Part shown: in pieces, positions 1-42,836 of the stretch
Layout: the number at the start of each line of letters is the position of its first letter
Numbering within the stretch: position 1 is the first letter of the stretch
Source: a virus
DNA: 42,836 nt
Virus record (IMG/VR): IMGVR_UViG_3300037246_001783
Coordinates: 1-42,836 of that record
Direction: 5' to 3' (one strand)
Made by a program: the position numbers and the translations under genes
The notes under the pieces: generated by a model
Told to the model about the DNA's origin: nothing
Databases searched by the model: none
Seen by the model: only the letters and a program-made list of their open reading frames with translations

Positions 1-127
1 ACATGGCGTAACGCTCGGCGATGGCGTAATGCTCGGCTATGGCGTAATGCTCGGCAATCGCGTAACACTCGGCAATCGCGTAACGCTCGGCTATGGCGTA
101 ATGCTCGGCGATGGCGTAACGCTCGGC
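1..127. repeat. Terminal direct repeat (left copy), assembly closure overlap
   Basis: Bases 1-127 are identical to 42710-42836. Joining the two copies keeps one reading frame open, which supports a circular map of about 42,709 bp. A length of exactly 127 nt matches a common assembler k-mer overlap, so this is more likely an artefact of circular or permuted DNA than a true short terminal repeat. The overlap lies inside a tandem repeat, so the true repeat copy number could differ from the assembled one. Confidence 0.9.
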
Positions 128-246
128 TATGGCGTAACGCTCGGCAATCGCGTAATGCTCGGCGATGGCGTAACGCTCGGCGATGGCGTAACGCTCGGCG
201 ATGACGTAACGCTCGGCGATGACGTAACGCTCGGCGATGACGTAGT
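1..246 (+). repeat. 18-bp in-frame tandem repeat array (hexapeptide coding)
   Basis: The unit is approximately GGCGATGGCGTAACGCTC with variants at the second to fifth codons. Each unit encodes one six-residue coil of a predicted beta-helix. Near the 3' end of the array (about 190-245) three units with GATGAC are almost identical, indicating recent slippage or unequal recombination. Copy changes would keep the frame. Confidence 0.9.
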
Positions 247-514
247 CCTACTGCTAAGGGCTGATATACACGACAGCTGGGAGATAAACCAAATCATCCA
301 CCTCATGAACGCATATCAGTATCACGTATCCGGTTATATTATCAAAGGTGATATAATTATTCAAATGGGATGCTTCACCAGATCCTTAGCCGATTGGCAA
401 AAAGACTTTTGGAATAATAACGACGAATTCCCGGAAGGCAGTCCGCAAGGTGCCTTGAGATTAGCCGCTTTCAACCGTGTGATCAAAATCATGGAAATGG
501 AGGTTGCAAAATGA
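1..514 (+). CDS. Hexapeptide-repeat (left-handed beta-helix) protein, 3' part
   Basis: This is the continuation of the gene starting at 42633; its codons begin at base 2, and the in-window ATG at 29 is only an internal codon. In the joined protein about 14 hexapeptides follow each other without interruption, of types GDGVTL, GYGVML, GNRVTL and GDDVTL. A non-repetitive C-terminal domain of about 85 residues follows, with a Gly-Cys-Phe-Thr-Arg and Asp-Phe-Trp-Asn-Asn type segment. I recall this tail from other phage proteins of unknown function that also carry hexapeptide repeats. The stop overlaps the next ATG (ATGA at 511-514), so the two genes are translationally coupled. The role is unknown; an oligomeric structural or adhesin-like role is inference. 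Confidence 0.75.
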   Translation, partial: HGVTLGDGVMLGYGVMLGNRVTLGNRVTLGYGVMLGDGVTLGYGVTLGNRVMLGDGVTLGDGVTLGDDVTLGDDVTLGDDVVLLLRADIHDSWEINQIIHLMNAYQYHVSGYIIKGDIIIQMGCFTRSLADWQKDFWNNNDEFPEGSPQGALRLAAFNRVIKIMEMEVAK

Positions 515-612
515 AAACCAGATATCGAGTTAAACCCCACGGCATTGTGACCTTAACCCTTGTTCTTTGGTGCCTGGTCTTTTGGGCTTGCGTTCTTAAA
601 CATTTAATTTAG
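511..612 (+). CDS. Small single-pass membrane protein (33 aa)
   Basis: ATG 511 overlaps the upstream stop (ATGA), with GGAGG about 7 nt before it. The 33-residue product has a basic start (Lys, Arg, Arg, Lys, His) followed by one hydrophobic stretch of about 18 residues rich in Leu, Val, Trp, Cys and Phe. This predicts one membrane segment with the N-terminus inside. Small membrane peptides in phage early regions often act on host membrane proteins or lysis timing, but nothing here identifies a role. It is a plausible real gene because of the tight coupling and the Shine-Dalgarno site. Confidence 0.55.
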   Translation: MKTRYRVKPHGIVTLTLVLWCLVFWACVLKHLI

Positions 613-623
613 GAGACTGAAAA

Positions 624-824
624 ATGAATAACTTAACAAACAGCATAAAAATGTGGTTGATTGCCTCTGGTTTGATGACTGGAACTAAGAATGTCCACCC
701 TAAATCCCTTGCTCCACATCCCTTCAGCAAAAACAAAGCCAGACCCTCTAACCGGAAAGGGAAAACCAATAGACTCCACATATCAAAAACAGTAAAACAG
801 CGTCATAAACGTAAATTGAGGTAA
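624..824 (+). CDS. Small basic protein, unknown
   Basis: This 66-aa ORF follows the 33-aa membrane peptide by 11 nt and has AGGAG 8 nt before its ATG. The C-terminal half is strongly basic (many Lys, Arg and His), as in nucleic-acid-binding peptides. No domain is recognised. The opposite strand is also open here, but only the forward frame has a ribosome site and fits the operon. Confidence 0.5.
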   Translation: MNNLTNSIKMWLIASGLMTGTKNVHPKSLAPHPFSKNKARPSNRKGKTNRLHISKTVKQRHKRKLR

Positions 825-830
825 TCAAAA

Positions 831-983
831 ATGCCAACAGTTACAATTCACAGTAGAGATAATCTTTATTTTGTATACTCAACCGAACAAAACGCCTCCA
901 AATTAAGGCTTATTACAGAAAGCTATACAAAGGTGAGGGTTTTCATCCACAACTGCTTTAAACACCAAATACGGAGGTTCTGA
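831..983 (+). CDS. Small protein, unknown (50 aa)
   Basis: ATG 831 lies 6 nt after the previous stop, with GAGG upstream. The product has 50 residues, begins with a beta-prone segment and ends in a basic tail (Gln-Ile-Arg-Arg-Phe). The stop is 2 nt before the next gene, and the next gene's Shine-Dalgarno site (CGGAGG) lies inside its last codons. The close packing supports a real gene. No function is recognised. Confidence 0.5.
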   Translation: MPTVTIHSRDNLYFVYSTEQNASKLRLITESYTKVRVFIHNCFKHQIRRF

Positions 984-985
984 AA

Positions 986-1222
986 ATGGCTGGATCAAAA
1001 AATGAAGTATGTTCCCATTGCAGCGGTTTACTGCATGTTTACCAACTAACCATAAGCTCCACTTGTTTTCTATGTGGTCGCGAGGAGTATCACCCAGCGA
1101 CAAGTCCAACGCATTGTACAAAATGTGTTAGCCCACAATATTACAAACATCCTGACGAAATGCCTAACACCCCTTACCATCGGAAAGACTTTTTTGGTAA
1201 AGACAAAAAAAACGAAGTGTAA
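986..1222 (+). CDS. Small zinc-ribbon protein (78 aa)
   Basis: The start at ATG 986 has CGGAGG 9 nt upstream. The product contains three Cys-x-x-Cys pairs (CSHC near residue 9, CFLC near 28, CTKC near 44) and several His residues, which suggests one or two structural zinc sites. The C-terminus is basic. Small zinc ribbons of this kind are common in phage early regions and may bind nucleic acid or a host enzyme such as RNA polymerase, but no specific family is recognised. It is the last gene of the rightward early block before a convergent non-coding region. Confidence 0.65.
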   Translation: MAGSKNEVCSHCSGLLHVYQLTISSTCFLCGREEYHPATSPTHCTKCVSPQYYKHPDEMPNTPYHRKDFFGKDKKNEV

Positions 1223-1545
1223 AATATGACCACTAAGGCAATCTGCAAAATACTACAAGTCCACCATTTTAAATCTTGCTGGGCCGGTGGGCCGTGGGCC
1301 GGGTCGTTCACATAGCTCTATAGCTTTTTTATTTTTCTTCTTTCTTTATATACCTTTCTTATTTACCGGCCCAAAGGCCCAGAAGAAGTAAAAAGAAAGA
1401 ATAAAAGAGTAAAAACAATAACTTACGGTTGGGCCGGTAAATGGGCCGGTAACCCCTCTGGGCCGGTAGATTTGGTACTTTTTGGTAAAATGAGATAGAG
1501 CCTCTCTCTGCGACACTCCAAAAACCTAAAATCTACCGGCCCACG
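1223..1545. other. Convergent non-coding region with GGGCCGGT repeats, candidate replication origin
   Basis: No credible gene lies here. GGGCCGGT occurs on the + strand at 1281-1288, 1431-1438, 1443-1450 and 1460-1467, with a variant (GGGCCGGG) at 1296-1303. On the - strand it occurs at 1365-1372 and 1535-1542. The copies at 1459-1473 and 1529-1543 form a 15-bp perfect inverted repeat. Between the first groups lies an AT-rich stretch with a pyrimidine run (about 1325-1364) followed by a purine run (1381-1416). Clustered iteron-like repeats beside an AT-rich segment, next to the primase-helicase gene, resemble a replication origin. Alternatives are operators or a bidirectional terminator. A weak hairpin before TTTTTT at about 1314-1327 could terminate the rightward transcript. 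Confidence 0.5.
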
Positions 1546-4041
1546 TCAAAAAAGCATTTTGCGAATTTCGATATTTTCTCTAAATTCTTCCACGCAAATA
1601 CTACGCTTTGCCCATAACCTGTGTTTTTTTGCGGATTGGCCGTCCCCGATATCAACACGGAATCTGCCTAAAGGTTCAAATCCCAGTTCGCCCAGGTACT
1701 TCACAAGTAGTTTTGAATGCGCAATTTCTACACCTTCATGTGAAACGACATCAGCTAGACAGTCAAAAATCAATTGATCTTGACTGATATAAGGGCTGTT
1801 TGATTCCTCTATTATATCGGCAATCTGCTCAACTTCGTTATTCGCGGTGAACATTATAGCCTGTTTTTTTGCTTCAGTAAGGGGTGGATGGCCTTTTGGC
1901 TTGAAGTCTTCATGGTAGAGTTCGTTCAGAATCCACCTGCCTATAGATTTACAGCCCTCAGTATCATTAATAAAGCCGAAAAGCCTATCGTAATAAGCCG
2001 CCGACCTCCGCACAGTCTCAGGCATCTGGCTAAATAGCACAAAGTACCTTCTGTCGGTCTCTTCTATTGGTATACCATCTCTATAGTTAGATACGGCAAA
2101 ATAGCTGGTAGTGTTGGGAGCTGTATATGCTGGATGACCCTTTGGATGGACTTCGATAGTTTCGTTGGTAATGAGGGGCTTGAGAGAGTTCATAACGTCA
2201 TATCGATTATGGCCTTGAAGTTTTACCTCTTCGATCATGGTAAAACAGGATCCTACAGCCCAGTCAGTAAAATCACTCTTCTCGATGGTTCGGGCATTAA
2301 CTACTTTGACATTTTTTGGGCCTAAAAGCCGACCCATGAGCCAATGGAAAGGCTCGCTCTTGCCATCACCTTGAGCCCCTTGCAAAAAGACAGCCCAGTT
2401 TACTCTATCACCAGGAGACTCAATATTTTTCCGTAAAAAGTTAGTCAAAAGCCTTGCTCCACGCGTAAAACCGCCTTCAGCCGATCTTTTACCGCTACAT
2501 ATTAATGATATATGATCTTTAAAGCACTGTGCCGCCTCTGGTAACTCTTCGCCCACAGCAAATCGAAAAGCTTTCCCCCCTTCAGACAAGTCTAAAGCCC
2601 CGACGTCACTATAGGAGTTAACACTGGTTACGCCATTGGCCGTGAACAGTTCGCCCTGTCCGGGAAAATAGAGCACTTGATTGACTATTGGGATGAGTGC
2701 GTGATTAAGGATAAAAGCTGCGGAGTCTTCACCGCCTAGCTCGTGATTATGAGCGCCACGGAAACCTTTCTCCCCTATGAGAGCGCACATAGTCTTGTGG
2801 TAAAACTTTTCACGGCCTGTGACGAAAACATAGTCCTCTGCCCATTTCGGACAGTCCAGACCTTTCTGCCGTTCGCTGTATTGAATTGGCTTACAGATCT
2901 TTTTTATCTCTGGTAGACTAATTTTCTCACTGCTATCTGATAATTTGTTAAACTTCGCTTGAACAGCCTTTTGCAGAAGGTCGAGGTGCAAAGTGTCCTT
3001 GAAGAAACCTTTTGCGATTTTTGGCAGTAGATCGTCGATGAGGTCTCCGGCCTCGGCACAATCCTTCACCATGCCCTGAGCCTTGTCAAAACGAGCCTTC
3101 CGTTTAGCCTGCTCCGCTTCGCGTTCGATATCATGAGCCATGCTAAGGACTGAACGCAGGGTCACACTGCCACCGGACTTAGCGATTTTAAAATCAACCC
3201 ATCTGGCCTTAAGATCTTCGGAGCCTTTATACTCCATACCTTGAGCACTCCACTCGTCCCAAAGCTCAAAGCCGTGATCCCTGCCACCGAATTGGTGGTG
3301 CAGCGCCATGCCGACTTTCAGCCAAATGTCGTAATCCTCACAATCGATGAGTTCCAACTTTGCCGCAAGGTCAACGCCTTTAAGATCCACAGGCGGTTCA
3401 TAGGTCATGAGCGGATGGCCTTCTTCGCTGTCAGATATTTTTGATAGAGCTTTACTGTTCGAGCTTCGAGGAGTGTAGCCTTTGGATAGGGCTATTTTTT
3501 CGAAACGTTGAATCAGTTCTTTAATCCCTAATAGACTAAAAAGAGCGAGGTCTTTAGTAGACTTATCCAGGGGGTTTAAGGCTGCATCCCAGTGGTAGTT
3601 CTTTCCAGTATCAGGGTGTTTTCCGAAGGCTACGAACTGCTGGCCTTTGCCCAGGATCTCAAGTTGATGGATATCGCCCTCGGAGTCAATAAACTTTCTG
3701 CTCGACATTTTGGGGAACTCATCGATAGAAATGCCAAGGATCAATTTTTTTGGGGCGAGGCCAGTACGATTAGCCATCCCCTTCAGCCCACTAGATATAA
3801 GCTCAGTCACCAACTCCCCATCCATTGAGTCAATGTCAACGCCAACTGCACAGAGCCCATTGCTATTTTTTACACCGGTGAGGATACCTAAACCGCCGTC
3901 AAAACCTGCTAGTTCTTTAGGGTCTGTAACTCTTAGGTTCTGCCAGTCCTTTACGGCAGGACGCTTTTGGCCTTTGACTATCGGTATGAGCAAATAGCCA
4001 TTGGCAATGAGCTTTTTTATAGATTCAGCACGATTATTCAC
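1546..4041 (-). CDS. Primase-polymerase (AEP) with SF3 helicase domain
   Basis: This 831-aa multidomain replication protein starts at GTG 4041 behind AGGAG. Residues about 10-175 resemble the bifunctional primase/polymerase (Prim-Pol, AEP) domain, with the metal-binding acidic pair in GVDID (D69, D71). Residues about 220-305 resemble a PriCT-2 primase C-terminal domain. Residues about 500-670 form a P4/D5-like superfamily 3 helicase (DUF5906 type) with Walker A GAQGDGKS (555-562), Walker B acidic pair E604-E605, a sensor Asn in FAVSN and arginine-finger candidates R664/R665. It should synthesise primers and unwind DNA at the origin. It ends at the GGGCCGGT repeat region, a layout expected if those repeats are its origin. 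It is transcribed opposite to the polymerase block. Confidence 0.9.
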   Translation of the reverse strand: MNNRAESIKKLIANGYLLIPIVKGQKRPAVKDWQNLRVTDPKELAGFDGGLGILTGVKNSNGLCAVGVDIDSMDGELVTELISSGLKGMANRTGLAPKKLILGISIDEFPKMSSRKFIDSEGDIHQLEILGKGQQFVAFGKHPDTGKNYHWDAALNPLDKSTKDLALFSLLGIKELIQRFEKIALSKGYTPRSSNSKALSKISDSEEGHPLMTYEPPVDLKGVDLAAKLELIDCEDYDIWLKVGMALHHQFGGRDHGFELWDEWSAQGMEYKGSEDLKARWVDFKIAKSGGSVTLRSVLSMAHDIEREAEQAKRKARFDKAQGMVKDCAEAGDLIDDLLPKIAKGFFKDTLHLDLLQKAVQAKFNKLSDSSEKISLPEIKKICKPIQYSERQKGLDCPKWAEDYVFVTGREKFYHKTMCALIGEKGFRGAHNHELGGEDSAAFILNHALIPIVNQVLYFPGQGELFTANGVTSVNSYSDVGALDLSEGGKAFRFAVGEELPEAAQCFKDHISLICSGKRSAEGGFTRGARLLTNFLRKNIESPGDRVNWAVFLQGAQGDGKSEPFHWLMGRLLGPKNVKVVNARTIEKSDFTDWAVGSCFTMIEEVKLQGHNRYDVMNSLKPLITNETIEVHPKGHPAYTAPNTTSYFAVSNYRDGIPIEETDRRYFVLFSQMPETVRRSAAYYDRLFGFINDTEGCKSIGRWILNELYHEDFKPKGHPPLTEAKKQAIMFTANNEVEQIADIIEESNSPYISQDQLIFDCLADVVSHEGVEIAHSKLLVKYLGELGFEPLGRFRVDIGDGQSAKKHRLWAKRSICVEEFRENIEIRKMLF

Positions 4042-4122
4042 GTAAGGCTCCTTTCAAAAAAGCATTGTCCGTAATTTGAATTTGACATTTAAGCGTTCTC
4101 GCCACCAGTTACAATGACTTTA

Positions 4123-4135
4123 TGCTAATTTAGCA
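4123..4135. promoter_or_regulatory. Short palindrome upstream of the primase gene
   Basis: TGCTAATTTAGCA is a perfect 6+1+6 dyad within the 134-nt gap between the primase start and the 68-aa gene. A second, smaller dyad (GGACATGGTGTCC) follows at 4147-4159. Either could be an operator, for example for the nearby HTH protein. No consensus promoter is clear in this gap. Confidence 0.3.
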
Positions 4136-4175
4136 ATATTGATACATGGACATGGTGTCCGCATAAGCCTTGGTT

Positions 4176-4382
4176 CTACGGCTTTGTGCTGCAATCTGGG
4201 CAAAGACCGTCTTCGTCCATGTCACATTCATCCCACCAGCCTCCACACTGAAAGCATTTCTCTTTACCGTGTGCCTCCAGTATTTCATCAAGTTGCTCGG
4301 TGGTTATTTCAGCTTCTTCAAGTAGCACCTCTTCTGAATATTCGCCCGACATCATTTTATCTACTATTTCTATTTCTTCCAT
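4176..4382 (-). CDS. Small acidic zinc-ribbon protein (68 aa)
   Basis: ATG 4382 is preceded by CGGAGG. The first 40 residues are acidic and helical (many Glu). The C-terminal third has CFQC (residues 43-46) and CPDC (61-64) plus another Cys (53), a zinc-ribbon arrangement. It sits in the leftward block between the primase gene and the 105-aa gene. Function is unknown; an acidic helix plus zinc ribbon suggests protein or nucleic-acid contact, but this is inference. Confidence 0.6.
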   Translation of the reverse strand: MEEIEIVDKMMSGEYSEEVLLEEAEITTEQLDEILEAHGKEKCFQCGGWWDECDMDEDGLCPDCSTKP

Positions 4383-4423
4383 TTTTTCTATCCTCCGTTA
4401 ATAATCGCGCCTTAGAACCCATC

Positions 4424-4489
4424 GCTCAACCAGAGCGGCAGGGGGGCGCAGTTTAATTAAACAATCTTGGTTGCGCCGCCTTGTTAGCT
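4424..4489. other. Imperfect extended dyad between two small genes, attC-like ends
   Basis: The segment starts with GCTCAAC and ends with GTTAGCT. It contains pairing arms GCGGC/GCCGC and GGCGCA/TGCGCC around a perfect 12-bp palindrome, GTTTAATTAAAC (4451-4462). The ends resemble integron attC core boxes (RYYYAAC and GTTRRRY, with one mismatch). A transcript hairpin or operator is the simpler reading. Confidence 0.3.
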
Positions 4490-4495
4490 TTTCTG

Positions 4496-4813
4496 TTATA
4501 TGCCTTGCTTCAAAAGTTCAGCGCACGTTGCTATCATAAGGTTTTTATTATCTTCCGGCACTTCATCCCAAGGCTTCGAACTTTCTTCCCTAGTTTTGTA
4601 GCTAAATTGAGGTGCAAGTTTTTCATAAGTTTCGTGAAACCTCTTCGCCAAAGCAGCGGCAGATAACCCGTCGCTGCAATGGAGCTTCGCCACGGGGTCT
4701 GTTTTGATAATAAGAGCAATTATTTTATCGGCAATATCTCTCGGTATTGTATCCTTTGGGTTAAAAGTTACATCACCTATAATCCCAGATATCTCTTTCC
4801 TTAACTCTTCCAT
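4496..4813 (-). CDS. Small helical protein, unknown (105 aa)
   Basis: I choose ATG 4813 because GGAGGA lies 9 nt before it; the frame is open 24 nt further upstream from a TTG that lacks such a site. The product is helical and ends in a segment with His-Glu-x-Tyr, Lys-Pro-Trp-Asp-x-Val-Pro and Asn-Leu-Met, a pattern I recall from conserved phage proteins of unknown function. Its neighbours are the HTH gene upstream and the zinc-ribbon gene downstream. A small hairpin (CAGTGG/CCACTG, 4829-4846) lies just upstream and could modulate translation. Confidence 0.6.
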   Translation of the reverse strand: MEELRKEISGIIGDVTFNPKDTIPRDIADKIIALIIKTDPVAKLHCSDGLSAAALAKRFHETYEKLAPQFSYKTREESSKPWDEVPEDNKNLMIATCAELLKQGI

Positions 4814-4855
4814 TTCAATAATCTCCTCCAGTGGCAAACCCCACTGACTTTTTTG

Positions 4856-5116
4856 TTATAGAGCCATATCAGCTTCGATTACGCTTAGCACCAACTGCTT
4901 AATGCCCGGAGCCAGGAGATCCCAAGGCTTGAGCTTAACGCAACCAGGATCAACGATGTTGAGTATAGGCTCAACATACTTAACCGGAGGATAGCCTTTC
5001 TTTTGCCAGTAGATAAAAATCGTGGGGCTAAGTTCTAGGCTTTTTGCAAGCTTCGTTGCGCCCCCACCCATATGGATAGCCTGCTCTAACCCATTTTTGA
5101 AAAGTTCATGATCCAA
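4856..5116 (-). CDS. Cro/YdaS-like helix-turn-helix DNA-binding protein
   Basis: The product has about 86 aa. The likely start is TTG 5116, 8 nt after a consensus AAGGAGGTGA; the GTG at 5125 overlaps that site and is unlikely. Residues about 17-40 (Gly-Gly-Ala-Thr-Lys-Leu-Ala-Lys ... Ser-Pro-Thr ... Tyr-Trp) form a helix-turn-helix like Cro or YdaS-type repressors, with a Lys-Lys-Gly-Tyr-Pro turn after the recognition helix. It sits near the divergent promoter at 5.45 kb, so it probably controls the switch between the leftward and rightward blocks. No integrase is present, so it need not be a lysogeny repressor. Its operator is not established; the dyads at 4123 and around 5461-5488 are candidates. 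Confidence 0.7.
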   Translation of the reverse strand: MDHELFKNGLEQAIHMGGGATKLAKSLELSPTIFIYWQKKGYPPVKYVEPILNIVDPGCVKLKPWDLLAPGIKQLVLSVIEADMAL

Positions 5117-5131
5117 AATTATCACCTCCTT

Positions 5132-5407
5132 TTAAATATAAAACGCTGAAAGATAACAGGTAGTCCCATCATCAAAATCTCTTACTAGGCGACATAACGC
5201 CTCAACCGCACCACTATCGAAGCGCACCCCAACTTGTGAAGCGCCGAGAAAAGAACCATTAGAGAGTGCTTCAATTTCGCCCAAGGATTTACCTTCGATA
5301 AAATAGGAGTCCATCGCCCATACAAAACCTCTTTTATAGGCTTCTACTAATCTAAGGCGCTTCCTCTCCACTAGATAGCTAAACACTTTTGATACTATAG
5401 AAATCAT
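5132..5407 (-). CDS. Small protein, unknown (91 aa); first gene of leftward block
   Basis: ATG 5407 is chosen because AAGGAGGTGA ends 7-8 nt upstream; an in-frame GTG at 5416 overlaps the ribosome site. The product begins with a hydrophobic, weakly amphipathic helix, then a basic stretch (Glu-Arg-Lys-Arg-Leu-Arg) and a mixed alpha/beta C-terminus. No family is recognised. It shares the same 10-base Shine-Dalgarno sequence as the HTH gene behind it, and the two are 15 nt apart. They are probably expressed together from the leftward promoter at 5438-5466. Confidence 0.6.
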   Translation of the reverse strand: MISIVSKVFSYLVERKRLRLVEAYKRGFVWAMDSYFIEGKSLGEIEALSNGSFLGASQVGVRFDSGAVEALCRLVRDFDDGTTCYLSAFYI

Positions 5408-5437
5408 ATTGGTCACCTCCTTTTAATATGATAATAA

Positions 5438-5466
5438 TTAGTAACATTTTAAGATTTTTTTGTCAA
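5438..5466 (-). promoter_or_regulatory. Putative sigma-70-type promoter, leftward block
   Basis: Read on the minus strand, TTGACA (5466-5461) is followed after 17 nt by TACTAA (5443-5438). The -35 is perfect and the -10 is weak. It would drive the 91-aa and HTH genes, and possibly the primase. The gap 5408-5560 has no gene. Confidence 0.45.
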
Positions 5467-5481
5467 TAACAAAAATTTTTC

Positions 5482-5511
5482 TTGACAAGGGTGTTTTGTT
5501 TTCTATATATT
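5482..5511 (+). promoter_or_regulatory. Putative sigma-70-type promoter, rightward replication block
   Basis: TTGACA (5482-5487) is followed by TATATA (16-nt spacer) or TATATT (18-nt spacer) up to 5511. Its -35 and the leftward -35 are mirror images (TTGTCAA/TTGACAA) around AAAAATTTTT, so one protein binding the dyad could control both promoters. The predicted transcript start near 5518 supports translation of the first gene from 5561 rather than 5519. Confidence 0.55.
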
Positions 5512-5560
5512 AGGAGGCGTGAACGGGAATGAATTAATTAAACGAAGAGGAGGTAGCGAT

Positions 5561-5968
5561 GTGAAATTTGCAATAGGGGATAGAATAAGGGTGGTTAGCG
5601 TTCCTGGCGAACCTGAGGGAGCGATAGTAGGTATTGATAACTACATACATGTACTCCGCGACGACGGCAGGACGGGTTCTGGTATGTTGATCCCCGGTTA
5701 TGGAAGTGCTTGGGTAGTGGTTAAATTAGATTGTGAGTTAATCGAAAATCAAACAGCAAAAAGCGAGGAGGAAAAAGTTATGGATATCAGCAATAATATT
5801 TTGGCAGTATGGCAGGAAGACGCAGTTTTGGCAGGTAAGATCTCAGTACGTTTCGGCTCTCAGTATGACAACTCGGAGCGTAGCCTATTGGCCCTGAAAC
5901 GAAACAAAGAGGCTTTAGTCAAGATCCTGAAGGATGAAGAACTCGAAGCTAAAAAAGGGGGTGAGTAA
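5561..5968 (+). CDS. Unknown protein with SH3-like N-terminus (135 aa)
   Basis: The frame is open from GTG 5519, but that codon lies 1 nt from its AGGAGG and at the predicted transcription start. GTG 5561 has GAGGAGGT 6 nt upstream and is preferred. The first 60 residues are beta-rich and glycine-containing (Lys-Phe-Ala-Ile-Gly-Asp-Arg-Ile-Arg-Val start), like a small SH3-type barrel. An acidic linker and a helical C-terminus with Lys/Glu repeats follow. An internal ATG at 5780 with its own GGAGG could give a shorter product of the helical part. It is the first gene of the replication block. No named function. Confidence 0.6.
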   Translation: MKFAIGDRIRVVSVPGEPEGAIVGIDNYIHVLRDDGRTGSGMLIPGYGSAWVVVKLDCELIENQTAKSEEEKVMDISNNILAVWQEDAVLAGKISVRFGSQYDNSERSLLALKRNKEALVKILKDEELEAKKGGE

Positions 5969-6369
5969 TGTCAGTAGAAACAGCAATAGGTAATTTAGCA
6001 AGTGCAATACTCGTTTTGGCCGATGCAGTACTGGGGAGTAAAGAGTCCTCCTGCACCGGGAGCCCTGGGGTAGAGATAGTAATGCCTGAAAAGCCGAAGC
6101 CAAAAGCCCAAAGCAAATCGGCCAAAAAGCTAAAAGCTCAGGAGGAGGTTGTCGAAGTAGACGTAGCTAAGGTTGAAGCAAGGGTTGTTCAGGAAATAAC
6201 AAAAGAAGCAGTGCAGACTGCGCTACTCGCTTTGGTCAAGGCTAAAAGCAAAGAGGCGGCTCTCACAGTGCTTTATAGCTTTGGTGAAGCCTCTAGTATC
6301 AGCGGTGTGCCTGAAGCAAATTGGCTTGCGCTTTTGAGCAAATTGGAGGAGGCTACTTCTGATGAATGA
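5968..6369 (+). CDS. Conserved phage helical protein, unknown (133 aa)
   Basis: The start overlaps the previous stop (TAATG). A hydrophobic helix at residues 3-25 is followed by a Lys/Pro/Ala-rich linker (about 40-60) and a compact helical domain (about 75-130) of the pattern Leu-x-x-Leu-Val-Lys-Ala-Lys ... Leu-x-x-Phe-Gly ... Leu-Leu. I recall a similar C-terminal domain in phage proteins located next to recombination nuclease and SSB genes, but with no experimentally fixed role. It overlaps the DUF2800 gene by 8 nt, so they are coupled. A part in recombination or replication is inference from position. Confidence 0.6.
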   Translation: MSVETAIGNLASAILVLADAVLGSKESSCTGSPGVEIVMPEKPKPKAQSKSAKKLKAQEEVVEVDVAKVEARVVQEITKEAVQTALLALVKAKSKEAALTVLYSFGEASSISGVPEANWLALLSKLEEATSDE

Positions 6370-7555
6370 TGCTTCATTGAAAGTAGAAGAAATAGCCCAC
6401 GCCAAGCTCAGTGCCTCAGGCTCTAGCCGTTGGATGAACTGCGCTGCGGCTCCGAGCCGCGAGGCTGGTATCCCGGACAAAGGCTCAAAGTTTGCAGCCG
6501 AAGGCACGGCGGCCCATGAGCTTGGTGCCATGTGCCTTGGGGAAGGTAAGAGAGCTTTAGAGTTCCTGGGAGGGGAGTTTACCGTAGAGGGTCTGAAATT
6601 TGCCGTTGACGACGAGATGGTGCTGAGTGTTCAGACCTATATCGATAAAGTACTGGAGAACGTTCAAAGTAAAGAGCATTTGCTCGTAGAGCGTAGGGTT
6701 GACTTCTCCCCCTGGGTATCAGAAGGCTTTGGAACCAGCGATGCTATCGTTGTCGATGGCACAACTCTTGAGGTACATGACCTAAAGTACGGTAAAGGTG
6801 TTCAGGTTTACGCCGAAGGTAATAGCCAGCTTATGCTCTACGGCCTTGGGTCTTATAACGATTACAGTATGCTTGAGGACTTTACCCATGTGAAGCTCTG
6901 CATCCATCAGCCGAGATTAAACCATTATGATGAGTTTACGCTCACCATCGAAGAGCTTATGGCCTTCGGCCTTGAGGTGAAAGCCGCAGCCGAGGCAACC
7001 TTGATTGAGGACGTAGTAGCTACTTCCGGAGAGGTGCAGTGCAAATGGTGCAAAGCGCAAGCAATTTGCCTTGAGTATGCGGCTGATGTGCAGGAAATAA
7101 TAGGGATGGATTTTGCCGTTGTGGGCGGAGATACTACCGCAGTGGATTTTAGAAATATCACAGGAGAACAACTTTCTTGCTACTACCATCACATAGACTT
7201 CATCGAGTCATGGTGCAAAGCGATTAAAGCCAAAACACTGGATACTCTAAGCGAAGGGCAGAAAGTGCCGGGATATAAGCTCGTGCAGGGTAAGCTAGGC
7301 AATCGTGCTTGGGTTAATGAGGAGGAGGCAACGGCTACGCTAAAGGGTATGAGGCTCAAAGTCGAAGAGCGTTGTAACTTAAAGACCAAAAGCCCAACGC
7401 AAATAGAAAAGGTGCTTAAGAAGGATCATCCAAAGCAATGGAAAAAATTGCAGAACCACATTACGAGGTCTGAAGGCAAACCTTGCATAGCCCTTGAGAG
7501 CGATAAGCGCCTGGCTATCAGTGTGTCTGATGACTTTGAGCAATTAACCGATTAA
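6362..7555 (+). CDS. DUF2800 family PD-(D/E)XK nuclease
   Basis: The 397-aa product starts with the typical His-Ala-Lys-Leu-Ser-Ala-Ser-Gly-Ser-Ser-Arg-Trp segment of DUF2800. The nuclease core is visible: HE at 52-53, D127 in a Gly-Thr-x-Asp motif, D140-Leu-K142, then Q156 with Tyr four residues later. Cys227, Cys230 and Cys236 with Cys27 resemble the Cys set that binds an iron-sulfur cluster in Cas4/AddB-like nucleases. It is likely an exonuclease in recombination or DNA end processing. In many phages this gene sits directly before DUF2815 and a family A polymerase, as here. ATG 6362 follows GGAGGAGG. Confidence 0.9.
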   Translation: MNDASLKVEEIAHAKLSASGSSRWMNCAAAPSREAGIPDKGSKFAAEGTAAHELGAMCLGEGKRALEFLGGEFTVEGLKFAVDDEMVLSVQTYIDKVLENVQSKEHLLVERRVDFSPWVSEGFGTSDAIVVDGTTLEVHDLKYGKGVQVYAEGNSQLMLYGLGSYNDYSMLEDFTHVKLCIHQPRLNHYDEFTLTIEELMAFGLEVKAAAEATLIEDVVATSGEVQCKWCKAQAICLEYAADVQEIIGMDFAVVGGDTTAVDFRNITGEQLSCYYHHIDFIESWCKAIKAKTLDTLSEGQKVPGYKLVQGKLGNRAWVNEEEATATLKGMRLKVEERCNLKTKSPTQIEKVLKKDHPKQWKKLQNHITRSEGKPCIALESDKRLAISVSDDFEQLTD

Positions 7556-7583
7556 CCTTTTATAACTGTAGGAGAAAATTGAT

Positions 7584-8144
7584 ATGAAAATTATGTTGAC
7601 AAATGTAAGGCTCGCATTTCCAAAGATCTTTAACCCGGAGGCTTTTAGCGCTGATCAAAAGGCCACTTATGGTGCTCTTTTGCTCATGGATCCAAAGACT
7701 CAAGCCAAGCTCATAGAGAAAGTGCAGGGAGCTATCATCGCTGCCGCTAAGGACGAATGGGCAGGTAAAGCTAAAGATATCCTTAAAAAGCTCACAGCTG
7801 CCGACAAGACCTGTCTAAGAGATGGCGACGGCAAAGCAGACTACGATGGCTTTGAGGGTATGCAATATGTCTCAGCCGGTAGCGCTACCCGCCCTCTCGT
7901 ATTGGGTGTCGATAAGGCCCCTCTCACAGAGGATGATGGTAAGCCTTATGCCGGTTGCTATGTGAACGCCAGCGTTGAGATATGGGCACAGGACAACAAG
8001 TTTGGTAAGAGAGTCAATGCCTCGCTTAAGGGTGTGCAGTTTGTTAAAGACGGCGACGCTTTTGGCGGTGGGGCTCCGGCGGATCCCGATGAGTTTGACG
8101 AGATCGAGGCAACGGACGAGAGCGTAGAGGGTATGTTCGACTAA
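7584..8144 (+). CDS. DUF2815 single-stranded DNA-binding protein
   Basis: The 186-aa product matches the DUF2815 (Enc34-type ssDNA-binding) pattern. It starts with a Lys-Ile-x-Leu-x-Asn-Val-Arg-Leu-Ala-Phe-Pro-like strand, has a central Gly-x-Gln-Tyr-Val-Ser-Ala segment and a late Ser-Val-Glu-Ile-Trp-Ala-Gln-Asp-Asn strand, and ends in an acidic tail rich in Asp/Glu with a terminal Phe-Asp. Acidic tails of this kind recruit replication partners in T7 gp2.5-like proteins. It should coat ssDNA for the polymerase and nuclease around it. AGGAG lies 10 nt before ATG. Confidence 0.88.
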   Translation: MKIMLTNVRLAFPKIFNPEAFSADQKATYGALLLMDPKTQAKLIEKVQGAIIAAAKDEWAGKAKDILKKLTAADKTCLRDGDGKADYDGFEGMQYVSAGSATRPLVLGVDKAPLTEDDGKPYAGCYVNASVEIWAQDNKFGKRVNASLKGVQFVKDGDAFGGGAPADPDEFDEIEATDESVEGMFD

Positions 8145-8153
8145 TTGCAGTTT

Positions 8154-8309
8154 GGTGGGGTGGCGGAATAGGTATACGCTCTTGCGCTTCGGTATGAATG
8201 ACAAAAATATCGGCATATGGGCAAGTTCAAATTGCAGGGTGACTTTACGATAATCCAGATTGCCAGAAACTTTCTCTTGGGCCTGATCGTCAAATCCCTG
8301 CCCCCGCCG
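8154..8309 (+). other. tRNA-Leu-like sequence interrupted in anticodon and T arms (pseudo-tRNA or split tRNA)
   Basis: GGTGGGG (8154-8160), TG and a D-arm of exact leucine-tRNA type (GCG-GAATAGGTATA-CGC, 8163-8179) begin the element. CCCCGCC (8302-8308) can close the acceptor with one G-U pair. CTTGC (8181-8185) pairs with GCAAG (8221-8225), but 35 nt lie between them instead of 7. GCAGGG (8231-8236) pairs with CCCTGC (8296-8301), and joining 8237 to 8290 would give a standard T-loop, TTCAAAT. Two small inserts (about 28 and 52 nt) would therefore need removal. They are too short for group I introns. The acceptor/T-stem register is also off by one. It may be a decayed tRNA or an unusual RNA. 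Confidence 0.3.
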
Positions 8310-8327
8310 ATTCAAATTTTCCTGAAA

Positions 8328-8350
8328 AGGTTGGCTACCAAGCCTCTTTT
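8328..8350 (+). terminator. Weak putative Rho-independent terminator
   Basis: AGG-TTGG, loop CTA, CCAA-(G)-CCT forms a 7-bp stem with one bulge, followed by CTTTTTC. It lies after the DUF2815 gene and the tRNA-like element, inside the 342-nt gap 8145-8486. It may reduce read-through into the polymerase genes. The rest of the gap after it (8351-8486) shows no supported feature. Confidence 0.35.
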
Positions 8351-8486
8351 TCATTGCCGCCGATGTGCTCAGCTCAAAAGGTGGTAGCTGTAAAATTCAT
8401 ATGTCTTTTGAGCGATTAGAACTCAGGGATAGCCCTTTTGCCTGGGGAATTGACGGACAAGGGCTTAAATCAAAAAGGAGGGCGTT

Positions 8487-8672
8487 ATGTGGCCAAGAAA
8501 ACTGCAACGTAAAGCGACAGTTAGCACAAGATCAGGTAGGTTGGTATGTGGCTGCGGTAGAGGCTATGCTTCTGAAAATCCAGAGCACGTTTATGTTGGA
8601 CAATGCAACATATGTTACCGAGAAGGATTGACCCGACGAGAACTGCGAGAACTAAATCTTAAAAGACCATGA
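8487..8672 (+). CDS. Small basic zinc-binding protein (61 aa)
   Basis: ATG 8487 follows AAGGAGGG by 5 nt. The product is basic at both ends, and its centre has Cys-Gly-Cys-Gly (about residues 21-24) and Cys-x-x-Cys-Tyr (about 40-43), a probable zinc site. A longer overlapping frame (8365-8631) lacks a ribosome site and is rejected. It is followed after 10 nt by the 53-aa gene and then the polymerase. Role unknown. Confidence 0.6.
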   Translation: MWPRKLQRKATVSTRSGRLVCGCGRGYASENPEHVYVGQCNICYREGLTRRELRELNLKRP

Positions 8673-8682
8673 GGAGGTTATT

Positions 8683-8844
8683 GTGTTCGATGACTGTGAA
8701 AACATTGATGCGAGGTTGTTTACTGGATTTCCTTCTGAAGAAGAGCTAGGCATCTTGGAAGAAATGCTACCCCGTTGGCAAGAACGCGTAAAGGATCTCA
8801 AAAACCTGCACGACGAATTAGCTGTTGAAGAGATGATGAGGTGA
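8683..8844 (+). CDS. Small acidic protein, unknown (53 aa)
   Basis: GTG 8683 lies 4-5 nt after GAGGAGGT, and the stop is 1 nt before the DNA polymerase ATG. The protein is acidic and helical, with a Phe-Pro-Ser-Glu-Glu-Glu-Leu helix start and a Leu-Pro-Arg-Trp-Gln-Glu-Arg segment. Small acidic genes directly upstream of phage polymerases are common, but no function is recognised. Confidence 0.5.
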   Translation: MFDDCENIDARLFTGFPSEEELGILEEMLPRWQERVKDLKNLHDELAVEEMMR

Positions 8845-8845
8845 T

Positions 8846-10897
8846 ATGCTCTACTTAGACGATGAGACTTTCTCAGAACTTGACATAAGGCAAGTCGGCC
8901 TTCACAAATATACTGAGAATTGCGAGATATTGATGAGGGCTTGGGCTGTTGATGACGAGCCGGTACAGCTCTGGGATGCGACAGTTGATCTGGTTATGCC
9001 TGATGAGCTATTCAAGGCACTTCTCAGAGAGCAAGAGCTGTGGGCTCACAACGCTCAGTTTGAGCGTATGGTTTCAAAGCACGCTCTTGGTATCGAACTA
9101 CCTATAGAAAGGACTCATTGCTCTATGGTTCTGGCCATGAGCCTTGGGCTTCCGGGTAAACTCGAAGACTTAGGCGCGGCGTTAGGACTCGGTGCAGATA
9201 AGGCGAAGGACAAGGATGGTAAGAAGCTGATCCAACGTTTTTGTAAACCAGCTCCTAAGAATCACAAGGCCAAGCGCTATGATCGTCATACCCACCCTGA
9301 GGAATGGGAAAGGTTTAAGGAGTACTGCATAAGGGATGTGGAATCGATGAGGCACATCATCAAACTGCTTCCTAGATGGAACTACAACGCCGAGGAGCAA
9401 GCCCTCTACCATTTGGATCAAAAGATTAATGAGAGAGGCTTCAACGTCGATCTTGATCTCGCTCACGCTGCGATACGGGCAACGGAGAAGGCTCAGGAAA
9501 AATTAGCTGATGAGATTTTCATCGCGACTGACGGCAAGGTGCATAAAGCCACTCAGCGGGACAAACTGCTCGACCATTTGAACGAAGTTCATGACGTAGG
9601 GTTAGAGAATATGCAGAAAGGCACTATCGCCGACGCTCTTGACAACCCTGCTTTTTCTGAAGAAACAAAGTTGCTTTTACGGATAAGAAAGCAAGCGAGT
9701 AAGAGCTCAACAGCTAAGTACAATAAAGCCGTGAAATGTACCTGCGAGGATGGCCGATTGAAAGGCACTATCCAAATGAATGGGGCAAAGCGCACAAGGC
9801 GTATGGCCGGAAGATTGTTCCAAACGCAGAATTTAACGAGAAGTACTTTCAGCAATAGTGAACTGGATATCGGCATTCAAGCTATGAAACTTGATTGCGC
9901 GGATTTAATGTTTGATCACGTTATGGAGTTAGCATCGAGCGCTGTGAGAGGATTAATCATACCGGGCGAAGGCAATAAGCTTGTAGTGTCTGACTTAAGC
10001 AATATAGAGGGGCGAGTAGGTGCCTGGCTCTCTAATGAATACTGGAAGATCCGAGAGTATACTGCTTTCGACAGAGGTGAAGTGCCCGATCTTTATAATT
10101 TAGCCTACAGTCGTTTCTTCGGGGTGCCTGTAGAGCGGGTTACTAAGAGCCAAAGGTCAGTCGGTAAATTAATTGAATTGATGTATATGTATGCAGGAGG
10201 GGTAGGCGCTACCGTCGAAGGTGCGAAGAACTACCGGGTGGATCTAACCAGCATGGCTGATGGGATTCTCCTCAGAGCACCGAGGCATTTCATTGCCGGA
10301 GCAAAACTATGGTATGAGGTAAGTCTTGAGGCAGGTAACACTTTTGACCTTACAGAGCACCAGTTCTTAGGGGCTGATGTCGTAAAGCGTATGTGGAGAG
10401 CGCAGAATCCGCAGATTGTAAAGATGTGGAAAAAGCTTGAAAGCGCTGCGGAGAGTGCAGTGCATACTCCAGACACCAATTTCGTAGCGGAAAGGCTAAC
10501 ATTTAGGCGTACCGGCCAATGGCTTTTATGCTTTCTACCTTCCAAAAGAGTGCTCTGCTACTTCAGGCCGAAGGTGACGAGTAAAGGCCTGGAGTATTGG
10601 GGTACGCACCCCACAACCGGAGTCTGGGGAAAGCGATATGCTTATGGGGGTCTGTTTTTAGAAAATGCAGATCAGGCCGTAGCTGGTGATGTGATGAAGT
10701 TCAATATGCCTGAGATAGAAGCCCAAGGCTATAAGATTCTCTTCACAGTGCATGACGAAGTGCCAACAGAAACGCCAGACAGCCCTGAGTTTAATGCCAG
10801 AGGCTTAAGCGCTATGCTCGCTACCGTACCGCCTTGGGCAGAAGGCTTACCGCTTGCTGCGGCAGGCTTTGAATCTTATAGGTATCGTAAAGACTAA
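8846..10897 (+). CDS. DNA polymerase, family A, with 3'-5' exonuclease domain
   Basis: The 683-aa product is the replicative polymerase. The N-terminal proofreading domain (about 1-175) has exo motifs D5-x-E7, N69 with F72 (Ala-His-Asn-Ala-Gln-Phe), and Y160 ... D164. The polymerase domain has motif A (Ser-Asp-Leu-Ser-Asn-Ile-Glu-Gly-Arg, D383/E388), motif B (R437-x3-K441-x7-Y449) and motif C (H636-D637-E638), so the catalytic acidic residues are intact. Its length suits the compact phage PolA class without a 5'-3' exonuclease. It works with the DUF2815 SSB and the AEP-SF3 protein. Its start is 1 nt after the previous stop, so it may rely on coupling. Confidence 0.95.
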   Translation: MLYLDDETFSELDIRQVGLHKYTENCEILMRAWAVDDEPVQLWDATVDLVMPDELFKALLREQELWAHNAQFERMVSKHALGIELPIERTHCSMVLAMSLGLPGKLEDLGAALGLGADKAKDKDGKKLIQRFCKPAPKNHKAKRYDRHTHPEEWERFKEYCIRDVESMRHIIKLLPRWNYNAEEQALYHLDQKINERGFNVDLDLAHAAIRATEKAQEKLADEIFIATDGKVHKATQRDKLLDHLNEVHDVGLENMQKGTIADALDNPAFSEETKLLLRIRKQASKSSTAKYNKAVKCTCEDGRLKGTIQMNGAKRTRRMAGRLFQTQNLTRSTFSNSELDIGIQAMKLDCADLMFDHVMELASSAVRGLIIPGEGNKLVVSDLSNIEGRVGAWLSNEYWKIREYTAFDRGEVPDLYNLAYSRFFGVPVERVTKSQRSVGKLIELMYMYAGGVGATVEGAKNYRVDLTSMADGILLRAPRHFIAGAKLWYEVSLEAGNTFDLTEHQFLGADVVKRMWRAQNPQIVKMWKKLESAAESAVHTPDTNFVAERLTFRRTGQWLLCFLPSKRVLCYFRPKVTSKGLEYWGTHPTTGVWGKRYAYGGLFLENADQAVAGDVMKFNMPEIEAQGYKILFTVHDEVPTETPDSPEFNARGLSAMLATVPPWAEGLPLAAAGFESYRYRKD

Positions 10898-10918
10898 AGA
10901 GGAGGCCAAACTGAAAAA

Positions 10919-11551
10919 ATGAATATTATTTATGAGAAAAAAGACAAGTTGTTGAGATGTTTTTTAGGTTGGGGGGAGATAGCATATTGTAAGCTTGAAA
11001 TTAGTGGGCTTGCTTTTCGCGTAGAGTTCCCCTCTGATTGGCATGAGGAAAAACTAGGATGGGTCACTGTCGGGGCTGGTCTTTTTAGGTTCGGGCTGGC
11101 TTTCCCCTGGAAGTGGATTGTCCCAGACAATTACCAGTGTTCAGGGCCACAATATGGTTTTGCTTTCTTTGCCGATTCTTTATTTTTGTATTGGGGAAAA
11201 TGTAATGGTGTGAAGGATGATCCTCTCAAGTCAATACAGATGCCGTGGGGGTGGAGGTTTGTAGAACATAAAATACTATCTGAAAAAGAAACCCACAATT
11301 ACACCTACCATTTAAAGTCGGGAAAAAGCCAAAAACGGCAAGCTACTATCTTGAAACAATCAAGGGAATGGGTGAGGCCGTGGATACCAAAAAGGCTCTA
11401 CCGCGAAAGCATTGATATCGAATTCAATGATGAAGTTGGTGAGAGGTCCGGCAGCTGGAAGGGAGGAACAATTGGATGTGGTTATAATCTACTACCCAAC
11501 GAAACGCTACTACAATGCTTGCGGCGTATGGAGGTAGAGCGTAAATTTTAG
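10919..11551 (+). CDS. Conserved phage protein of unknown function (210 aa)
   Basis: ATG 10919 follows GAGGAGG by about 14 nt. The protein is rich in Trp and aromatic residues in its first 110 positions. It ends with a Gly-Ser-Trp-Lys-Gly-Gly-Thr-Ile-Gly-Cys-Gly-Tyr segment and a Cys-Leu-Arg-Arg-Met-Glu helix. I recall this C-terminal signature from many phage genomes, usually inside replication modules, but I know of no established role. There is no membrane segment or clear catalytic motif. Confidence 0.7.
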   Translation: MNIIYEKKDKLLRCFLGWGEIAYCKLEISGLAFRVEFPSDWHEEKLGWVTVGAGLFRFGLAFPWKWIVPDNYQCSGPQYGFAFFADSLFLYWGKCNGVKDDPLKSIQMPWGWRFVEHKILSEKETHNYTYHLKSGKSQKRQATILKQSREWVRPWIPKRLYRESIDIEFNDEVGERSGSWKGGTIGCGYNLLPNETLLQCLRRMEVERKF

Positions 11552-11570
11552 TGATTAAGGAGGTTCAAAA

Positions 11571-11786
11571 ATGCAAAAATGTGACAATCACGCAGGCAAG
11601 ATCGAGTATGACGAAGTAGTTTATCTCGACTGCCCTTTGTGCAAAACGAAAGCTGAGCTAGAAGAGTTGGAGGGTATATCGGACACGTTGGAAGATGTGG
11701 AAAAAGAGCTAAAATCCGTAGAGGAAGAGCTAGAGAAGGTGACCGAAGGGCGGGATTACTGGCGAGAACAAGCGTTAAAAGAATGA
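11571..11786 (+). CDS. Small zinc-knuckle plus coiled-coil protein (71 aa)
   Basis: ATG 11571 follows AAGGAGG. The first 25 residues contain Cys4, His7 and a Cys-Pro-Leu-Cys pair, a likely zinc site. The rest is a Glu/Lys-rich heptad coiled coil. The stop overlaps the VRR-NUC start (ATGA at 11783-11786), so the two are coupled. Similar small Cys/coiled-coil proteins occur in phage replication modules; the role is unknown. Confidence 0.65.
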   Translation: MQKCDNHAGKIEYDEVVYLDCPLCKTKAELEELEGISDTLEDVEKELKSVEEELEKVTEGRDYWREQALKE

Positions 11787-12079
11787 GAGAACGTGATATA
11801 GAAAAATACCTTGTGCAAAAGGTCAAAAAGCTCGGAGGCATAGCCTATAAGTTTACCAGCCCGGCGCGAAGGAGCGTACCAGATAGACTCTGCGTTTTAC
11901 CTAAAAACGAGGTATTTTTCGTCGAGCTTAAGGCTCCGGGCAAAAAGCCTACAGAAGGGCAGGAGCGTGAGATCGCAAGGCTCAGGGCGTTAGGCTGTAA
12001 GGTCTTTGTAATAGACAGCAAAGAAGGTGTCGATAAGCTATTGGCAGAGGAGATGGTTGATGAGCGCATATTACAATGA
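11783..12079 (+). CDS. VRR-NUC domain nuclease
   Basis: The 98-aa product is a standalone VRR-NUC (PD-(D/E)XK superfamily) protein. It has a Val-Pro-Asp-Arg motif with D34, then Phe-Phe-Val-Glu-Leu-Lys (E48-x-K50) and Q60, the complete active site of this family. Phage VRR-NUC proteins are thought to cut branched or flap DNA, such as Holliday junctions. It starts within the previous stop and overlaps the methyltransferase start by 20 nt. Length and position between PolA and SNF2-like helicase are typical of phage replication cassettes. Confidence 0.92.
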   Translation: MRERDIEKYLVQKVKKLGGIAYKFTSPARRSVPDRLCVLPKNEVFFVELKAPGKKPTEGQEREIARLRALGCKVFVIDSKEGVDKLLAEEMVDERILQ

Positions 12080-13031
12080 GATAGATCCCTATGCTGCTCA
12101 ATGGTTGCGTAACTTAATCCAAGCTGGTCATATTGCACCAGGTGTAGTTGATGAAAGGAGCATTGAAGATGTCACACCAAATGACCTTAAAGGCTTTACT
12201 CAGTGCCATTTTTTCGCAGGAGTCGGGATCTGGAGCCTTGCACTACGTCGAGCAGGTTGGCCTGATGATCGACCAGTATGGACGGGAAGTTGTCCTTGCC
12301 AACCTTTCAGCGCGGCAGGCAAAGCAGGCGGGTTTGATGACGAGCGGCACCTATGGCCAGCATTCCACCACCTCATTGAGCAGTGCGACCCTGATGTCGT
12401 CTTTGGTGAGCAGGTTGCGAGTAAGGACGGCCTCAATTGGTTCGACCTTGTACAAGCTGACATGGAAGGAGCGGGTTACTCCGCAGGGGCAATTGATCTC
12501 TGCTCTGCGAGCGTCGGTGCGCCGCACATCAGGCAAAGGCTCTGGTTTGTTGCTGAACGCGACCGGATGGCAGACTCCGACAGTAACCGCAATATCGGAA
12601 CGGTCGGCGGAATCAATGCAACAACGAAAAGCGTGGCGGGAGTCTCTGGGTCGAAAGACTGTACCCCCAGGGAACCTCGCGGAACAAATCACGATGTGCT
12701 TAACGGGTTGGCCAACTCCGAAACTACAGAATGCAAACAGTCCGGGGATACACGGAATGGGCGGACAAGATCTCCAAACAGTGACAACAATGTTCATAAC
12801 CCCTCACCGACTAACGGCTTCTGGCGAGATGCTGACTGGCTCTTCTGCCGAGATGGAAAGTGGAGGCCAGTTGAGCCCGGCACATCCCCGTTGGCTCATG
12901 GGGCTACCTCAAGAGTGGGACGACTGCGCGCCTACGGAAACGCTATCAATGCTGAAGCAGCGGAAACGTTCATTCGAGGATACCTTGATGCATTGGAAAT
13001 TCCGAGATCTACTGGGGTAGAAGATCTATGA
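12060..13031 (+). CDS. DNA (cytosine-5) methyltransferase
   Basis: The 323-aa start at ATG 12060 has GAGGAGA 6 nt upstream; an earlier in-frame ATG at 12027 lacks a site. Motif I is Phe-Ala-Gly-Val-Gly (52-56). Motif IV is Pro-Cys-Gln (catalytic C80), then Glu-Gln-Val (117-119), Gln-Arg-Leu-Trp-Phe-Val-Ala and a C-terminal Ala-Tyr-Gly-Asn-Ala-Ile motif. Residues about 170-255 are low-complexity and Ser/Asn/Thr/Gly-rich where a target-recognition domain would lie. It likely marks phage DNA against host restriction. The gene is overlapped almost completely by another frame (12169-13020). Its stop overlaps a broken copy of the helicase start (ATGA at 13028), which suggests that it originally adjoined the helicase gene. 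Confidence 0.88.
12169..13020 (+). CDS. Conserved phage protein encoded in an alternate frame of the methyltransferase gene
   Basis: This 283-codon frame lies wholly inside the methyltransferase gene. It has its own start (ATG 12169) with AAAGGAG exactly 8 nt before it. The product contains [10 protein letters not shown], [10 protein letters not shown], two Gly-Trp-x-Thr-Pro repeats, and a late [12 protein letters not shown] signature. I recall these motifs from a widespread phage family that is often annotated as hypothetical or, misleadingly, as a methyltransferase. Its activity is unknown. It could be an accessory to the methyltransferase, or an ORF kept open by the constraint on the other frame. 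The good ribosome site favours expression. Confidence 0.6.
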
Positions 13032-13074
13032 ACTTCACCCCCACCCATATCAGGAGATCGCCATAGCTTATGGC
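13028..13074 (+). pseudogene. Broken duplicate of the 5' end of the SNF2-like helicase gene
   Basis: From ATG 13028, 14 nt are identical to the helicase start at 14041. A short divergent stretch with one base missing follows, then 27 identical nt (ending at TTATGGC). The missing base shifts the frame, and the copy stops after 12 codons. The remnant overlaps the methyltransferase stop exactly as the real helicase start overlaps the Toprim gene stop. It looks like a scar from insertion of the 13.1-14.0 kb gene. The stretch 13075-13135 after it has no other feature. Confidence 0.85.
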
Positions 13075-13135
13075 TTTGTGATTTTAGCTGCCTTGTTGGG
13101 TTGTATGTAATGGTAAATATTAGGGAGATGATGGG

Positions 13136-14044
13136 ATGAAAATCAAATACAAAAACTGGAGTCCAAAGATTGAAACTCTTAATCTTGTAAATGTTGCAGA
13201 AAGCATCATAGCTGAATATGAGTCGGCGGGGTACGTTCTGACGCTTCGACAACTATACTACCAATTTGTAGCTAGGGGTCTCGTCGAAAATTCCGAAAGG
13301 AGTTATAAAAACATCGGGAATACGATCACTAAAGCGCGTATGGCAGGCATGATTTCTTGGAAAGCTATAGAAGATAGAAATAGGGGGCATGAATCCTTCT
13401 GGTACGAAGAAGATGAATGCACCCCAGTACAGGAGTTACCTTATTATATTAGGTTTGATCAATGGTTAAGACAGGATTATTATATTGAAGTTTGGGTTGA
13501 GAAAGAAGCTTTAGGGAATGTTATAAAAAGAGCTTGTGATCCTTATTTAGTTCCTTATATGTCTTGTAAAGGTTATTTATCTGCTTCAGAGGCTTGGAGA
13601 GCAGGGATGAGATTCAAAGAAAAAATGGGGAAGGGGAAAAAGTGTGTATTGCTCCATTTAGGAGACCATGATCCCTCAGGCATCGACATGACGAGAGACA
13701 ATAAAGATCGTTTAGATATTTTCACAGAAGCATTCAGTGGCGTTAGCGTAAAGCGCCTTGCTCTGAACATGGATCAGGTGGATCAGTATAAACCCCCGCC
13801 TAACCCCACTAAGGTTACTGACAGTCGAGCAAACGAATATATCAAGAAATTCGGTAGTACCTCCTGGGAGTTGGATGCCCTAGAACCTCAAGTAATTGAA
13901 ACCCTGATAAAAGATGAGATTTACAAATATATCGATCAAGATAGATGGGATAGGGTCAGGGAACTACAAAAAGAAAAAAGAGCGCTTTTAGCAAAGTTAT
14001 ACGACAATTGGGGCATTGTACAAGAGCTTTTAGATAATTTATGA
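13136..14044 (+). CDS. Spo11/topoisomerase VI A-like Toprim protein
   Basis: The 302-aa product has a winged-helix-like N-terminus with Thr-Leu-Arg-Gln-Leu-Tyr-Tyr (36-42), matching the catalytic-Tyr region of Spo11/TopoVI-A. It also has a Toprim domain with Glu122 (Val-Glu-Lys-Glu) and D177-His-D179 (Gly-Asp-His-Asp-Pro-Ser-Gly). No topoisomerase VI B-type ATPase is encoded in the window, so it resembles the standalone A-like proteins (Mini-A class) described from mobile elements. It may cleave DNA or assist recombination or replication. Base composition looks AT-richer than its neighbours, and a duplicated helicase 5' end precedes it, so recent insertion is likely. Its stop overlaps the helicase ATG. 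Confidence 0.8.
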   Translation: MKIKYKNWSPKIETLNLVNVAESIIAEYESAGYVLTLRQLYYQFVARGLVENSERSYKNIGNTITKARMAGMISWKAIEDRNRGHESFWYEEDECTPVQELPYYIRFDQWLRQDYYIEVWVEKEALGNVIKRACDPYLVPYMSCKGYLSASEAWRAGMRFKEKMGKGKKCVLLHLGDHDPSGIDMTRDNKDRLDIFTEAFSGVSVKRLALNMDQVDQYKPPPNPTKVTDSRANEYIKKFGSTSWELDALEPQVIETLIKDEIYKYIDQDRWDRVRELQKEKRALLAKLYDNWGIVQELLDNL

Positions 14045-15414
14045 ACTTCACCCCACGGCCCTATCAGGAGATCGCCATAGCTTATGGCCTTGAGCATCCT
14101 CGCAGTGCGCTGTTCTTACCCATGGGAATGGGTAAGACTGCGGCAGTGCTGTCGATCTTTGACACACTGCAATTTGCCGAAGTTTCAAGGCGCATGCTCG
14201 TCATAGCCCCTTTGCGGGTGGCACAGAGCGTATGGCCGGCAGAAGTAAAGAAATGGGATCAGTTCAAGCATTTGAAAGTCTCAGTAGTGACCGGTACTTC
14301 GGCACAGAGGGTAGCGGCTCTAAGGGTTAATGCTGATATCTACTGCATTAATTATGACAATATTGAATGGCTTACCGACTTCTACTCTAAAGGTTGGCCT
14401 TTCGACTTCGTGGTGTGTGATGAGAGCACGAGGCTCAAAGGCGTAAGGGCAAAGCAAGGGACGAAACGCGCAGGGGCTTTAAAGCGTATTATCAGAGCTG
14501 CAAAGCGGTGGGTTAATCTGACTGGAACACCAGCACCTAACGGTTACCTCGACCTTTGGGGTCAGACTTTTTTCCTGGATAAAGGTTTCAGGCTAGGAGA
14601 TATTTATACTGCTTACCAACAGCGGTGGTTTTATAAAGAACGTGATGGCTTCTCCTATAAGCTTAGAGTCGGTGCGGAAAAAGAGATTCAGAAAAAGCTG
14701 TCTAACATTTGCCTTACGCTTAAAGCTGAGGATTATTTCGACATAGGGGATCCGATAGTTAACAACCTCGAGGTTGATCTACCGCCCAAGGCCCGAAAGC
14801 TCTATGACAAATTTGAGAAAGAAATGTACACAGAACTTGGTGAATACGAGATTGAAGCCTTCAACGCTGCGGCTCTTACTAATAAGTGTTCGCAATTAGC
14901 CAATGGAGCGGCCTACGTTGACGACAAAGGTAACTGGGAAGGTGTACACGACGCAAAGCTCACAGCGCTGGAAAGTATCGTTACAGAGGCCGCAGGGATG
15001 CCTGTGCTCGTCGCTTATTGGTTCAAGTCCGATCTTGCAAGGCTGAAGAAATTTTTTCCTCAGGGGAAAGCTCTTGATAAAAAGCCTAAGACCCTGAGCG
15101 ATTGGAACAAGGGCAAAATACCGATACTCTTCGCCCATCCCCAAAGCGCAGGGCATGGCCTTAATCTACAGGATGGAGGCAACATTATCACATTTTTCTC
15201 TATGACCTGGAACCTTGAATATCACGATCAGATCATAGAGCGTATTGGCCCTGTCAGACAGTTACAGTCTGGATATGATAGGCCGGTATTTATTCATTAT
15301 ATATTAGCAAAGGACACGACGGATCGCGTGATGTTAGACCGTCTAAAATCTAAAGCCTCGGTACAAAGCGCATTGCTTGAGGCATTGAGGAGGAGGAATG
15401 TCCGGGAGTCTTGA
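14041..15414 (+). CDS. SNF2-like DEAD/DEAH-family helicase
   Basis: The 457-aa product is a superfamily 2 SNF2-like ATPase. It has a Q-motif region (Tyr-Gln at 8-9), Walker A Gly-Met-Gly-Lys-Thr (29-33), motif II as Asp-Glu-Ser (127-129), motif III Leu-Thr-Gly-Thr-Pro (160-164), and C-terminal Gly-His-Gly-Leu-Asn-Leu-Gln and Arg-Ile-Gly-Pro-Val-Arg-Gln segments with the motif VI arginines. The family remodels or translocates on duplex DNA and is a regular member of the DUF2800/DUF2815/PolA/VRR-NUC phage cassette. The start overlaps the upstream stop (ATGA). A broken copy of its start lies at 13028. Confidence 0.92.
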   Translation: MNFTPRPYQEIAIAYGLEHPRSALFLPMGMGKTAAVLSIFDTLQFAEVSRRMLVIAPLRVAQSVWPAEVKKWDQFKHLKVSVVTGTSAQRVAALRVNADIYCINYDNIEWLTDFYSKGWPFDFVVCDESTRLKGVRAKQGTKRAGALKRIIRAAKRWVNLTGTPAPNGYLDLWGQTFFLDKGFRLGDIYTAYQQRWFYKERDGFSYKLRVGAEKEIQKKLSNICLTLKAEDYFDIGDPIVNNLEVDLPPKARKLYDKFEKEMYTELGEYEIEAFNAAALTNKCSQLANGAAYVDDKGNWEGVHDAKLTALESIVTEAAGMPVLVAYWFKSDLARLKKFFPQGKALDKKPKTLSDWNKGKIPILFAHPQSAGHGLNLQDGGNIITFFSMTWNLEYHDQIIERIGPVRQLQSGYDRPVFIHYILAKDTTDRVMLDRLKSKASVQSALLEALRRRNVRES

Positions 15415-15781
15415 AAGGCAGGATAACTGCCGAACGTGTAAAAAGGTTACCAGTCACACTAAGATATACAATTCCAATACGATAGCAGAAGAATGGGTGT
15501 GCGCCAAGTGCTCCACACCAAAAAGGCCCGGTGACTTTCCAATTGACGAACCGCCAGGGGGCTCTACGCCCAGTCAATATGCCATACCTGAAGACGCTGA
15601 GAACTTGCAGGATCTAATCGAACATCGCAACATGAACTTTGCCATGGGCAATATGTTTAAGGCCATCTATCGCTTCGGGAATTGCGAACACTCCGATCCG
15701 CTTCGTGACTTAAATAAAATTATCTGGTTTGCAAACCGCGAAATAGGGAGGTTAGAAGATGGGCGAAATAAAAACAAATAA
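15398..15781 (+). CDS. Zinc ribbon plus DUF3310-like protein
   Basis: The 127-aa product starts at ATG 15398 (AGGAGGA upstream) and overlaps the helicase end by 17 nt. The N-terminal 40 residues form a zinc ribbon (Cys-Arg-Thr-Cys and Cys-Ala-Lys-Cys). The C-terminal half (about 60-120) has Asp-Leu-Ile-Glu, Phe-Ala-Met-Gly-Asn-Met-Phe-Lys-Ala-Ile-Tyr-Arg and Asp-Leu-Asn-Lys-Ile-Ile-Trp-Phe segments. These fit DUF3310, often labelled a phage nucleotide-kinase-like protein although the activity is not well proven. A role in nucleotide metabolism is possible. Confidence 0.7.
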   Translation: MSGSLERQDNCRTCKKVTSHTKIYNSNTIAEEWVCAKCSTPKRPGDFPIDEPPGGSTPSQYAIPEDAENLQDLIEHRNMNFAMGNMFKAIYRFGNCEHSDPLRDLNKIIWFANREIGRLEDGRNKNK

Positions 15782-16151
15782 TAGATTCGATAGTTTAACC
15801 AATTTAGATATCTCTACACACTATAGGAATATAGAGTTTTGGGTGATGTTGTCTAGTTTTCAAGCTGCATTTACTTACTGGGTTGTAGCCCAAAACCCCA
15901 ACAAGGAACTTATAGACATACGTCCATCCCTTAGAGCTTTCAGAGATCATATAGCGACGATATTTGACGACCCAAGATTACCAGAGCAGTTCACTTATGA
16001 GCAACTTCAAGAAGTGATAAACGAAGAAGCATTAGGCTCTATACCTGAGATTTTAGAGTTAAATAAATTAAAACCCGACTTCATAGATCTTGGTGCTTTG
16101 GCAAGAAATGTTTTCTACATGATATTGAGAGAACATATTACACAAGATTAA
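15759..16151 (+). CDS. Unknown protein (130 aa)
   Basis: ATG 15759 follows a GGGAGG site within the end of the DUF3310-like gene (23-nt overlap). The protein is helical and mixed in charge, without Cys-pair motifs or a convincing membrane segment, although residues about 28-45 are moderately hydrophobic and aromatic. It is the penultimate gene before the block terminator. No family is recognised. Confidence 0.55.
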   Translation: MGEIKTNNRFDSLTNLDISTHYRNIEFWVMLSSFQAAFTYWVVAQNPNKELIDIRPSLRAFRDHIATIFDDPRLPEQFTYEQLQEVINEEALGSIPEILELNKLKPDFIDLGALARNVFYMILREHITQD

Positions 16152-16177
16152 TGAACTTAGCTAGTAGGTAGCCTGGA

Positions 16178-16312
16178 ATGAAACTAATAGTTAAAATCTC
16201 AAAATCGAAGAGCTACACTGCTTATTCCTACTCGCGACGATCCTTTAGGAATACAGCTGTTCGCATTGTGGGTATGGCCGAACAATGGGGAGGTGATCCT
16301 ATGGGCAATTAA
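16178..16312 (+). CDS. Small basic protein, unknown (44 aa)
   Basis: ATG 16178 opens a 44-codon frame ending at 16312, shortly before the terminator hairpins. The product is basic and Ser/Tyr/Arg-rich (Lys-Ser-Lys-Ser-Tyr, Ser-Arg-Arg-Ser-Phe-Arg). Only a weak ribosome site (CCTGG) precedes it. I list it because it fills the gap before the terminator, but it may not be expressed. Confidence 0.35.
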   Translation: MKLIVKISKSKSYTAYSYSRRSFRNTAVRIVGMAEQWGGDPMGN

Positions 16313-16342
16313 AAGGTTGCGGCATACTTAGCCGCGTGACTG

Positions 16343-16374
16343 AGCGGAGGCTTTAAGTCTTGCCTCCGCTTTTT
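16343..16374 (+). terminator. Strong Rho-independent terminator of the rightward replication block
   Basis: AGCGGAGGC (16343-16351), a 10-nt loop and GCCTCCGCT (16362-16370) form a perfect 9-bp stem that runs into TTTTT (16370-16374). A smaller hairpin (GCGGC/GCCGC) lies just upstream. The leftward late block ends at 16373, so the element separates two converging transcription units. Confidence 0.9.
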
Positions 16375-16624
16375 AATCTCCATCCGTTTTGCGCGTCTTC
16401 AAACGGCGTTCGGCTAATTTACTTATTTCAATACGAATCAACTGAATATCATCTTTAATGGAATCCTCCATACGATCCATACGGTGCGTGAAGTCTTCTT
16501 TAGGCACACAGCTATCCACCTTTTTGCTTATAGCATGAGTCCATCTGAAGTTGATCCCAAAGAGCGACAGCATAGTGCCCAAGGCCGCGAGGAATATATT
16601 TAGGGATTCTTTTTCAGGGTCCAT
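16373..16624 (-). CDS. Small membrane/coiled-coil protein, holin-like candidate (83 aa)
   Basis: ATG 16624 overlaps the upstream stop (TAATG); an in-frame TTG 12 nt earlier is less likely. Residues about 8-26 form a hydrophobic segment (Leu-Asn-Ile-Phe-Leu-Ala-Ala-Leu-Gly), followed by a charged coiled-coil region (Met-Asp-Arg-Met-Glu-Asp-Ser) to the end. One membrane segment plus coiled coil at the end of a late operon fits a holin or spanin-like lysis protein, but there is no sequence proof. It is the last gene of the leftward block. Confidence 0.6.
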   Translation of the reverse strand: MDPEKESLNIFLAALGTMLSLFGINFRWTHAISKKVDSCVPKEDFTHRMDRMEDSIKDDIQLIRIEISKLAERRLKTRKTDGD

Positions 16625-17100
16625 TATAAATCCCAAGGGATTGTGACGGATAGACCAGGAGCGCCATCCATCGATTGCCAGAAATCGACCGAGTAGTTAG
16701 GATCTTCGCCCGAAGCTCTTAGTAAATCGTATATAGACGAGGCCGCAAGCCCCAACCGCGCTGAATTTTTTCCTAAAGCTTTATCCAAGGTTCTTAAGTC
16801 TCCCGTTTTGCTTGTCCCACTATCCGGATTAATAATATACCCAATCTTATTTGCTGCGGAGATACCTCTAAGAGCCTGAGCAATTGACGTGCCTTCAAAG
16901 GCTTTGTTTATTTGATCTTGACCCCTGAATCCTGCTCCCGCTATCTTGGCTAGTTTTTTCTTGTCATCTGTACCTGCGTACCAGGTCTTATCCTCCCAGT
17001 GCATAGGGACTTGTAGTCTGTCGGCTTCTATCTCGTGACCTGCCTCATGCCCTCCATACAGAAGGGGGATTGCTAAAAGGGCAGAAGCGATATCGTTCAT
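16624..17100 (-). CDS. Protein with HEAGH zinc-peptidase-like motif, late operon
   Basis: The 158-aa product has His-Glu-Ala-Gly-His at residues 18-22 followed by Glu-Ala-Asp (25-27). This resembles the HExxH...(E/A)xD layout of zinc metallopeptidases such as gluzincins. The N-terminus is hydrophobic (residues 5-16), possibly a membrane anchor or signal. I recall related proteins at the end of podovirus late operons where the His-Glu pair is not always kept, so the motif may be structural. Position directly before a membrane/coiled-coil gene suggests lysis or virion maturation. The ribosome site is weak; the gene is 3 nt behind the tail-fibre gene. Confidence 0.6.
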   Translation of the reverse strand: MNDIASALLAIPLLYGGHEAGHEIEADRLQVPMHWEDKTWYAGTDDKKKLAKIAGAGFRGQDQINKAFEGTSIAQALRGISAANKIGYIINPDSGTSKTGDLRTLDKALGKNSARLGLAASSIYDLLRASGEDPNYSVDFWQSMDGAPGLSVTIPWDL

Positions 17101-17103
17101 AGC

Positions 17104-18021
17104 TTATACAGCATCTAACTGAATCCAATACTCTACGTTATTTATCCATATTCGAATTTTATGACTTGGAGTGAAAGTGTCAACTGGTATTGGCGCGGCT
17201 TCTAAATCAAGCGCCAAGGTCTCTGCGCCAGTATCTGAAAAACCTTTTGCATATATGGATATTTTTTCAGCGAAGCCACCCCCTGGCTTTATAAGAGTTA
17301 GCGAGCCTGCCAGGGTCACTGATGCCGAAGCCACGAAACCGGCTTTAAAGGACTGTTTTACCGTAGAGGTGGAAGTGGTGGCTAATCGTAGAAAGGCAGA
17401 AGGGCCTAAGCCTTGCAGCGTTCCCGCCGCACTGGCGCTTACAGCTCTTGTAGCTAAAGAAGCATTCAGCGCAGCACTGGCGCTTACAGCTCTTGTAGCT
17501 ACAGCGGCGAGTCCTGCATTCGCGGCGTAACTCGCGTTCAATGCAGCACTGGCACTTACGGCTCTTGTAGCTACGGCCGCCAGTCCTGCGCTTCGTGCAT
17601 AACTCGCAGACACTTCGGGAACAGATTTATTATTGAAAGATAAGATCCCCACGCTTATTCCAGATAGCGATGTGGTAAAGCTCCCAGCATCGAGGGTACA
17701 AGATACCCTCGTATTCGAGGAATAGGTGGCGCTCGCAATAGTGCCATAAAATGTATCAGAGCTGTCTGAAGCCTTGATCCTACGCCCTGCGTGAAAAATA
17801 CCTGTCCTGTCGCCGACAAGGGTAAAGGAGTCTGTTGTTGCATAAGTGGGTGTGTACCCCCAGTCCGCCCATTCAGCATCTTGAAATTGCCTACGGATTG
17901 CGGCCATATTCTCCCGCATAGTATTATTGACTCCTGAAGGAGCCATACCTTCTGGAGCACCATCAGGACTTGGGGAAGTGTTTCCGTTCGCGCTCGAACT
18001 CCATTGGCTTATGTTTGACAT
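17104..18021 (-). CDS. Tail fibre-like protein with tandem Ala/Ser repeats
   Basis: The 305-aa product begins with a segment found in many phage tail fibres (Ser-Asn-Ile-Ser-Gln-Trp-Ser ... Pro-Asp-Gly-Ala-Pro-Glu-Gly-Met-Ala-Pro-Ser-Gly-Val-Asn). A small beta domain follows (about 55-135). Residues about 140-215 contain two and a half copies of a 24-residue Ala/Ser-rich repeat (Ala-Thr-Arg-Ala-Val-Ser-Ala-Ser-Ala-Ala), which probably forms a trimeric shaft. The C-terminal 90 residues are a non-repetitive beta-rich tip. It likely attaches to the tail and contacts the host. GGGAG precedes ATG. Confidence 0.75.
   Translation of the reverse strand: MSNISQWSSSANGNTSPSPDGAPEGMAPSGVNNTMRENMAAIRRQFQDAEWADWGYTPTYATTDSFTLVGDRTGIFHAGRRIKASDSSDTFYGTIASATYSSNTRVSCTLDAGSFTTSLSGISVGILSFNNKSVPEVSASYARSAGLAAVATRAVSASAALNASYAANAGLAAVATRAVSASAALNASLATRAVSASAAGTLQGLGPSAFLRLATTSTSTVKQSFKAGFVASASVTLAGSLTLIKPGGGFAEKISIYAKGFSDTGAETLALDLEAAPIPVDTFTPSHKIRIWINNVEYWIQLDAV
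17428..17607. repeat. 72-bp-period tandem repeat in the tail fibre gene
   Basis: The segment holds about 2.5 near-identical copies of a unit that codes for 24 residues; GCTCTTGTAGCTA recurs three times. Unequal exchange would lengthen or shorten the fibre shaft without breaking the frame. Confidence 0.8.
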
Positions 18022-18033
18022 TGATTATTCTCC

Positions 18034-19542
18034 CTATTCATTTACAACTTCTTCAGTTCGTCCCGCTTGGAAAGCCAACTGCCTTGGGCCTGTCTTAGAA
18101 ACTTGTGCTGCAAGTTTTCGCCCCTTATTCAAAGCTATAGCCAATGCAGACTTGACTGTAGGGTTAGTCACAACCTCGTAGGCTAAGAGTGTCATCAGCG
18201 CACCTTCACCACCACCAGCAACAGCGCCAACTACCCCAGCTCCGCTACCCCCTATTAGGCTTATAATATTCCGATTCCGTATCCTACCTACAGCTCTCTC
18301 CAATGAATGATTTAATTCTATGAGCGTTCCATCTTTCGCGTTCAGACTTTTCAATATCGGGTGGATCACTTCAAGTTCTTCTTTAAGACCTCTTGCTAAT
18401 GTTTTTTGCGTCTCTATTACGGAGCCTTTTAGTTCACCATATTTTCCTTTTAGCTCGCGATATATTTGCTTTTTAATTCCTTGGGCAGTTTTAGGAGAGA
18501 CGTATTCGCCAAACTCTTTTTTGAATCTGGTTTTCATGTCGAGGATATCTTGCTTGATATCAGAAACATCTAATGCATACTGGAACTTGTCAGATACATC
18601 GTCTAGTCGGTTCAACACATCATCGCTTTTAATTCGCTTTTTACTTTTTGTAGCCGATTTGATTTTTGCATCGATCTCAAGATTTATATTATTAATCTTT
18701 GCTTCGAGCCTTTTTAGACCACCTTCGGTAGGTAAGATATGCTCATCTAACGCCGCAGCTACCTGAGCGCTTCGTTTCCCTTTTTTCAATACTGTTGAAA
18801 ATTTTACAGAATTTTCATAGAGCTTTTTAGCCACCGCCTGCACTGCTATCCCCACAGGCTTTGTGACCAGCGATAGGGGCTCAATAGCTGCACCAGCTTT
18901 GGTAGCAGCTCCTGCCAGCTTAGCTGGTTTGCCTGTAGCTTTAAGCAAAGTGCCTGCTGCGCCACCGGTTGCTGTTAACACTGCTGATAAGTCGGCTACA
19001 AGGCCCACCGGATCCTCCTCCAGGGTTTTCTTAAAACCTTCCAAACTGCCAAATCTCTTCTTATAAAAGTCTGATATAGCATCAACATATTGTTCTTCAG
19101 GCTGCACCCCTGGCTCAAAGACTTTAGATATCAATCCTGCGCCCGTCTTCCCTATAGCTTCCGCAGTTTCGAGGGGGTGTAGTACTGGCTGCACAAGTGC
19201 CTTGCCATACTCCGCAGCGCTTCCTGGAACTGAGGTTATAGCCTTCCCCAAAGTACGTCCTGTCTCTTTAAGCGCTTCTCTAGCTGCATATAGGTTAGGG
19301 CTCTCTTTAGCGAACTCGACATCTTCTGGAGCTACTTCGCCTCCAATAGAAGGCTGTCTGGGGGGAGCTGCTTGCCCAGTACCTGCCGGACGCAGGTTGC
19401 CCAGGTGACTAACTATCTCCGCACTTGAGTAACCACTTTTTCGAGCCTTATCGATATCAAAGCCACTACCCTGCGCCATATGGTTTGCGATCTCATCGTA
19501 GGAGTATCCGGCTTGCACTGCTTGATCTACGTTAAAAGCCAT
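18034..19542 (-). CDS. Putative DNA ejection / internal virion protein (502 aa)
   Basis: The N-terminus holds two copies of an Ala-Gly-Tyr-Ser-x-x-Glu-Ile motif (residues about 10-20 and 36-46), a repeat I recall from podovirus internal proteins. The middle has hydrophobic helices (about 175-205 and 215-250), and there are long charged helices at about 265-400. The C-terminal Gly-rich hydrophobic segment (about 425-465) could cross a membrane. No lytic transglycosylase active site is evident. Its place after the tail hub and two other such genes matches the P22 gp7/gp20/gp16 ejection block. It is 2 nt from the next gene upstream. Confidence 0.6.
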   Translation of the reverse strand: MAFNVDQAVQAGYSYDEIANHMAQGSGFDIDKARKSGYSSAEIVSHLGNLRPAGTGQAAPPRQPSIGGEVAPEDVEFAKESPNLYAAREALKETGRTLGKAITSVPGSAAEYGKALVQPVLHPLETAEAIGKTGAGLISKVFEPGVQPEEQYVDAISDFYKKRFGSLEGFKKTLEEDPVGLVADLSAVLTATGGAAGTLLKATGKPAKLAGAATKAGAAIEPLSLVTKPVGIAVQAVAKKLYENSVKFSTVLKKGKRSAQVAAALDEHILPTEGGLKRLEAKINNINLEIDAKIKSATKSKKRIKSDDVLNRLDDVSDKFQYALDVSDIKQDILDMKTRFKKEFGEYVSPKTAQGIKKQIYRELKGKYGELKGSVIETQKTLARGLKEELEVIHPILKSLNAKDGTLIELNHSLERAVGRIRNRNIISLIGGSGAGVVGAVAGGGEGALMTLLAYEVVTNPTVKSALAIALNKGRKLAAQVSKTGPRQLAFQAGRTEEVVNE

Positions 19543-19544
19543 AG

Positions 19545-20771
19545 CTATCTCCCAAAGCTCTCCAGTGGAGGGCGTGAATCCTTGCCCTCAAGAGCGTCGA
19601 TTAGCCTCTTGAGTTCTGCATTTATTGCGGTCTTATTAAGAGCTCTGCCTGTTATGGCTCTTTTTTTCGCGTCTACTGCTGTTGATACGAGATTCTTTAA
19701 CGTTGCCATTTTGAAATCTCTTATCTGTTTTGTATCATTAAATTTAGGCAAACTCCTAACAACTCTGGAGATATCTCTGTCAGTTAAGACACCCTTCTCT
19801 CCACCAATGGATCTTGATAAGACTCCAGTAAATGCTGCCCTCTTATCGTTATAGGTAGCCGCAATAGGGTTTGACTTAGATTTGGCACCGAGGAATAATT
19901 CAGGGCCTTGGATATTAGCGGCTACAGCATCCTCTGCAAGAATAATTCTCTCAGTCAATTTATCAAGCTCCGTCACTATTGCCGAAGTATTATCTAGTTC
20001 AGTAATCGACTCTAACTGCTTAGGAGTCGCTGAAAACCCCCCAACACTCGCCACCTGTCTATAAGTTGTCCCTGCTGGGAATTTATGCAAAGTATTGGGA
20101 TCTACAAACTTTTGGAGATCCCCCGCCGATAAACCTAAGTCTTTTTTGGCCTCGCCAGAGGCTTTAGTTCTCGCCCCTGATTTAAGCCCCTCAAACGCAG
20201 CGACTTTTTTCATTACTTTTGCAGATTCTTCCTGAGTCAACTGATTGTACAGCCTGCCGTATTCAGCCTGGGCTATCTCATTCGCCCGTGCCGTAGCAGT
20301 AAAAGAAAATCCTTCAGCGCCTTCCTCTTTAGATATCATGCCCTGCAATTTGGAGGCTTCATCAATCCGCCCTTTTGCCAAATACTCATCACGAATACGC
20401 CCTAAGTAATCCGCCGAAGTCAAAGGTTCCATTGGCGCACCGGTCATTGTAGGCCCTGCGATAGGCTCTCCAGGTTGCGGTATACTCGCGATACTCTTTT
20501 GCATCGCAGCTTCTTTACCAGCTTTGCCCTGTGCCATGCGCATTTTCTGTTGGGACATCATGCTCTGCATTATACGCTGTTGATCCTGAGGCATACCTGC
20601 CATTCCCTGACTTAGGGCATATGCAATAGAGCCGTGACGGGGATCCGTAGAAGGTGCGCCGGCTGCCAACAGCCTTGAGCCTATACCTATAAGCTGTTGA
20701 CTCTGCATCCACTGCTTTTGCTCAGGCGTAAAATCACCTGGAGGAACTAAAAAATCTGTAATACCTGCCAT
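19545..20771 (-). CDS. Putative internal virion / ejection protein (408 aa)
   Basis: The protein is rich in Gln, Met and Ala in the first 120 residues (several Met-Gln and Gln-Gln pairs) and then mostly helical and charged. ATG 20771 follows GGTAGGAG. It is the second of three consecutive genes of this type between the tail hub and the tail fibre. No catalytic motif is visible. The ejection assignment comes from position, helical composition and comparison with podovirus gene order rather than from a clear domain. Confidence 0.55.
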   Translation of the reverse strand: MAGITDFLVPPGDFTPEQKQWMQSQQLIGIGSRLLAAGAPSTDPRHGSIAYALSQGMAGMPQDQQRIMQSMMSQQKMRMAQGKAGKEAAMQKSIASIPQPGEPIAGPTMTGAPMEPLTSADYLGRIRDEYLAKGRIDEASKLQGMISKEEGAEGFSFTATARANEIAQAEYGRLYNQLTQEESAKVMKKVAAFEGLKSGARTKASGEAKKDLGLSAGDLQKFVDPNTLHKFPAGTTYRQVASVGGFSATPKQLESITELDNTSAIVTELDKLTERIILAEDAVAANIQGPELFLGAKSKSNPIAATYNDKRAAFTGVLSRSIGGEKGVLTDRDISRVVRSLPKFNDTKQIRDFKMATLKNLVSTAVDAKKRAITGRALNKTAINAELKRLIDALEGKDSRPPLESFGR

Positions 20772-20780
20772 AATTATCTC

Positions 20781-22256
20781 CTACCTTCCTGCAAGTAGTC
20801 CTAACCCAGCACCTATTCCCGCACCCCAAGGGCCGAACGCCGACCCTGCTGCGGCACCGCCTAGAGCACTTGCTAGTGGGTTGCTGTGAAGAGGCTGTGT
20901 TGTTGTGCCGAACTGTGATCCTGGCTGTAAGAATGATCCATAAGCTTGCAACCTTTGCATAGGATCTTGCATCATAGCTGTCTGCTGAGCTTGTTTTTGC
21001 TGTCCGATATTCGCCAACTGACTCATATCGAAGTAATCCTGGGCTGCGAGACCAGGAGCCATCTCCGCGCCCCTAAAGATATCGCCCATACCTCCTCTGT
21101 ATGCTCCGGCCATACCGCCCATCGCGGAAAGTCGTCTGGCTTGTTCACCACCATAGGCCCCCTCCATACCACCTAGCGCTTGAAGCTGTTGCCCTACGCC
21201 ACCTTGATAAACCCCTGCCAAACCCCCGGTAGCAGCAAGTTGCCTTGCCTTTTCTTGACCGTATACGTCAGCCATGCCTCCAGTAGCGGCGAGCTGCTGC
21301 GATATGCCTCTGCCATAAATATCAGACATACCGCCCATAGCCCCAAGCTGTTGCGCTTTTTCACGCCCAAAAACACCAGAAATATCTCTGGCTGCGCCTA
21401 ACTGTCTCTCCCGTTCTCTACCGTATTCGCCCCCATAGATATTAGCAGCCATGCCCCCAAGTGTTTCTGATAAGGATTGGCCAGCCCTGCCGAAGGCTTG
21501 CTCCTGAGCGCCGCTGCCGTAGCGCCCTGCTCTACTGAATTGCGATGCAATTGAGGGTGCTATGATATTTTGAAACTGTTCCCCCGCTTTGCCTGCGGCA
21601 CGTCCAAACATTTCGTCAAGATAGGGGTTGGCCCCGAGCATTTCGCCTGAAGCTGTTGGCGCTAAAAGGCTGTACGCAGGGTCTTCATACAACCCCTGAC
21701 CACCTGCGATTCCGCCGTACATCGCGGCTGCGGGGTCTGCCCCTAAGTTACCTGCGATACTCTCATATCTTTGCATAGCGGGATTTACCCCACCTCCTGC
21801 CGCTAGATTACCATACATCGCTGCGGCAGGATTTACAGCCCCACCCCCTGCAATATCCGCATACCCACCCATCGTAGGACTCACACCACCTGCCGCCATA
21901 CCCCCATAGAGTGCCATGGAGGGATCTTCCATCCCCCCGCCTAAGATGTTGGATATACTCGTTTGTGCTTGGCGAGTTAACGGAGATCCTGCGCGAGCGC
22001 GGGACGCGCCCATACTCCACGCTTGCCGCTGCTCTCGCGATACAGGTGCAGTTAAAGGTTGCCCCCTAGTGTACCAATCCTTTGCAGAAGCGTAGTAATC
22101 TTTTAGATAGGGCTGTAAAGGCCCCCAAGGCTCGTTCTTAGTGACCTGCTCATCTGGAGAACCCCCTAACATACCGGTCAGGATACCCGCTTGTCCCAAA
22201 ATAGGGTTAACGAAAACTCCTGCCGCTTTTTTTGCATATTTTGAAAAGGAACCCAT
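20781..22256 (-). CDS. Gly/Ala-rich repeat protein, putative tail or ejection protein (491 aa)
   Basis: The N-terminus (about 1-100) contains a Trp-Gly-Pro-Leu-Gln-Pro-Tyr-Leu segment typical of podovirus injection proteins. Two repeat arrays follow. Residues about 105-190 have a Gly-Gly ... Asn-Pro-Ala-x-Ala-Met-Tyr-Gly unit of about 16-20 residues. Residues about 275-395 have a Gln-Leu-x-Ala-x-Gly-Gly-Met-x-x-x-Tyr-Gly unit of about 19 residues. The middle has a conserved Phe-Ser-Arg-Ala-Gly-Arg-Tyr-Gly-Ser-Gly block. The C-terminus is a Gly/Ala hydrophobic helix (about 465-491), possibly membrane-active. Role in DNA ejection is inference. Confidence 0.6.
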   Translation of the reverse strand: MGSFSKYAKKAAGVFVNPILGQAGILTGMLGGSPDEQVTKNEPWGPLQPYLKDYYASAKDWYTRGQPLTAPVSREQRQAWSMGASRARAGSPLTRQAQTSISNILGGGMEDPSMALYGGMAAGGVSPTMGGYADIAGGGAVNPAAAMYGNLAAGGGVNPAMQRYESIAGNLGADPAAAMYGGIAGGQGLYEDPAYSLLAPTASGEMLGANPYLDEMFGRAAGKAGEQFQNIIAPSIASQFSRAGRYGSGAQEQAFGRAGQSLSETLGGMAANIYGGEYGRERERQLGAARDISGVFGREKAQQLGAMGGMSDIYGRGISQQLAATGGMADVYGQEKARQLAATGGLAGVYQGGVGQQLQALGGMEGAYGGEQARRLSAMGGMAGAYRGGMGDIFRGAEMAPGLAAQDYFDMSQLANIGQQKQAQQTAMMQDPMQRLQAYGSFLQPGSQFGTTTQPLHSNPLASALGGAAAGSAFGPWGAGIGAGLGLLAGR

Positions 22257-22265
22257 CTTTTTCTC

Positions 22266-22568
22266 CTATCCTATTACGTGATAAACAAAAGTCCTATCGC
22301 CATTTGCATTATCGGCATGTGCCAATATAAACTTCTCTTTTGATCTTAACTTAACGTACATACTATTCATATCCGCAGCTGCATTAGCCGTAGTTGCCAT
22401 AAAGCCTATAAAACTGCCATACCCTACCAAGCTGTTCGAAACGGCAGTACTCGCAGTACCACTATTTAGTGTTAGCTCAAAGGTGGGTTCGTTGTTTAAG
22501 ATGTTTGCAACCTGCCTTAGCCCTTCCTGCCAGGTCGCATAAGCCTGCTGTACTTTTTGACTTCGCAT
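22266..22568 (-). CDS. Small tail-associated protein, unknown (100 aa)
   Basis: ATG 22568 overlaps the stop of the tail hub gene (TGATG) and has GGGAGG upstream. The N-terminal third is helical (Gln-Gln-Ala-Tyr-Ala-Thr-Trp-Gln-Glu-Gly), and the rest is Ser/Thr/Ala-rich and beta-prone. It lies between the hub and the first repeat-rich ejection gene. No family is recognised; a structural role is likely from position. Confidence 0.55.
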   Translation of the reverse strand: MRSQKVQQAYATWQEGLRQVANILNNEPTFELTLNSGTASTAVSNSLVGYGSFIGFMATTANAAADMNSMYVKLRSKEKFILAHADNANGDRTFVYHVIG

Positions 22569-24037
22569 CAATACCTCCCTACGCTAACTGCTTCGACATC
22601 AAGACCCTGTGCATGTTCGAAATCACCTGTCGTGTTAACCTTAAACCTGTGGTATCGACCCTCTGAGTCCGTAGGGCATTCCCCGTCGCTATTAACGGAT
22701 ATCGCGCTGCCAAAACTTGCAGATTGGTTAAGTAGATCCCTCTTACCGATCTGTACCGATATTGTACCCCCAGCTACTATAGGACGGCTGTTTCTCACAT
22801 AAGCTCGTCCACCCTTCTTAGCTAAGTTTTTTTCGCCCGTCTCAAAAGTAGCGTCCATAGCCGTACCCGTAAAATTGACTAAACGGTGGTCACTGTTAAA
22901 AGCCGATAGGTTTAACGCACCCCCTGCCCATACTCTTGAGTCAAGTGAAAAAGGCAGAGCATCGAGTGAAGAACTTACTGCATCGAGCCCTTCTAAGGTG
23001 TATCCTTCAGCTTGCATCTGTCCGAAAGCCTCTATCTCCAGGTCGGCGATAGCCCATCTGTTCACCTCTGCATTGTAAACCAAAACTCTATTCGCTCTCC
23101 CCCCAGTGTTTCCTACGCCAGGATATGCCCAAAAAATATAAGGATTAACAGGGTCTACACTTGCTGTAACGTTATAGTAATAGGAGGGGTCGTAGTCCGC
23201 GAGAAAAGTTTTATACACCCGATCGTTACTGATAGGGGTAGACATCCCGGCATCGTGCCTGTAGAAATTATCTAGGCCCAGATAAAATATGGTTGATCCC
23301 CTAACTACTACGCTTCCCGGACTGCCTGTACCTTTTCCCGGTTCGATCTCATCAAACTGAAAGACTAAAGGTGAGCCTATGTAGGTCATACGCCAGATAG
23401 ACCTTTCCTGAAATACAGTGCCGTACTGTCCACCTATGATGCGTTGTATCCAACCCCCGTTACCTTGTAGATCCTGGTAATCGGCTTGTGTCGCCGCAGA
23501 TGGTTCCCAAGTTTCTACATCGTTTATACCACACCAATGCAATCTATTGGTCGTTTTAGCACTTGTCGAAAAGCTATGACAGTTCCCCAGTACGAGGAAG
23601 TCCTTGACTACAGCGGCATGCCGTGCTCTCGGTGGGGTACCCGCAAGCGGTACGAAGTTGGAAGAGCCCATGGTTATCTCCTGAACTGCATCCGTATAGT
23701 TAGTCGCAATGACTCTCTCACCCCACTTTACCATCTCCCATCTATCGGCAAGGGCTGTCTGGTAGTCTCCTCCGGAGGCCCTGGTTGCCCCCGTCCAAGA
23801 GGCATCTGAAAGTCTGTACAGATCTGAGACATCCCCACAATAGCTGTATGCATTCCCATCCTTATCTTGCGCAGAAAAAAAACCTCGGCACGATTCGCTG
23901 ATAGCAGTGCTGTACTCAACGGGCGCAGGAAGACCTTTATAGCTCGCCGAGTGCGGTAAGCAATTCTTTGCCACTATCAAGCCTGGGTTTTCATGCGCTG
24001 GTAAATCAGGCAGATACTCTCCGAAAGGGATGATCAT
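22568..24037 (-). CDS. P22 gp10-like packaged-DNA stabilisation / tail hub protein
   Basis: The product has about 489 aa. ATG 24037 is preferred (AGAGGTGG just upstream and ATGA overlap with the 55-aa gene); the in-frame GTG at 24043 is part of that site. It has a Pro-Phe-Gly-Glu-Tyr-Leu-Pro-Asp-Leu-Pro start, repeated beta-propeller-like blades with Gly-Asp-x-x-x-Leu-Tyr-Arg-Leu and Val-Ile-Ala-Thr-Asn strands, and a central Gly-Gln-Tyr-Gly-Thr-Val-Phe-Gln-Glu-Arg-Ser-Ile-Trp motif. These fit the podovirus head-completion/tail hub family (P22 gp10). It plugs the portal and holds the tail parts. Confidence 0.75.
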   Translation of the reverse strand: MIIPFGEYLPDLPAHENPGLIVAKNCLPHSASYKGLPAPVEYSTAISESCRGFFSAQDKDGNAYSYCGDVSDLYRLSDASWTGATRASGGDYQTALADRWEMVKWGERVIATNYTDAVQEITMGSSNFVPLAGTPPRARHAAVVKDFLVLGNCHSFSTSAKTTNRLHWCGINDVETWEPSAATQADYQDLQGNGGWIQRIIGGQYGTVFQERSIWRMTYIGSPLVFQFDEIEPGKGTGSPGSVVVRGSTIFYLGLDNFYRHDAGMSTPISNDRVYKTFLADYDPSYYYNVTASVDPVNPYIFWAYPGVGNTGGRANRVLVYNAEVNRWAIADLEIEAFGQMQAEGYTLEGLDAVSSSLDALPFSLDSRVWAGGALNLSAFNSDHRLVNFTGTAMDATFETGEKNLAKKGGRAYVRNSRPIVAGGTISVQIGKRDLLNQSASFGSAISVNSDGECPTDSEGRYHRFKVNTTGDFEHAQGLDVEAVSVGRY

Positions 24038-24201
24038 TTCCACCTCTCAAAAAAGAAAAACCACCTTGATGCATTAGACGGGACAAAAGCTGTAAGAATA
24101 TCGCCAATTAATCCATGAGAAACTAACCGCTCTGCGAAACTCCCAGTGTCTCTTACGAGTCCGTTTGTGACTACAGCTATTGCATCATTTCCAAAAGGCA
24201 T
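24034..24201 (-). CDS. Small protein, unknown (55 aa)
   Basis: ATG 24201 follows TAGGAG and the stop overlaps the tail hub start by 4 nt. The product has 55 residues, ending in an aromatic-basic run (Arg-Trp-Phe-Phe-Phe-Phe-Glu-Arg-Trp). The central part is mildly hydrophobic. The tight coupling on both sides supports a real gene. Function unknown. Confidence 0.6.
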   Translation of the reverse strand: MPFGNDAIAVVTNGLVRDTGSFAERLVSHGLIGDILTAFVPSNASRWFFFFERWK

Positions 24202-24202
24202 C

Positions 24203-24517
24203 CTAAACTCCTATAAGTTCTAAAACCAGCATAATTATTACACCTATCGAAATGCCTAAAGCTACGAAGACTGAGCTGTAAGTCCCTTCTGCCTGAGTCT
24301 CGTATTTTATAAGAACCGGTTTTCCTGAAGCTAGTTTCTTAACCGAGATGCTTATTGCCCGTTTATGGCTCTTATCAGCAATTTTCAAAATGGACTTATC
24401 ACTCGGACTGCGCCCCTCTCTAAGCTCTCTATCGTAAAATTCAAGAGCCGAAGCGATATCATCTATGTGGTAATTTTTGCCTCGTAGCCATCCTCTAAGC
24501 AATTCTCTTTTATTCAT
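24203..24517 (-). CDS. Small protein with C-terminal membrane segment (104 aa)
   Basis: The start overlaps the upstream stop (TAATG at 24517). Residues 1-75 are charged and helical (several Lys/Arg/Asp), and the last 25 residues (Ala-Leu-Gly-Ile-Ser-Ile-Gly-Val-Ile-Ile-Met-Leu-Val-Leu) form a membrane helix. A tail-anchored protein in a virion operon could be a holin-like or structural factor. No family is recognised. Confidence 0.6.
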   Translation of the reverse strand: MNKRELLRGWLRGKNYHIDDIASALEFYDRELREGRSPSDKSILKIADKSHKRAISISVKKLASGKPVLIKYETQAEGTYSSVFVALGISIGVIIMLVLELIGV

Positions 24518-26430
24518 TACGCGCCCTTACCTCTCGTCGCCTCTGTAGCATCATCTGTCATAGCGTGCGCCCACTTAGGTGTAGAACTGTCATCTTCATA
24601 CATTGTCATAGTATCTGTACCCTTAATGTACTCCAATTTGTTCTTGACAACTTGTTCGGAGAAGTGCATCAGCTTTCTTAGAGTCGTTGGGCTACCTACA
24701 CAAGACCCTGAACTTGACGCATCCAGGATATCGTTTACGCCTGTTGCACTAAGTCTGTAGTCATTTTTTGAGCTCGCCGCTACCACAACTCCGGCAGAAC
24801 TTGTGTCATTTAAAATACTTGCCGCGTTGGCAGTATTGTCGTCCGGTGTGATAGCTACGCCGCCTGTATTCGTAACCTTCCAGTCCCCCCTTTGGTTGAC
24901 CGCCCCGCTTGAAGAAGCTGCATATATTATCTGGCCTATTCCGCTTATGCTAAAAAGATCTGTACCGGTTGCGTTGAGGTTCCGGATTTCTACACCATTC
25001 AACCAACCAGGCATCGAAAGATCAACATTCGCCAAAGCGGCACCAGTGTCTATGACAGGTGTTGTTGCTCCCGCTATAGCAGAATGCCCCCTATATATTA
25101 CATAGCTCCCCGTTTCGCCCAAAGTTAGCGTTCCATTAAAACCACAATTTTCCATATGAAATTGGTGGATAGTCGCTGTATTTATCGTGCAATTCTTAAA
25201 GTCTATCCTAGCTGTCCCTGTACCCACACCCGAAACATCAGCTCCCTCTAAATGCGAACCTGAGAAATCTTGATCTTCAAGTTCTGCCGTCCAATGTTTT
25301 CCTTCCCAATCTTCATTGATGTGGGAAGTGGCAAAAGTGATAGAACTCTCAAGAGCGACTATCACCTTGTTCAAGTTCCTGTCTGCAAGTAAGGTATTCA
25401 CCGCAGCTTCAGTTGATACAGGGTTCCCTGGTGTTCCATCAACGCTAGTCGTACCCGTATTGCTCGCATTACTATCGAAATATACAGCATCCAGTGAAGC
25501 GCCAGTATTCTCGCTAAATTCTATAAATACCTGATCAATATAGATGTTTGCGTTCGTTAGTGCTGCAAGATCGCCACCATTGTCATTGTATAAGCGCAAT
25601 CTCACGTTTCCAAGGTTGGCCCCTGTTCCAACCATCCCTATAAAAGCGTCAAAAGGAAGAACTTGGTTAGCTGATGAACCTCCGCCCGACCAAGCTCCGA
25701 GAGTTACCCAAGCCGGTGTACCCGCTTGATAGTCCCACATTTGAACAAAAAGCTTGTCGTTGGCTCCATTCATATAGCCTGTAATCTTTATGCCCGATGG
25801 CGATCCGGCACCTATATTTCCTGTTAATTCTGCCTCAAACCCGCCGGAAACTGAATCCCAATACATATAGATCTCATCGAGAGCCTTCGTATCTGTGTGG
25901 CTCCCTCCTGTGGTGGTAGCGGGAGTCGTTAGGTCTTCTCCTGTAAACTCACGGTGAGAAGCTGAACCAACATTGGCAATTCCAGCTAATTGCGACTGGG
26001 TAGACGGGTATACGTCGCCACTTAAACCAGTACCATCATATTGCGCTTTAAGATTAGCTACCGCTGTTGGCGTACCCGATATGTCCGCTACTCTTGCATT
26101 GAGATAATCACTCCCTCCCACAAGAGAATTGTAAACGTTAGCGGGAACGACCATATAGTCGTCCCACGCATGTAGCACCCCCGCAGGATGGCAAGCCACT
26201 CGCAAACGGCCTAAGGTGTTAACGTCAGAAGCCGTAAGATCATATCGGTAATATCCTGCGGTATCTGCGGTTGCGGTAGCTGCATCAGCTTTCGCCGCCA
26301 TTATGCCACCATTTTTTGACAAAAGTATGTCTGAAGGCGTTAAGGTTAGCGCCGTTTTCGCCGAACCCGATGCATCGACCATCGGGCCTAGATTAAGCGT
26401 TACGCCTGTGCTTTGTTTTAACAGTCTCAT
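24517..26430 (-). CDS. Large tail/appendage structural protein (637 aa)
   Basis: The N-terminal 120 residues match a domain common in phage tail appendage proteins: a Leu-Leu-Lys-Gln-Ser-Thr start, then Leu-Ser-Lys-Asn-Gly-Gly, Thr-Leu-Gly-Arg-Leu-Arg-Val and Val-Val-Pro-Ala-Asn-Val-Tyr-Asn-Ser-Leu. A beta-sandwich region follows (about 170-310). Residues about 320-540 alternate Asn/Thr/Gly-rich strands that could form a right-handed beta-helix. The C-terminus has a conserved-looking block (Lys-Asn-Lys-Leu-Glu-Tyr-Ile-Lys-Gly-Thr) often found at the end of such proteins. It is probably a receptor-binding or fibre component. ATG overlaps the previous stop (ATGA). Confidence 0.7.
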   Translation of the reverse strand: MRLLKQSTGVTLNLGPMVDASGSAKTALTLTPSDILLSKNGGIMAAKADAATATADTAGYYRYDLTASDVNTLGRLRVACHPAGVLHAWDDYMVVPANVYNSLVGGSDYLNARVADISGTPTAVANLKAQYDGTGLSGDVYPSTQSQLAGIANVGSASHREFTGEDLTTPATTTGGSHTDTKALDEIYMYWDSVSGGFEAELTGNIGAGSPSGIKITGYMNGANDKLFVQMWDYQAGTPAWVTLGAWSGGGSSANQVLPFDAFIGMVGTGANLGNVRLRLYNDNGGDLAALTNANIYIDQVFIEFSENTGASLDAVYFDSNASNTGTTSVDGTPGNPVSTEAAVNTLLADRNLNKVIVALESSITFATSHINEDWEGKHWTAELEDQDFSGSHLEGADVSGVGTGTARIDFKNCTINTATIHQFHMENCGFNGTLTLGETGSYVIYRGHSAIAGATTPVIDTGAALANVDLSMPGWLNGVEIRNLNATGTDLFSISGIGQIIYAASSSGAVNQRGDWKVTNTGGVAITPDDNTANAASILNDTSSAGVVVAASSKNDYRLSATGVNDILDASSSGSCVGSPTTLRKLMHFSEQVVKNKLEYIKGTDTMTMYEDDSSTPKWAHAMTDDATEATRGKGA

Positions 26431-27182
26431 TGCGCCCTCATAGTCTTCATGTGCTGAATAACGGGTACTGGATTAAAAGCGGAAACAACCGCCTCTCTCC
26501 ACCCGCCACTGCCAACGCCGTCATATATCTCTTCTGCTTCCGTTGCGTTTACTTCATGTCCATTAAACCACGCAAATTCATCAAGCCGACCAGCTAATGT
26601 TGCCGTTGCATTCATGCTACCTATATACATGGTAGCTGAGTTTACTCCGGGTGGCTCAGTAATGGGATTTGTAGTTCCGTTTAACTGATCGCCAAAGGTC
26701 CCTCCTACTTCTGATATCCACCACGTTATTTGTTGTGCTGCATCATCATAAGCAAAGACAACGTGATAGAGGGTCCCAACTGCCGGCTCAAACCCAGATT
26801 CAGCGGTAGAAACAGAATACGAATTATTATGCACTACCCCCAATGCTCTTGCTGACCCCGTCCAGTAGTCCGTTATTGTCCAGCCGTCCCCGCTAACATA
26901 CTTCTCTGCAATGTCAAACGTAGATCCTGATTCAAATGAAAAGTAAAACGAACAACTGTAATCATTAGCCCCGACATCAAAATCTGCGTTATCAGACAAA
27001 GTAAAATGTTCATCTGTCGCACCATCCAAATCAGCATAGTAACTGCCTTGAGGGGGTGATGCTGATCCATATGTAGGTGTATTGACTTCTGTTAGGTTAT
27101 GAGCTGAATCCTTAACAGCATCTCCATTACTCTCGAAGTCATACACTTCAGTAACTATGCTATCGAATAATGCAGTTGACAT
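26427..27182 (-). CDS. LamG/concanavalin-like virion protein (251 aa)
   Basis: The product shows the LamG (laminin G-like jelly-roll) pattern: Tyr-Tyr-Ala-Asp-Leu-Asp-Gly-Ala-Thr-Asp, Phe-Thr-Leu-Ser-Asp-Asn, Phe-Asp-Val-Gly, Ser-Cys-Ser-Phe-Tyr-Phe and Gly-Arg-Leu-Asp-Glu-Phe-Ala-Trp-Phe-Asn. Such modules bind carbohydrates or other surfaces and occur in phage capsid or tail decorations. It overlaps the 637-aa appendage gene by 4 nt, so the two may build one adhesion structure. Its ribosome site is weak. Confidence 0.75.
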   Translation of the reverse strand: MSTALFDSIVTEVYDFESNGDAVKDSAHNLTEVNTPTYGSASPPQGSYYADLDGATDEHFTLSDNADFDVGANDYSCSFYFSFESGSTFDIAEKYVSGDGWTITDYWTGSARALGVVHNNSYSVSTAESGFEPAVGTLYHVVFAYDDAAQQITWWISEVGGTFGDQLNGTTNPITEPPGVNSATMYIGSMNATATLAGRLDEFAWFNGHEVNATEAEEIYDGVGSGGWREAVVSAFNPVPVIQHMKTMRAQ

Positions 27183-27210
27183 TTAAACCTGTATCATATT
27201 TACGGTTTTC

Positions 27211-27642
27211 CTATCCCGTTTCCAATTGCAATGAGACTCTTACCCCACCGCTTTTTGCAACGGAAATACTGCTTCCTGCGGAACCCTTCACGTAATTATC
27301 CGATTTAAACAGCACATGCGTTCCTCCAGGTATAGGGGAGTGTGCTTTCCAGGGGCCTTGTGCCCCCAGTTTTAAGGAGAGTGTTCCGCTCAGCGTTGCT
27401 GATACCGAGTAAGAGGCTGCGTGTAGTCTAAATATCTGACTTGCTGAGGCGGTTTTAAGCGTTGTAGACCCTGAAGCCGTAACATCTACATTATCAAAAG
27501 TAATCTCCTTCCCCGTTGCGTTTACGCTGCCGTCCTGGTTTCCAGACATTGCTACCCAACTTGAGGCTGAGTCGTTCCACACCTGATTCAGGCTGGGTAG
27601 CGCCGGAGATCCTGAAGGTTTTGCATTAAGCTTTTTAGGCAC
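27211..27642 (-). CDS. Small beta-rich structural protein (143 aa)
   Basis: GTG 27642 starts 4 nt after the adaptor gene. The product is Ser/Thr/Gly-rich and beta-prone, begins with a Lys/Pro-rich arm, and has Ser-Leu-Lys-Leu-Gly and Gly-Val-Arg-Val-Ser-Leu strands. A virion accessory or tail protein is likely from position. No family is recognised. Confidence 0.6.
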   Translation of the reverse strand: MPKKLNAKPSGSPALPSLNQVWNDSASSWVAMSGNQDGSVNATGKEITFDNVDVTASGSTTLKTASASQIFRLHAASYSVSATLSGTLSLKLGAQGPWKAHSPIPGGTHVLFKSDNYVKGSAGSSISVAKSGGVRVSLQLETG

Positions 27643-27645
27643 AGT

Positions 27646-28254
27646 TTACCATCCGCTTTTCTTTATTTTTCCTGTCGATACTTTGCGGGAATGCTCTTCC
27701 ATCAGCGAGTTATAAGCATCTATCTCACTCATTTTTGCTGTTTGCGCGTTAGTGTGATCCTTCAAGTGGTGGTTACATACATCCCACATCGCCCTGTGCC
27801 TTACCAGCTCTGACCCTTCATTAGTCCATGAGTTTGAAGCTGAAGGCGAGTCGAGTGCTGATAACTCGGCCTCATAAGATAGCGTGATAATGTATTCGTC
27901 GTTAGCCACTGGATAAAAACGAAACTGGTTTTTATATATTGCCCACTCGTATGGGATGCCTGTATGTACTCCGGTATCTTTGGCGTCAATAGTGCTATAA
28001 TGTACCGCCCGGACAGGGTGCTTAGACCCACTTATGTTCACCATCAATGAGTCAAGATCTTTGAGATTAACTGGTAGGTCGTAGTAGACCTGGCTTGCCG
28101 AGGTCGTCAGTTCCGTCGTAGTTTCCTGAAACCACCAGCTTTTGCGAGAGTAATGAGTAACCGCGCGACTGATCGCTGCTGAAACTTGGGCAGACTTATC
28201 CGTCCGATGTAAATCACCTTCTATTACGCTTTTAAGATTTGCTAAATTCCCCAC
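27646..28254 (-). CDS. Head-tail adaptor (connector) protein
   Basis: The 202-aa product has the layout of podovirus portal adaptors: an N-terminal helix (Asn-Leu-Lys-Ser-Val-Ile-Glu-Gly-Asp-Leu), then Tyr-Ser-Arg-Lys-Ser-Trp-Trp-Phe, a central beta domain with Tyr-Asp-Leu-Pro and Phe-Arg-Phe-Tyr-Pro, and C-terminal helices. It should form the ring under the portal (P22 gp4 / SU10-type adaptor). It lies between the radical-SAM cassette and the tail genes. It overlaps the preceding zinc-finger gene by 23 nt. Confidence 0.7.
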   Translation of the reverse strand: MGNLANLKSVIEGDLHRTDKSAQVSAAISRAVTHYSRKSWWFQETTTELTTSASQVYYDLPVNLKDLDSLMVNISGSKHPVRAVHYSTIDAKDTGVHTGIPYEWAIYKNQFRFYPVANDEYIITLSYEAELSALDSPSASNSWTNEGSELVRHRAMWDVCNHHLKDHTNAQTAKMSEIDAYNSLMEEHSRKVSTGKIKKSGW

Positions 28255-28468
28255 TACAATCCTCTAAATGCTGCTTATATGCCATCTCGTAGCTAAACAC
28301 CTTCCTGCATCCTTCGCATGGAAATTTCCGGTAGGTTCTGTTTTTATAGATCCTAGCTCCCTTCAAAGTTTCCCAAGCCGCGTCCGCCTCACGCCTGTGA
28401 ATCGTCGCTAGATCCTCTGCCTGGTGGCCTCTTATGTTTCCCCGTCTACGCCCCTTAACCCTTTCCAT
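28232..28468 (-). CDS. Small basic zinc-finger protein (78 aa)
   Basis: The frame is open from TTG 28510, but ATG 28468 is the first good start and has GAAGGG upstream. The first 25 residues are basic (Arg-Arg-Arg, Lys). The C-terminal 30 residues contain Cys-x-x-Cys, then His and Cys (Pro-Cys-Glu-Gly-Cys ... His-Leu-Glu-Asp-Cys), a C2HC-type zinc finger like those of DNA-binding phage proteins. It overlaps the radical-SAM gene by 14 nt and the adaptor by 23 nt. Role unknown. Confidence 0.6.
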   Translation of the reverse strand: MERVKGRRRGNIRGHQAEDLATIHRREADAAWETLKGARIYKNRTYRKFPCEGCRKVFSYEMAYKQHLEDCSGEFSKS

Positions 28469-29405
28469 GAATGCACCCTTCACATGGAGTCCCATGAACG
28501 TCACCGTCAAGATGCTTTCTCCTTAAAAGTTGAAAGGCCACGCTATTCCAGCCGTGCATAAAATCTACTTGATTCAGATCTGCCATTTTCCAGTTGTCCG
28601 ACCCATCAAAGCAACATGCAGAGAGCATTCCCTCTGAAGTGATATGTCCTTCCCGGAAAACTGCCCAACAAGGCAGTGGAGTTCTCATCATCTCAAGGCG
28701 ACCCGGATTGCCTCTTACTGGCAACATGCCATGTTCTTTTTCCTGCTCCGTAGCCTGATCACCAAATGATAATAGCGGTAACCAGTAGTGCTCATCTACA
28801 AAGGGCTCTATCTCTTCTGCGACAAGCTTCTCCATAACCGTAGCTTGTATTCCATTGTACTCGATAGAACTCGCATAAAGCTTGGTTTTATACCCCTTCG
28901 CTTCACGAAGTTCCCAAGTAGATTTGAGATTAACAAGCATCTTATCGAAGTTCGAAGGTGCCATGCCTGTTACATGTCGAAACTGAGTTTTACTGGAATA
29001 ATTCATAGAAAATTTGAGTGAATCGAGTCCCGCTTCCATGAGCGGCTGTACCCTAGCTTCGTCAGCCAAAGAGCCATTGGTCGTTAGGAACACGTAGGGA
29101 AACCCGATGTCCTTAGCGAATTTAACCGCTTCAGGGAGCCACCGGCAAAGCAGCGACTCTCCTATATAAAATAATCCAAGCTCTTCGACTCCCGCTGTAC
29201 GCATCTCACTTACTACTGTCTTGAAAAAATCAAAATCCATATCCTTATGCTGTTTTTGGTTCTGCATATGAGCACAGAAAGAGCATTGAAAATTACACTT
29301 CGAAGTTAATTCTATCTTTACGCTTTTCGGCGCGGGAAGAACTTCCTTCCTGAACTTTTCCGGTATTTCCGTAATCTTATCAATTCTGTCTGATATCGTG
29401 TCCAT
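28455..29405 (-). CDS. Radical SAM protein with SPASM-like C-terminus
   Basis: The 316-aa product has the radical-SAM cluster motif C37-x3-C41-x2-C44 after a Lys-Ile-Glu-Leu-Thr-Ser segment. A Gly-Glu-Ser-Leu strand (SAM binding) and Thr-Thr-Asn-Gly-Ser follow. The C-terminus has Pro-Cys-Trp, Ala-Cys-Cys-Phe-Asp and Pro-Cys-Glu-Gly-Cys, like SPASM/twitch auxiliary cluster domains. Such enzymes modify peptides or sugars by radical chemistry, often beside glycosyltransferase genes. The substrate here is unknown; its neighbours suggest a surface or virion glycan. ATG 29405 has GGAGAGG upstream. Confidence 0.88.
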   Translation of the reverse strand: MDTISDRIDKITEIPEKFRKEVLPAPKSVKIELTSKCNFQCSFCAHMQNQKQHKDMDFDFFKTVVSEMRTAGVEELGLFYIGESLLCRWLPEAVKFAKDIGFPYVFLTTNGSLADEARVQPLMEAGLDSLKFSMNYSSKTQFRHVTGMAPSNFDKMLVNLKSTWELREAKGYKTKLYASSIEYNGIQATVMEKLVAEEIEPFVDEHYWLPLLSFGDQATEQEKEHGMLPVRGNPGRLEMMRTPLPCWAVFREGHITSEGMLSACCFDGSDNWKMADLNQVDFMHGWNSVAFQLLRRKHLDGDVHGTPCEGCIHGKG

Positions 29406-29571
29406 CGTTTTCCTCTCCGTTCTTCGGTTTGATTTTTTTGCTACGTTTTATATCAATCATAGGCATGATCTTTCCGGCCTTCATTTTGACCGTTACAGTG
29501 CCGTAGTGATTCTGCTTTTCCAAAATACCGAACTCAGCCATAAGCTCATCTTTAGTGATGTTGTCAGTCAT
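29380..29571 (-). CDS. Small basic protein between methyltransferase and radical SAM genes (63 aa)
   Basis: The 63-aa product starts at ATG 29571, 3 nt after the methyltransferase stop, and overlaps the radical-SAM start by 26 nt. Its first half is Asp/Glu-containing, and the second half is basic (Ile-Lys-Arg-Ser-Lys-Lys-Ile-Lys-Pro). Such overlap suggests coupling within the cassette. No family is recognised; it could be a substrate or partner of the radical-SAM enzyme, but this is speculation. Confidence 0.5.
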   Translation of the reverse strand: MTDNITKDELMAEFGILEKQNHYGTVTVKMKAGKIMPMIDIKRSKKIKPKNGEENDGHDIRQN

Positions 29572-29574
29572 GGT

Positions 29575-30066
29575 CTACCCTTTCACCGCTTCAATTCGCA
29601 TATCGCGTTGTGCCACGTGGAACTTAGGTTTTACCCATTCGAGATCCTTAAACCCATGACTCTCTAAAAGTTTACCCAGTGCCTCACCTGACCAGCACCA
29701 TTTATGTAGATCCGCTTCACTTTTATGGGTAGCAGGATCCCCAAATAGCGGGAACATAATGAGCTGGGGATCTGATATGCCCTGACGGATCATCTGAAAA
29801 ACTTTTTCCAAACAAGGCATCTCAAGGACTAATCTGCCTCCTTTCTTCAAGACTCGTTTCCACTCGGTAAGGATCATGTCTACTTCCTTAAGATAGAAGT
29901 GCTCGAACACATGGATTGCCATAATCTCATCTGCACTGTCATCGTCGAAGGGTAGCACCCTTATGTCTGCCTCGACATCAGGCTTTACTTTGTAGGCGTT
30001 ATCGGGAAAGTCCACGTTAGTGTATCCCGGTAAAATTTTCTTTCCGCAGCCCAAGTTTAAGCGCAT
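29575..30066 (-). CDS. Class I SAM-dependent methyltransferase
   Basis: The product has about 163 aa. ATG 30066 is chosen (GGGAGA upstream; the stop of the previous gene is just after it). Motif I is Leu-Asn-Leu-Gly-Cys-Gly-Lys-Lys, followed by Asn-Val-Asp (adenosine-ribose binding), Asp-Ile-Arg-Val-Leu-Pro-Phe and a Met-Ala-Ile-His-Val-Phe-Glu-His motif, as in the Methyltransf_11 type. These enzymes often methylate sugars. Within the cassette it follows the GT-B glycosyltransferase, so sugar capping is a reasonable guess. Confidence 0.85.
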   Translation of the reverse strand: MRLNLGCGKKILPGYTNVDFPDNAYKVKPDVEADIRVLPFDDDSADEIMAIHVFEHFYLKEVDMILTEWKRVLKKGGRLVLEMPCLEKVFQMIRQGISDPQLIMFPLFGDPATHKSEADLHKWCWSGEALGKLLESHGFKDLEWVKPKFHVAQRDMRIEAVKG

Positions 30067-30980
30067 AATACTTTCTCCCATTGCTTGCCAATCTTGGTTG
30101 GGTCATGGCGCTCTCTGACGTATTCCTGCGCAGAGGCTATTTTGCCCTCTATATACTCTTGAGGCTGCATCTGTAGCCAGTTAATCCCGTTCTTGATGTC
30201 CCCTATCCATAAAGAGTCGAAAGCCTTGTACGATGGCAAAGCATCCGCTAAAACGTACTTACCCCTTCTAACCGCTTCTACCAATCTGTTTGGTGATTTA
30301 ACCCTCTGCCTTTCACCCATCTCAGAAGGAAGGATTACCGCATCGCACATCGCTAAAGCTTCTAAGATATTCTTTTCGCTATAAGGGATGATCGGTATCG
30401 GTTTATCGTTAACCTTTACCAAATTCTGTATCGCAGGGTCGGACACGATCATCACCATATGCTCCCCTATTTGCGGCCAAAACTCTACGAGACTCTTAAT
30501 ATTGGAAGGATGCCCAAACCAAAGTAACTTTAAAGGCGTTCCCTCCTTATGCGTAAAGCTTGGTGCTACCTCATCAAACTCATAGGGATCCTCTATGACT
30601 GTTGCTTTGATCCCTGTTTCTTTTTTAATCACATCGGCCATCATTTTTGTAGAAGCGATTACTATATCTACATCTGCGAGCATTTTGAGATAGTGATTTC
30701 TGTGTTCTGTTTGGAAATGGTTGTCACAGCAATGAAACACTGTTTTTATACCCCTACTTCTGCAAACATCAACATAGAACGGATCGCCACCATTGAAATG
30801 CTTGTGGAAAACGCACACATCGCTCGTTAAGTCAGGCCAACCGCTAACTCTTACATCATGTCCGTAGCTCCGTAGCTCCCTCGCTGGTATCTGCACATGG
30901 TATCTGTGAGAGGCCATCAGGTTGTTCGATTGTGTCACAAAGGTTATCCTCTTGGGTTTTTCCCTTTTTTGATCTTTCAT
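30057..30980 (-). CDS. GT-B glycosyltransferase (group 1/GT4-like)
   Basis: The product has about 307 aa. ATG 30980 has GAGGAG 8 nt upstream and is preferred over ATG 30998. It has an N-terminal Rossmann half with Ile-Thr-Phe-Val and His-Arg-Tyr-His-Val, and a linker followed by Leu-Lys-Leu-Leu-Trp-Phe-Gly-His. The C-terminal half has Met-Cys-Asp-Ala-Val-Ile-Leu-Pro-Ser and Ser-Pro-Asn-Arg-Leu-Val-Glu-Ala-Val-Arg, the GT4 nucleotide-sugar site region. The start lies inside the upstream TPR gene (125-nt overlap). Sugar donor and acceptor are unknown. Confidence 0.8.
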   Translation of the reverse strand: MKDQKREKPKRITFVTQSNNLMASHRYHVQIPARELRSYGHDVRVSGWPDLTSDVCVFHKHFNGGDPFYVDVCRSRGIKTVFHCCDNHFQTEHRNHYLKMLADVDIVIASTKMMADVIKKETGIKATVIEDPYEFDEVAPSFTHKEGTPLKLLWFGHPSNIKSLVEFWPQIGEHMVMIVSDPAIQNLVKVNDKPIPIIPYSEKNILEALAMCDAVILPSEMGERQRVKSPNRLVEAVRRGKYVLADALPSYKAFDSLWIGDIKNGINWLQMQPQEYIEGKIASAQEYVRERHDPTKIGKQWEKVLCA

Positions 30981-32436
30981 TTTTGGACTCCTCGGCATAT
31001 TTTGAGTAATCGACTAATCTCTTTTCTTCGATGGACTTCATCAAAGCCGCTAGATCCTCCGTGACGGTTCTGATTATTTTGTTCCATTTAAAGAGTTCTT
31101 TTTGCTGATACTGGATGACGCTTGGATACCATGGGACTGTCTTATTATCCGCGTCAGGCGACCAATAGCGCCATGCTTTTGCTTTCGGCGTTAACGTCCA
31201 GCACGGTTTGCCTAAGGCACCTGCTAAATGGTGTACTGAGGTGTTCACTGTGATAACAAGATCCAAAGCTTCTATAAGCGCCGCTGTCTCGCCGTAATCG
31301 TTCGCCTGTACCGCAGAGGGCCAATGGTGTATCCTTATGTCAAGCTTATCTTCAGCTTCCGCGATTGTGTTATACGCATCCGGCGTATATTGGAGTGAAA
31401 TAAAGTCGCAGTTTTGCCTTAAGATCGGTTCCCATTTTTCGAGAGCAATAGACCTGTAATCCTTTCGCGTTTTAACGTAGCCACCTGTCCATGAGATACC
31501 TACCTTAATCCTTTTACCTAGCTTCGCAAGTTTTCTCCGATAGTGTTCTACCCTGTTCTCATCAGCTTTCAAGTAACCTTCGTGTGTCGGGAATGTTTCT
31601 AAATCCCGTCTGAAAAACCTTCCCAAGTCGCCTGTAGCTACCTTCGCATTCAGCTCAGGGTGTTTGTCCACCCAGGAGATATAATTATCTTTTCGGGTGC
31701 CGTAAATTGTCACATCGGGAAAAGACTTCTTAAACAAGGTTACCAATCTGGGGTGGCATTCGAAAACTACACTCTTGGACTTCTCTTTTAGCTCCTTGAT
31801 CATTGAAGCGAAAAGAATCTCATCACCGATCCCTTGCTCTCCCCAAACTACTACATCCTTTCCTTCACTGCCGTCCCACGGCTTTACGTGATCTCCGTAG
31901 CTCCTGAACATACGGTTATTGGTCTTAAAACCCCACTCATATTGGTCAAAGCCCTCTGCATAATGCCCTTGCTCAAGTTGAAGAAGCGCCAAATTCCAGT
32001 TGCCGTCGTTATGGTCTTTTTGCAATTCTATGCACTTTTCAGCATAGGGAACTCCCTCTTTTGGTTTTCCGGCGTTAATGTAGAGCGTTGCAAGGTTGTT
32101 GTAGATATCCGCATGATCTCTGGGATCGGGCCTCTCGATTTCAAGCGCCTTTCTAAAACAAAGTTCAGCAAGTTTACTGTTGTTTATGGTGTGATAGCAA
32201 TTGCCTAGATTATTCCATGATTCAAAATGTTTCTCATGAGTATCTAATACTCGCATAAATAGTTGCGCGGCAAGCCCTGTTATTCCTTTTTGCAGATAAA
32301 CTGTGCCTAACAGGTACAATCCATCCTTAGACTCGAAGTCCTCCGCTAATACTTGAAGTAGCAGCTCTTCAGCTTTCGCATTACGCCCCTGCTTTAAAAA
32401 TTCAGACGCTTTTCTCAGGTTTTCTTTAACACCCAT
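30856..32436 (-). CDS. TPR protein with glycosyltransferase (GT9/GT41-like) domain
   Basis: The 526-aa product has about five tetratricopeptide repeats (about 1-185, e.g. Gly-Asn-Cys-Tyr ... Ala-Glu-Leu-Cys-Phe-Arg-Lys-Ala-Leu). A glycosyltransferase-like domain (about 215-480) has Val-Trp-Gly-Glu-Gln-Gly-Ile-Gly-Asp-Glu, Lys-Val-Gly-Ile-Ser-Trp, and Val-Asn-Thr-Ser-Val-His-His-Leu-Ala-Gly-Ala-Leu-Gly-Lys. These fit the heptosyltransferase/O-GlcNAc-transferase-like fold. TPR-GT proteins often glycosylate proteins such as flagellins. AAGGAGAAG precedes ATG. It opens the cassette right after a terminator. Confidence 0.8.
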   Translation of the reverse strand: MGVKENLRKASEFLKQGRNAKAEELLLQVLAEDFESKDGLYLLGTVYLQKGITGLAAQLFMRVLDTHEKHFESWNNLGNCYHTINNSKLAELCFRKALEIERPDPRDHADIYNNLATLYINAGKPKEGVPYAEKCIELQKDHNDGNWNLALLQLEQGHYAEGFDQYEWGFKTNNRMFRSYGDHVKPWDGSEGKDVVVWGEQGIGDEILFASMIKELKEKSKSVVFECHPRLVTLFKKSFPDVTIYGTRKDNYISWVDKHPELNAKVATGDLGRFFRRDLETFPTHEGYLKADENRVEHYRRKLAKLGKRIKVGISWTGGYVKTRKDYRSIALEKWEPILRQNCDFISLQYTPDAYNTIAEAEDKLDIRIHHWPSAVQANDYGETAALIEALDLVITVNTSVHHLAGALGKPCWTLTPKAKAWRYWSPDADNKTVPWYPSVIQYQQKELFKWNKIIRTVTEDLAALMKSIEEKRLVDYSKYAEESKNERSKKGKTQEDNLCDTIEQPDGLSQIPCADTSEGATELRT

Positions 32437-32465
32437 ACTCTTCTCCTTTTCACCGTTCTTCGGCT

Positions 32466-32494
32466 AAAAAATTGCAGAGGGGCTAGCGCCCCTC
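32466..32494 (-). terminator. Rho-independent terminator after the capsid genes
   Basis: On the minus strand GAGGGGC (32494-32488), loop GCTA and GCCCCTC (32483-32477) form a perfect 7-bp GC-rich stem. TGCAA and a run of six T (about 32471-32466) follow. It lies 8 nt beyond the stop of the 145-aa gene and 30 nt before the TPR gene. It would lower expression of the sugar cassette and tail genes relative to capsid. Confidence 0.8.
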
Positions 32495-32501
32495 CGCTTT
32501 A

Positions 32502-32939
32502 TTAGTCATCCAACTGGTACATAACAGCCAATGAGATGGCCCCTGAATTAGTACCGCTGCCGGTAAAATCCGAGGCTTTAATTTCGATCATAGTGTATCT
32601 GGGCGATGCTGCATCAGAGATGTCGTATTGATGCCCGACACCGATTGCTGTGTTAATATGCTGCGCCGCAATTACCGCACTTGCATCCGCCGAAGCAATC
32701 AACCTGTCGTGATCAGCCCTGTCACCCACATTCAGCGTACCGGCCTCTCCTGGTCGGACTGCTGTTGATAGTATCGCGTCGATAACCCTGGCCCCGTCGG
32801 GCAGTTTCATCATTTGGATAATATCACCAGCGGAGAGTGTAGCTGTCAGTGAGTACACTGAAAATTGAGAATTTACCCCCGCATGAAGAAAACGGGGCTG
32901 TACGCCACTCTTGGCGAGTGAACCAACTAGTGTAGACAT
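32502..32939 (-). CDS. Capsid-associated protein downstream of MCP (145 aa)
   Basis: The product is beta-rich with Ala/Ser/Gly content and a Leu-Pro-Asp-Gly-Ala-Arg-Val-Ile-Asp-Ala motif. It resembles small proteins that follow N4-gp56-type capsid genes and may decorate or stabilise the shell. GGAGGT precedes ATG 32939. It ends at a strong terminator, so it is the last gene of the high-level head unit. No experimentally defined family is recognised. Confidence 0.6.
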   Translation of the reverse strand: MSTLVGSLAKSGVQPRFLHAGVNSQFSVYSLTATLSAGDIIQMMKLPDGARVIDAILSTAVRPGEAGTLNVGDRADHDRLIASADASAVIAAQHINTAIGVGHQYDISDAASPRYTMIEIKASDFTGSGTNSGAISLAVMYQLDD

Positions 32940-32958
32940 AGCTTTTTACCTCCGTATC

Positions 32959-34047
32959 TTAATTAGGGTTTGGCGAGTAGCTTGAGAGTACGATAGTAGA
33001 AAAGTCTTCGCTGTTAAACGTACACTTCGTAATACCGTAGATCAAACCACCTGCGATTCCGAGCTGATTGCCATAGTCAAACAACTCCTCGTTCCAATTC
33101 GCTTCCAGGCCGCTTTTAGTCTGCCGTCCTGTACAAACGACTCCTGCCTGCGCCCCACAAAGCACCGCTCTTGCGACATTCGCCTGTCCAAGAACCGTAT
33201 TATTATTGGCTCCGGTAGCATCTGCTACGCCCCAAGGTGCTCGCGTAGTCTCGTGCATGATAACACCGTTATACTCAGCGATTGCCCCTGTGTAGATGGG
33301 GTTCTTGCTAATCTGCCCACCTTGAACAGCCGCTTTCTGGATGTCCATATACTGAGCTGTATTGGTGTTAGCCCTCAACTGATAGTGCTGAAAAGGACTT
33401 ATAAAGCAGACATATTTCTTATTGCCTCCCACGTTAAGGGGCCTAAGCTGTAGTGGCAAGGTTTTCGCCTTCGTAACAGCCCTGTCAAGCATCGATAAGC
33501 TGAAGATAGAAGACGCTGAAAGAGAAGCTTCTGAATCTGTTCCCGCAACGCCTGTAGCCAAAATCCAATGATTATTGTCTGGAGCTATAGCCGCTTGGTT
33601 TCCTGTCTTCTTCGTATCTGTGATATTAGTGTTTCCTGCGATCTGGTTCATGAAACTTGAATCCATCATTTCACCAAACCAGTCAGATAAGGCAGACCTG
33701 CCTTCTTCCCTGATGTTGTAAGGAACCCTTTGCTCCGACATTTTACCTGCGCTTCGTGTTGCATGCCTTAGCTGATCGATTATAATCGAATCGCTGTAAA
33801 ATGTAAGATCTTCTTCATTCCCTTCAAGTGTCCCATCACCCTGCACTCCATCGCCTGTAAGCAGCATCCTTAAACCGTAAGTCAGTTTATCACCGACCTG
33901 CTTTAGCTCAGGATTTAGCTGAATAAGCGAATCTTGCCCTGTTCCGAGGAACTTATAAATCCATGTCGCCTTAAGCGACTCGCGCATAAGACGCTTGGAA
34001 AAGAGCTTATTGGAGAGTGGGTGGTTGACACCAAACTGTGTTGCCAT
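32959..34047 (-). CDS. Major capsid protein, N4-gp56 family
   Basis: The 362-aa product matches the N4-gp56 major capsid family. It has an N-terminal helix, then a Lys-Phe-Leu-Gly-Thr-Gly segment and Gly-Asp-Lys-Leu-Thr-Tyr. The region Gly-Asp-Gly-Val-Gln-Gly-Asp-Gly-Thr-Leu-Glu-Gly-Asn-Glu-Glu and Ile-Asp-Gln-Leu-Arg-His-Ala-Thr-Arg follows, with a late Tyr-Asn-Gly-Val-Ile-Met-His-Glu strand. It forms the HK97-fold shell. AAGGAGG is 8 nt before ATG. A 165-nt leader separates it from the scaffold gene. Confidence 0.9.
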   Translation of the reverse strand: MATQFGVNHPLSNKLFSKRLMRESLKATWIYKFLGTGQDSLIQLNPELKQVGDKLTYGLRMLLTGDGVQGDGTLEGNEEDLTFYSDSIIIDQLRHATRSAGKMSEQRVPYNIREEGRSALSDWFGEMMDSSFMNQIAGNTNITDTKKTGNQAAIAPDNNHWILATGVAGTDSEASLSASSIFSLSMLDRAVTKAKTLPLQLRPLNVGGNKKYVCFISPFQHYQLRANTNTAQYMDIQKAAVQGGQISKNPIYTGAIAEYNGVIMHETTRAPWGVADATGANNNTVLGQANVARAVLCGAQAGVVCTGRQTKSGLEANWNEELFDYGNQLGIAGGLIYGITKCTFNSEDFSTIVLSSYSPNPN

Positions 34048-34212
34048 TTCACTTTCCTCCTTATTATTGGTTTACGTTGCCTGATACAATACGCCTGTAT
34101 CCGCGAAGTTTTCCCAATAACGCTTGGAATAGCGAAACCACATAACGCAGCGGTGAGCGAAAACAGAGTATTGTAGCCGCCCCTCTGTTAGGGGCCGGAG
34201 GGTTGTTTCTAT
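34048..34212 (-). other. 165-nt leader between scaffold and capsid genes with a hairpin
   Basis: No gene is seen. On the minus strand GCCCCT (34195-34190), loop AACAG and AGGGGC (34184-34179) form a 6-bp stem about 20 nt after the scaffold stop, without a T-run. It could be an mRNA processing or stability element that sets scaffold-to-capsid ratio. No clear promoter consensus is present. Confidence 0.4.
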
Positions 34213-35136
34213 CTATTTAAAAAGTTTTTCAAAAGCCGCATCGAAATCTTCACCTTCAGCCTCAAGCACCGAAGCTACTGAGGCCTTTGTCTCGACATCT
34301 TCTCCTTGAGGCAATTTTTTCCCTGCGACTTTTTGACCGTTCTTTATGGTATTGAGGGTATCGTCAAGCTTACTGTCATCCCCTTTCAAAGGAGCTTTAT
34401 ACCCTCTGCTCAGAGCAAGCCCATAGAGCACTTCCGCAGGGTTTTTCTCATTCTGCGTAGCCGTCATAGCTGATCTTAGATGGGTGCCTGTTAATTGCTT
34501 TCGGATCTCTGCTTCGTCCGTAACGCCGTAAGCCTTAAGCTCTTTTACAGCCATCTCGTTGAAGTACTTAACCGCCTCAGGGTAGTCTGGGTTCTCTTTA
34601 GCAAAAGCCGTCTCTATCTTATCGACACTTTGCACAAAGTTGTTAAATTCCTGGGCCTTGTCATTATCGCTAAGCTTATCACCCTGCTCTTTTAACTTTT
34701 CGTCTTGAGCCTCGATTTTCTTATTCTGCTCATTAATCTGGTATTGGTTATGAGCTAAAGGCTCTTCTTCAGGATCGGGGATCTCTTCAACTTGCTTTGG
34801 TTGCCTCATCTCTTTGAGCTGTTCTTTAAGCTCATCAACAACGCCCAATTTTCTGTTAGCCTCGTTTAAAAGCTCTTGGATCTTCTGCCTCTCCATTCTT
34901 TCTTGATGGAGCGCCCCATGAGGAACCATCTTAACTTTGTCATCGACCACAGTCTTATCATCGACCACAGTCTTATCATCGACCACAGTCTTATCATCGA
35001 CCACAGTCTTATCATCGACCACAGTCTTATCATCGACAACCCCCCCGTCCTTCTGGAGGTCTTCTACCAACTGCTTTTCTTCTGCCGATATTTCATTCGA
35101 CAGAAGATCCTCTACTATTTCGACTGGTTCTCCCAT
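34213..35136 (-). CDS. Scaffolding protein with VVDDKT repeats
   Basis: The 307-aa acidic, highly helical product lies between portal and capsid, the usual place for scaffolding protein. Residues about 33-67 contain five identical Val-Val-Asp-Asp-Lys-Thr hexapeptides plus a partial copy. The middle (about 75-190) is Glu/Lys/Gln-rich coiled coil, and the C-terminus ends in Phe-Lys after an acidic helix. Scaffold proteins guide capsid assembly and leave the shell. The gene overlaps the portal end by 22 nt. Confidence 0.75.
   Translation of the reverse strand: MGEPVEIVEDLLSNEISAEEKQLVEDLQKDGGVVDDKTVVDDKTVVDDKTVVDDKTVVDDKTVVDDKVKMVPHGALHQERMERQKIQELLNEANRKLGVVDELKEQLKEMRQPKQVEEIPDPEEEPLAHNQYQINEQNKKIEAQDEKLKEQGDKLSDNDKAQEFNNFVQSVDKIETAFAKENPDYPEAVKYFNEMAVKELKAYGVTDEAEIRKQLTGTHLRSAMTATQNEKNPAEVLYGLALSRGYKAPLKGDDSKLDDTLNTIKNGQKVAGKKLPQGEDVETKASVASVLEAEGEDFDAAFEKLFK
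34941..35040. repeat. 18-bp tandem repeat in the scaffold gene
   Basis: CATCGACCACAGTCTTAT occurs in five perfect tandem copies (34941-35030) followed by a partial, altered copy. The exact identity implies recent expansion. Each unit adds one Val-Val-Asp-Asp-Lys-Thr hexapeptide to the scaffold. Confidence 0.95.
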
Positions 35137-37109
35137 TCCTTTTCTCCTTCCTCTTTTATTTGCATAACCTGCTCAATTTTACCTTGCTGCAATAGCATCC
35201 CTTTCAGAGCGTTAAGCGCCTTTTTAAGCTCTACGTCCTGTAAGACGGCCATAGTATCGGCTTGTTCACTTTGAGCTTTAGCCTGTGAAAGCTGCCCATC
35301 GCTGGTATTTTTACCGATCTTGGCTTCTTTCTCTTTAATCTCAAGTTGCTTAAGCGTCAATTCAAGCTGAGTAAGCATCTGCTTCGTTGGATCCTGGGAC
35401 TGTTGTTCTATAAGCTTCTTCCACTGTGCCGTAAGCGTAGCGGGTAGTGGGGTGTATTCTAAGATCTCAGGAGGTACGGGCAATCCACTGTTCATTAGGG
35501 CAGGTAGCACTTGGTTGATAAACATCCATGTGACCATTTTATGATTGTCACTCTGAGCTGCTTCTGATACTATCACGTTTATTCCTCTAAGATCTACTTC
35601 TTTAATCATAGAAGCGGCCTGTTGTAACTTAGGCTCCAGAACCTCAGTGATTCGCCTGGTAGGCATATACTCTTTGATAAACTCCAGTCTGAGTAACCCG
35701 GCAGTCTTCCTATACGCCCTAAAAGCATCAAAGAACCCCGCTAGGATAGTAAGAGCAGATCTTTTCCTGGTTTCCTCCAAGACGTTCGCCTGTTGCCTCT
35801 CAGCCATGCCTAAAGTCTCAAGGTTCATTCCTGTAACTTCCCTGATAGCAGAAATGGCGAAGTTCATCAGCCTATCCAACCCCTGAGGATACTGCGCTAC
35901 CGGCTTGGGCTGTATTTTACCCCCAGCTATAGCTCCTGTCGTAACTTTCGTTATGGAATCTACCTTAGCCCAACTTTCTTCAAAAGCCCTCATATCTTGC
36001 ACAGCACCTTCTTCTATAATCACACCGCCCTTGGCATTAGAGTCGATGATATCGATTATCTGTGAGAAAAATTTATTACTCCATCTCTGCGGATCTTTCA
36101 TGAGTCTCACGATGCCGTACCACTGTTTATGGATGTGATCCCTCTTTCCGGTAATAGCATTGATTGTAAAGCCTACTTGCGAAGGACAGTCTCCTTTCTC
36201 CAAAAGAGCATCTCCCGCGACAAAAGCCTGAAAGTATTTCTTCTTCTTCTGCTTAACGTGTACCGCCTTCCCTTCGTCTAGGATTTCCTTATTCTCTTTG
36301 AACTCTTTCTCGGACAGTTCTATGATCTTTCCGGTTCTGGGATCTCCCACTCTATAAACAGGGTGTGTTTCAAACCACTGTATGCGAGTAACCGGAATTC
36401 CTTTCGTACTGCTGGTAGGCGGGTGTGTATCCTCAGCATTATACCTTTCTGCCGGATTGACAAAAACAAAAGAGTCTGCATCGTCGGTAAGCAATTCCTC
36501 TTGGGGCATTGTGATCTCGGCATCCGGCCAGGTCTCCTTAATATCCATGAGGAAGAGTTTCCTTTCATGGAATACCCATCTTTTATCCTTGAGATTACGC
36601 TTTTTAGCTGCCGGATCCCATCCCACTTCTAGGGGGAACAGCCTTTCCTGGATAACCTTGCCGTCAAGGTCTTCTTCGTAATCCATACTGGCATCGGTAA
36701 ATCCTATACCGCAAGTGATCATGTCCTCAAAAGCCTCAGCCTCTTCCACTTCTATACCGGCGTAGTCCCTTATCCAGTCGTCAGTTTGCTTAATGGCATC
36801 TGCAAGGATCGAATCGCTGCTCTCGCGCGGTAAAAACGTCGTCTCCTGCCTTTGATTCGCCTCCATGCCTATGATAGCTGAGATATGGACGTTTGTACGG
36901 TTAAAAGTGATTATGGGCCTATCTTCGGACTCTAACTTAGCGATATCCTCTTCGTCGTACTGGTGTGAAGCTACAAAGTTGTAGTCCTCTTTAGCCTCTT
37001 TACGCCACTCGTCGTGATCATCCCGCGCCTCTTTACGCCTTTTATTGACCCAGACCACAAGTTCCTCGTCGGTCATCTTAGAGGGCTCTTTAAAGTCTTC
37101 GCCTGTCAT
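35115..37109 (-). CDS. Portal protein, P22-like
   Basis: The 664-aa product has a P22-type portal pattern. There is an N-terminal helical region (Asp-Glu-Trp-Arg-Lys-Glu-Ala), then Arg-Pro-Ile-Ile-Thr-Phe-Asn-Arg-Thr, a Gly-Met-Glu-Ala-Asn-Gln-Arg-Gln segment, Gly-Ile-Gly-Phe-Thr-Asp-Ala, and a Val-Gly-Trp-Asp-Pro-Ala motif. A C-terminal Gln/Lys-rich helical barrel-like region follows (about 540-664). It forms the 12-subunit DNA channel. It overlaps TerL (ATGA) and the scaffold gene, giving a tight packaging-head operon. Confidence 0.88.
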   Translation of the reverse strand: MTGEDFKEPSKMTDEELVVWVNKRRKEARDDHDEWRKEAKEDYNFVASHQYDEEDIAKLESEDRPIITFNRTNVHISAIIGMEANQRQETTFLPRESSDSILADAIKQTDDWIRDYAGIEVEEAEAFEDMITCGIGFTDASMDYEEDLDGKVIQERLFPLEVGWDPAAKKRNLKDKRWVFHERKLFLMDIKETWPDAEITMPQEELLTDDADSFVFVNPAERYNAEDTHPPTSSTKGIPVTRIQWFETHPVYRVGDPRTGKIIELSEKEFKENKEILDEGKAVHVKQKKKKYFQAFVAGDALLEKGDCPSQVGFTINAITGKRDHIHKQWYGIVRLMKDPQRWSNKFFSQIIDIIDSNAKGGVIIEEGAVQDMRAFEESWAKVDSITKVTTGAIAGGKIQPKPVAQYPQGLDRLMNFAISAIREVTGMNLETLGMAERQQANVLEETRKRSALTILAGFFDAFRAYRKTAGLLRLEFIKEYMPTRRITEVLEPKLQQAASMIKEVDLRGINVIVSEAAQSDNHKMVTWMFINQVLPALMNSGLPVPPEILEYTPLPATLTAQWKKLIEQQSQDPTKQMLTQLELTLKQLEIKEKEAKIGKNTSDGQLSQAKAQSEQADTMAVLQDVELKKALNALKGMLLQQGKIEQVMQIKEEGEKEWENQSK

Positions 37110-38533
37110 CTACTCATCCACCTACTGCCTGATCCCGACCTTGTGTTCGTCATACCGTACCTCTCTCTCTTCTTTTTTGATGTGCTACCGTCTGTGTAAA
37201 AAATAGGAAAGAGCCTCGTTGCTGGATACTGTATACCATCATGGATGTGGCTATACTGATTTTTTTCAGGATCGGTTTTGAATATCCCGGAATTCCCTAT
37301 CTCAGGATAGGCATACCCGCCATCAAAACCGTCAATAATGCGAATACAGTCTGGATCAACGAGTATCGCCGGTTCTCCCCCCACTATCTTAGTCAAACGC
37401 CCAGCTACAGCCTCCCTCCTCGTTTTAAAGGTCTGAATCCCGTCCTCTACGATAATGCCCATAGGAATCATGTAATCCCTTGCGCTTTGCTTAATTGAAT
37501 CCCTGTTTTTACCTGCCGGATCGCCGATATCTCGGTACTTGGCCTTAGAACCAAATGTTGAAAAGCACCAAAGTTGTACCATTTCGGCAAAGTCCACTAT
37601 CCCTATATCCTCTCCACAAAACTCTTTAAGAATGAGCCACTGACCGAGGCGGTTGATCTGCGTGATCACACATGCCGGATACAGCCCTGTGTTGTCCCAC
37701 CCACGTATAATCTCTACGCCGTCAATAGGCTCAATAGGCCTCTTAGCTACGTGAATGCTGCGGTTAAATTCAGGATAGACCTCTTTACCTCTAACAGTGA
37801 CGCCCCACTCTCCTCTGACGAGAGTTTTGAGCAGATCGGGCCTATCGGCGTAATCTTTTTCCAAATCCTCATAATATCCGGCCCTGAGATTATGCTTATT
37901 TTCTTCTTGGGTTTGCTCGTAGATGGAGTACCCTTCTACAGGCTTTTGCACAAAATCTCGATAAAGCCAGTGTTCTCTGGAAGGGTAATTGGTTGTGAGC
38001 GTGATTTGTGGGGGTGTAAGGAACGGATCCTTACCGTTAGTGTCTTTTAGCGAAGGGAACCTGCCAATACGCCCTAGGAGTCCTTTAAAAACGTCATGGT
38101 GTATCTCGCGGCACTCATCTACATGCGCCCCCGTAAGCTCCAGGGAAAGTAAGTCCCTCACGTCTTGGGGAGAGTCGAGCGCCTTGAACAAGATCTCCAC
38201 CTCCCTACCCTCTATGTTGATTATGTACTGTTTATTCGTTGCATTATATCGGCCAAAGACCATTGGCGGGAACCAGTCGAGGTAAGTCTTTATGGTCGTA
38301 TCTCTAAGCTCGGGATATGTGTTCCTTACCACTGCGAATCTCGATCTCTTCTTTCCATCAACGCCTGTAGGCATCACCCGTTCGCTTTGGAAATCGATAA
38401 GATCCCACCCGGCTGAAGTCGTTTTCCCTGTACCAAAAGGCCCGATAAGCAGCTTGACCCTGGATTTAAAGTCTTTGTGAAAAGCTGTAGATATCGGCCC
38501 CGGAAGGTAGTTTATGTCGAGATTAAGTCCCAT
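37106..38533 (-). CDS. terL: Terminase large subunit
   Basis: The 475-aa product is the packaging ATPase-nuclease. Walker A is Gly-Pro-Phe-Gly-Thr-Gly-Lys-Thr (31-38), and the Walker B-like strand is Leu-Thr-Gly-Ala-His-Val-Asp-Glu-Cys. The nuclease half has Arg-Gly-Trp-Asp-Asn-Thr-Gly, Asp-Ile-Gly-Asp-Pro-Ala-Gly and His-Ile-His-Asp-Gly as acidic sites. It cuts and pumps phage DNA with TerS into the portal. Start ATG overlaps the stop of the 108-aa gene. A basic, Ser/Arg-rich tail ends the protein. Confidence 0.93.
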   Translation of the reverse strand: MGLNLDINYLPGPISTAFHKDFKSRVKLLIGPFGTGKTTSAGWDLIDFQSERVMPTGVDGKKRSRFAVVRNTYPELRDTTIKTYLDWFPPMVFGRYNATNKQYIINIEGREVEILFKALDSPQDVRDLLSLELTGAHVDECREIHHDVFKGLLGRIGRFPSLKDTNGKDPFLTPPQITLTTNYPSREHWLYRDFVQKPVEGYSIYEQTQEENKHNLRAGYYEDLEKDYADRPDLLKTLVRGEWGVTVRGKEVYPEFNRSIHVAKRPIEPIDGVEIIRGWDNTGLYPACVITQINRLGQWLILKEFCGEDIGIVDFAEMVQLWCFSTFGSKAKYRDIGDPAGKNRDSIKQSARDYMIPMGIIVEDGIQTFKTRREAVAGRLTKIVGGEPAILVDPDCIRIIDGFDGGYAYPEIGNSGIFKTDPEKNQYSHIHDGIQYPATRLFPIFYTDGSTSKKKRERYGMTNTRSGSGSRWMSR

Positions 38534-38859
38534 CAGGCTCCAAGAGCACTCTGTAGTACTTTAATCAGCTTTGGAAGATCCCCACTGTTTATCCGCAATA
38601 TCCCTATTCCAGAAACGCTTTCCTCCCCTAGAGTCACCTCATTGCCATAATCTTCTAACAACACCTTGAACTTAACATCTTCTGTACGGGATAGATCGCA
38701 AAAAGGTACTCTTAGTGTCTTAGTAACGGCTGTAAAAAGTTTGCACTCCTCTAAATCCTGCCCACCATCGTGGGTTTCTGGGCAGTATTCGTTTTTCTCA
38801 TCGCAAAAACTCTCGTTTCCCGCAGAAGCAAAATGTGTACATTTATAGCAAATACTCAT
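38533..38859 (-). CDS. Cys-rich small protein before terL (108 aa)
   Basis: Six Cys residues lie in the first 40 positions (Cys-Tyr-Lys-Cys, then single Cys at about 19, 26, 39), a probable zinc-binding fold. The rest is a small alpha/beta domain ending in Leu-Gln-Ser-Ala. It overlaps the terL start by 1 nt and lies after a long non-coding stretch. No family is recognised, and no strong ribosome site was seen (AAGCGC region before ATG 38859 is weak). Confidence 0.55.
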   Translation of the reverse strand: MSICYKCTHFASAGNESFCDEKNEYCPETHDGGQDLEECKLFTAVTKTLRVPFCDLSRTEDVKFKVLLEDYGNEVTLGEESVSGIGILRINSGDLPKLIKVLQSALGA

Positions 38860-39228
38860 GGTAAGCGCCTCAAATTTTCTGAAAAATTATATGGAAATTG
38901 ACTTTTTACAATTCCGGCCTCTCGTACTTTTTGCTGCTATATCGAAAACCGTAAATTTTGCAGATCACTCTTTGCACCCGTATTTTTTGCGGATAGCATA
39001 GGGCAATCGGCAAATGGCTTGTAGAATGTATTGGATACTATATATGCACACACGCTAGGAGTCCCTGTCAATTTGCCTCCCCCGCCCCCTGCTTGGAGTC
39101 CCTAAGCTTTTTGCCATCTGCCTATTGCACTGTGCACAAAACCATACGATATTGACCTTTTTGCATAGAATGTCTGATAAGCTTTATTATGTAAACTTTA
39201 TAGCTAAGTGCTTGATATCATTAGCTAT
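38860..39228. other. 369-nt non-coding region between terS and the 108-aa gene; candidate packaging or regulatory site
   Basis: No open frame with a ribosome site is present. TTTTTGC occurs at 38928, 38984, 39108 and 39158. GGAGTCCCT occurs at 39058-39066 and 39095-39103. A palindrome TGCACTGTGCA lies at 39126-39136, and a 7-bp inverted repeat (TAGCTAA/TTAGCTA, 39201-39227) directly follows the terS stop. Repeats near terS can be packaging (pac/cos) sites, but transcription signals are equally possible. Confidence 0.45.
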
Positions 39229-39720
39229 TTAATTTAGCATTTCGGTAATACTCTCTTTTTCCGAGTTATCCACAAGGGGCGTCACGTCATATGCCTCTTT
39301 CATCTGATCTTTTACCGGGTTATTGATGCGTACAATGTCTACAGTTTGCTCTACCTTATCGGTAAACATCTTATGGTACTTGCCTATAAGCTCAAGGGCT
39401 TTGATCGCATTGCTGGGGTCGTACATTACCTTGTGAGATTCGTCTTTCGATAAGCGCACGGTGCTACAGACTTCATGCACTTTTTTGAGCTTTTCAATGA
39501 CCCATAAGGCCGAAGTAGTTGATTCCTTAGCTATTTCTTCCAGGCGGGTCTCGATTGCTGTTTGAACTGACGCCTTCTTTAATAACCGTCTACCAGCGTT
39601 GCCTGCAAAATTAGGGCTATAACCTGCCGCAATGGCGGCTCTTTCTGCATTAAAATCAATTGGGTATTCTTGAATGAATCGTTGCTGCTTTGGATTGTGC
39701 ACCTCTCTAAGCTGAGTCAT
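39229..39720 (-). CDS. terS: Terminase small subunit
   Basis: The product has about 163 aa. ATG 39720 is preferred because the family starts with a Thr-Gln-Leu-Arg-Glu-Val-like helix and because the predicted late promoter would start transcription near 39750. An in-frame TTG at 39789 lies in that promoter. It fits the Terminase_2 (small) type with Lys-Gln-Gln-Arg-Phe-Ile-Gln-Glu-Tyr and an HTH-like Glu-Arg-Ala-Ala-Ile-Ala-Ala-Gly-Tyr-Ser motif, then Ala-Ile-Lys-Ala-Leu-Glu-Leu-Ile-Gly-Lys. It recognises the packaging site and starts TerL cutting. It is the first gene of the late block. Confidence 0.88.
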   Translation of the reverse strand: MTQLREVHNPKQQRFIQEYPIDFNAERAAIAAGYSPNFAGNAGRRLLKKASVQTAIETRLEEIAKESTTSALWVIEKLKKVHEVCSTVRLSKDESHKVMYDPSNAIKALELIGKYHKMFTDKVEQTVDIVRINNPVKDQMKEAYDVTPLVDNSEKESITEMLN

Positions 39721-39757
39721 AGTGCCCGTGAGTGAATGTTTTTTGAATTCAGAATAA

Positions 39758-39786
39758 ATTTTACTTGACAATAACCTTTTATGCAA
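39758..39786 (-). promoter_or_regulatory. Putative late promoter (leftward)
   Basis: On the minus strand TTGCAT (39786-39781) is followed after 17 nt by TAAAAT (39763-39758). It would start transcription near 39750, 30 nt before the terS ATG. The same gap (39721-39939) holds the rightward early promoter, so the two units diverge here. Confidence 0.5.
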
Positions 39787-39866
39787 CAAAAAACTTTACA
39801 AAACAGCTACTTACACAAATTATTTTAACTATCTACAAATTATTTTAATAAAAGACAAAATAGTTG

Positions 39867-39894
39867 TTGACTTTGCTTTTTAACCTGTTAGAAT
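39867..39894 (+). promoter_or_regulatory. Putative early promoter (rightward)
   Basis: TTGACT (39867-39872) is followed after 16 nt by TAGAAT (39889-39894). It lies 45 nt before the first early gene (ATG 39940). The AT-rich stretch before it (39790-39866) includes CAAATTATTTTAA repeated with slight variation. Confidence 0.55.
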
Positions 39895-39939
39895 AGGACT
39901 CAAGAGTAGGGCGAAACTTAAAACGTGGAGGGCAAGACG

Positions 39940-40209
39940 ATGAATAAATCGGAAGTAGTAGAATATCACTCGACAGTAGGCTTGATGGTTTGGGTGCCTC
40001 AAGTTAAAAAGAATCTACTTGTTAAAATTGCGCACGATAAGCTATCAGACGGTAGCTGGAAGGTTTATGTTGAGTCCGGAAATAATCTATCGCAGATAAA
40101 GAGGTGCGGGACTAAATATTTAAGTCATGATGTCGTGCAAGATTGTTTTGATAACGACGACATTACGAAGTTTCGCAATTTAGCATCGCTATTTGATATC
40201 GAAGCCTAA
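39940..40209 (+). CDS. Unknown early protein (89 aa)
   Basis: ATG 39940 follows GGAGGGC by 6-7 nt; an in-frame GTG at 39925 is part of that leader. The N-terminal half is beta-rich (Val-Gly-Leu-Met-Val-Trp-Val), and the C-terminal half is helical with Asp/Glu. No family is recognised. It opens the rightward early run, and the same leader (GGAGGGCAAGAC) recurs before the 160-aa gene. Confidence 0.6.
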   Translation: MNKSEVVEYHSTVGLMVWVPQVKKNLLVKIAHDKLSDGSWKVYVESGNNLSQIKRCGTKYLSHDVVQDCFDNDDITKFRNLASLFDIEA

Positions 40210-40232
40210 ACACTTAAACGGAGGGGGATGAA

Positions 40233-40436
40233 GTGAAGATAATAAGAGCTAAAGATATTGAAGTAGGGAAACAAATCTTTCTTGAAAAAGACAGCCTTGA
40301 TACTTGCGCTAATTATGTTGAAAAGCTAAGCAATGGCGACATATTGATCGAAACGCTATATCGATACTCAAAGCCAGCAAGGAAAATAATGTCTGTTGAA
40401 AACTTTGATTTGTGGCGTGAAAAAATAGAAAACTGA
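40233..40436 (+). CDS. Small early protein, unknown (67 aa)
   Basis: GTG 40233 follows GGAGGGGG. The product has a Lys-Ile-Ile-Arg-Ala start, a beta-rich core and a C-terminal helix (Phe-Asp-Leu-Trp-Arg-Glu-Lys-Ile). No domain is recognised. It is separated by 19 nt from the next gene. Confidence 0.55.
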   Translation: MKIIRAKDIEVGKQIFLEKDSLDTCANYVEKLSNGDILIETLYRYSKPARKIMSVENFDLWREKIEN

Positions 40437-40455
40437 GACAATGGAGGGCAAGACA

Positions 40456-40938
40456 ATGAGCAGAATAGACGTAGTAAAAACTGAAGTATTCACATTCGAG
40501 GAACTCTCAGAAGAGGCAAAGCAAAATGCTATTGAATTAAATGCTGGTTTTAATGTTGAGTATGACTGGTGGGATTGTACCTTCGATGACGCAAAAAACA
40601 TCGGCTTAGAGATTGAAGCCTTCGACGCTCACCGCATGACTATCAGTGGTGCTCTATCCGAAAGTGTTTATGACGTCTGTATTTTAATAGCTGCCGACCA
40701 TGATGAATCTTGCGACACTCACAAATTAGCTACTGGCTATATTGAAGAGTATGCTAAATGCAAACAGCAATTTAACGACAGCTTAGAGGTAGACGACGAT
40801 CTGGACTTCTTAGACTCTGAAGAGCTTGAAGACCTGGAACATGAATTCCTCCATGATCTGTTACAAGAGTACCTCGTCATTCTGAAAAAAGATACGACTA
40901 TCTCACAAGTACTGAGGCAATTACTAAAACGCTTATAG
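40456..40938 (+). CDS. Conserved early phage protein with probable C-terminal frameshift (160 aa as read)
   Basis: ATG 40456 follows GGAGGGC. The product matches a phage family I recall that starts with Thr-Phe-Glu-Glu-Leu-Ser-Glu-Glu-Ala-Lys and has Tyr-Asp-Trp-Trp-Asp and Asp-Ala-Lys-Asn-Ile; some members are labelled antitoxin-like without proof. The family usually ends in Tyr-Asp-Tyr-Leu-Thr-Ser ... Asp-Gly-Lys-Arg-Tyr. Here that ending is encoded in another frame right after a run of six A (40885-40890) and stops at 40979. The zero frame instead ends at 40938. One extra A would restore the full protein. Confidence 0.65.
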   Translation: MSRIDVVKTEVFTFEELSEEAKQNAIELNAGFNVEYDWWDCTFDDAKNIGLEIEAFDAHRMTISGALSESVYDVCILIAADHDESCDTHKLATGYIEEYAKCKQQFNDSLEVDDDLDFLDSEELEDLEHEFLHDLLQEYLVILKKDTTISQVLRQLLKRL

Positions 40939-41006
40939 CAAATGGGTGCGAATTCACGTCAGACGGCAAAAGGTATTAAACAACACTTTAACCGGAGGGA
41001 ACGAAA

Positions 41007-41186
41007 ATGAAGACTATCACTATTATGTTAATTCCTGTCGCTGGTATTTATACATGGGCTGAATTTAAAAGAATTGATGATAAAACTTACTCTATCCCTT
41101 TGTATGTCTGTGAGGTTCTTCATGGCCCACATTTGGGTGAATCAATCGCCGCTTGCCAGTATTATGATATTAAACGAAACATTTAG
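41007..41186 (+). CDS. Small early protein, unknown (59 aa)
   Basis: ATG 41007 follows CGGAGGG by 7 nt. The product begins with a hydrophobic strand (Thr-Ile-Thr-Ile-Met-Leu-Ile-Pro-Val-Ala-Gly-Ile-Tyr) and has a mixed C-terminus with Cys and Tyr. It is the shortest non-membrane gene of this run. No family is recognised. Confidence 0.5.
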   Translation: MKTITIMLIPVAGIYTWAEFKRIDDKTYSIPLYVCEVLHGPHLGESIAACQYYDIKRNI

Positions 41187-41263
41187 CCCTTGATCCTGCC
41201 TGTTATTGGGAAATAGCAGTCAGCAATGAACGGTTAAATAAACTCTAATGGAGGGAATGAAAA

Positions 41264-41470
41264 ATGGTGACTGTGGAAATGTTGGCGGCAAGTCTAAAAG
41301 ATGCCGACCCAAAGGCCTATGTAGCTCTGTGGGACTGGAATGGAGGAGATGAGAAACACAACTATGTCCAGCCTATCCTTGACCCAAACAGGTATGAAGG
41401 AGTTTTTATGCTTAGCAAGGATCTGCCATGTCGTGGTGACATGAACTTAACGGGAGGGAATGAAAAATGA
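41264..41470 (+). CDS. Small early protein, unknown (68 aa)
   Basis: ATG 41264 follows a GGAGGGAATGAAAA leader that recurs before the next gene. The start (Met-Leu-Ala-Ala-Ser-Leu-Lys-Asp-Ala-Asp-Pro-Lys-Ala-Tyr-Val) resembles small phage proteins with an alpha/beta fold and a Glu/Asp-rich turn. The stop overlaps the next ATG (ATGA). Function unknown. Confidence 0.6.
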   Translation: MVTVEMLAASLKDADPKAYVALWDWNGGDEKHNYVQPILDPNRYEGVFMLSKDLPCRGDMNLTGGNEK

Positions 41471-41760
41471 ATAAAATAGTAATCAAAGGTGCATATTACT
41501 ACGACAGAGAAAGCGACACAATCTTAATACCTCACTTCACTGGTGAATTTTGTGTTGTTGACTGTGAAAGGTATGAAAGGCTTGAAGCTTTGACAGAAAG
41601 GTTTGAAGACGCCTACATTGCCAAAGTTAAAGATTACCCTACTGAATTCAGGGGGAATAATTATTATAACGGTGAACCTAGCCCCGTAAATATCGGAGAT
41701 TGGGAATTACTAAGCGATTTATCAAACCTTGAATACTTCGAGAACGATTTTGACTTTTAA
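41467..41760 (+). CDS. Small acidic early protein, unknown (97 aa)
   Basis: ATG 41467 overlaps the preceding stop and shares the GGAGGGAATGAAAA leader. The product is acidic and aromatic, ending in Asn-Asp-Phe-Asp-Phe. It has a central helix (Tyr-Glu-Arg-Leu-Glu-Ala-Leu-Thr). No family is recognised. Confidence 0.55.
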   Translation: MNKIVIKGAYYYDRESDTILIPHFTGEFCVVDCERYERLEALTERFEDAYIAKVKDYPTEFRGNNYYNGEPSPVNIGDWELLSDLSNLEYFENDFDF

Positions 41761-41771
41761 GGAGGCTTAAC

Positions 41772-41834
41772 ATGTTAGCCCTGGCAATCCTGTTTGTTGT
41801 AGTCGGACTTATTCAAATAAAACTTAATTATTAG
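41772..41834 (+). CDS. Micropeptide with one membrane segment (20 aa)
   Basis: ATG 41772 lies 6 nt after a GGAGG and the frame stops at 41834. The 20 residues are nearly all hydrophobic (Leu-Ala-Leu-Ala-Ile-Leu-Phe-Val-Val-Val-Gly-Leu-Ile), one membrane-spanning helix with a short polar tail. The strong ribosome site and the fit between two genes argue for translation. Role unknown. Confidence 0.5.
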   Translation: MLALAILFVVVGLIQIKLNY

Positions 41835-41843
41835 GGGGATGTG

Positions 41844-42062
41844 ATGATTACGGAAATAGCGACATGGGAAGAAAGGCCAACTGAGATAGAAACAGTAGAG
41901 GAAGTGCTGTCTGATTCAAGCAAAGTATATGCTGTTAAGATCACACAAGGTGACAACGTTATCCAACTTGACTGCCTTGACGAAAACAACGCCCATTCTC
42001 TTCATGTCGCACTTATGGATATCATGGATAGGCGCACGGTAAACGACTACAGGAACAAATAA
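41844..42062 (+). CDS. Small early protein, unknown (72 aa)
   Basis: ATG 41844 is preferred over GTG 41841; GGGGG is upstream. The protein is acidic with Thr-Glu-Ile-Glu-Thr-Val-Glu-Glu-Val-Leu and a C-terminal helix (Asp-Ile-Met-Asp-Arg-Arg). No family is recognised. Confidence 0.55.
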   Translation: MITEIATWEERPTEIETVEEVLSDSSKVYAVKITQGDNVIQLDCLDENNAHSLHVALMDIMDRRTVNDYRNK

Positions 42063-42083
42063 ACCTTTTAATTAGGGGCTAAA

Positions 42084-42587
42084 ATGGAAACTGACACAGC
42101 CACAAGAAAAGAACTCGTAGCGGAAATAAACCGCTTAAATAAGATCATCAATCGCAAGCAAGTAGACCGGTTGTCTTGGAAAAAGATTATGGGCGACAGG
42201 GATTTAATATTAGGTCCCGGCTACTGGTCAAACGGCCATTTTGCCCTTATGAATTGCATCGAAAAACCAAAAGCATTGTTAAACTTAAAGTCCCTTGTCA
42301 CTAGGGAAATTGAATCCAAAATGTCTTCAGCATTATTCCCGGAGATTACCAGAACTCAAATAGCTCCAAGTACTGGGATCGAATCAGAAAGTAAAAATTC
42401 CGGCAAGGTTATTAAAATCGGGGAGTCTTTCTTTGATCCGCTTTATTTAAAAATGTTAAACAGGGTCGTTCCTTCTTTTACCTTAAAAGTGCCTACCTCC
42501 CATAAAGACAGCTGGATTTGTGCTCACATCCTTGATAAAGACGACAATTGTGTGGGAATTTTAGCGCCTTTAAATATAAGGCTATAA
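42084..42587 (+). CDS. Unknown early protein (167 aa)
   Basis: ATG 42084 follows a weak ribosome site (TTAGGGG). An N-terminal coiled helix (about 5-25) precedes a mixed domain with Trp-Lys-Lys-Ile-Met-Gly-Asp-Arg-Asp. The end has Phe-Phe-Asp-Pro-Leu-Tyr-Leu and Val-Gly-Ile-Leu-Ala-Pro-Leu-Asn-Ile-Arg, faintly like the last strand of sliding-clamp proteins, which is too weak to name. It is followed by the junction-spanning hexapeptide gene. Confidence 0.5.
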   Translation: METDTATRKELVAEINRLNKIINRKQVDRLSWKKIMGDRDLILGPGYWSNGHFALMNCIEKPKALLNLKSLVTREIESKMSSALFPEITRTQIAPSTGIESESKNSGKVIKIGESFFDPLYLKMLNRVVPSFTLKVPTSHKDSWICAHILDKDDNCVGILAPLNIRL

Positions 42588-42632
42588 CCTTTTAATCAGA
42601 AAAAGAACACACTACAACCGGAGGTACTAAAA

Positions 42633-42836
42633 ATGTGGAAATCTGTTGAAATTGCAAATACTATTATCAAATACCGTAATCTTGCTGAATTATGCCGGAA
42701 GTCTGCTAAACATGGCGTAACGCTCGGCGATGGCGTAATGCTCGGCTATGGCGTAATGCTCGGCAATCGCGTAACACTCGGCAATCGCGTAACGCTCGGC
42801 TATGGCGTAATGCTCGGCGATGGCGTAACGCTCGGC
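42633..42836 (+). CDS. Hexapeptide-repeat (left-handed beta-helix) protein, 5' part; continues at base 1
   Basis: The gene starts at ATG 42633 behind a GGAGGT site and is open to the window end. The final 127 nt equal the first 127 nt, so it continues in frame at base 2 and stops at 514, giving a 196-aa protein. About 27 non-repetitive residues (an amphipathic helix with Lys, Arg and Cys) precede the repeats. The repeats fit the left-handed beta-helix rule L-G-x-x-V-x (LGDGVT, LGYGVM, LGNRVT). Repeats of this kind form a triangular beta-helix in acyltransferases and in some phage proteins. No acyltransferase catalytic histidine context is visible, so I assign no enzyme activity. It is the last large gene of the rightward early run. 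Confidence 0.75.
   Translation, partial: MWKSVEIANTIIKYRNLAELCRKSAKHGVTLGDGVMLGYGVMLGNRVTLGNRVTLGYGVMLGDGVTLG
42710..42836. repeat. Terminal direct repeat (right copy)
   Basis: This is the exact copy of bases 1-127. It falls within the 18-bp repeat array of the hexapeptide-repeat gene that starts at 42633. Confidence 0.9.

What the first reader, a model, noticed from the sequence alone, without database searches (positions are those of the whole stretch)
28232..32436. Glycosyltransferase, methyltransferase and radical-SAM cassette inside the virion operon
Between the capsid genes and the head-tail adaptor lie a TPR-GT protein, a GT4-like enzyme, a methyltransferase, a 63-aa protein, a radical SAM/SPASM-like enzyme and a small zinc-finger gene, all leftward and overlapping or nearly so. 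The gene set looks like a complete small glycan-building or modifying pathway. It could decorate the virion, add sugar to phage or host protein, or change the host surface. Radical-SAM enzymes are unusual in phage structural operons. The 63-aa protein might be a substrate.
Basis: partly seen in the sequence, partly recalled or inferred. Interest (0 to 1): 0.75.

Follow-up and report, generated by a model that had tools for sequence, protein, structure and literature searches.

The report
Capsid-operon sugar-coating genes in phages
This virus and dozens of distinct uncultured relatives carry sugar-transfer genes right behind the gene for their shell protein, probably to build sugar chains on their own particles, and this one adds a radical-chemistry enzyme that may alter the sugar.

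Summary
Six overlapping leftward genes (TPR-glycosyltransferase, GT4-like enzyme, class-I methyltransferase, 63-aa protein, radical SAM/SPASM enzyme, 92-aa zinc-finger-like protein) lie between the capsid/decoration genes and an SU10-type adaptor. The cassette is not a one-off. In 43 of 46 dereplicated viral TPR-GT loci with enough upstream DNA, a major-capsid gene lies within 2.5 kb upstream on the same strand. This holds for two capsid families (Phage_capsid_3, SU10_MCP), and 33 of 43 have the adaptor downstream. The commonest set is TPR-GT + methyltransferase + GT8-like enzyme; the window has a GT4/Methyltransf_11/radical-SAM version. Three cultured relatives lack it. The radical-SAM protein (conserved cluster cysteines; nearest folds BlsE, DesII, BtrN, then SuiB and viperin) occurs in over 100 viral contigs, mostly beside GT/MT genes. 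No cassette protein has a membrane helix, no precursor peptide accompanies the radical-SAM gene, and the 63-aa and zinc-finger genes were found only here. Best reading: cytoplasmic glycosylation of head proteins, OGT-like in architecture, with methyl and radical-SAM tailoring of the glycan. The glycan, its acceptor and the radical-SAM reaction are untested.

The parts
30856..32436 (-). TPR-glycosyltransferase (526 aa): N-terminal TPR superhelix, C-terminal GT-B domain with GT9-type motifs (GEQGIGDE, D205 invariant; SVHHLAGALGKP)
   Evidence: Pfam TPR and Glyco_transf_9; alignments of 24-27 homologues; AF2 pLDDT 90.6; Foldseek SPINDLY/OGT
30057..30998 (-). GT4-like GT-B glycosyltransferase (313 aa)
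   Evidence: weak Pfam Glyco_trans_1_4; conserved family in L002, L017, L079, L084, L086, L225, L236 and bacterial loci with shared residues
29575..30081 (-). class-I SAM methyltransferase (168 aa), intact LNLGCG motif
   Evidence: Methyltransf_11 E 3e-11; homologous domain fused behind the GT4-like enzyme in Azoarcus
29380..29571 (-). 63-aa protein of unknown function, found only in this window
   Evidence: no family; not DUF2292; no homologue in other loci
28455..29405 (-). radical SAM/SPASM-twitch enzyme (316 aa): CX3CX2C (C37, C41, C44) plus C246, C264, C265, C308, C311
   Evidence: Pfam; these cysteines invariant or nearly so in 48 homologues; AF2 pLDDT 86; Foldseek BlsE, DesII, BtrN
28232..28510 (-). 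92-aa protein with a CX2C...HX4C zinc-finger-like motif, TTG start behind AAGGAG, found only in this window
   Evidence: weak C2H2 match; RBS; no homologue in other loci
32502..32939 (-). head decoration-type protein (145 aa), candidate acceptor
   Evidence: PHROG virion structural protein; directly precedes the TPR-GT in most relatives
32959..34047 (-). major capsid protein (Phage_capsid_3), candidate acceptor
27646..28254 (-). SU10-type head-tail adaptor, downstream boundary of the slot
   Evidence: PF24175 E 1e-15

Best explanation
The cassette is a cytoplasmic protein-glycosylation module of the virion operon. The TPR-GT, with a TPR superhelix to hold a protein and a GT-B domain to transfer a sugar (the layout of O-GlcNAc transferase and SPINDLY), puts a first sugar from a host nucleotide-sugar onto a newly made head protein, most likely the decoration protein or the major capsid protein encoded directly upstream. 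The GT4-like enzyme extends it, the methyltransferase caps it with a methyl group, and the radical-SAM enzyme changes a carbon of the sugar (oxidation, epimerisation or deoxygenation) on the glycan or its donor. Shown: gene content, intact motifs, recurrence and position beside the capsid genes in many distinct phages. Inferred: protein acceptor, order of steps, sugar chemistry.
For: Position: 43/46 dereplicated TPR-GT loci have an MCP gene within 2.5 kb upstream on the same strand (Phage_capsid_3 or SU10_MCP), 33/43 have the adaptor downstream; GT8-like in 30/43 and the commonest MT family in 25/43 (MCP identities). TPR-GT profile matched at least 589 viral contigs. RSAM: 52/66 dereplicated viral loci have at least one GT/MT family within 5 kb, 41/66 at least two. 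Related cassettes carry GDP-mannose dehydratase (E 5e-103), DegT aminotransferase (5e-55) and a sialyltransferase-like GT29, sulfotransferase and Maf-type PF01973 proteins. In L003 and L005 (sipho-like) the cassette lies directly before head-completion or connector genes. GT4-MT domains fused in Azoarcus. OGT/SPINDLY architecture; nearest RSAM folds BlsE, DesII, BtrN act on sugars or cyclitols (substrates from general knowledge). No membrane helices. No compositional break.
Against: No glycan has been measured. Whole-chain TM-scores of the TPR-GT to OGT/SPINDLY are only about 0.3, and the shared TPR part probably drives the match. Glyco_transf_9 and GT4 matches are below Pfam cutoffs. Most bacterial RSAM relatives (51 of 63) have no GT/MT neighbour, so the RSAM substrate need not be this glycan. 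SuiB (peptide) and viperin (nucleotide) are also among the RSAM fold matches. Some viral RSAM genes stand alone before the terminase (L009, L016). The 80 TPR-GT loci kept are those most like the window.
Confidence: 0.6

Rival explanations
1. Host-surface modification: the enzymes alter host LPS or capsule late in infection, for superinfection exclusion or to free progeny.
For: GT4-, GT9- and GT8-like enzymes and small SAM methyltransferases are typical of bacterial surface-polysaccharide loci (general knowledge); a bacterial RSAM relative appears to lie in such a locus (L115).
Against: No flippase, polymerase or membrane-bound GT in the cassette; tight tie to capsid genes; TPR domain points to a protein partner.
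Confidence: 0.15
2. DNA or nucleotide modification: GT, MT and RSAM decorate or make modified bases of the packaged genome, or an antiviral-type nucleotide (viperin-like).
For: The RSAM core matches pVip models (E 2e-13) and viperin structures; phage GTs that modify DNA are known (cited in PMC12619734).
Against: RSAM has extra conserved cluster cysteines that viperins lack (general knowledge); no thymidylate-synthase-type hydroxymethylase in the window; genes lie with capsid, not replication, genes.
Confidence: 0.07
3. RiPP-like or side-chain chemistry: the RSAM/SPASM enzyme modifies a peptide, either the 63-aa protein or a residue of a virion protein, and the GTs are separate.
For: SPASM enzymes often act on peptides (general knowledge); SuiB and EpeE are among fold matches.
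Against: 63-aa gene absent from all other RSAM loci; no conserved small ORF beside RSAM; no extra N-terminal domain in the model. A virion-protein side chain as target is not excluded.
Confidence: 0.1
4. The TPR-GT is a head-assembly chaperone that has kept a GT-like fold without sugar transfer.
For: Near-fixed position behind the capsid genes; the Asp of the classical GT9 motif is replaced by N, C, Q or T in many members.
Against: Putative catalytic Asp205, the GG motif, Arg328 and His403 stay conserved; accompanied by other GTs and MTs; many phages with the same capsid type lack it.
Confidence: 0.06

Closest known systems
Mycobacteriophage virion glycosylation (Freeman et al. 2023, described in PMC12619734)
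   Same: Phage glycosylation of capsid and tail proteins, with phage-encoded glycosyltransferases
   Different: No radical-SAM enzyme there as far as I know; different phage lineages and hosts; glycan here is only predicted
Chlorovirus PBCV-1 capsid glycan enzymes A064R/A061L (PMC9614988)
   Same: Virus-encoded, mostly soluble GTs plus SAM methyltransferases build an O-methylated glycan on the major capsid protein; two GT domains and an MT act together
   Different: Eukaryotic virus, N-glycans, unrelated enzyme families, no radical-SAM step
O-GlcNAc transferase / SPINDLY (GT41)
   Same: TPR superhelix joined to a C-terminal GT-B domain; cytoplasmic
   Different: Catalytic part carries GT9-type motifs and no GT41 Pfam model was matched
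GT9 heptosyltransferases (WaaC/WaaF type, TibC)
   Same: GD catalytic motif and HLAGALG motif
   Different: Below the Pfam cutoff; Asp of the D-T-x-x-x-H motif not conserved; TPR fusion
Carbohydrate-acting radical-SAM enzymes BlsE, DesII, BtrN
   Same: Among the top structural matches; radical-SAM core plus C-terminal part
   Different: 13-18% identity, TM about 0.5-0.6; from antibiotic pathways, not tied to virion genes

Membership tests
Radical SAM / SPASM-twitch proteins | CX3CX2C motif for the SAM [4Fe-4S] cluster | tested here: met
   C37, C41, C44 invariant in 48 sequences; Pfam Radical_SAM above cutoff
Radical SAM / SPASM-twitch proteins | C-terminal auxiliary-cluster cysteines | tested here: met
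   C246, C264, C265 invariant, C308, C311 nearly invariant; SPASM above cutoff
Viperin (pVip) | Match over the whole viperin protein, no auxiliary-cluster cysteines | tested here: not met
   pVip matches cover only the core (residues 26-177); auxiliary cysteines present
RiPP maturase | Conserved precursor peptide gene beside the enzyme, RRE domain | tested here: not met
   No conserved small ORF; no extra N-terminal domain in the model
GT9 glycosyltransferase | Glyco_transf_9 match above gathering score | tested here: inconclusive
   19.9 vs 22 bits; Asp205 and His403 conserved, other GT9 Asp variable
GT41 (OGT/SPINDLY) | TPR superhelix plus GT-B domain | tested here: met
   AF2 model and Foldseek, low global TM
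GT41 (OGT/SPINDLY) | GT41 catalytic sequence family | tested here: not met
   No GT41 Pfam match listed at E <= 0.1
Phage virion glycosylation system | GT genes in the virion operon, conserved beside capsid genes | tested here: met
   43/46 loci
Phage virion glycosylation system | Glycan on a virion protein | not testable with these tools
   needs virions and MS
Phage serotype conversion (gtrABC) | Membrane flippase and membrane-bound GT | tested here: not met
   maximum 19-residue Kyte-Doolittle mean is 1.32 in any cassette protein

The most novel reading that the evidence does not exclude
A large uncultured phage assemblage with two capsid lineages carries an OGT-like protein glycosyltransferase as a near-fixed gene behind the capsid genes, and a subset, including this phage, tailors the capsid glycan with a radical-SAM enzyme. 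This would be, as far as I know, the first radical-SAM chemistry on a virus particle and a capsid glycosylation system largely missing from cultured phages.
Probability: 0.35. Interest if true: 0.8.

Novelty: new variant of a known kind. Interest (0 to 1): 0.62.

Why it matters
Capsid glycosylation is documented in few phages. Here a positionally near-fixed glycosyltransferase beside the capsid genes recurs in dozens of distinct uncultured viral genomes, while only two of about 50,700 phage records hold a match covering most of it, the good one being itself metagenomic. If virion proteins are indeed glycosylated, surface properties of many environmental phages (adsorption, grazing, mucus or mineral binding, immune recognition) would differ from the cultured models. 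Radical-SAM tailoring would add an enzyme class to virus glycobiology. The position gives a concrete test: weigh the head proteins.

Tried and rejected
(1) RiPP reading with the 63-aa gene as precursor: no homologue, no conserved small ORF near RSAM in viral or bacterial loci. (2) 63-aa gene as DUF2292, suggested by a motif I recalled: profile search of the window found nothing. (3) Viperin-type defence enzyme: core-only match, extra cysteines present. (4) DNA hypermodification: no thymidylate-synthase-type enzyme. (5) Recent capture: GC and GC3 of the cassette are close to those of the rest of the operon. (6) Decoration protein specific to cassette carriers: a similar-sized protein occupies that place in cassette-free relatives too. 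(7) A single-sequence pattern scan with the window TPR-GT gave nothing. (8) Literature searches for radical SAM with phage capsid glycosylation gave no matching system in the open library. (9) The bacterial RSAM neighbourhood did not reveal its function; the gene is rare in the class sampled (2 of 274 genomes including the seed).

Full report
OBSERVATION. They overlap by 143, 25, 26, 56 and 23 nt with one 3-nt gap, and ribosome-binding-site-like sequence precedes TPR-GT, RSAM and the TTG of the 92-aa gene. Domain calls hold for TPR, methyltransferase, Radical_SAM and SPASM. They are weak for GT9, GT4 and the zinc finger.

WINDOW. The record is a 42.8-kb IMG/VR virus contig. It has a P22-like portal, Phage_capsid_3 capsid, terminase subunits, Prim-Pol, DNA polymerase A and an SNF2-type helicase. 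No tRNA was found.

RELATIVES BY RSAM AND CAPSID. L002 has MCP-decoration-TPRGT-GT4-MT-RSAM-adaptor without the 63-aa and zinc-finger genes. L017 has the same enzymes partly rearranged, with TPR-GT before the portal, plus a sulfotransferase. The cassette proteins are 38-60% identical between these phages and the window, while MCP is about 70% and the adaptor 43%. Cultured relatives from Paracoccus and Microcystis have only 0.6 kb between capsid and adaptor, and a Rhizobium phage has an annotated HNH gene there. A spring-water podovirus, MW202512, has TPR-GT, an FkbM-annotated methyltransferase and a GalT-like gene there. Across capsid relatives the slot is 0.6-0.8 kb when empty and 3.9-5.3 kb when filled with the module. 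Intermediate slots hold other putative GT or MT genes (L023, L024).

TPR-GT AS A VIRION-OPERON GENE. Of 67 dereplicated loci among the 80 kept, 43 of 46 with enough upstream DNA have an MCP gene within 2.5 kb upstream on the same strand, and 33 of 43 have the adaptor downstream. Counting all 67 loci, the MCP found belongs to Phage_capsid_3 in 38 and to SU10_MCP in 16 (SU10_MCP identified). Three of the loci with both flanks lack a nearby MCP: L202, which is the rearranged L017 contig, and L225 and L236. Downstream genes are mostly GT8-like (30/43) and the MTb methyltransferase (25/43); RSAM occurs in 4/43. So the TPR-GT is the constant element and RSAM a minority tailoring gene. This is the strongest result of the study.

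RSAM. 104 viral and 128 bacterial loci encode relatives. In 66 dereplicated viral loci, 52 have at least one and 41 at least two of ten GT/MT families within 5 kb, against 12 and 6 of 63 bacterial loci. Those families were seeded from these same cassettes, so the counts describe co-occurrence rather than test it blindly. In L066 the same cassette carries GDP-mannose 4,6-dehydratase, DegT aminotransferase and GT29 genes. In L003 and L005 it is followed by head-completion or connector genes. The window RSAM groups with L002, L017 and L036; most bacterial copies form one nested clade in a midpoint-rooted tree, so the direction of transfer is open. Cluster cysteines are invariant or nearly so. The model (pLDDT 86) is closest to BlsE, DesII and BtrN, with SuiB and viperin close behind.

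TPR-GT STRUCTURE. The model (pLDDT 90.6) is a TPR superhelix followed by a GT-B-like domain. Whole-chain matches are SPINDLY and OGT, but TM is about 0.3 and the TPR part probably dominates. The GIGDE Asp205 is invariant and His403 nearly so. The Asp of the classical GT9 motif is replaced, so the donor need not be ADP-heptose (role of these residues from general knowledge of WaaC).

BACTERIAL COUNTERPART. Azoarcus sp. L1K30 carries GT8, a GT4-MT fusion, a TPR protein, an NAD-epimerase-like gene, an MT, a TPR-GT and RSAM in one chromosomal stretch, with phage-tail-like genes on one side. The fusion supports GT4 and MT acting in one pathway. The calls for the epimerase, tail and neighbouring genes there are from reading the sequence, not from a profile search.

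MECHANISM AND LIMITS. No cassette protein has a membrane segment and no donor-synthesis gene is in the cassette, so transfer is expected in the cytoplasm from host nucleotide sugars. PBCV-1 A064R/A061L is a good precedent for GT, GT and MT steps on a capsid glycan (PMC9614988). Acceptor, sugar and RSAM reaction remain inferred. The retained TPR-GT loci are those most similar to the window, so the 43/46 figure describes that part of the family.

Noticed in passing
window 10919-11551 (+): Protein matching CBASS inhibitor Acb3 (PF25187, E 1.2e-38): putative anti-defence gene.
   Followed up: no
window 15759-16151 (+): Weak match to the Thoeris inhibitor Tad5 (PF25190, 28.8 vs cutoff 27, short stretch).
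   Followed up: no
window 12027-13031 (+): C5-cytosine DNA methylase (E 1e-13) overlapped by further ORFs.
   Followed up: no
L111, L116, L135 and others of L109-L188: Many Betaproteobacteria MAGs carry this RSAM as a lone chromosomal gene, often near what read as nitrate-reductase or cbb3-oxidase genes; function unknown.
   Followed up: partly
L004 6956-8110, L006 3903-5963: Long collagen-like G-X-Y proteins between a portal-like gene and the glyco cassette; possible glycosylation substrates or fibres.
   Followed up: no
L007 6425-7861 and relatives: Methyltransferase fused to PF01973 (MptE-like, the Maf flagellin-glycosylation type) in phage cassettes.
   Followed up: partly
window 34876-35039 region: Scaffold-type gene holds a tandem VVDDKT repeat near its N-terminus.
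   Followed up: no
L015 9061-9486: Deaminase-like gene inserted in the cassette between TPR-GT and MT.
   Followed up: no
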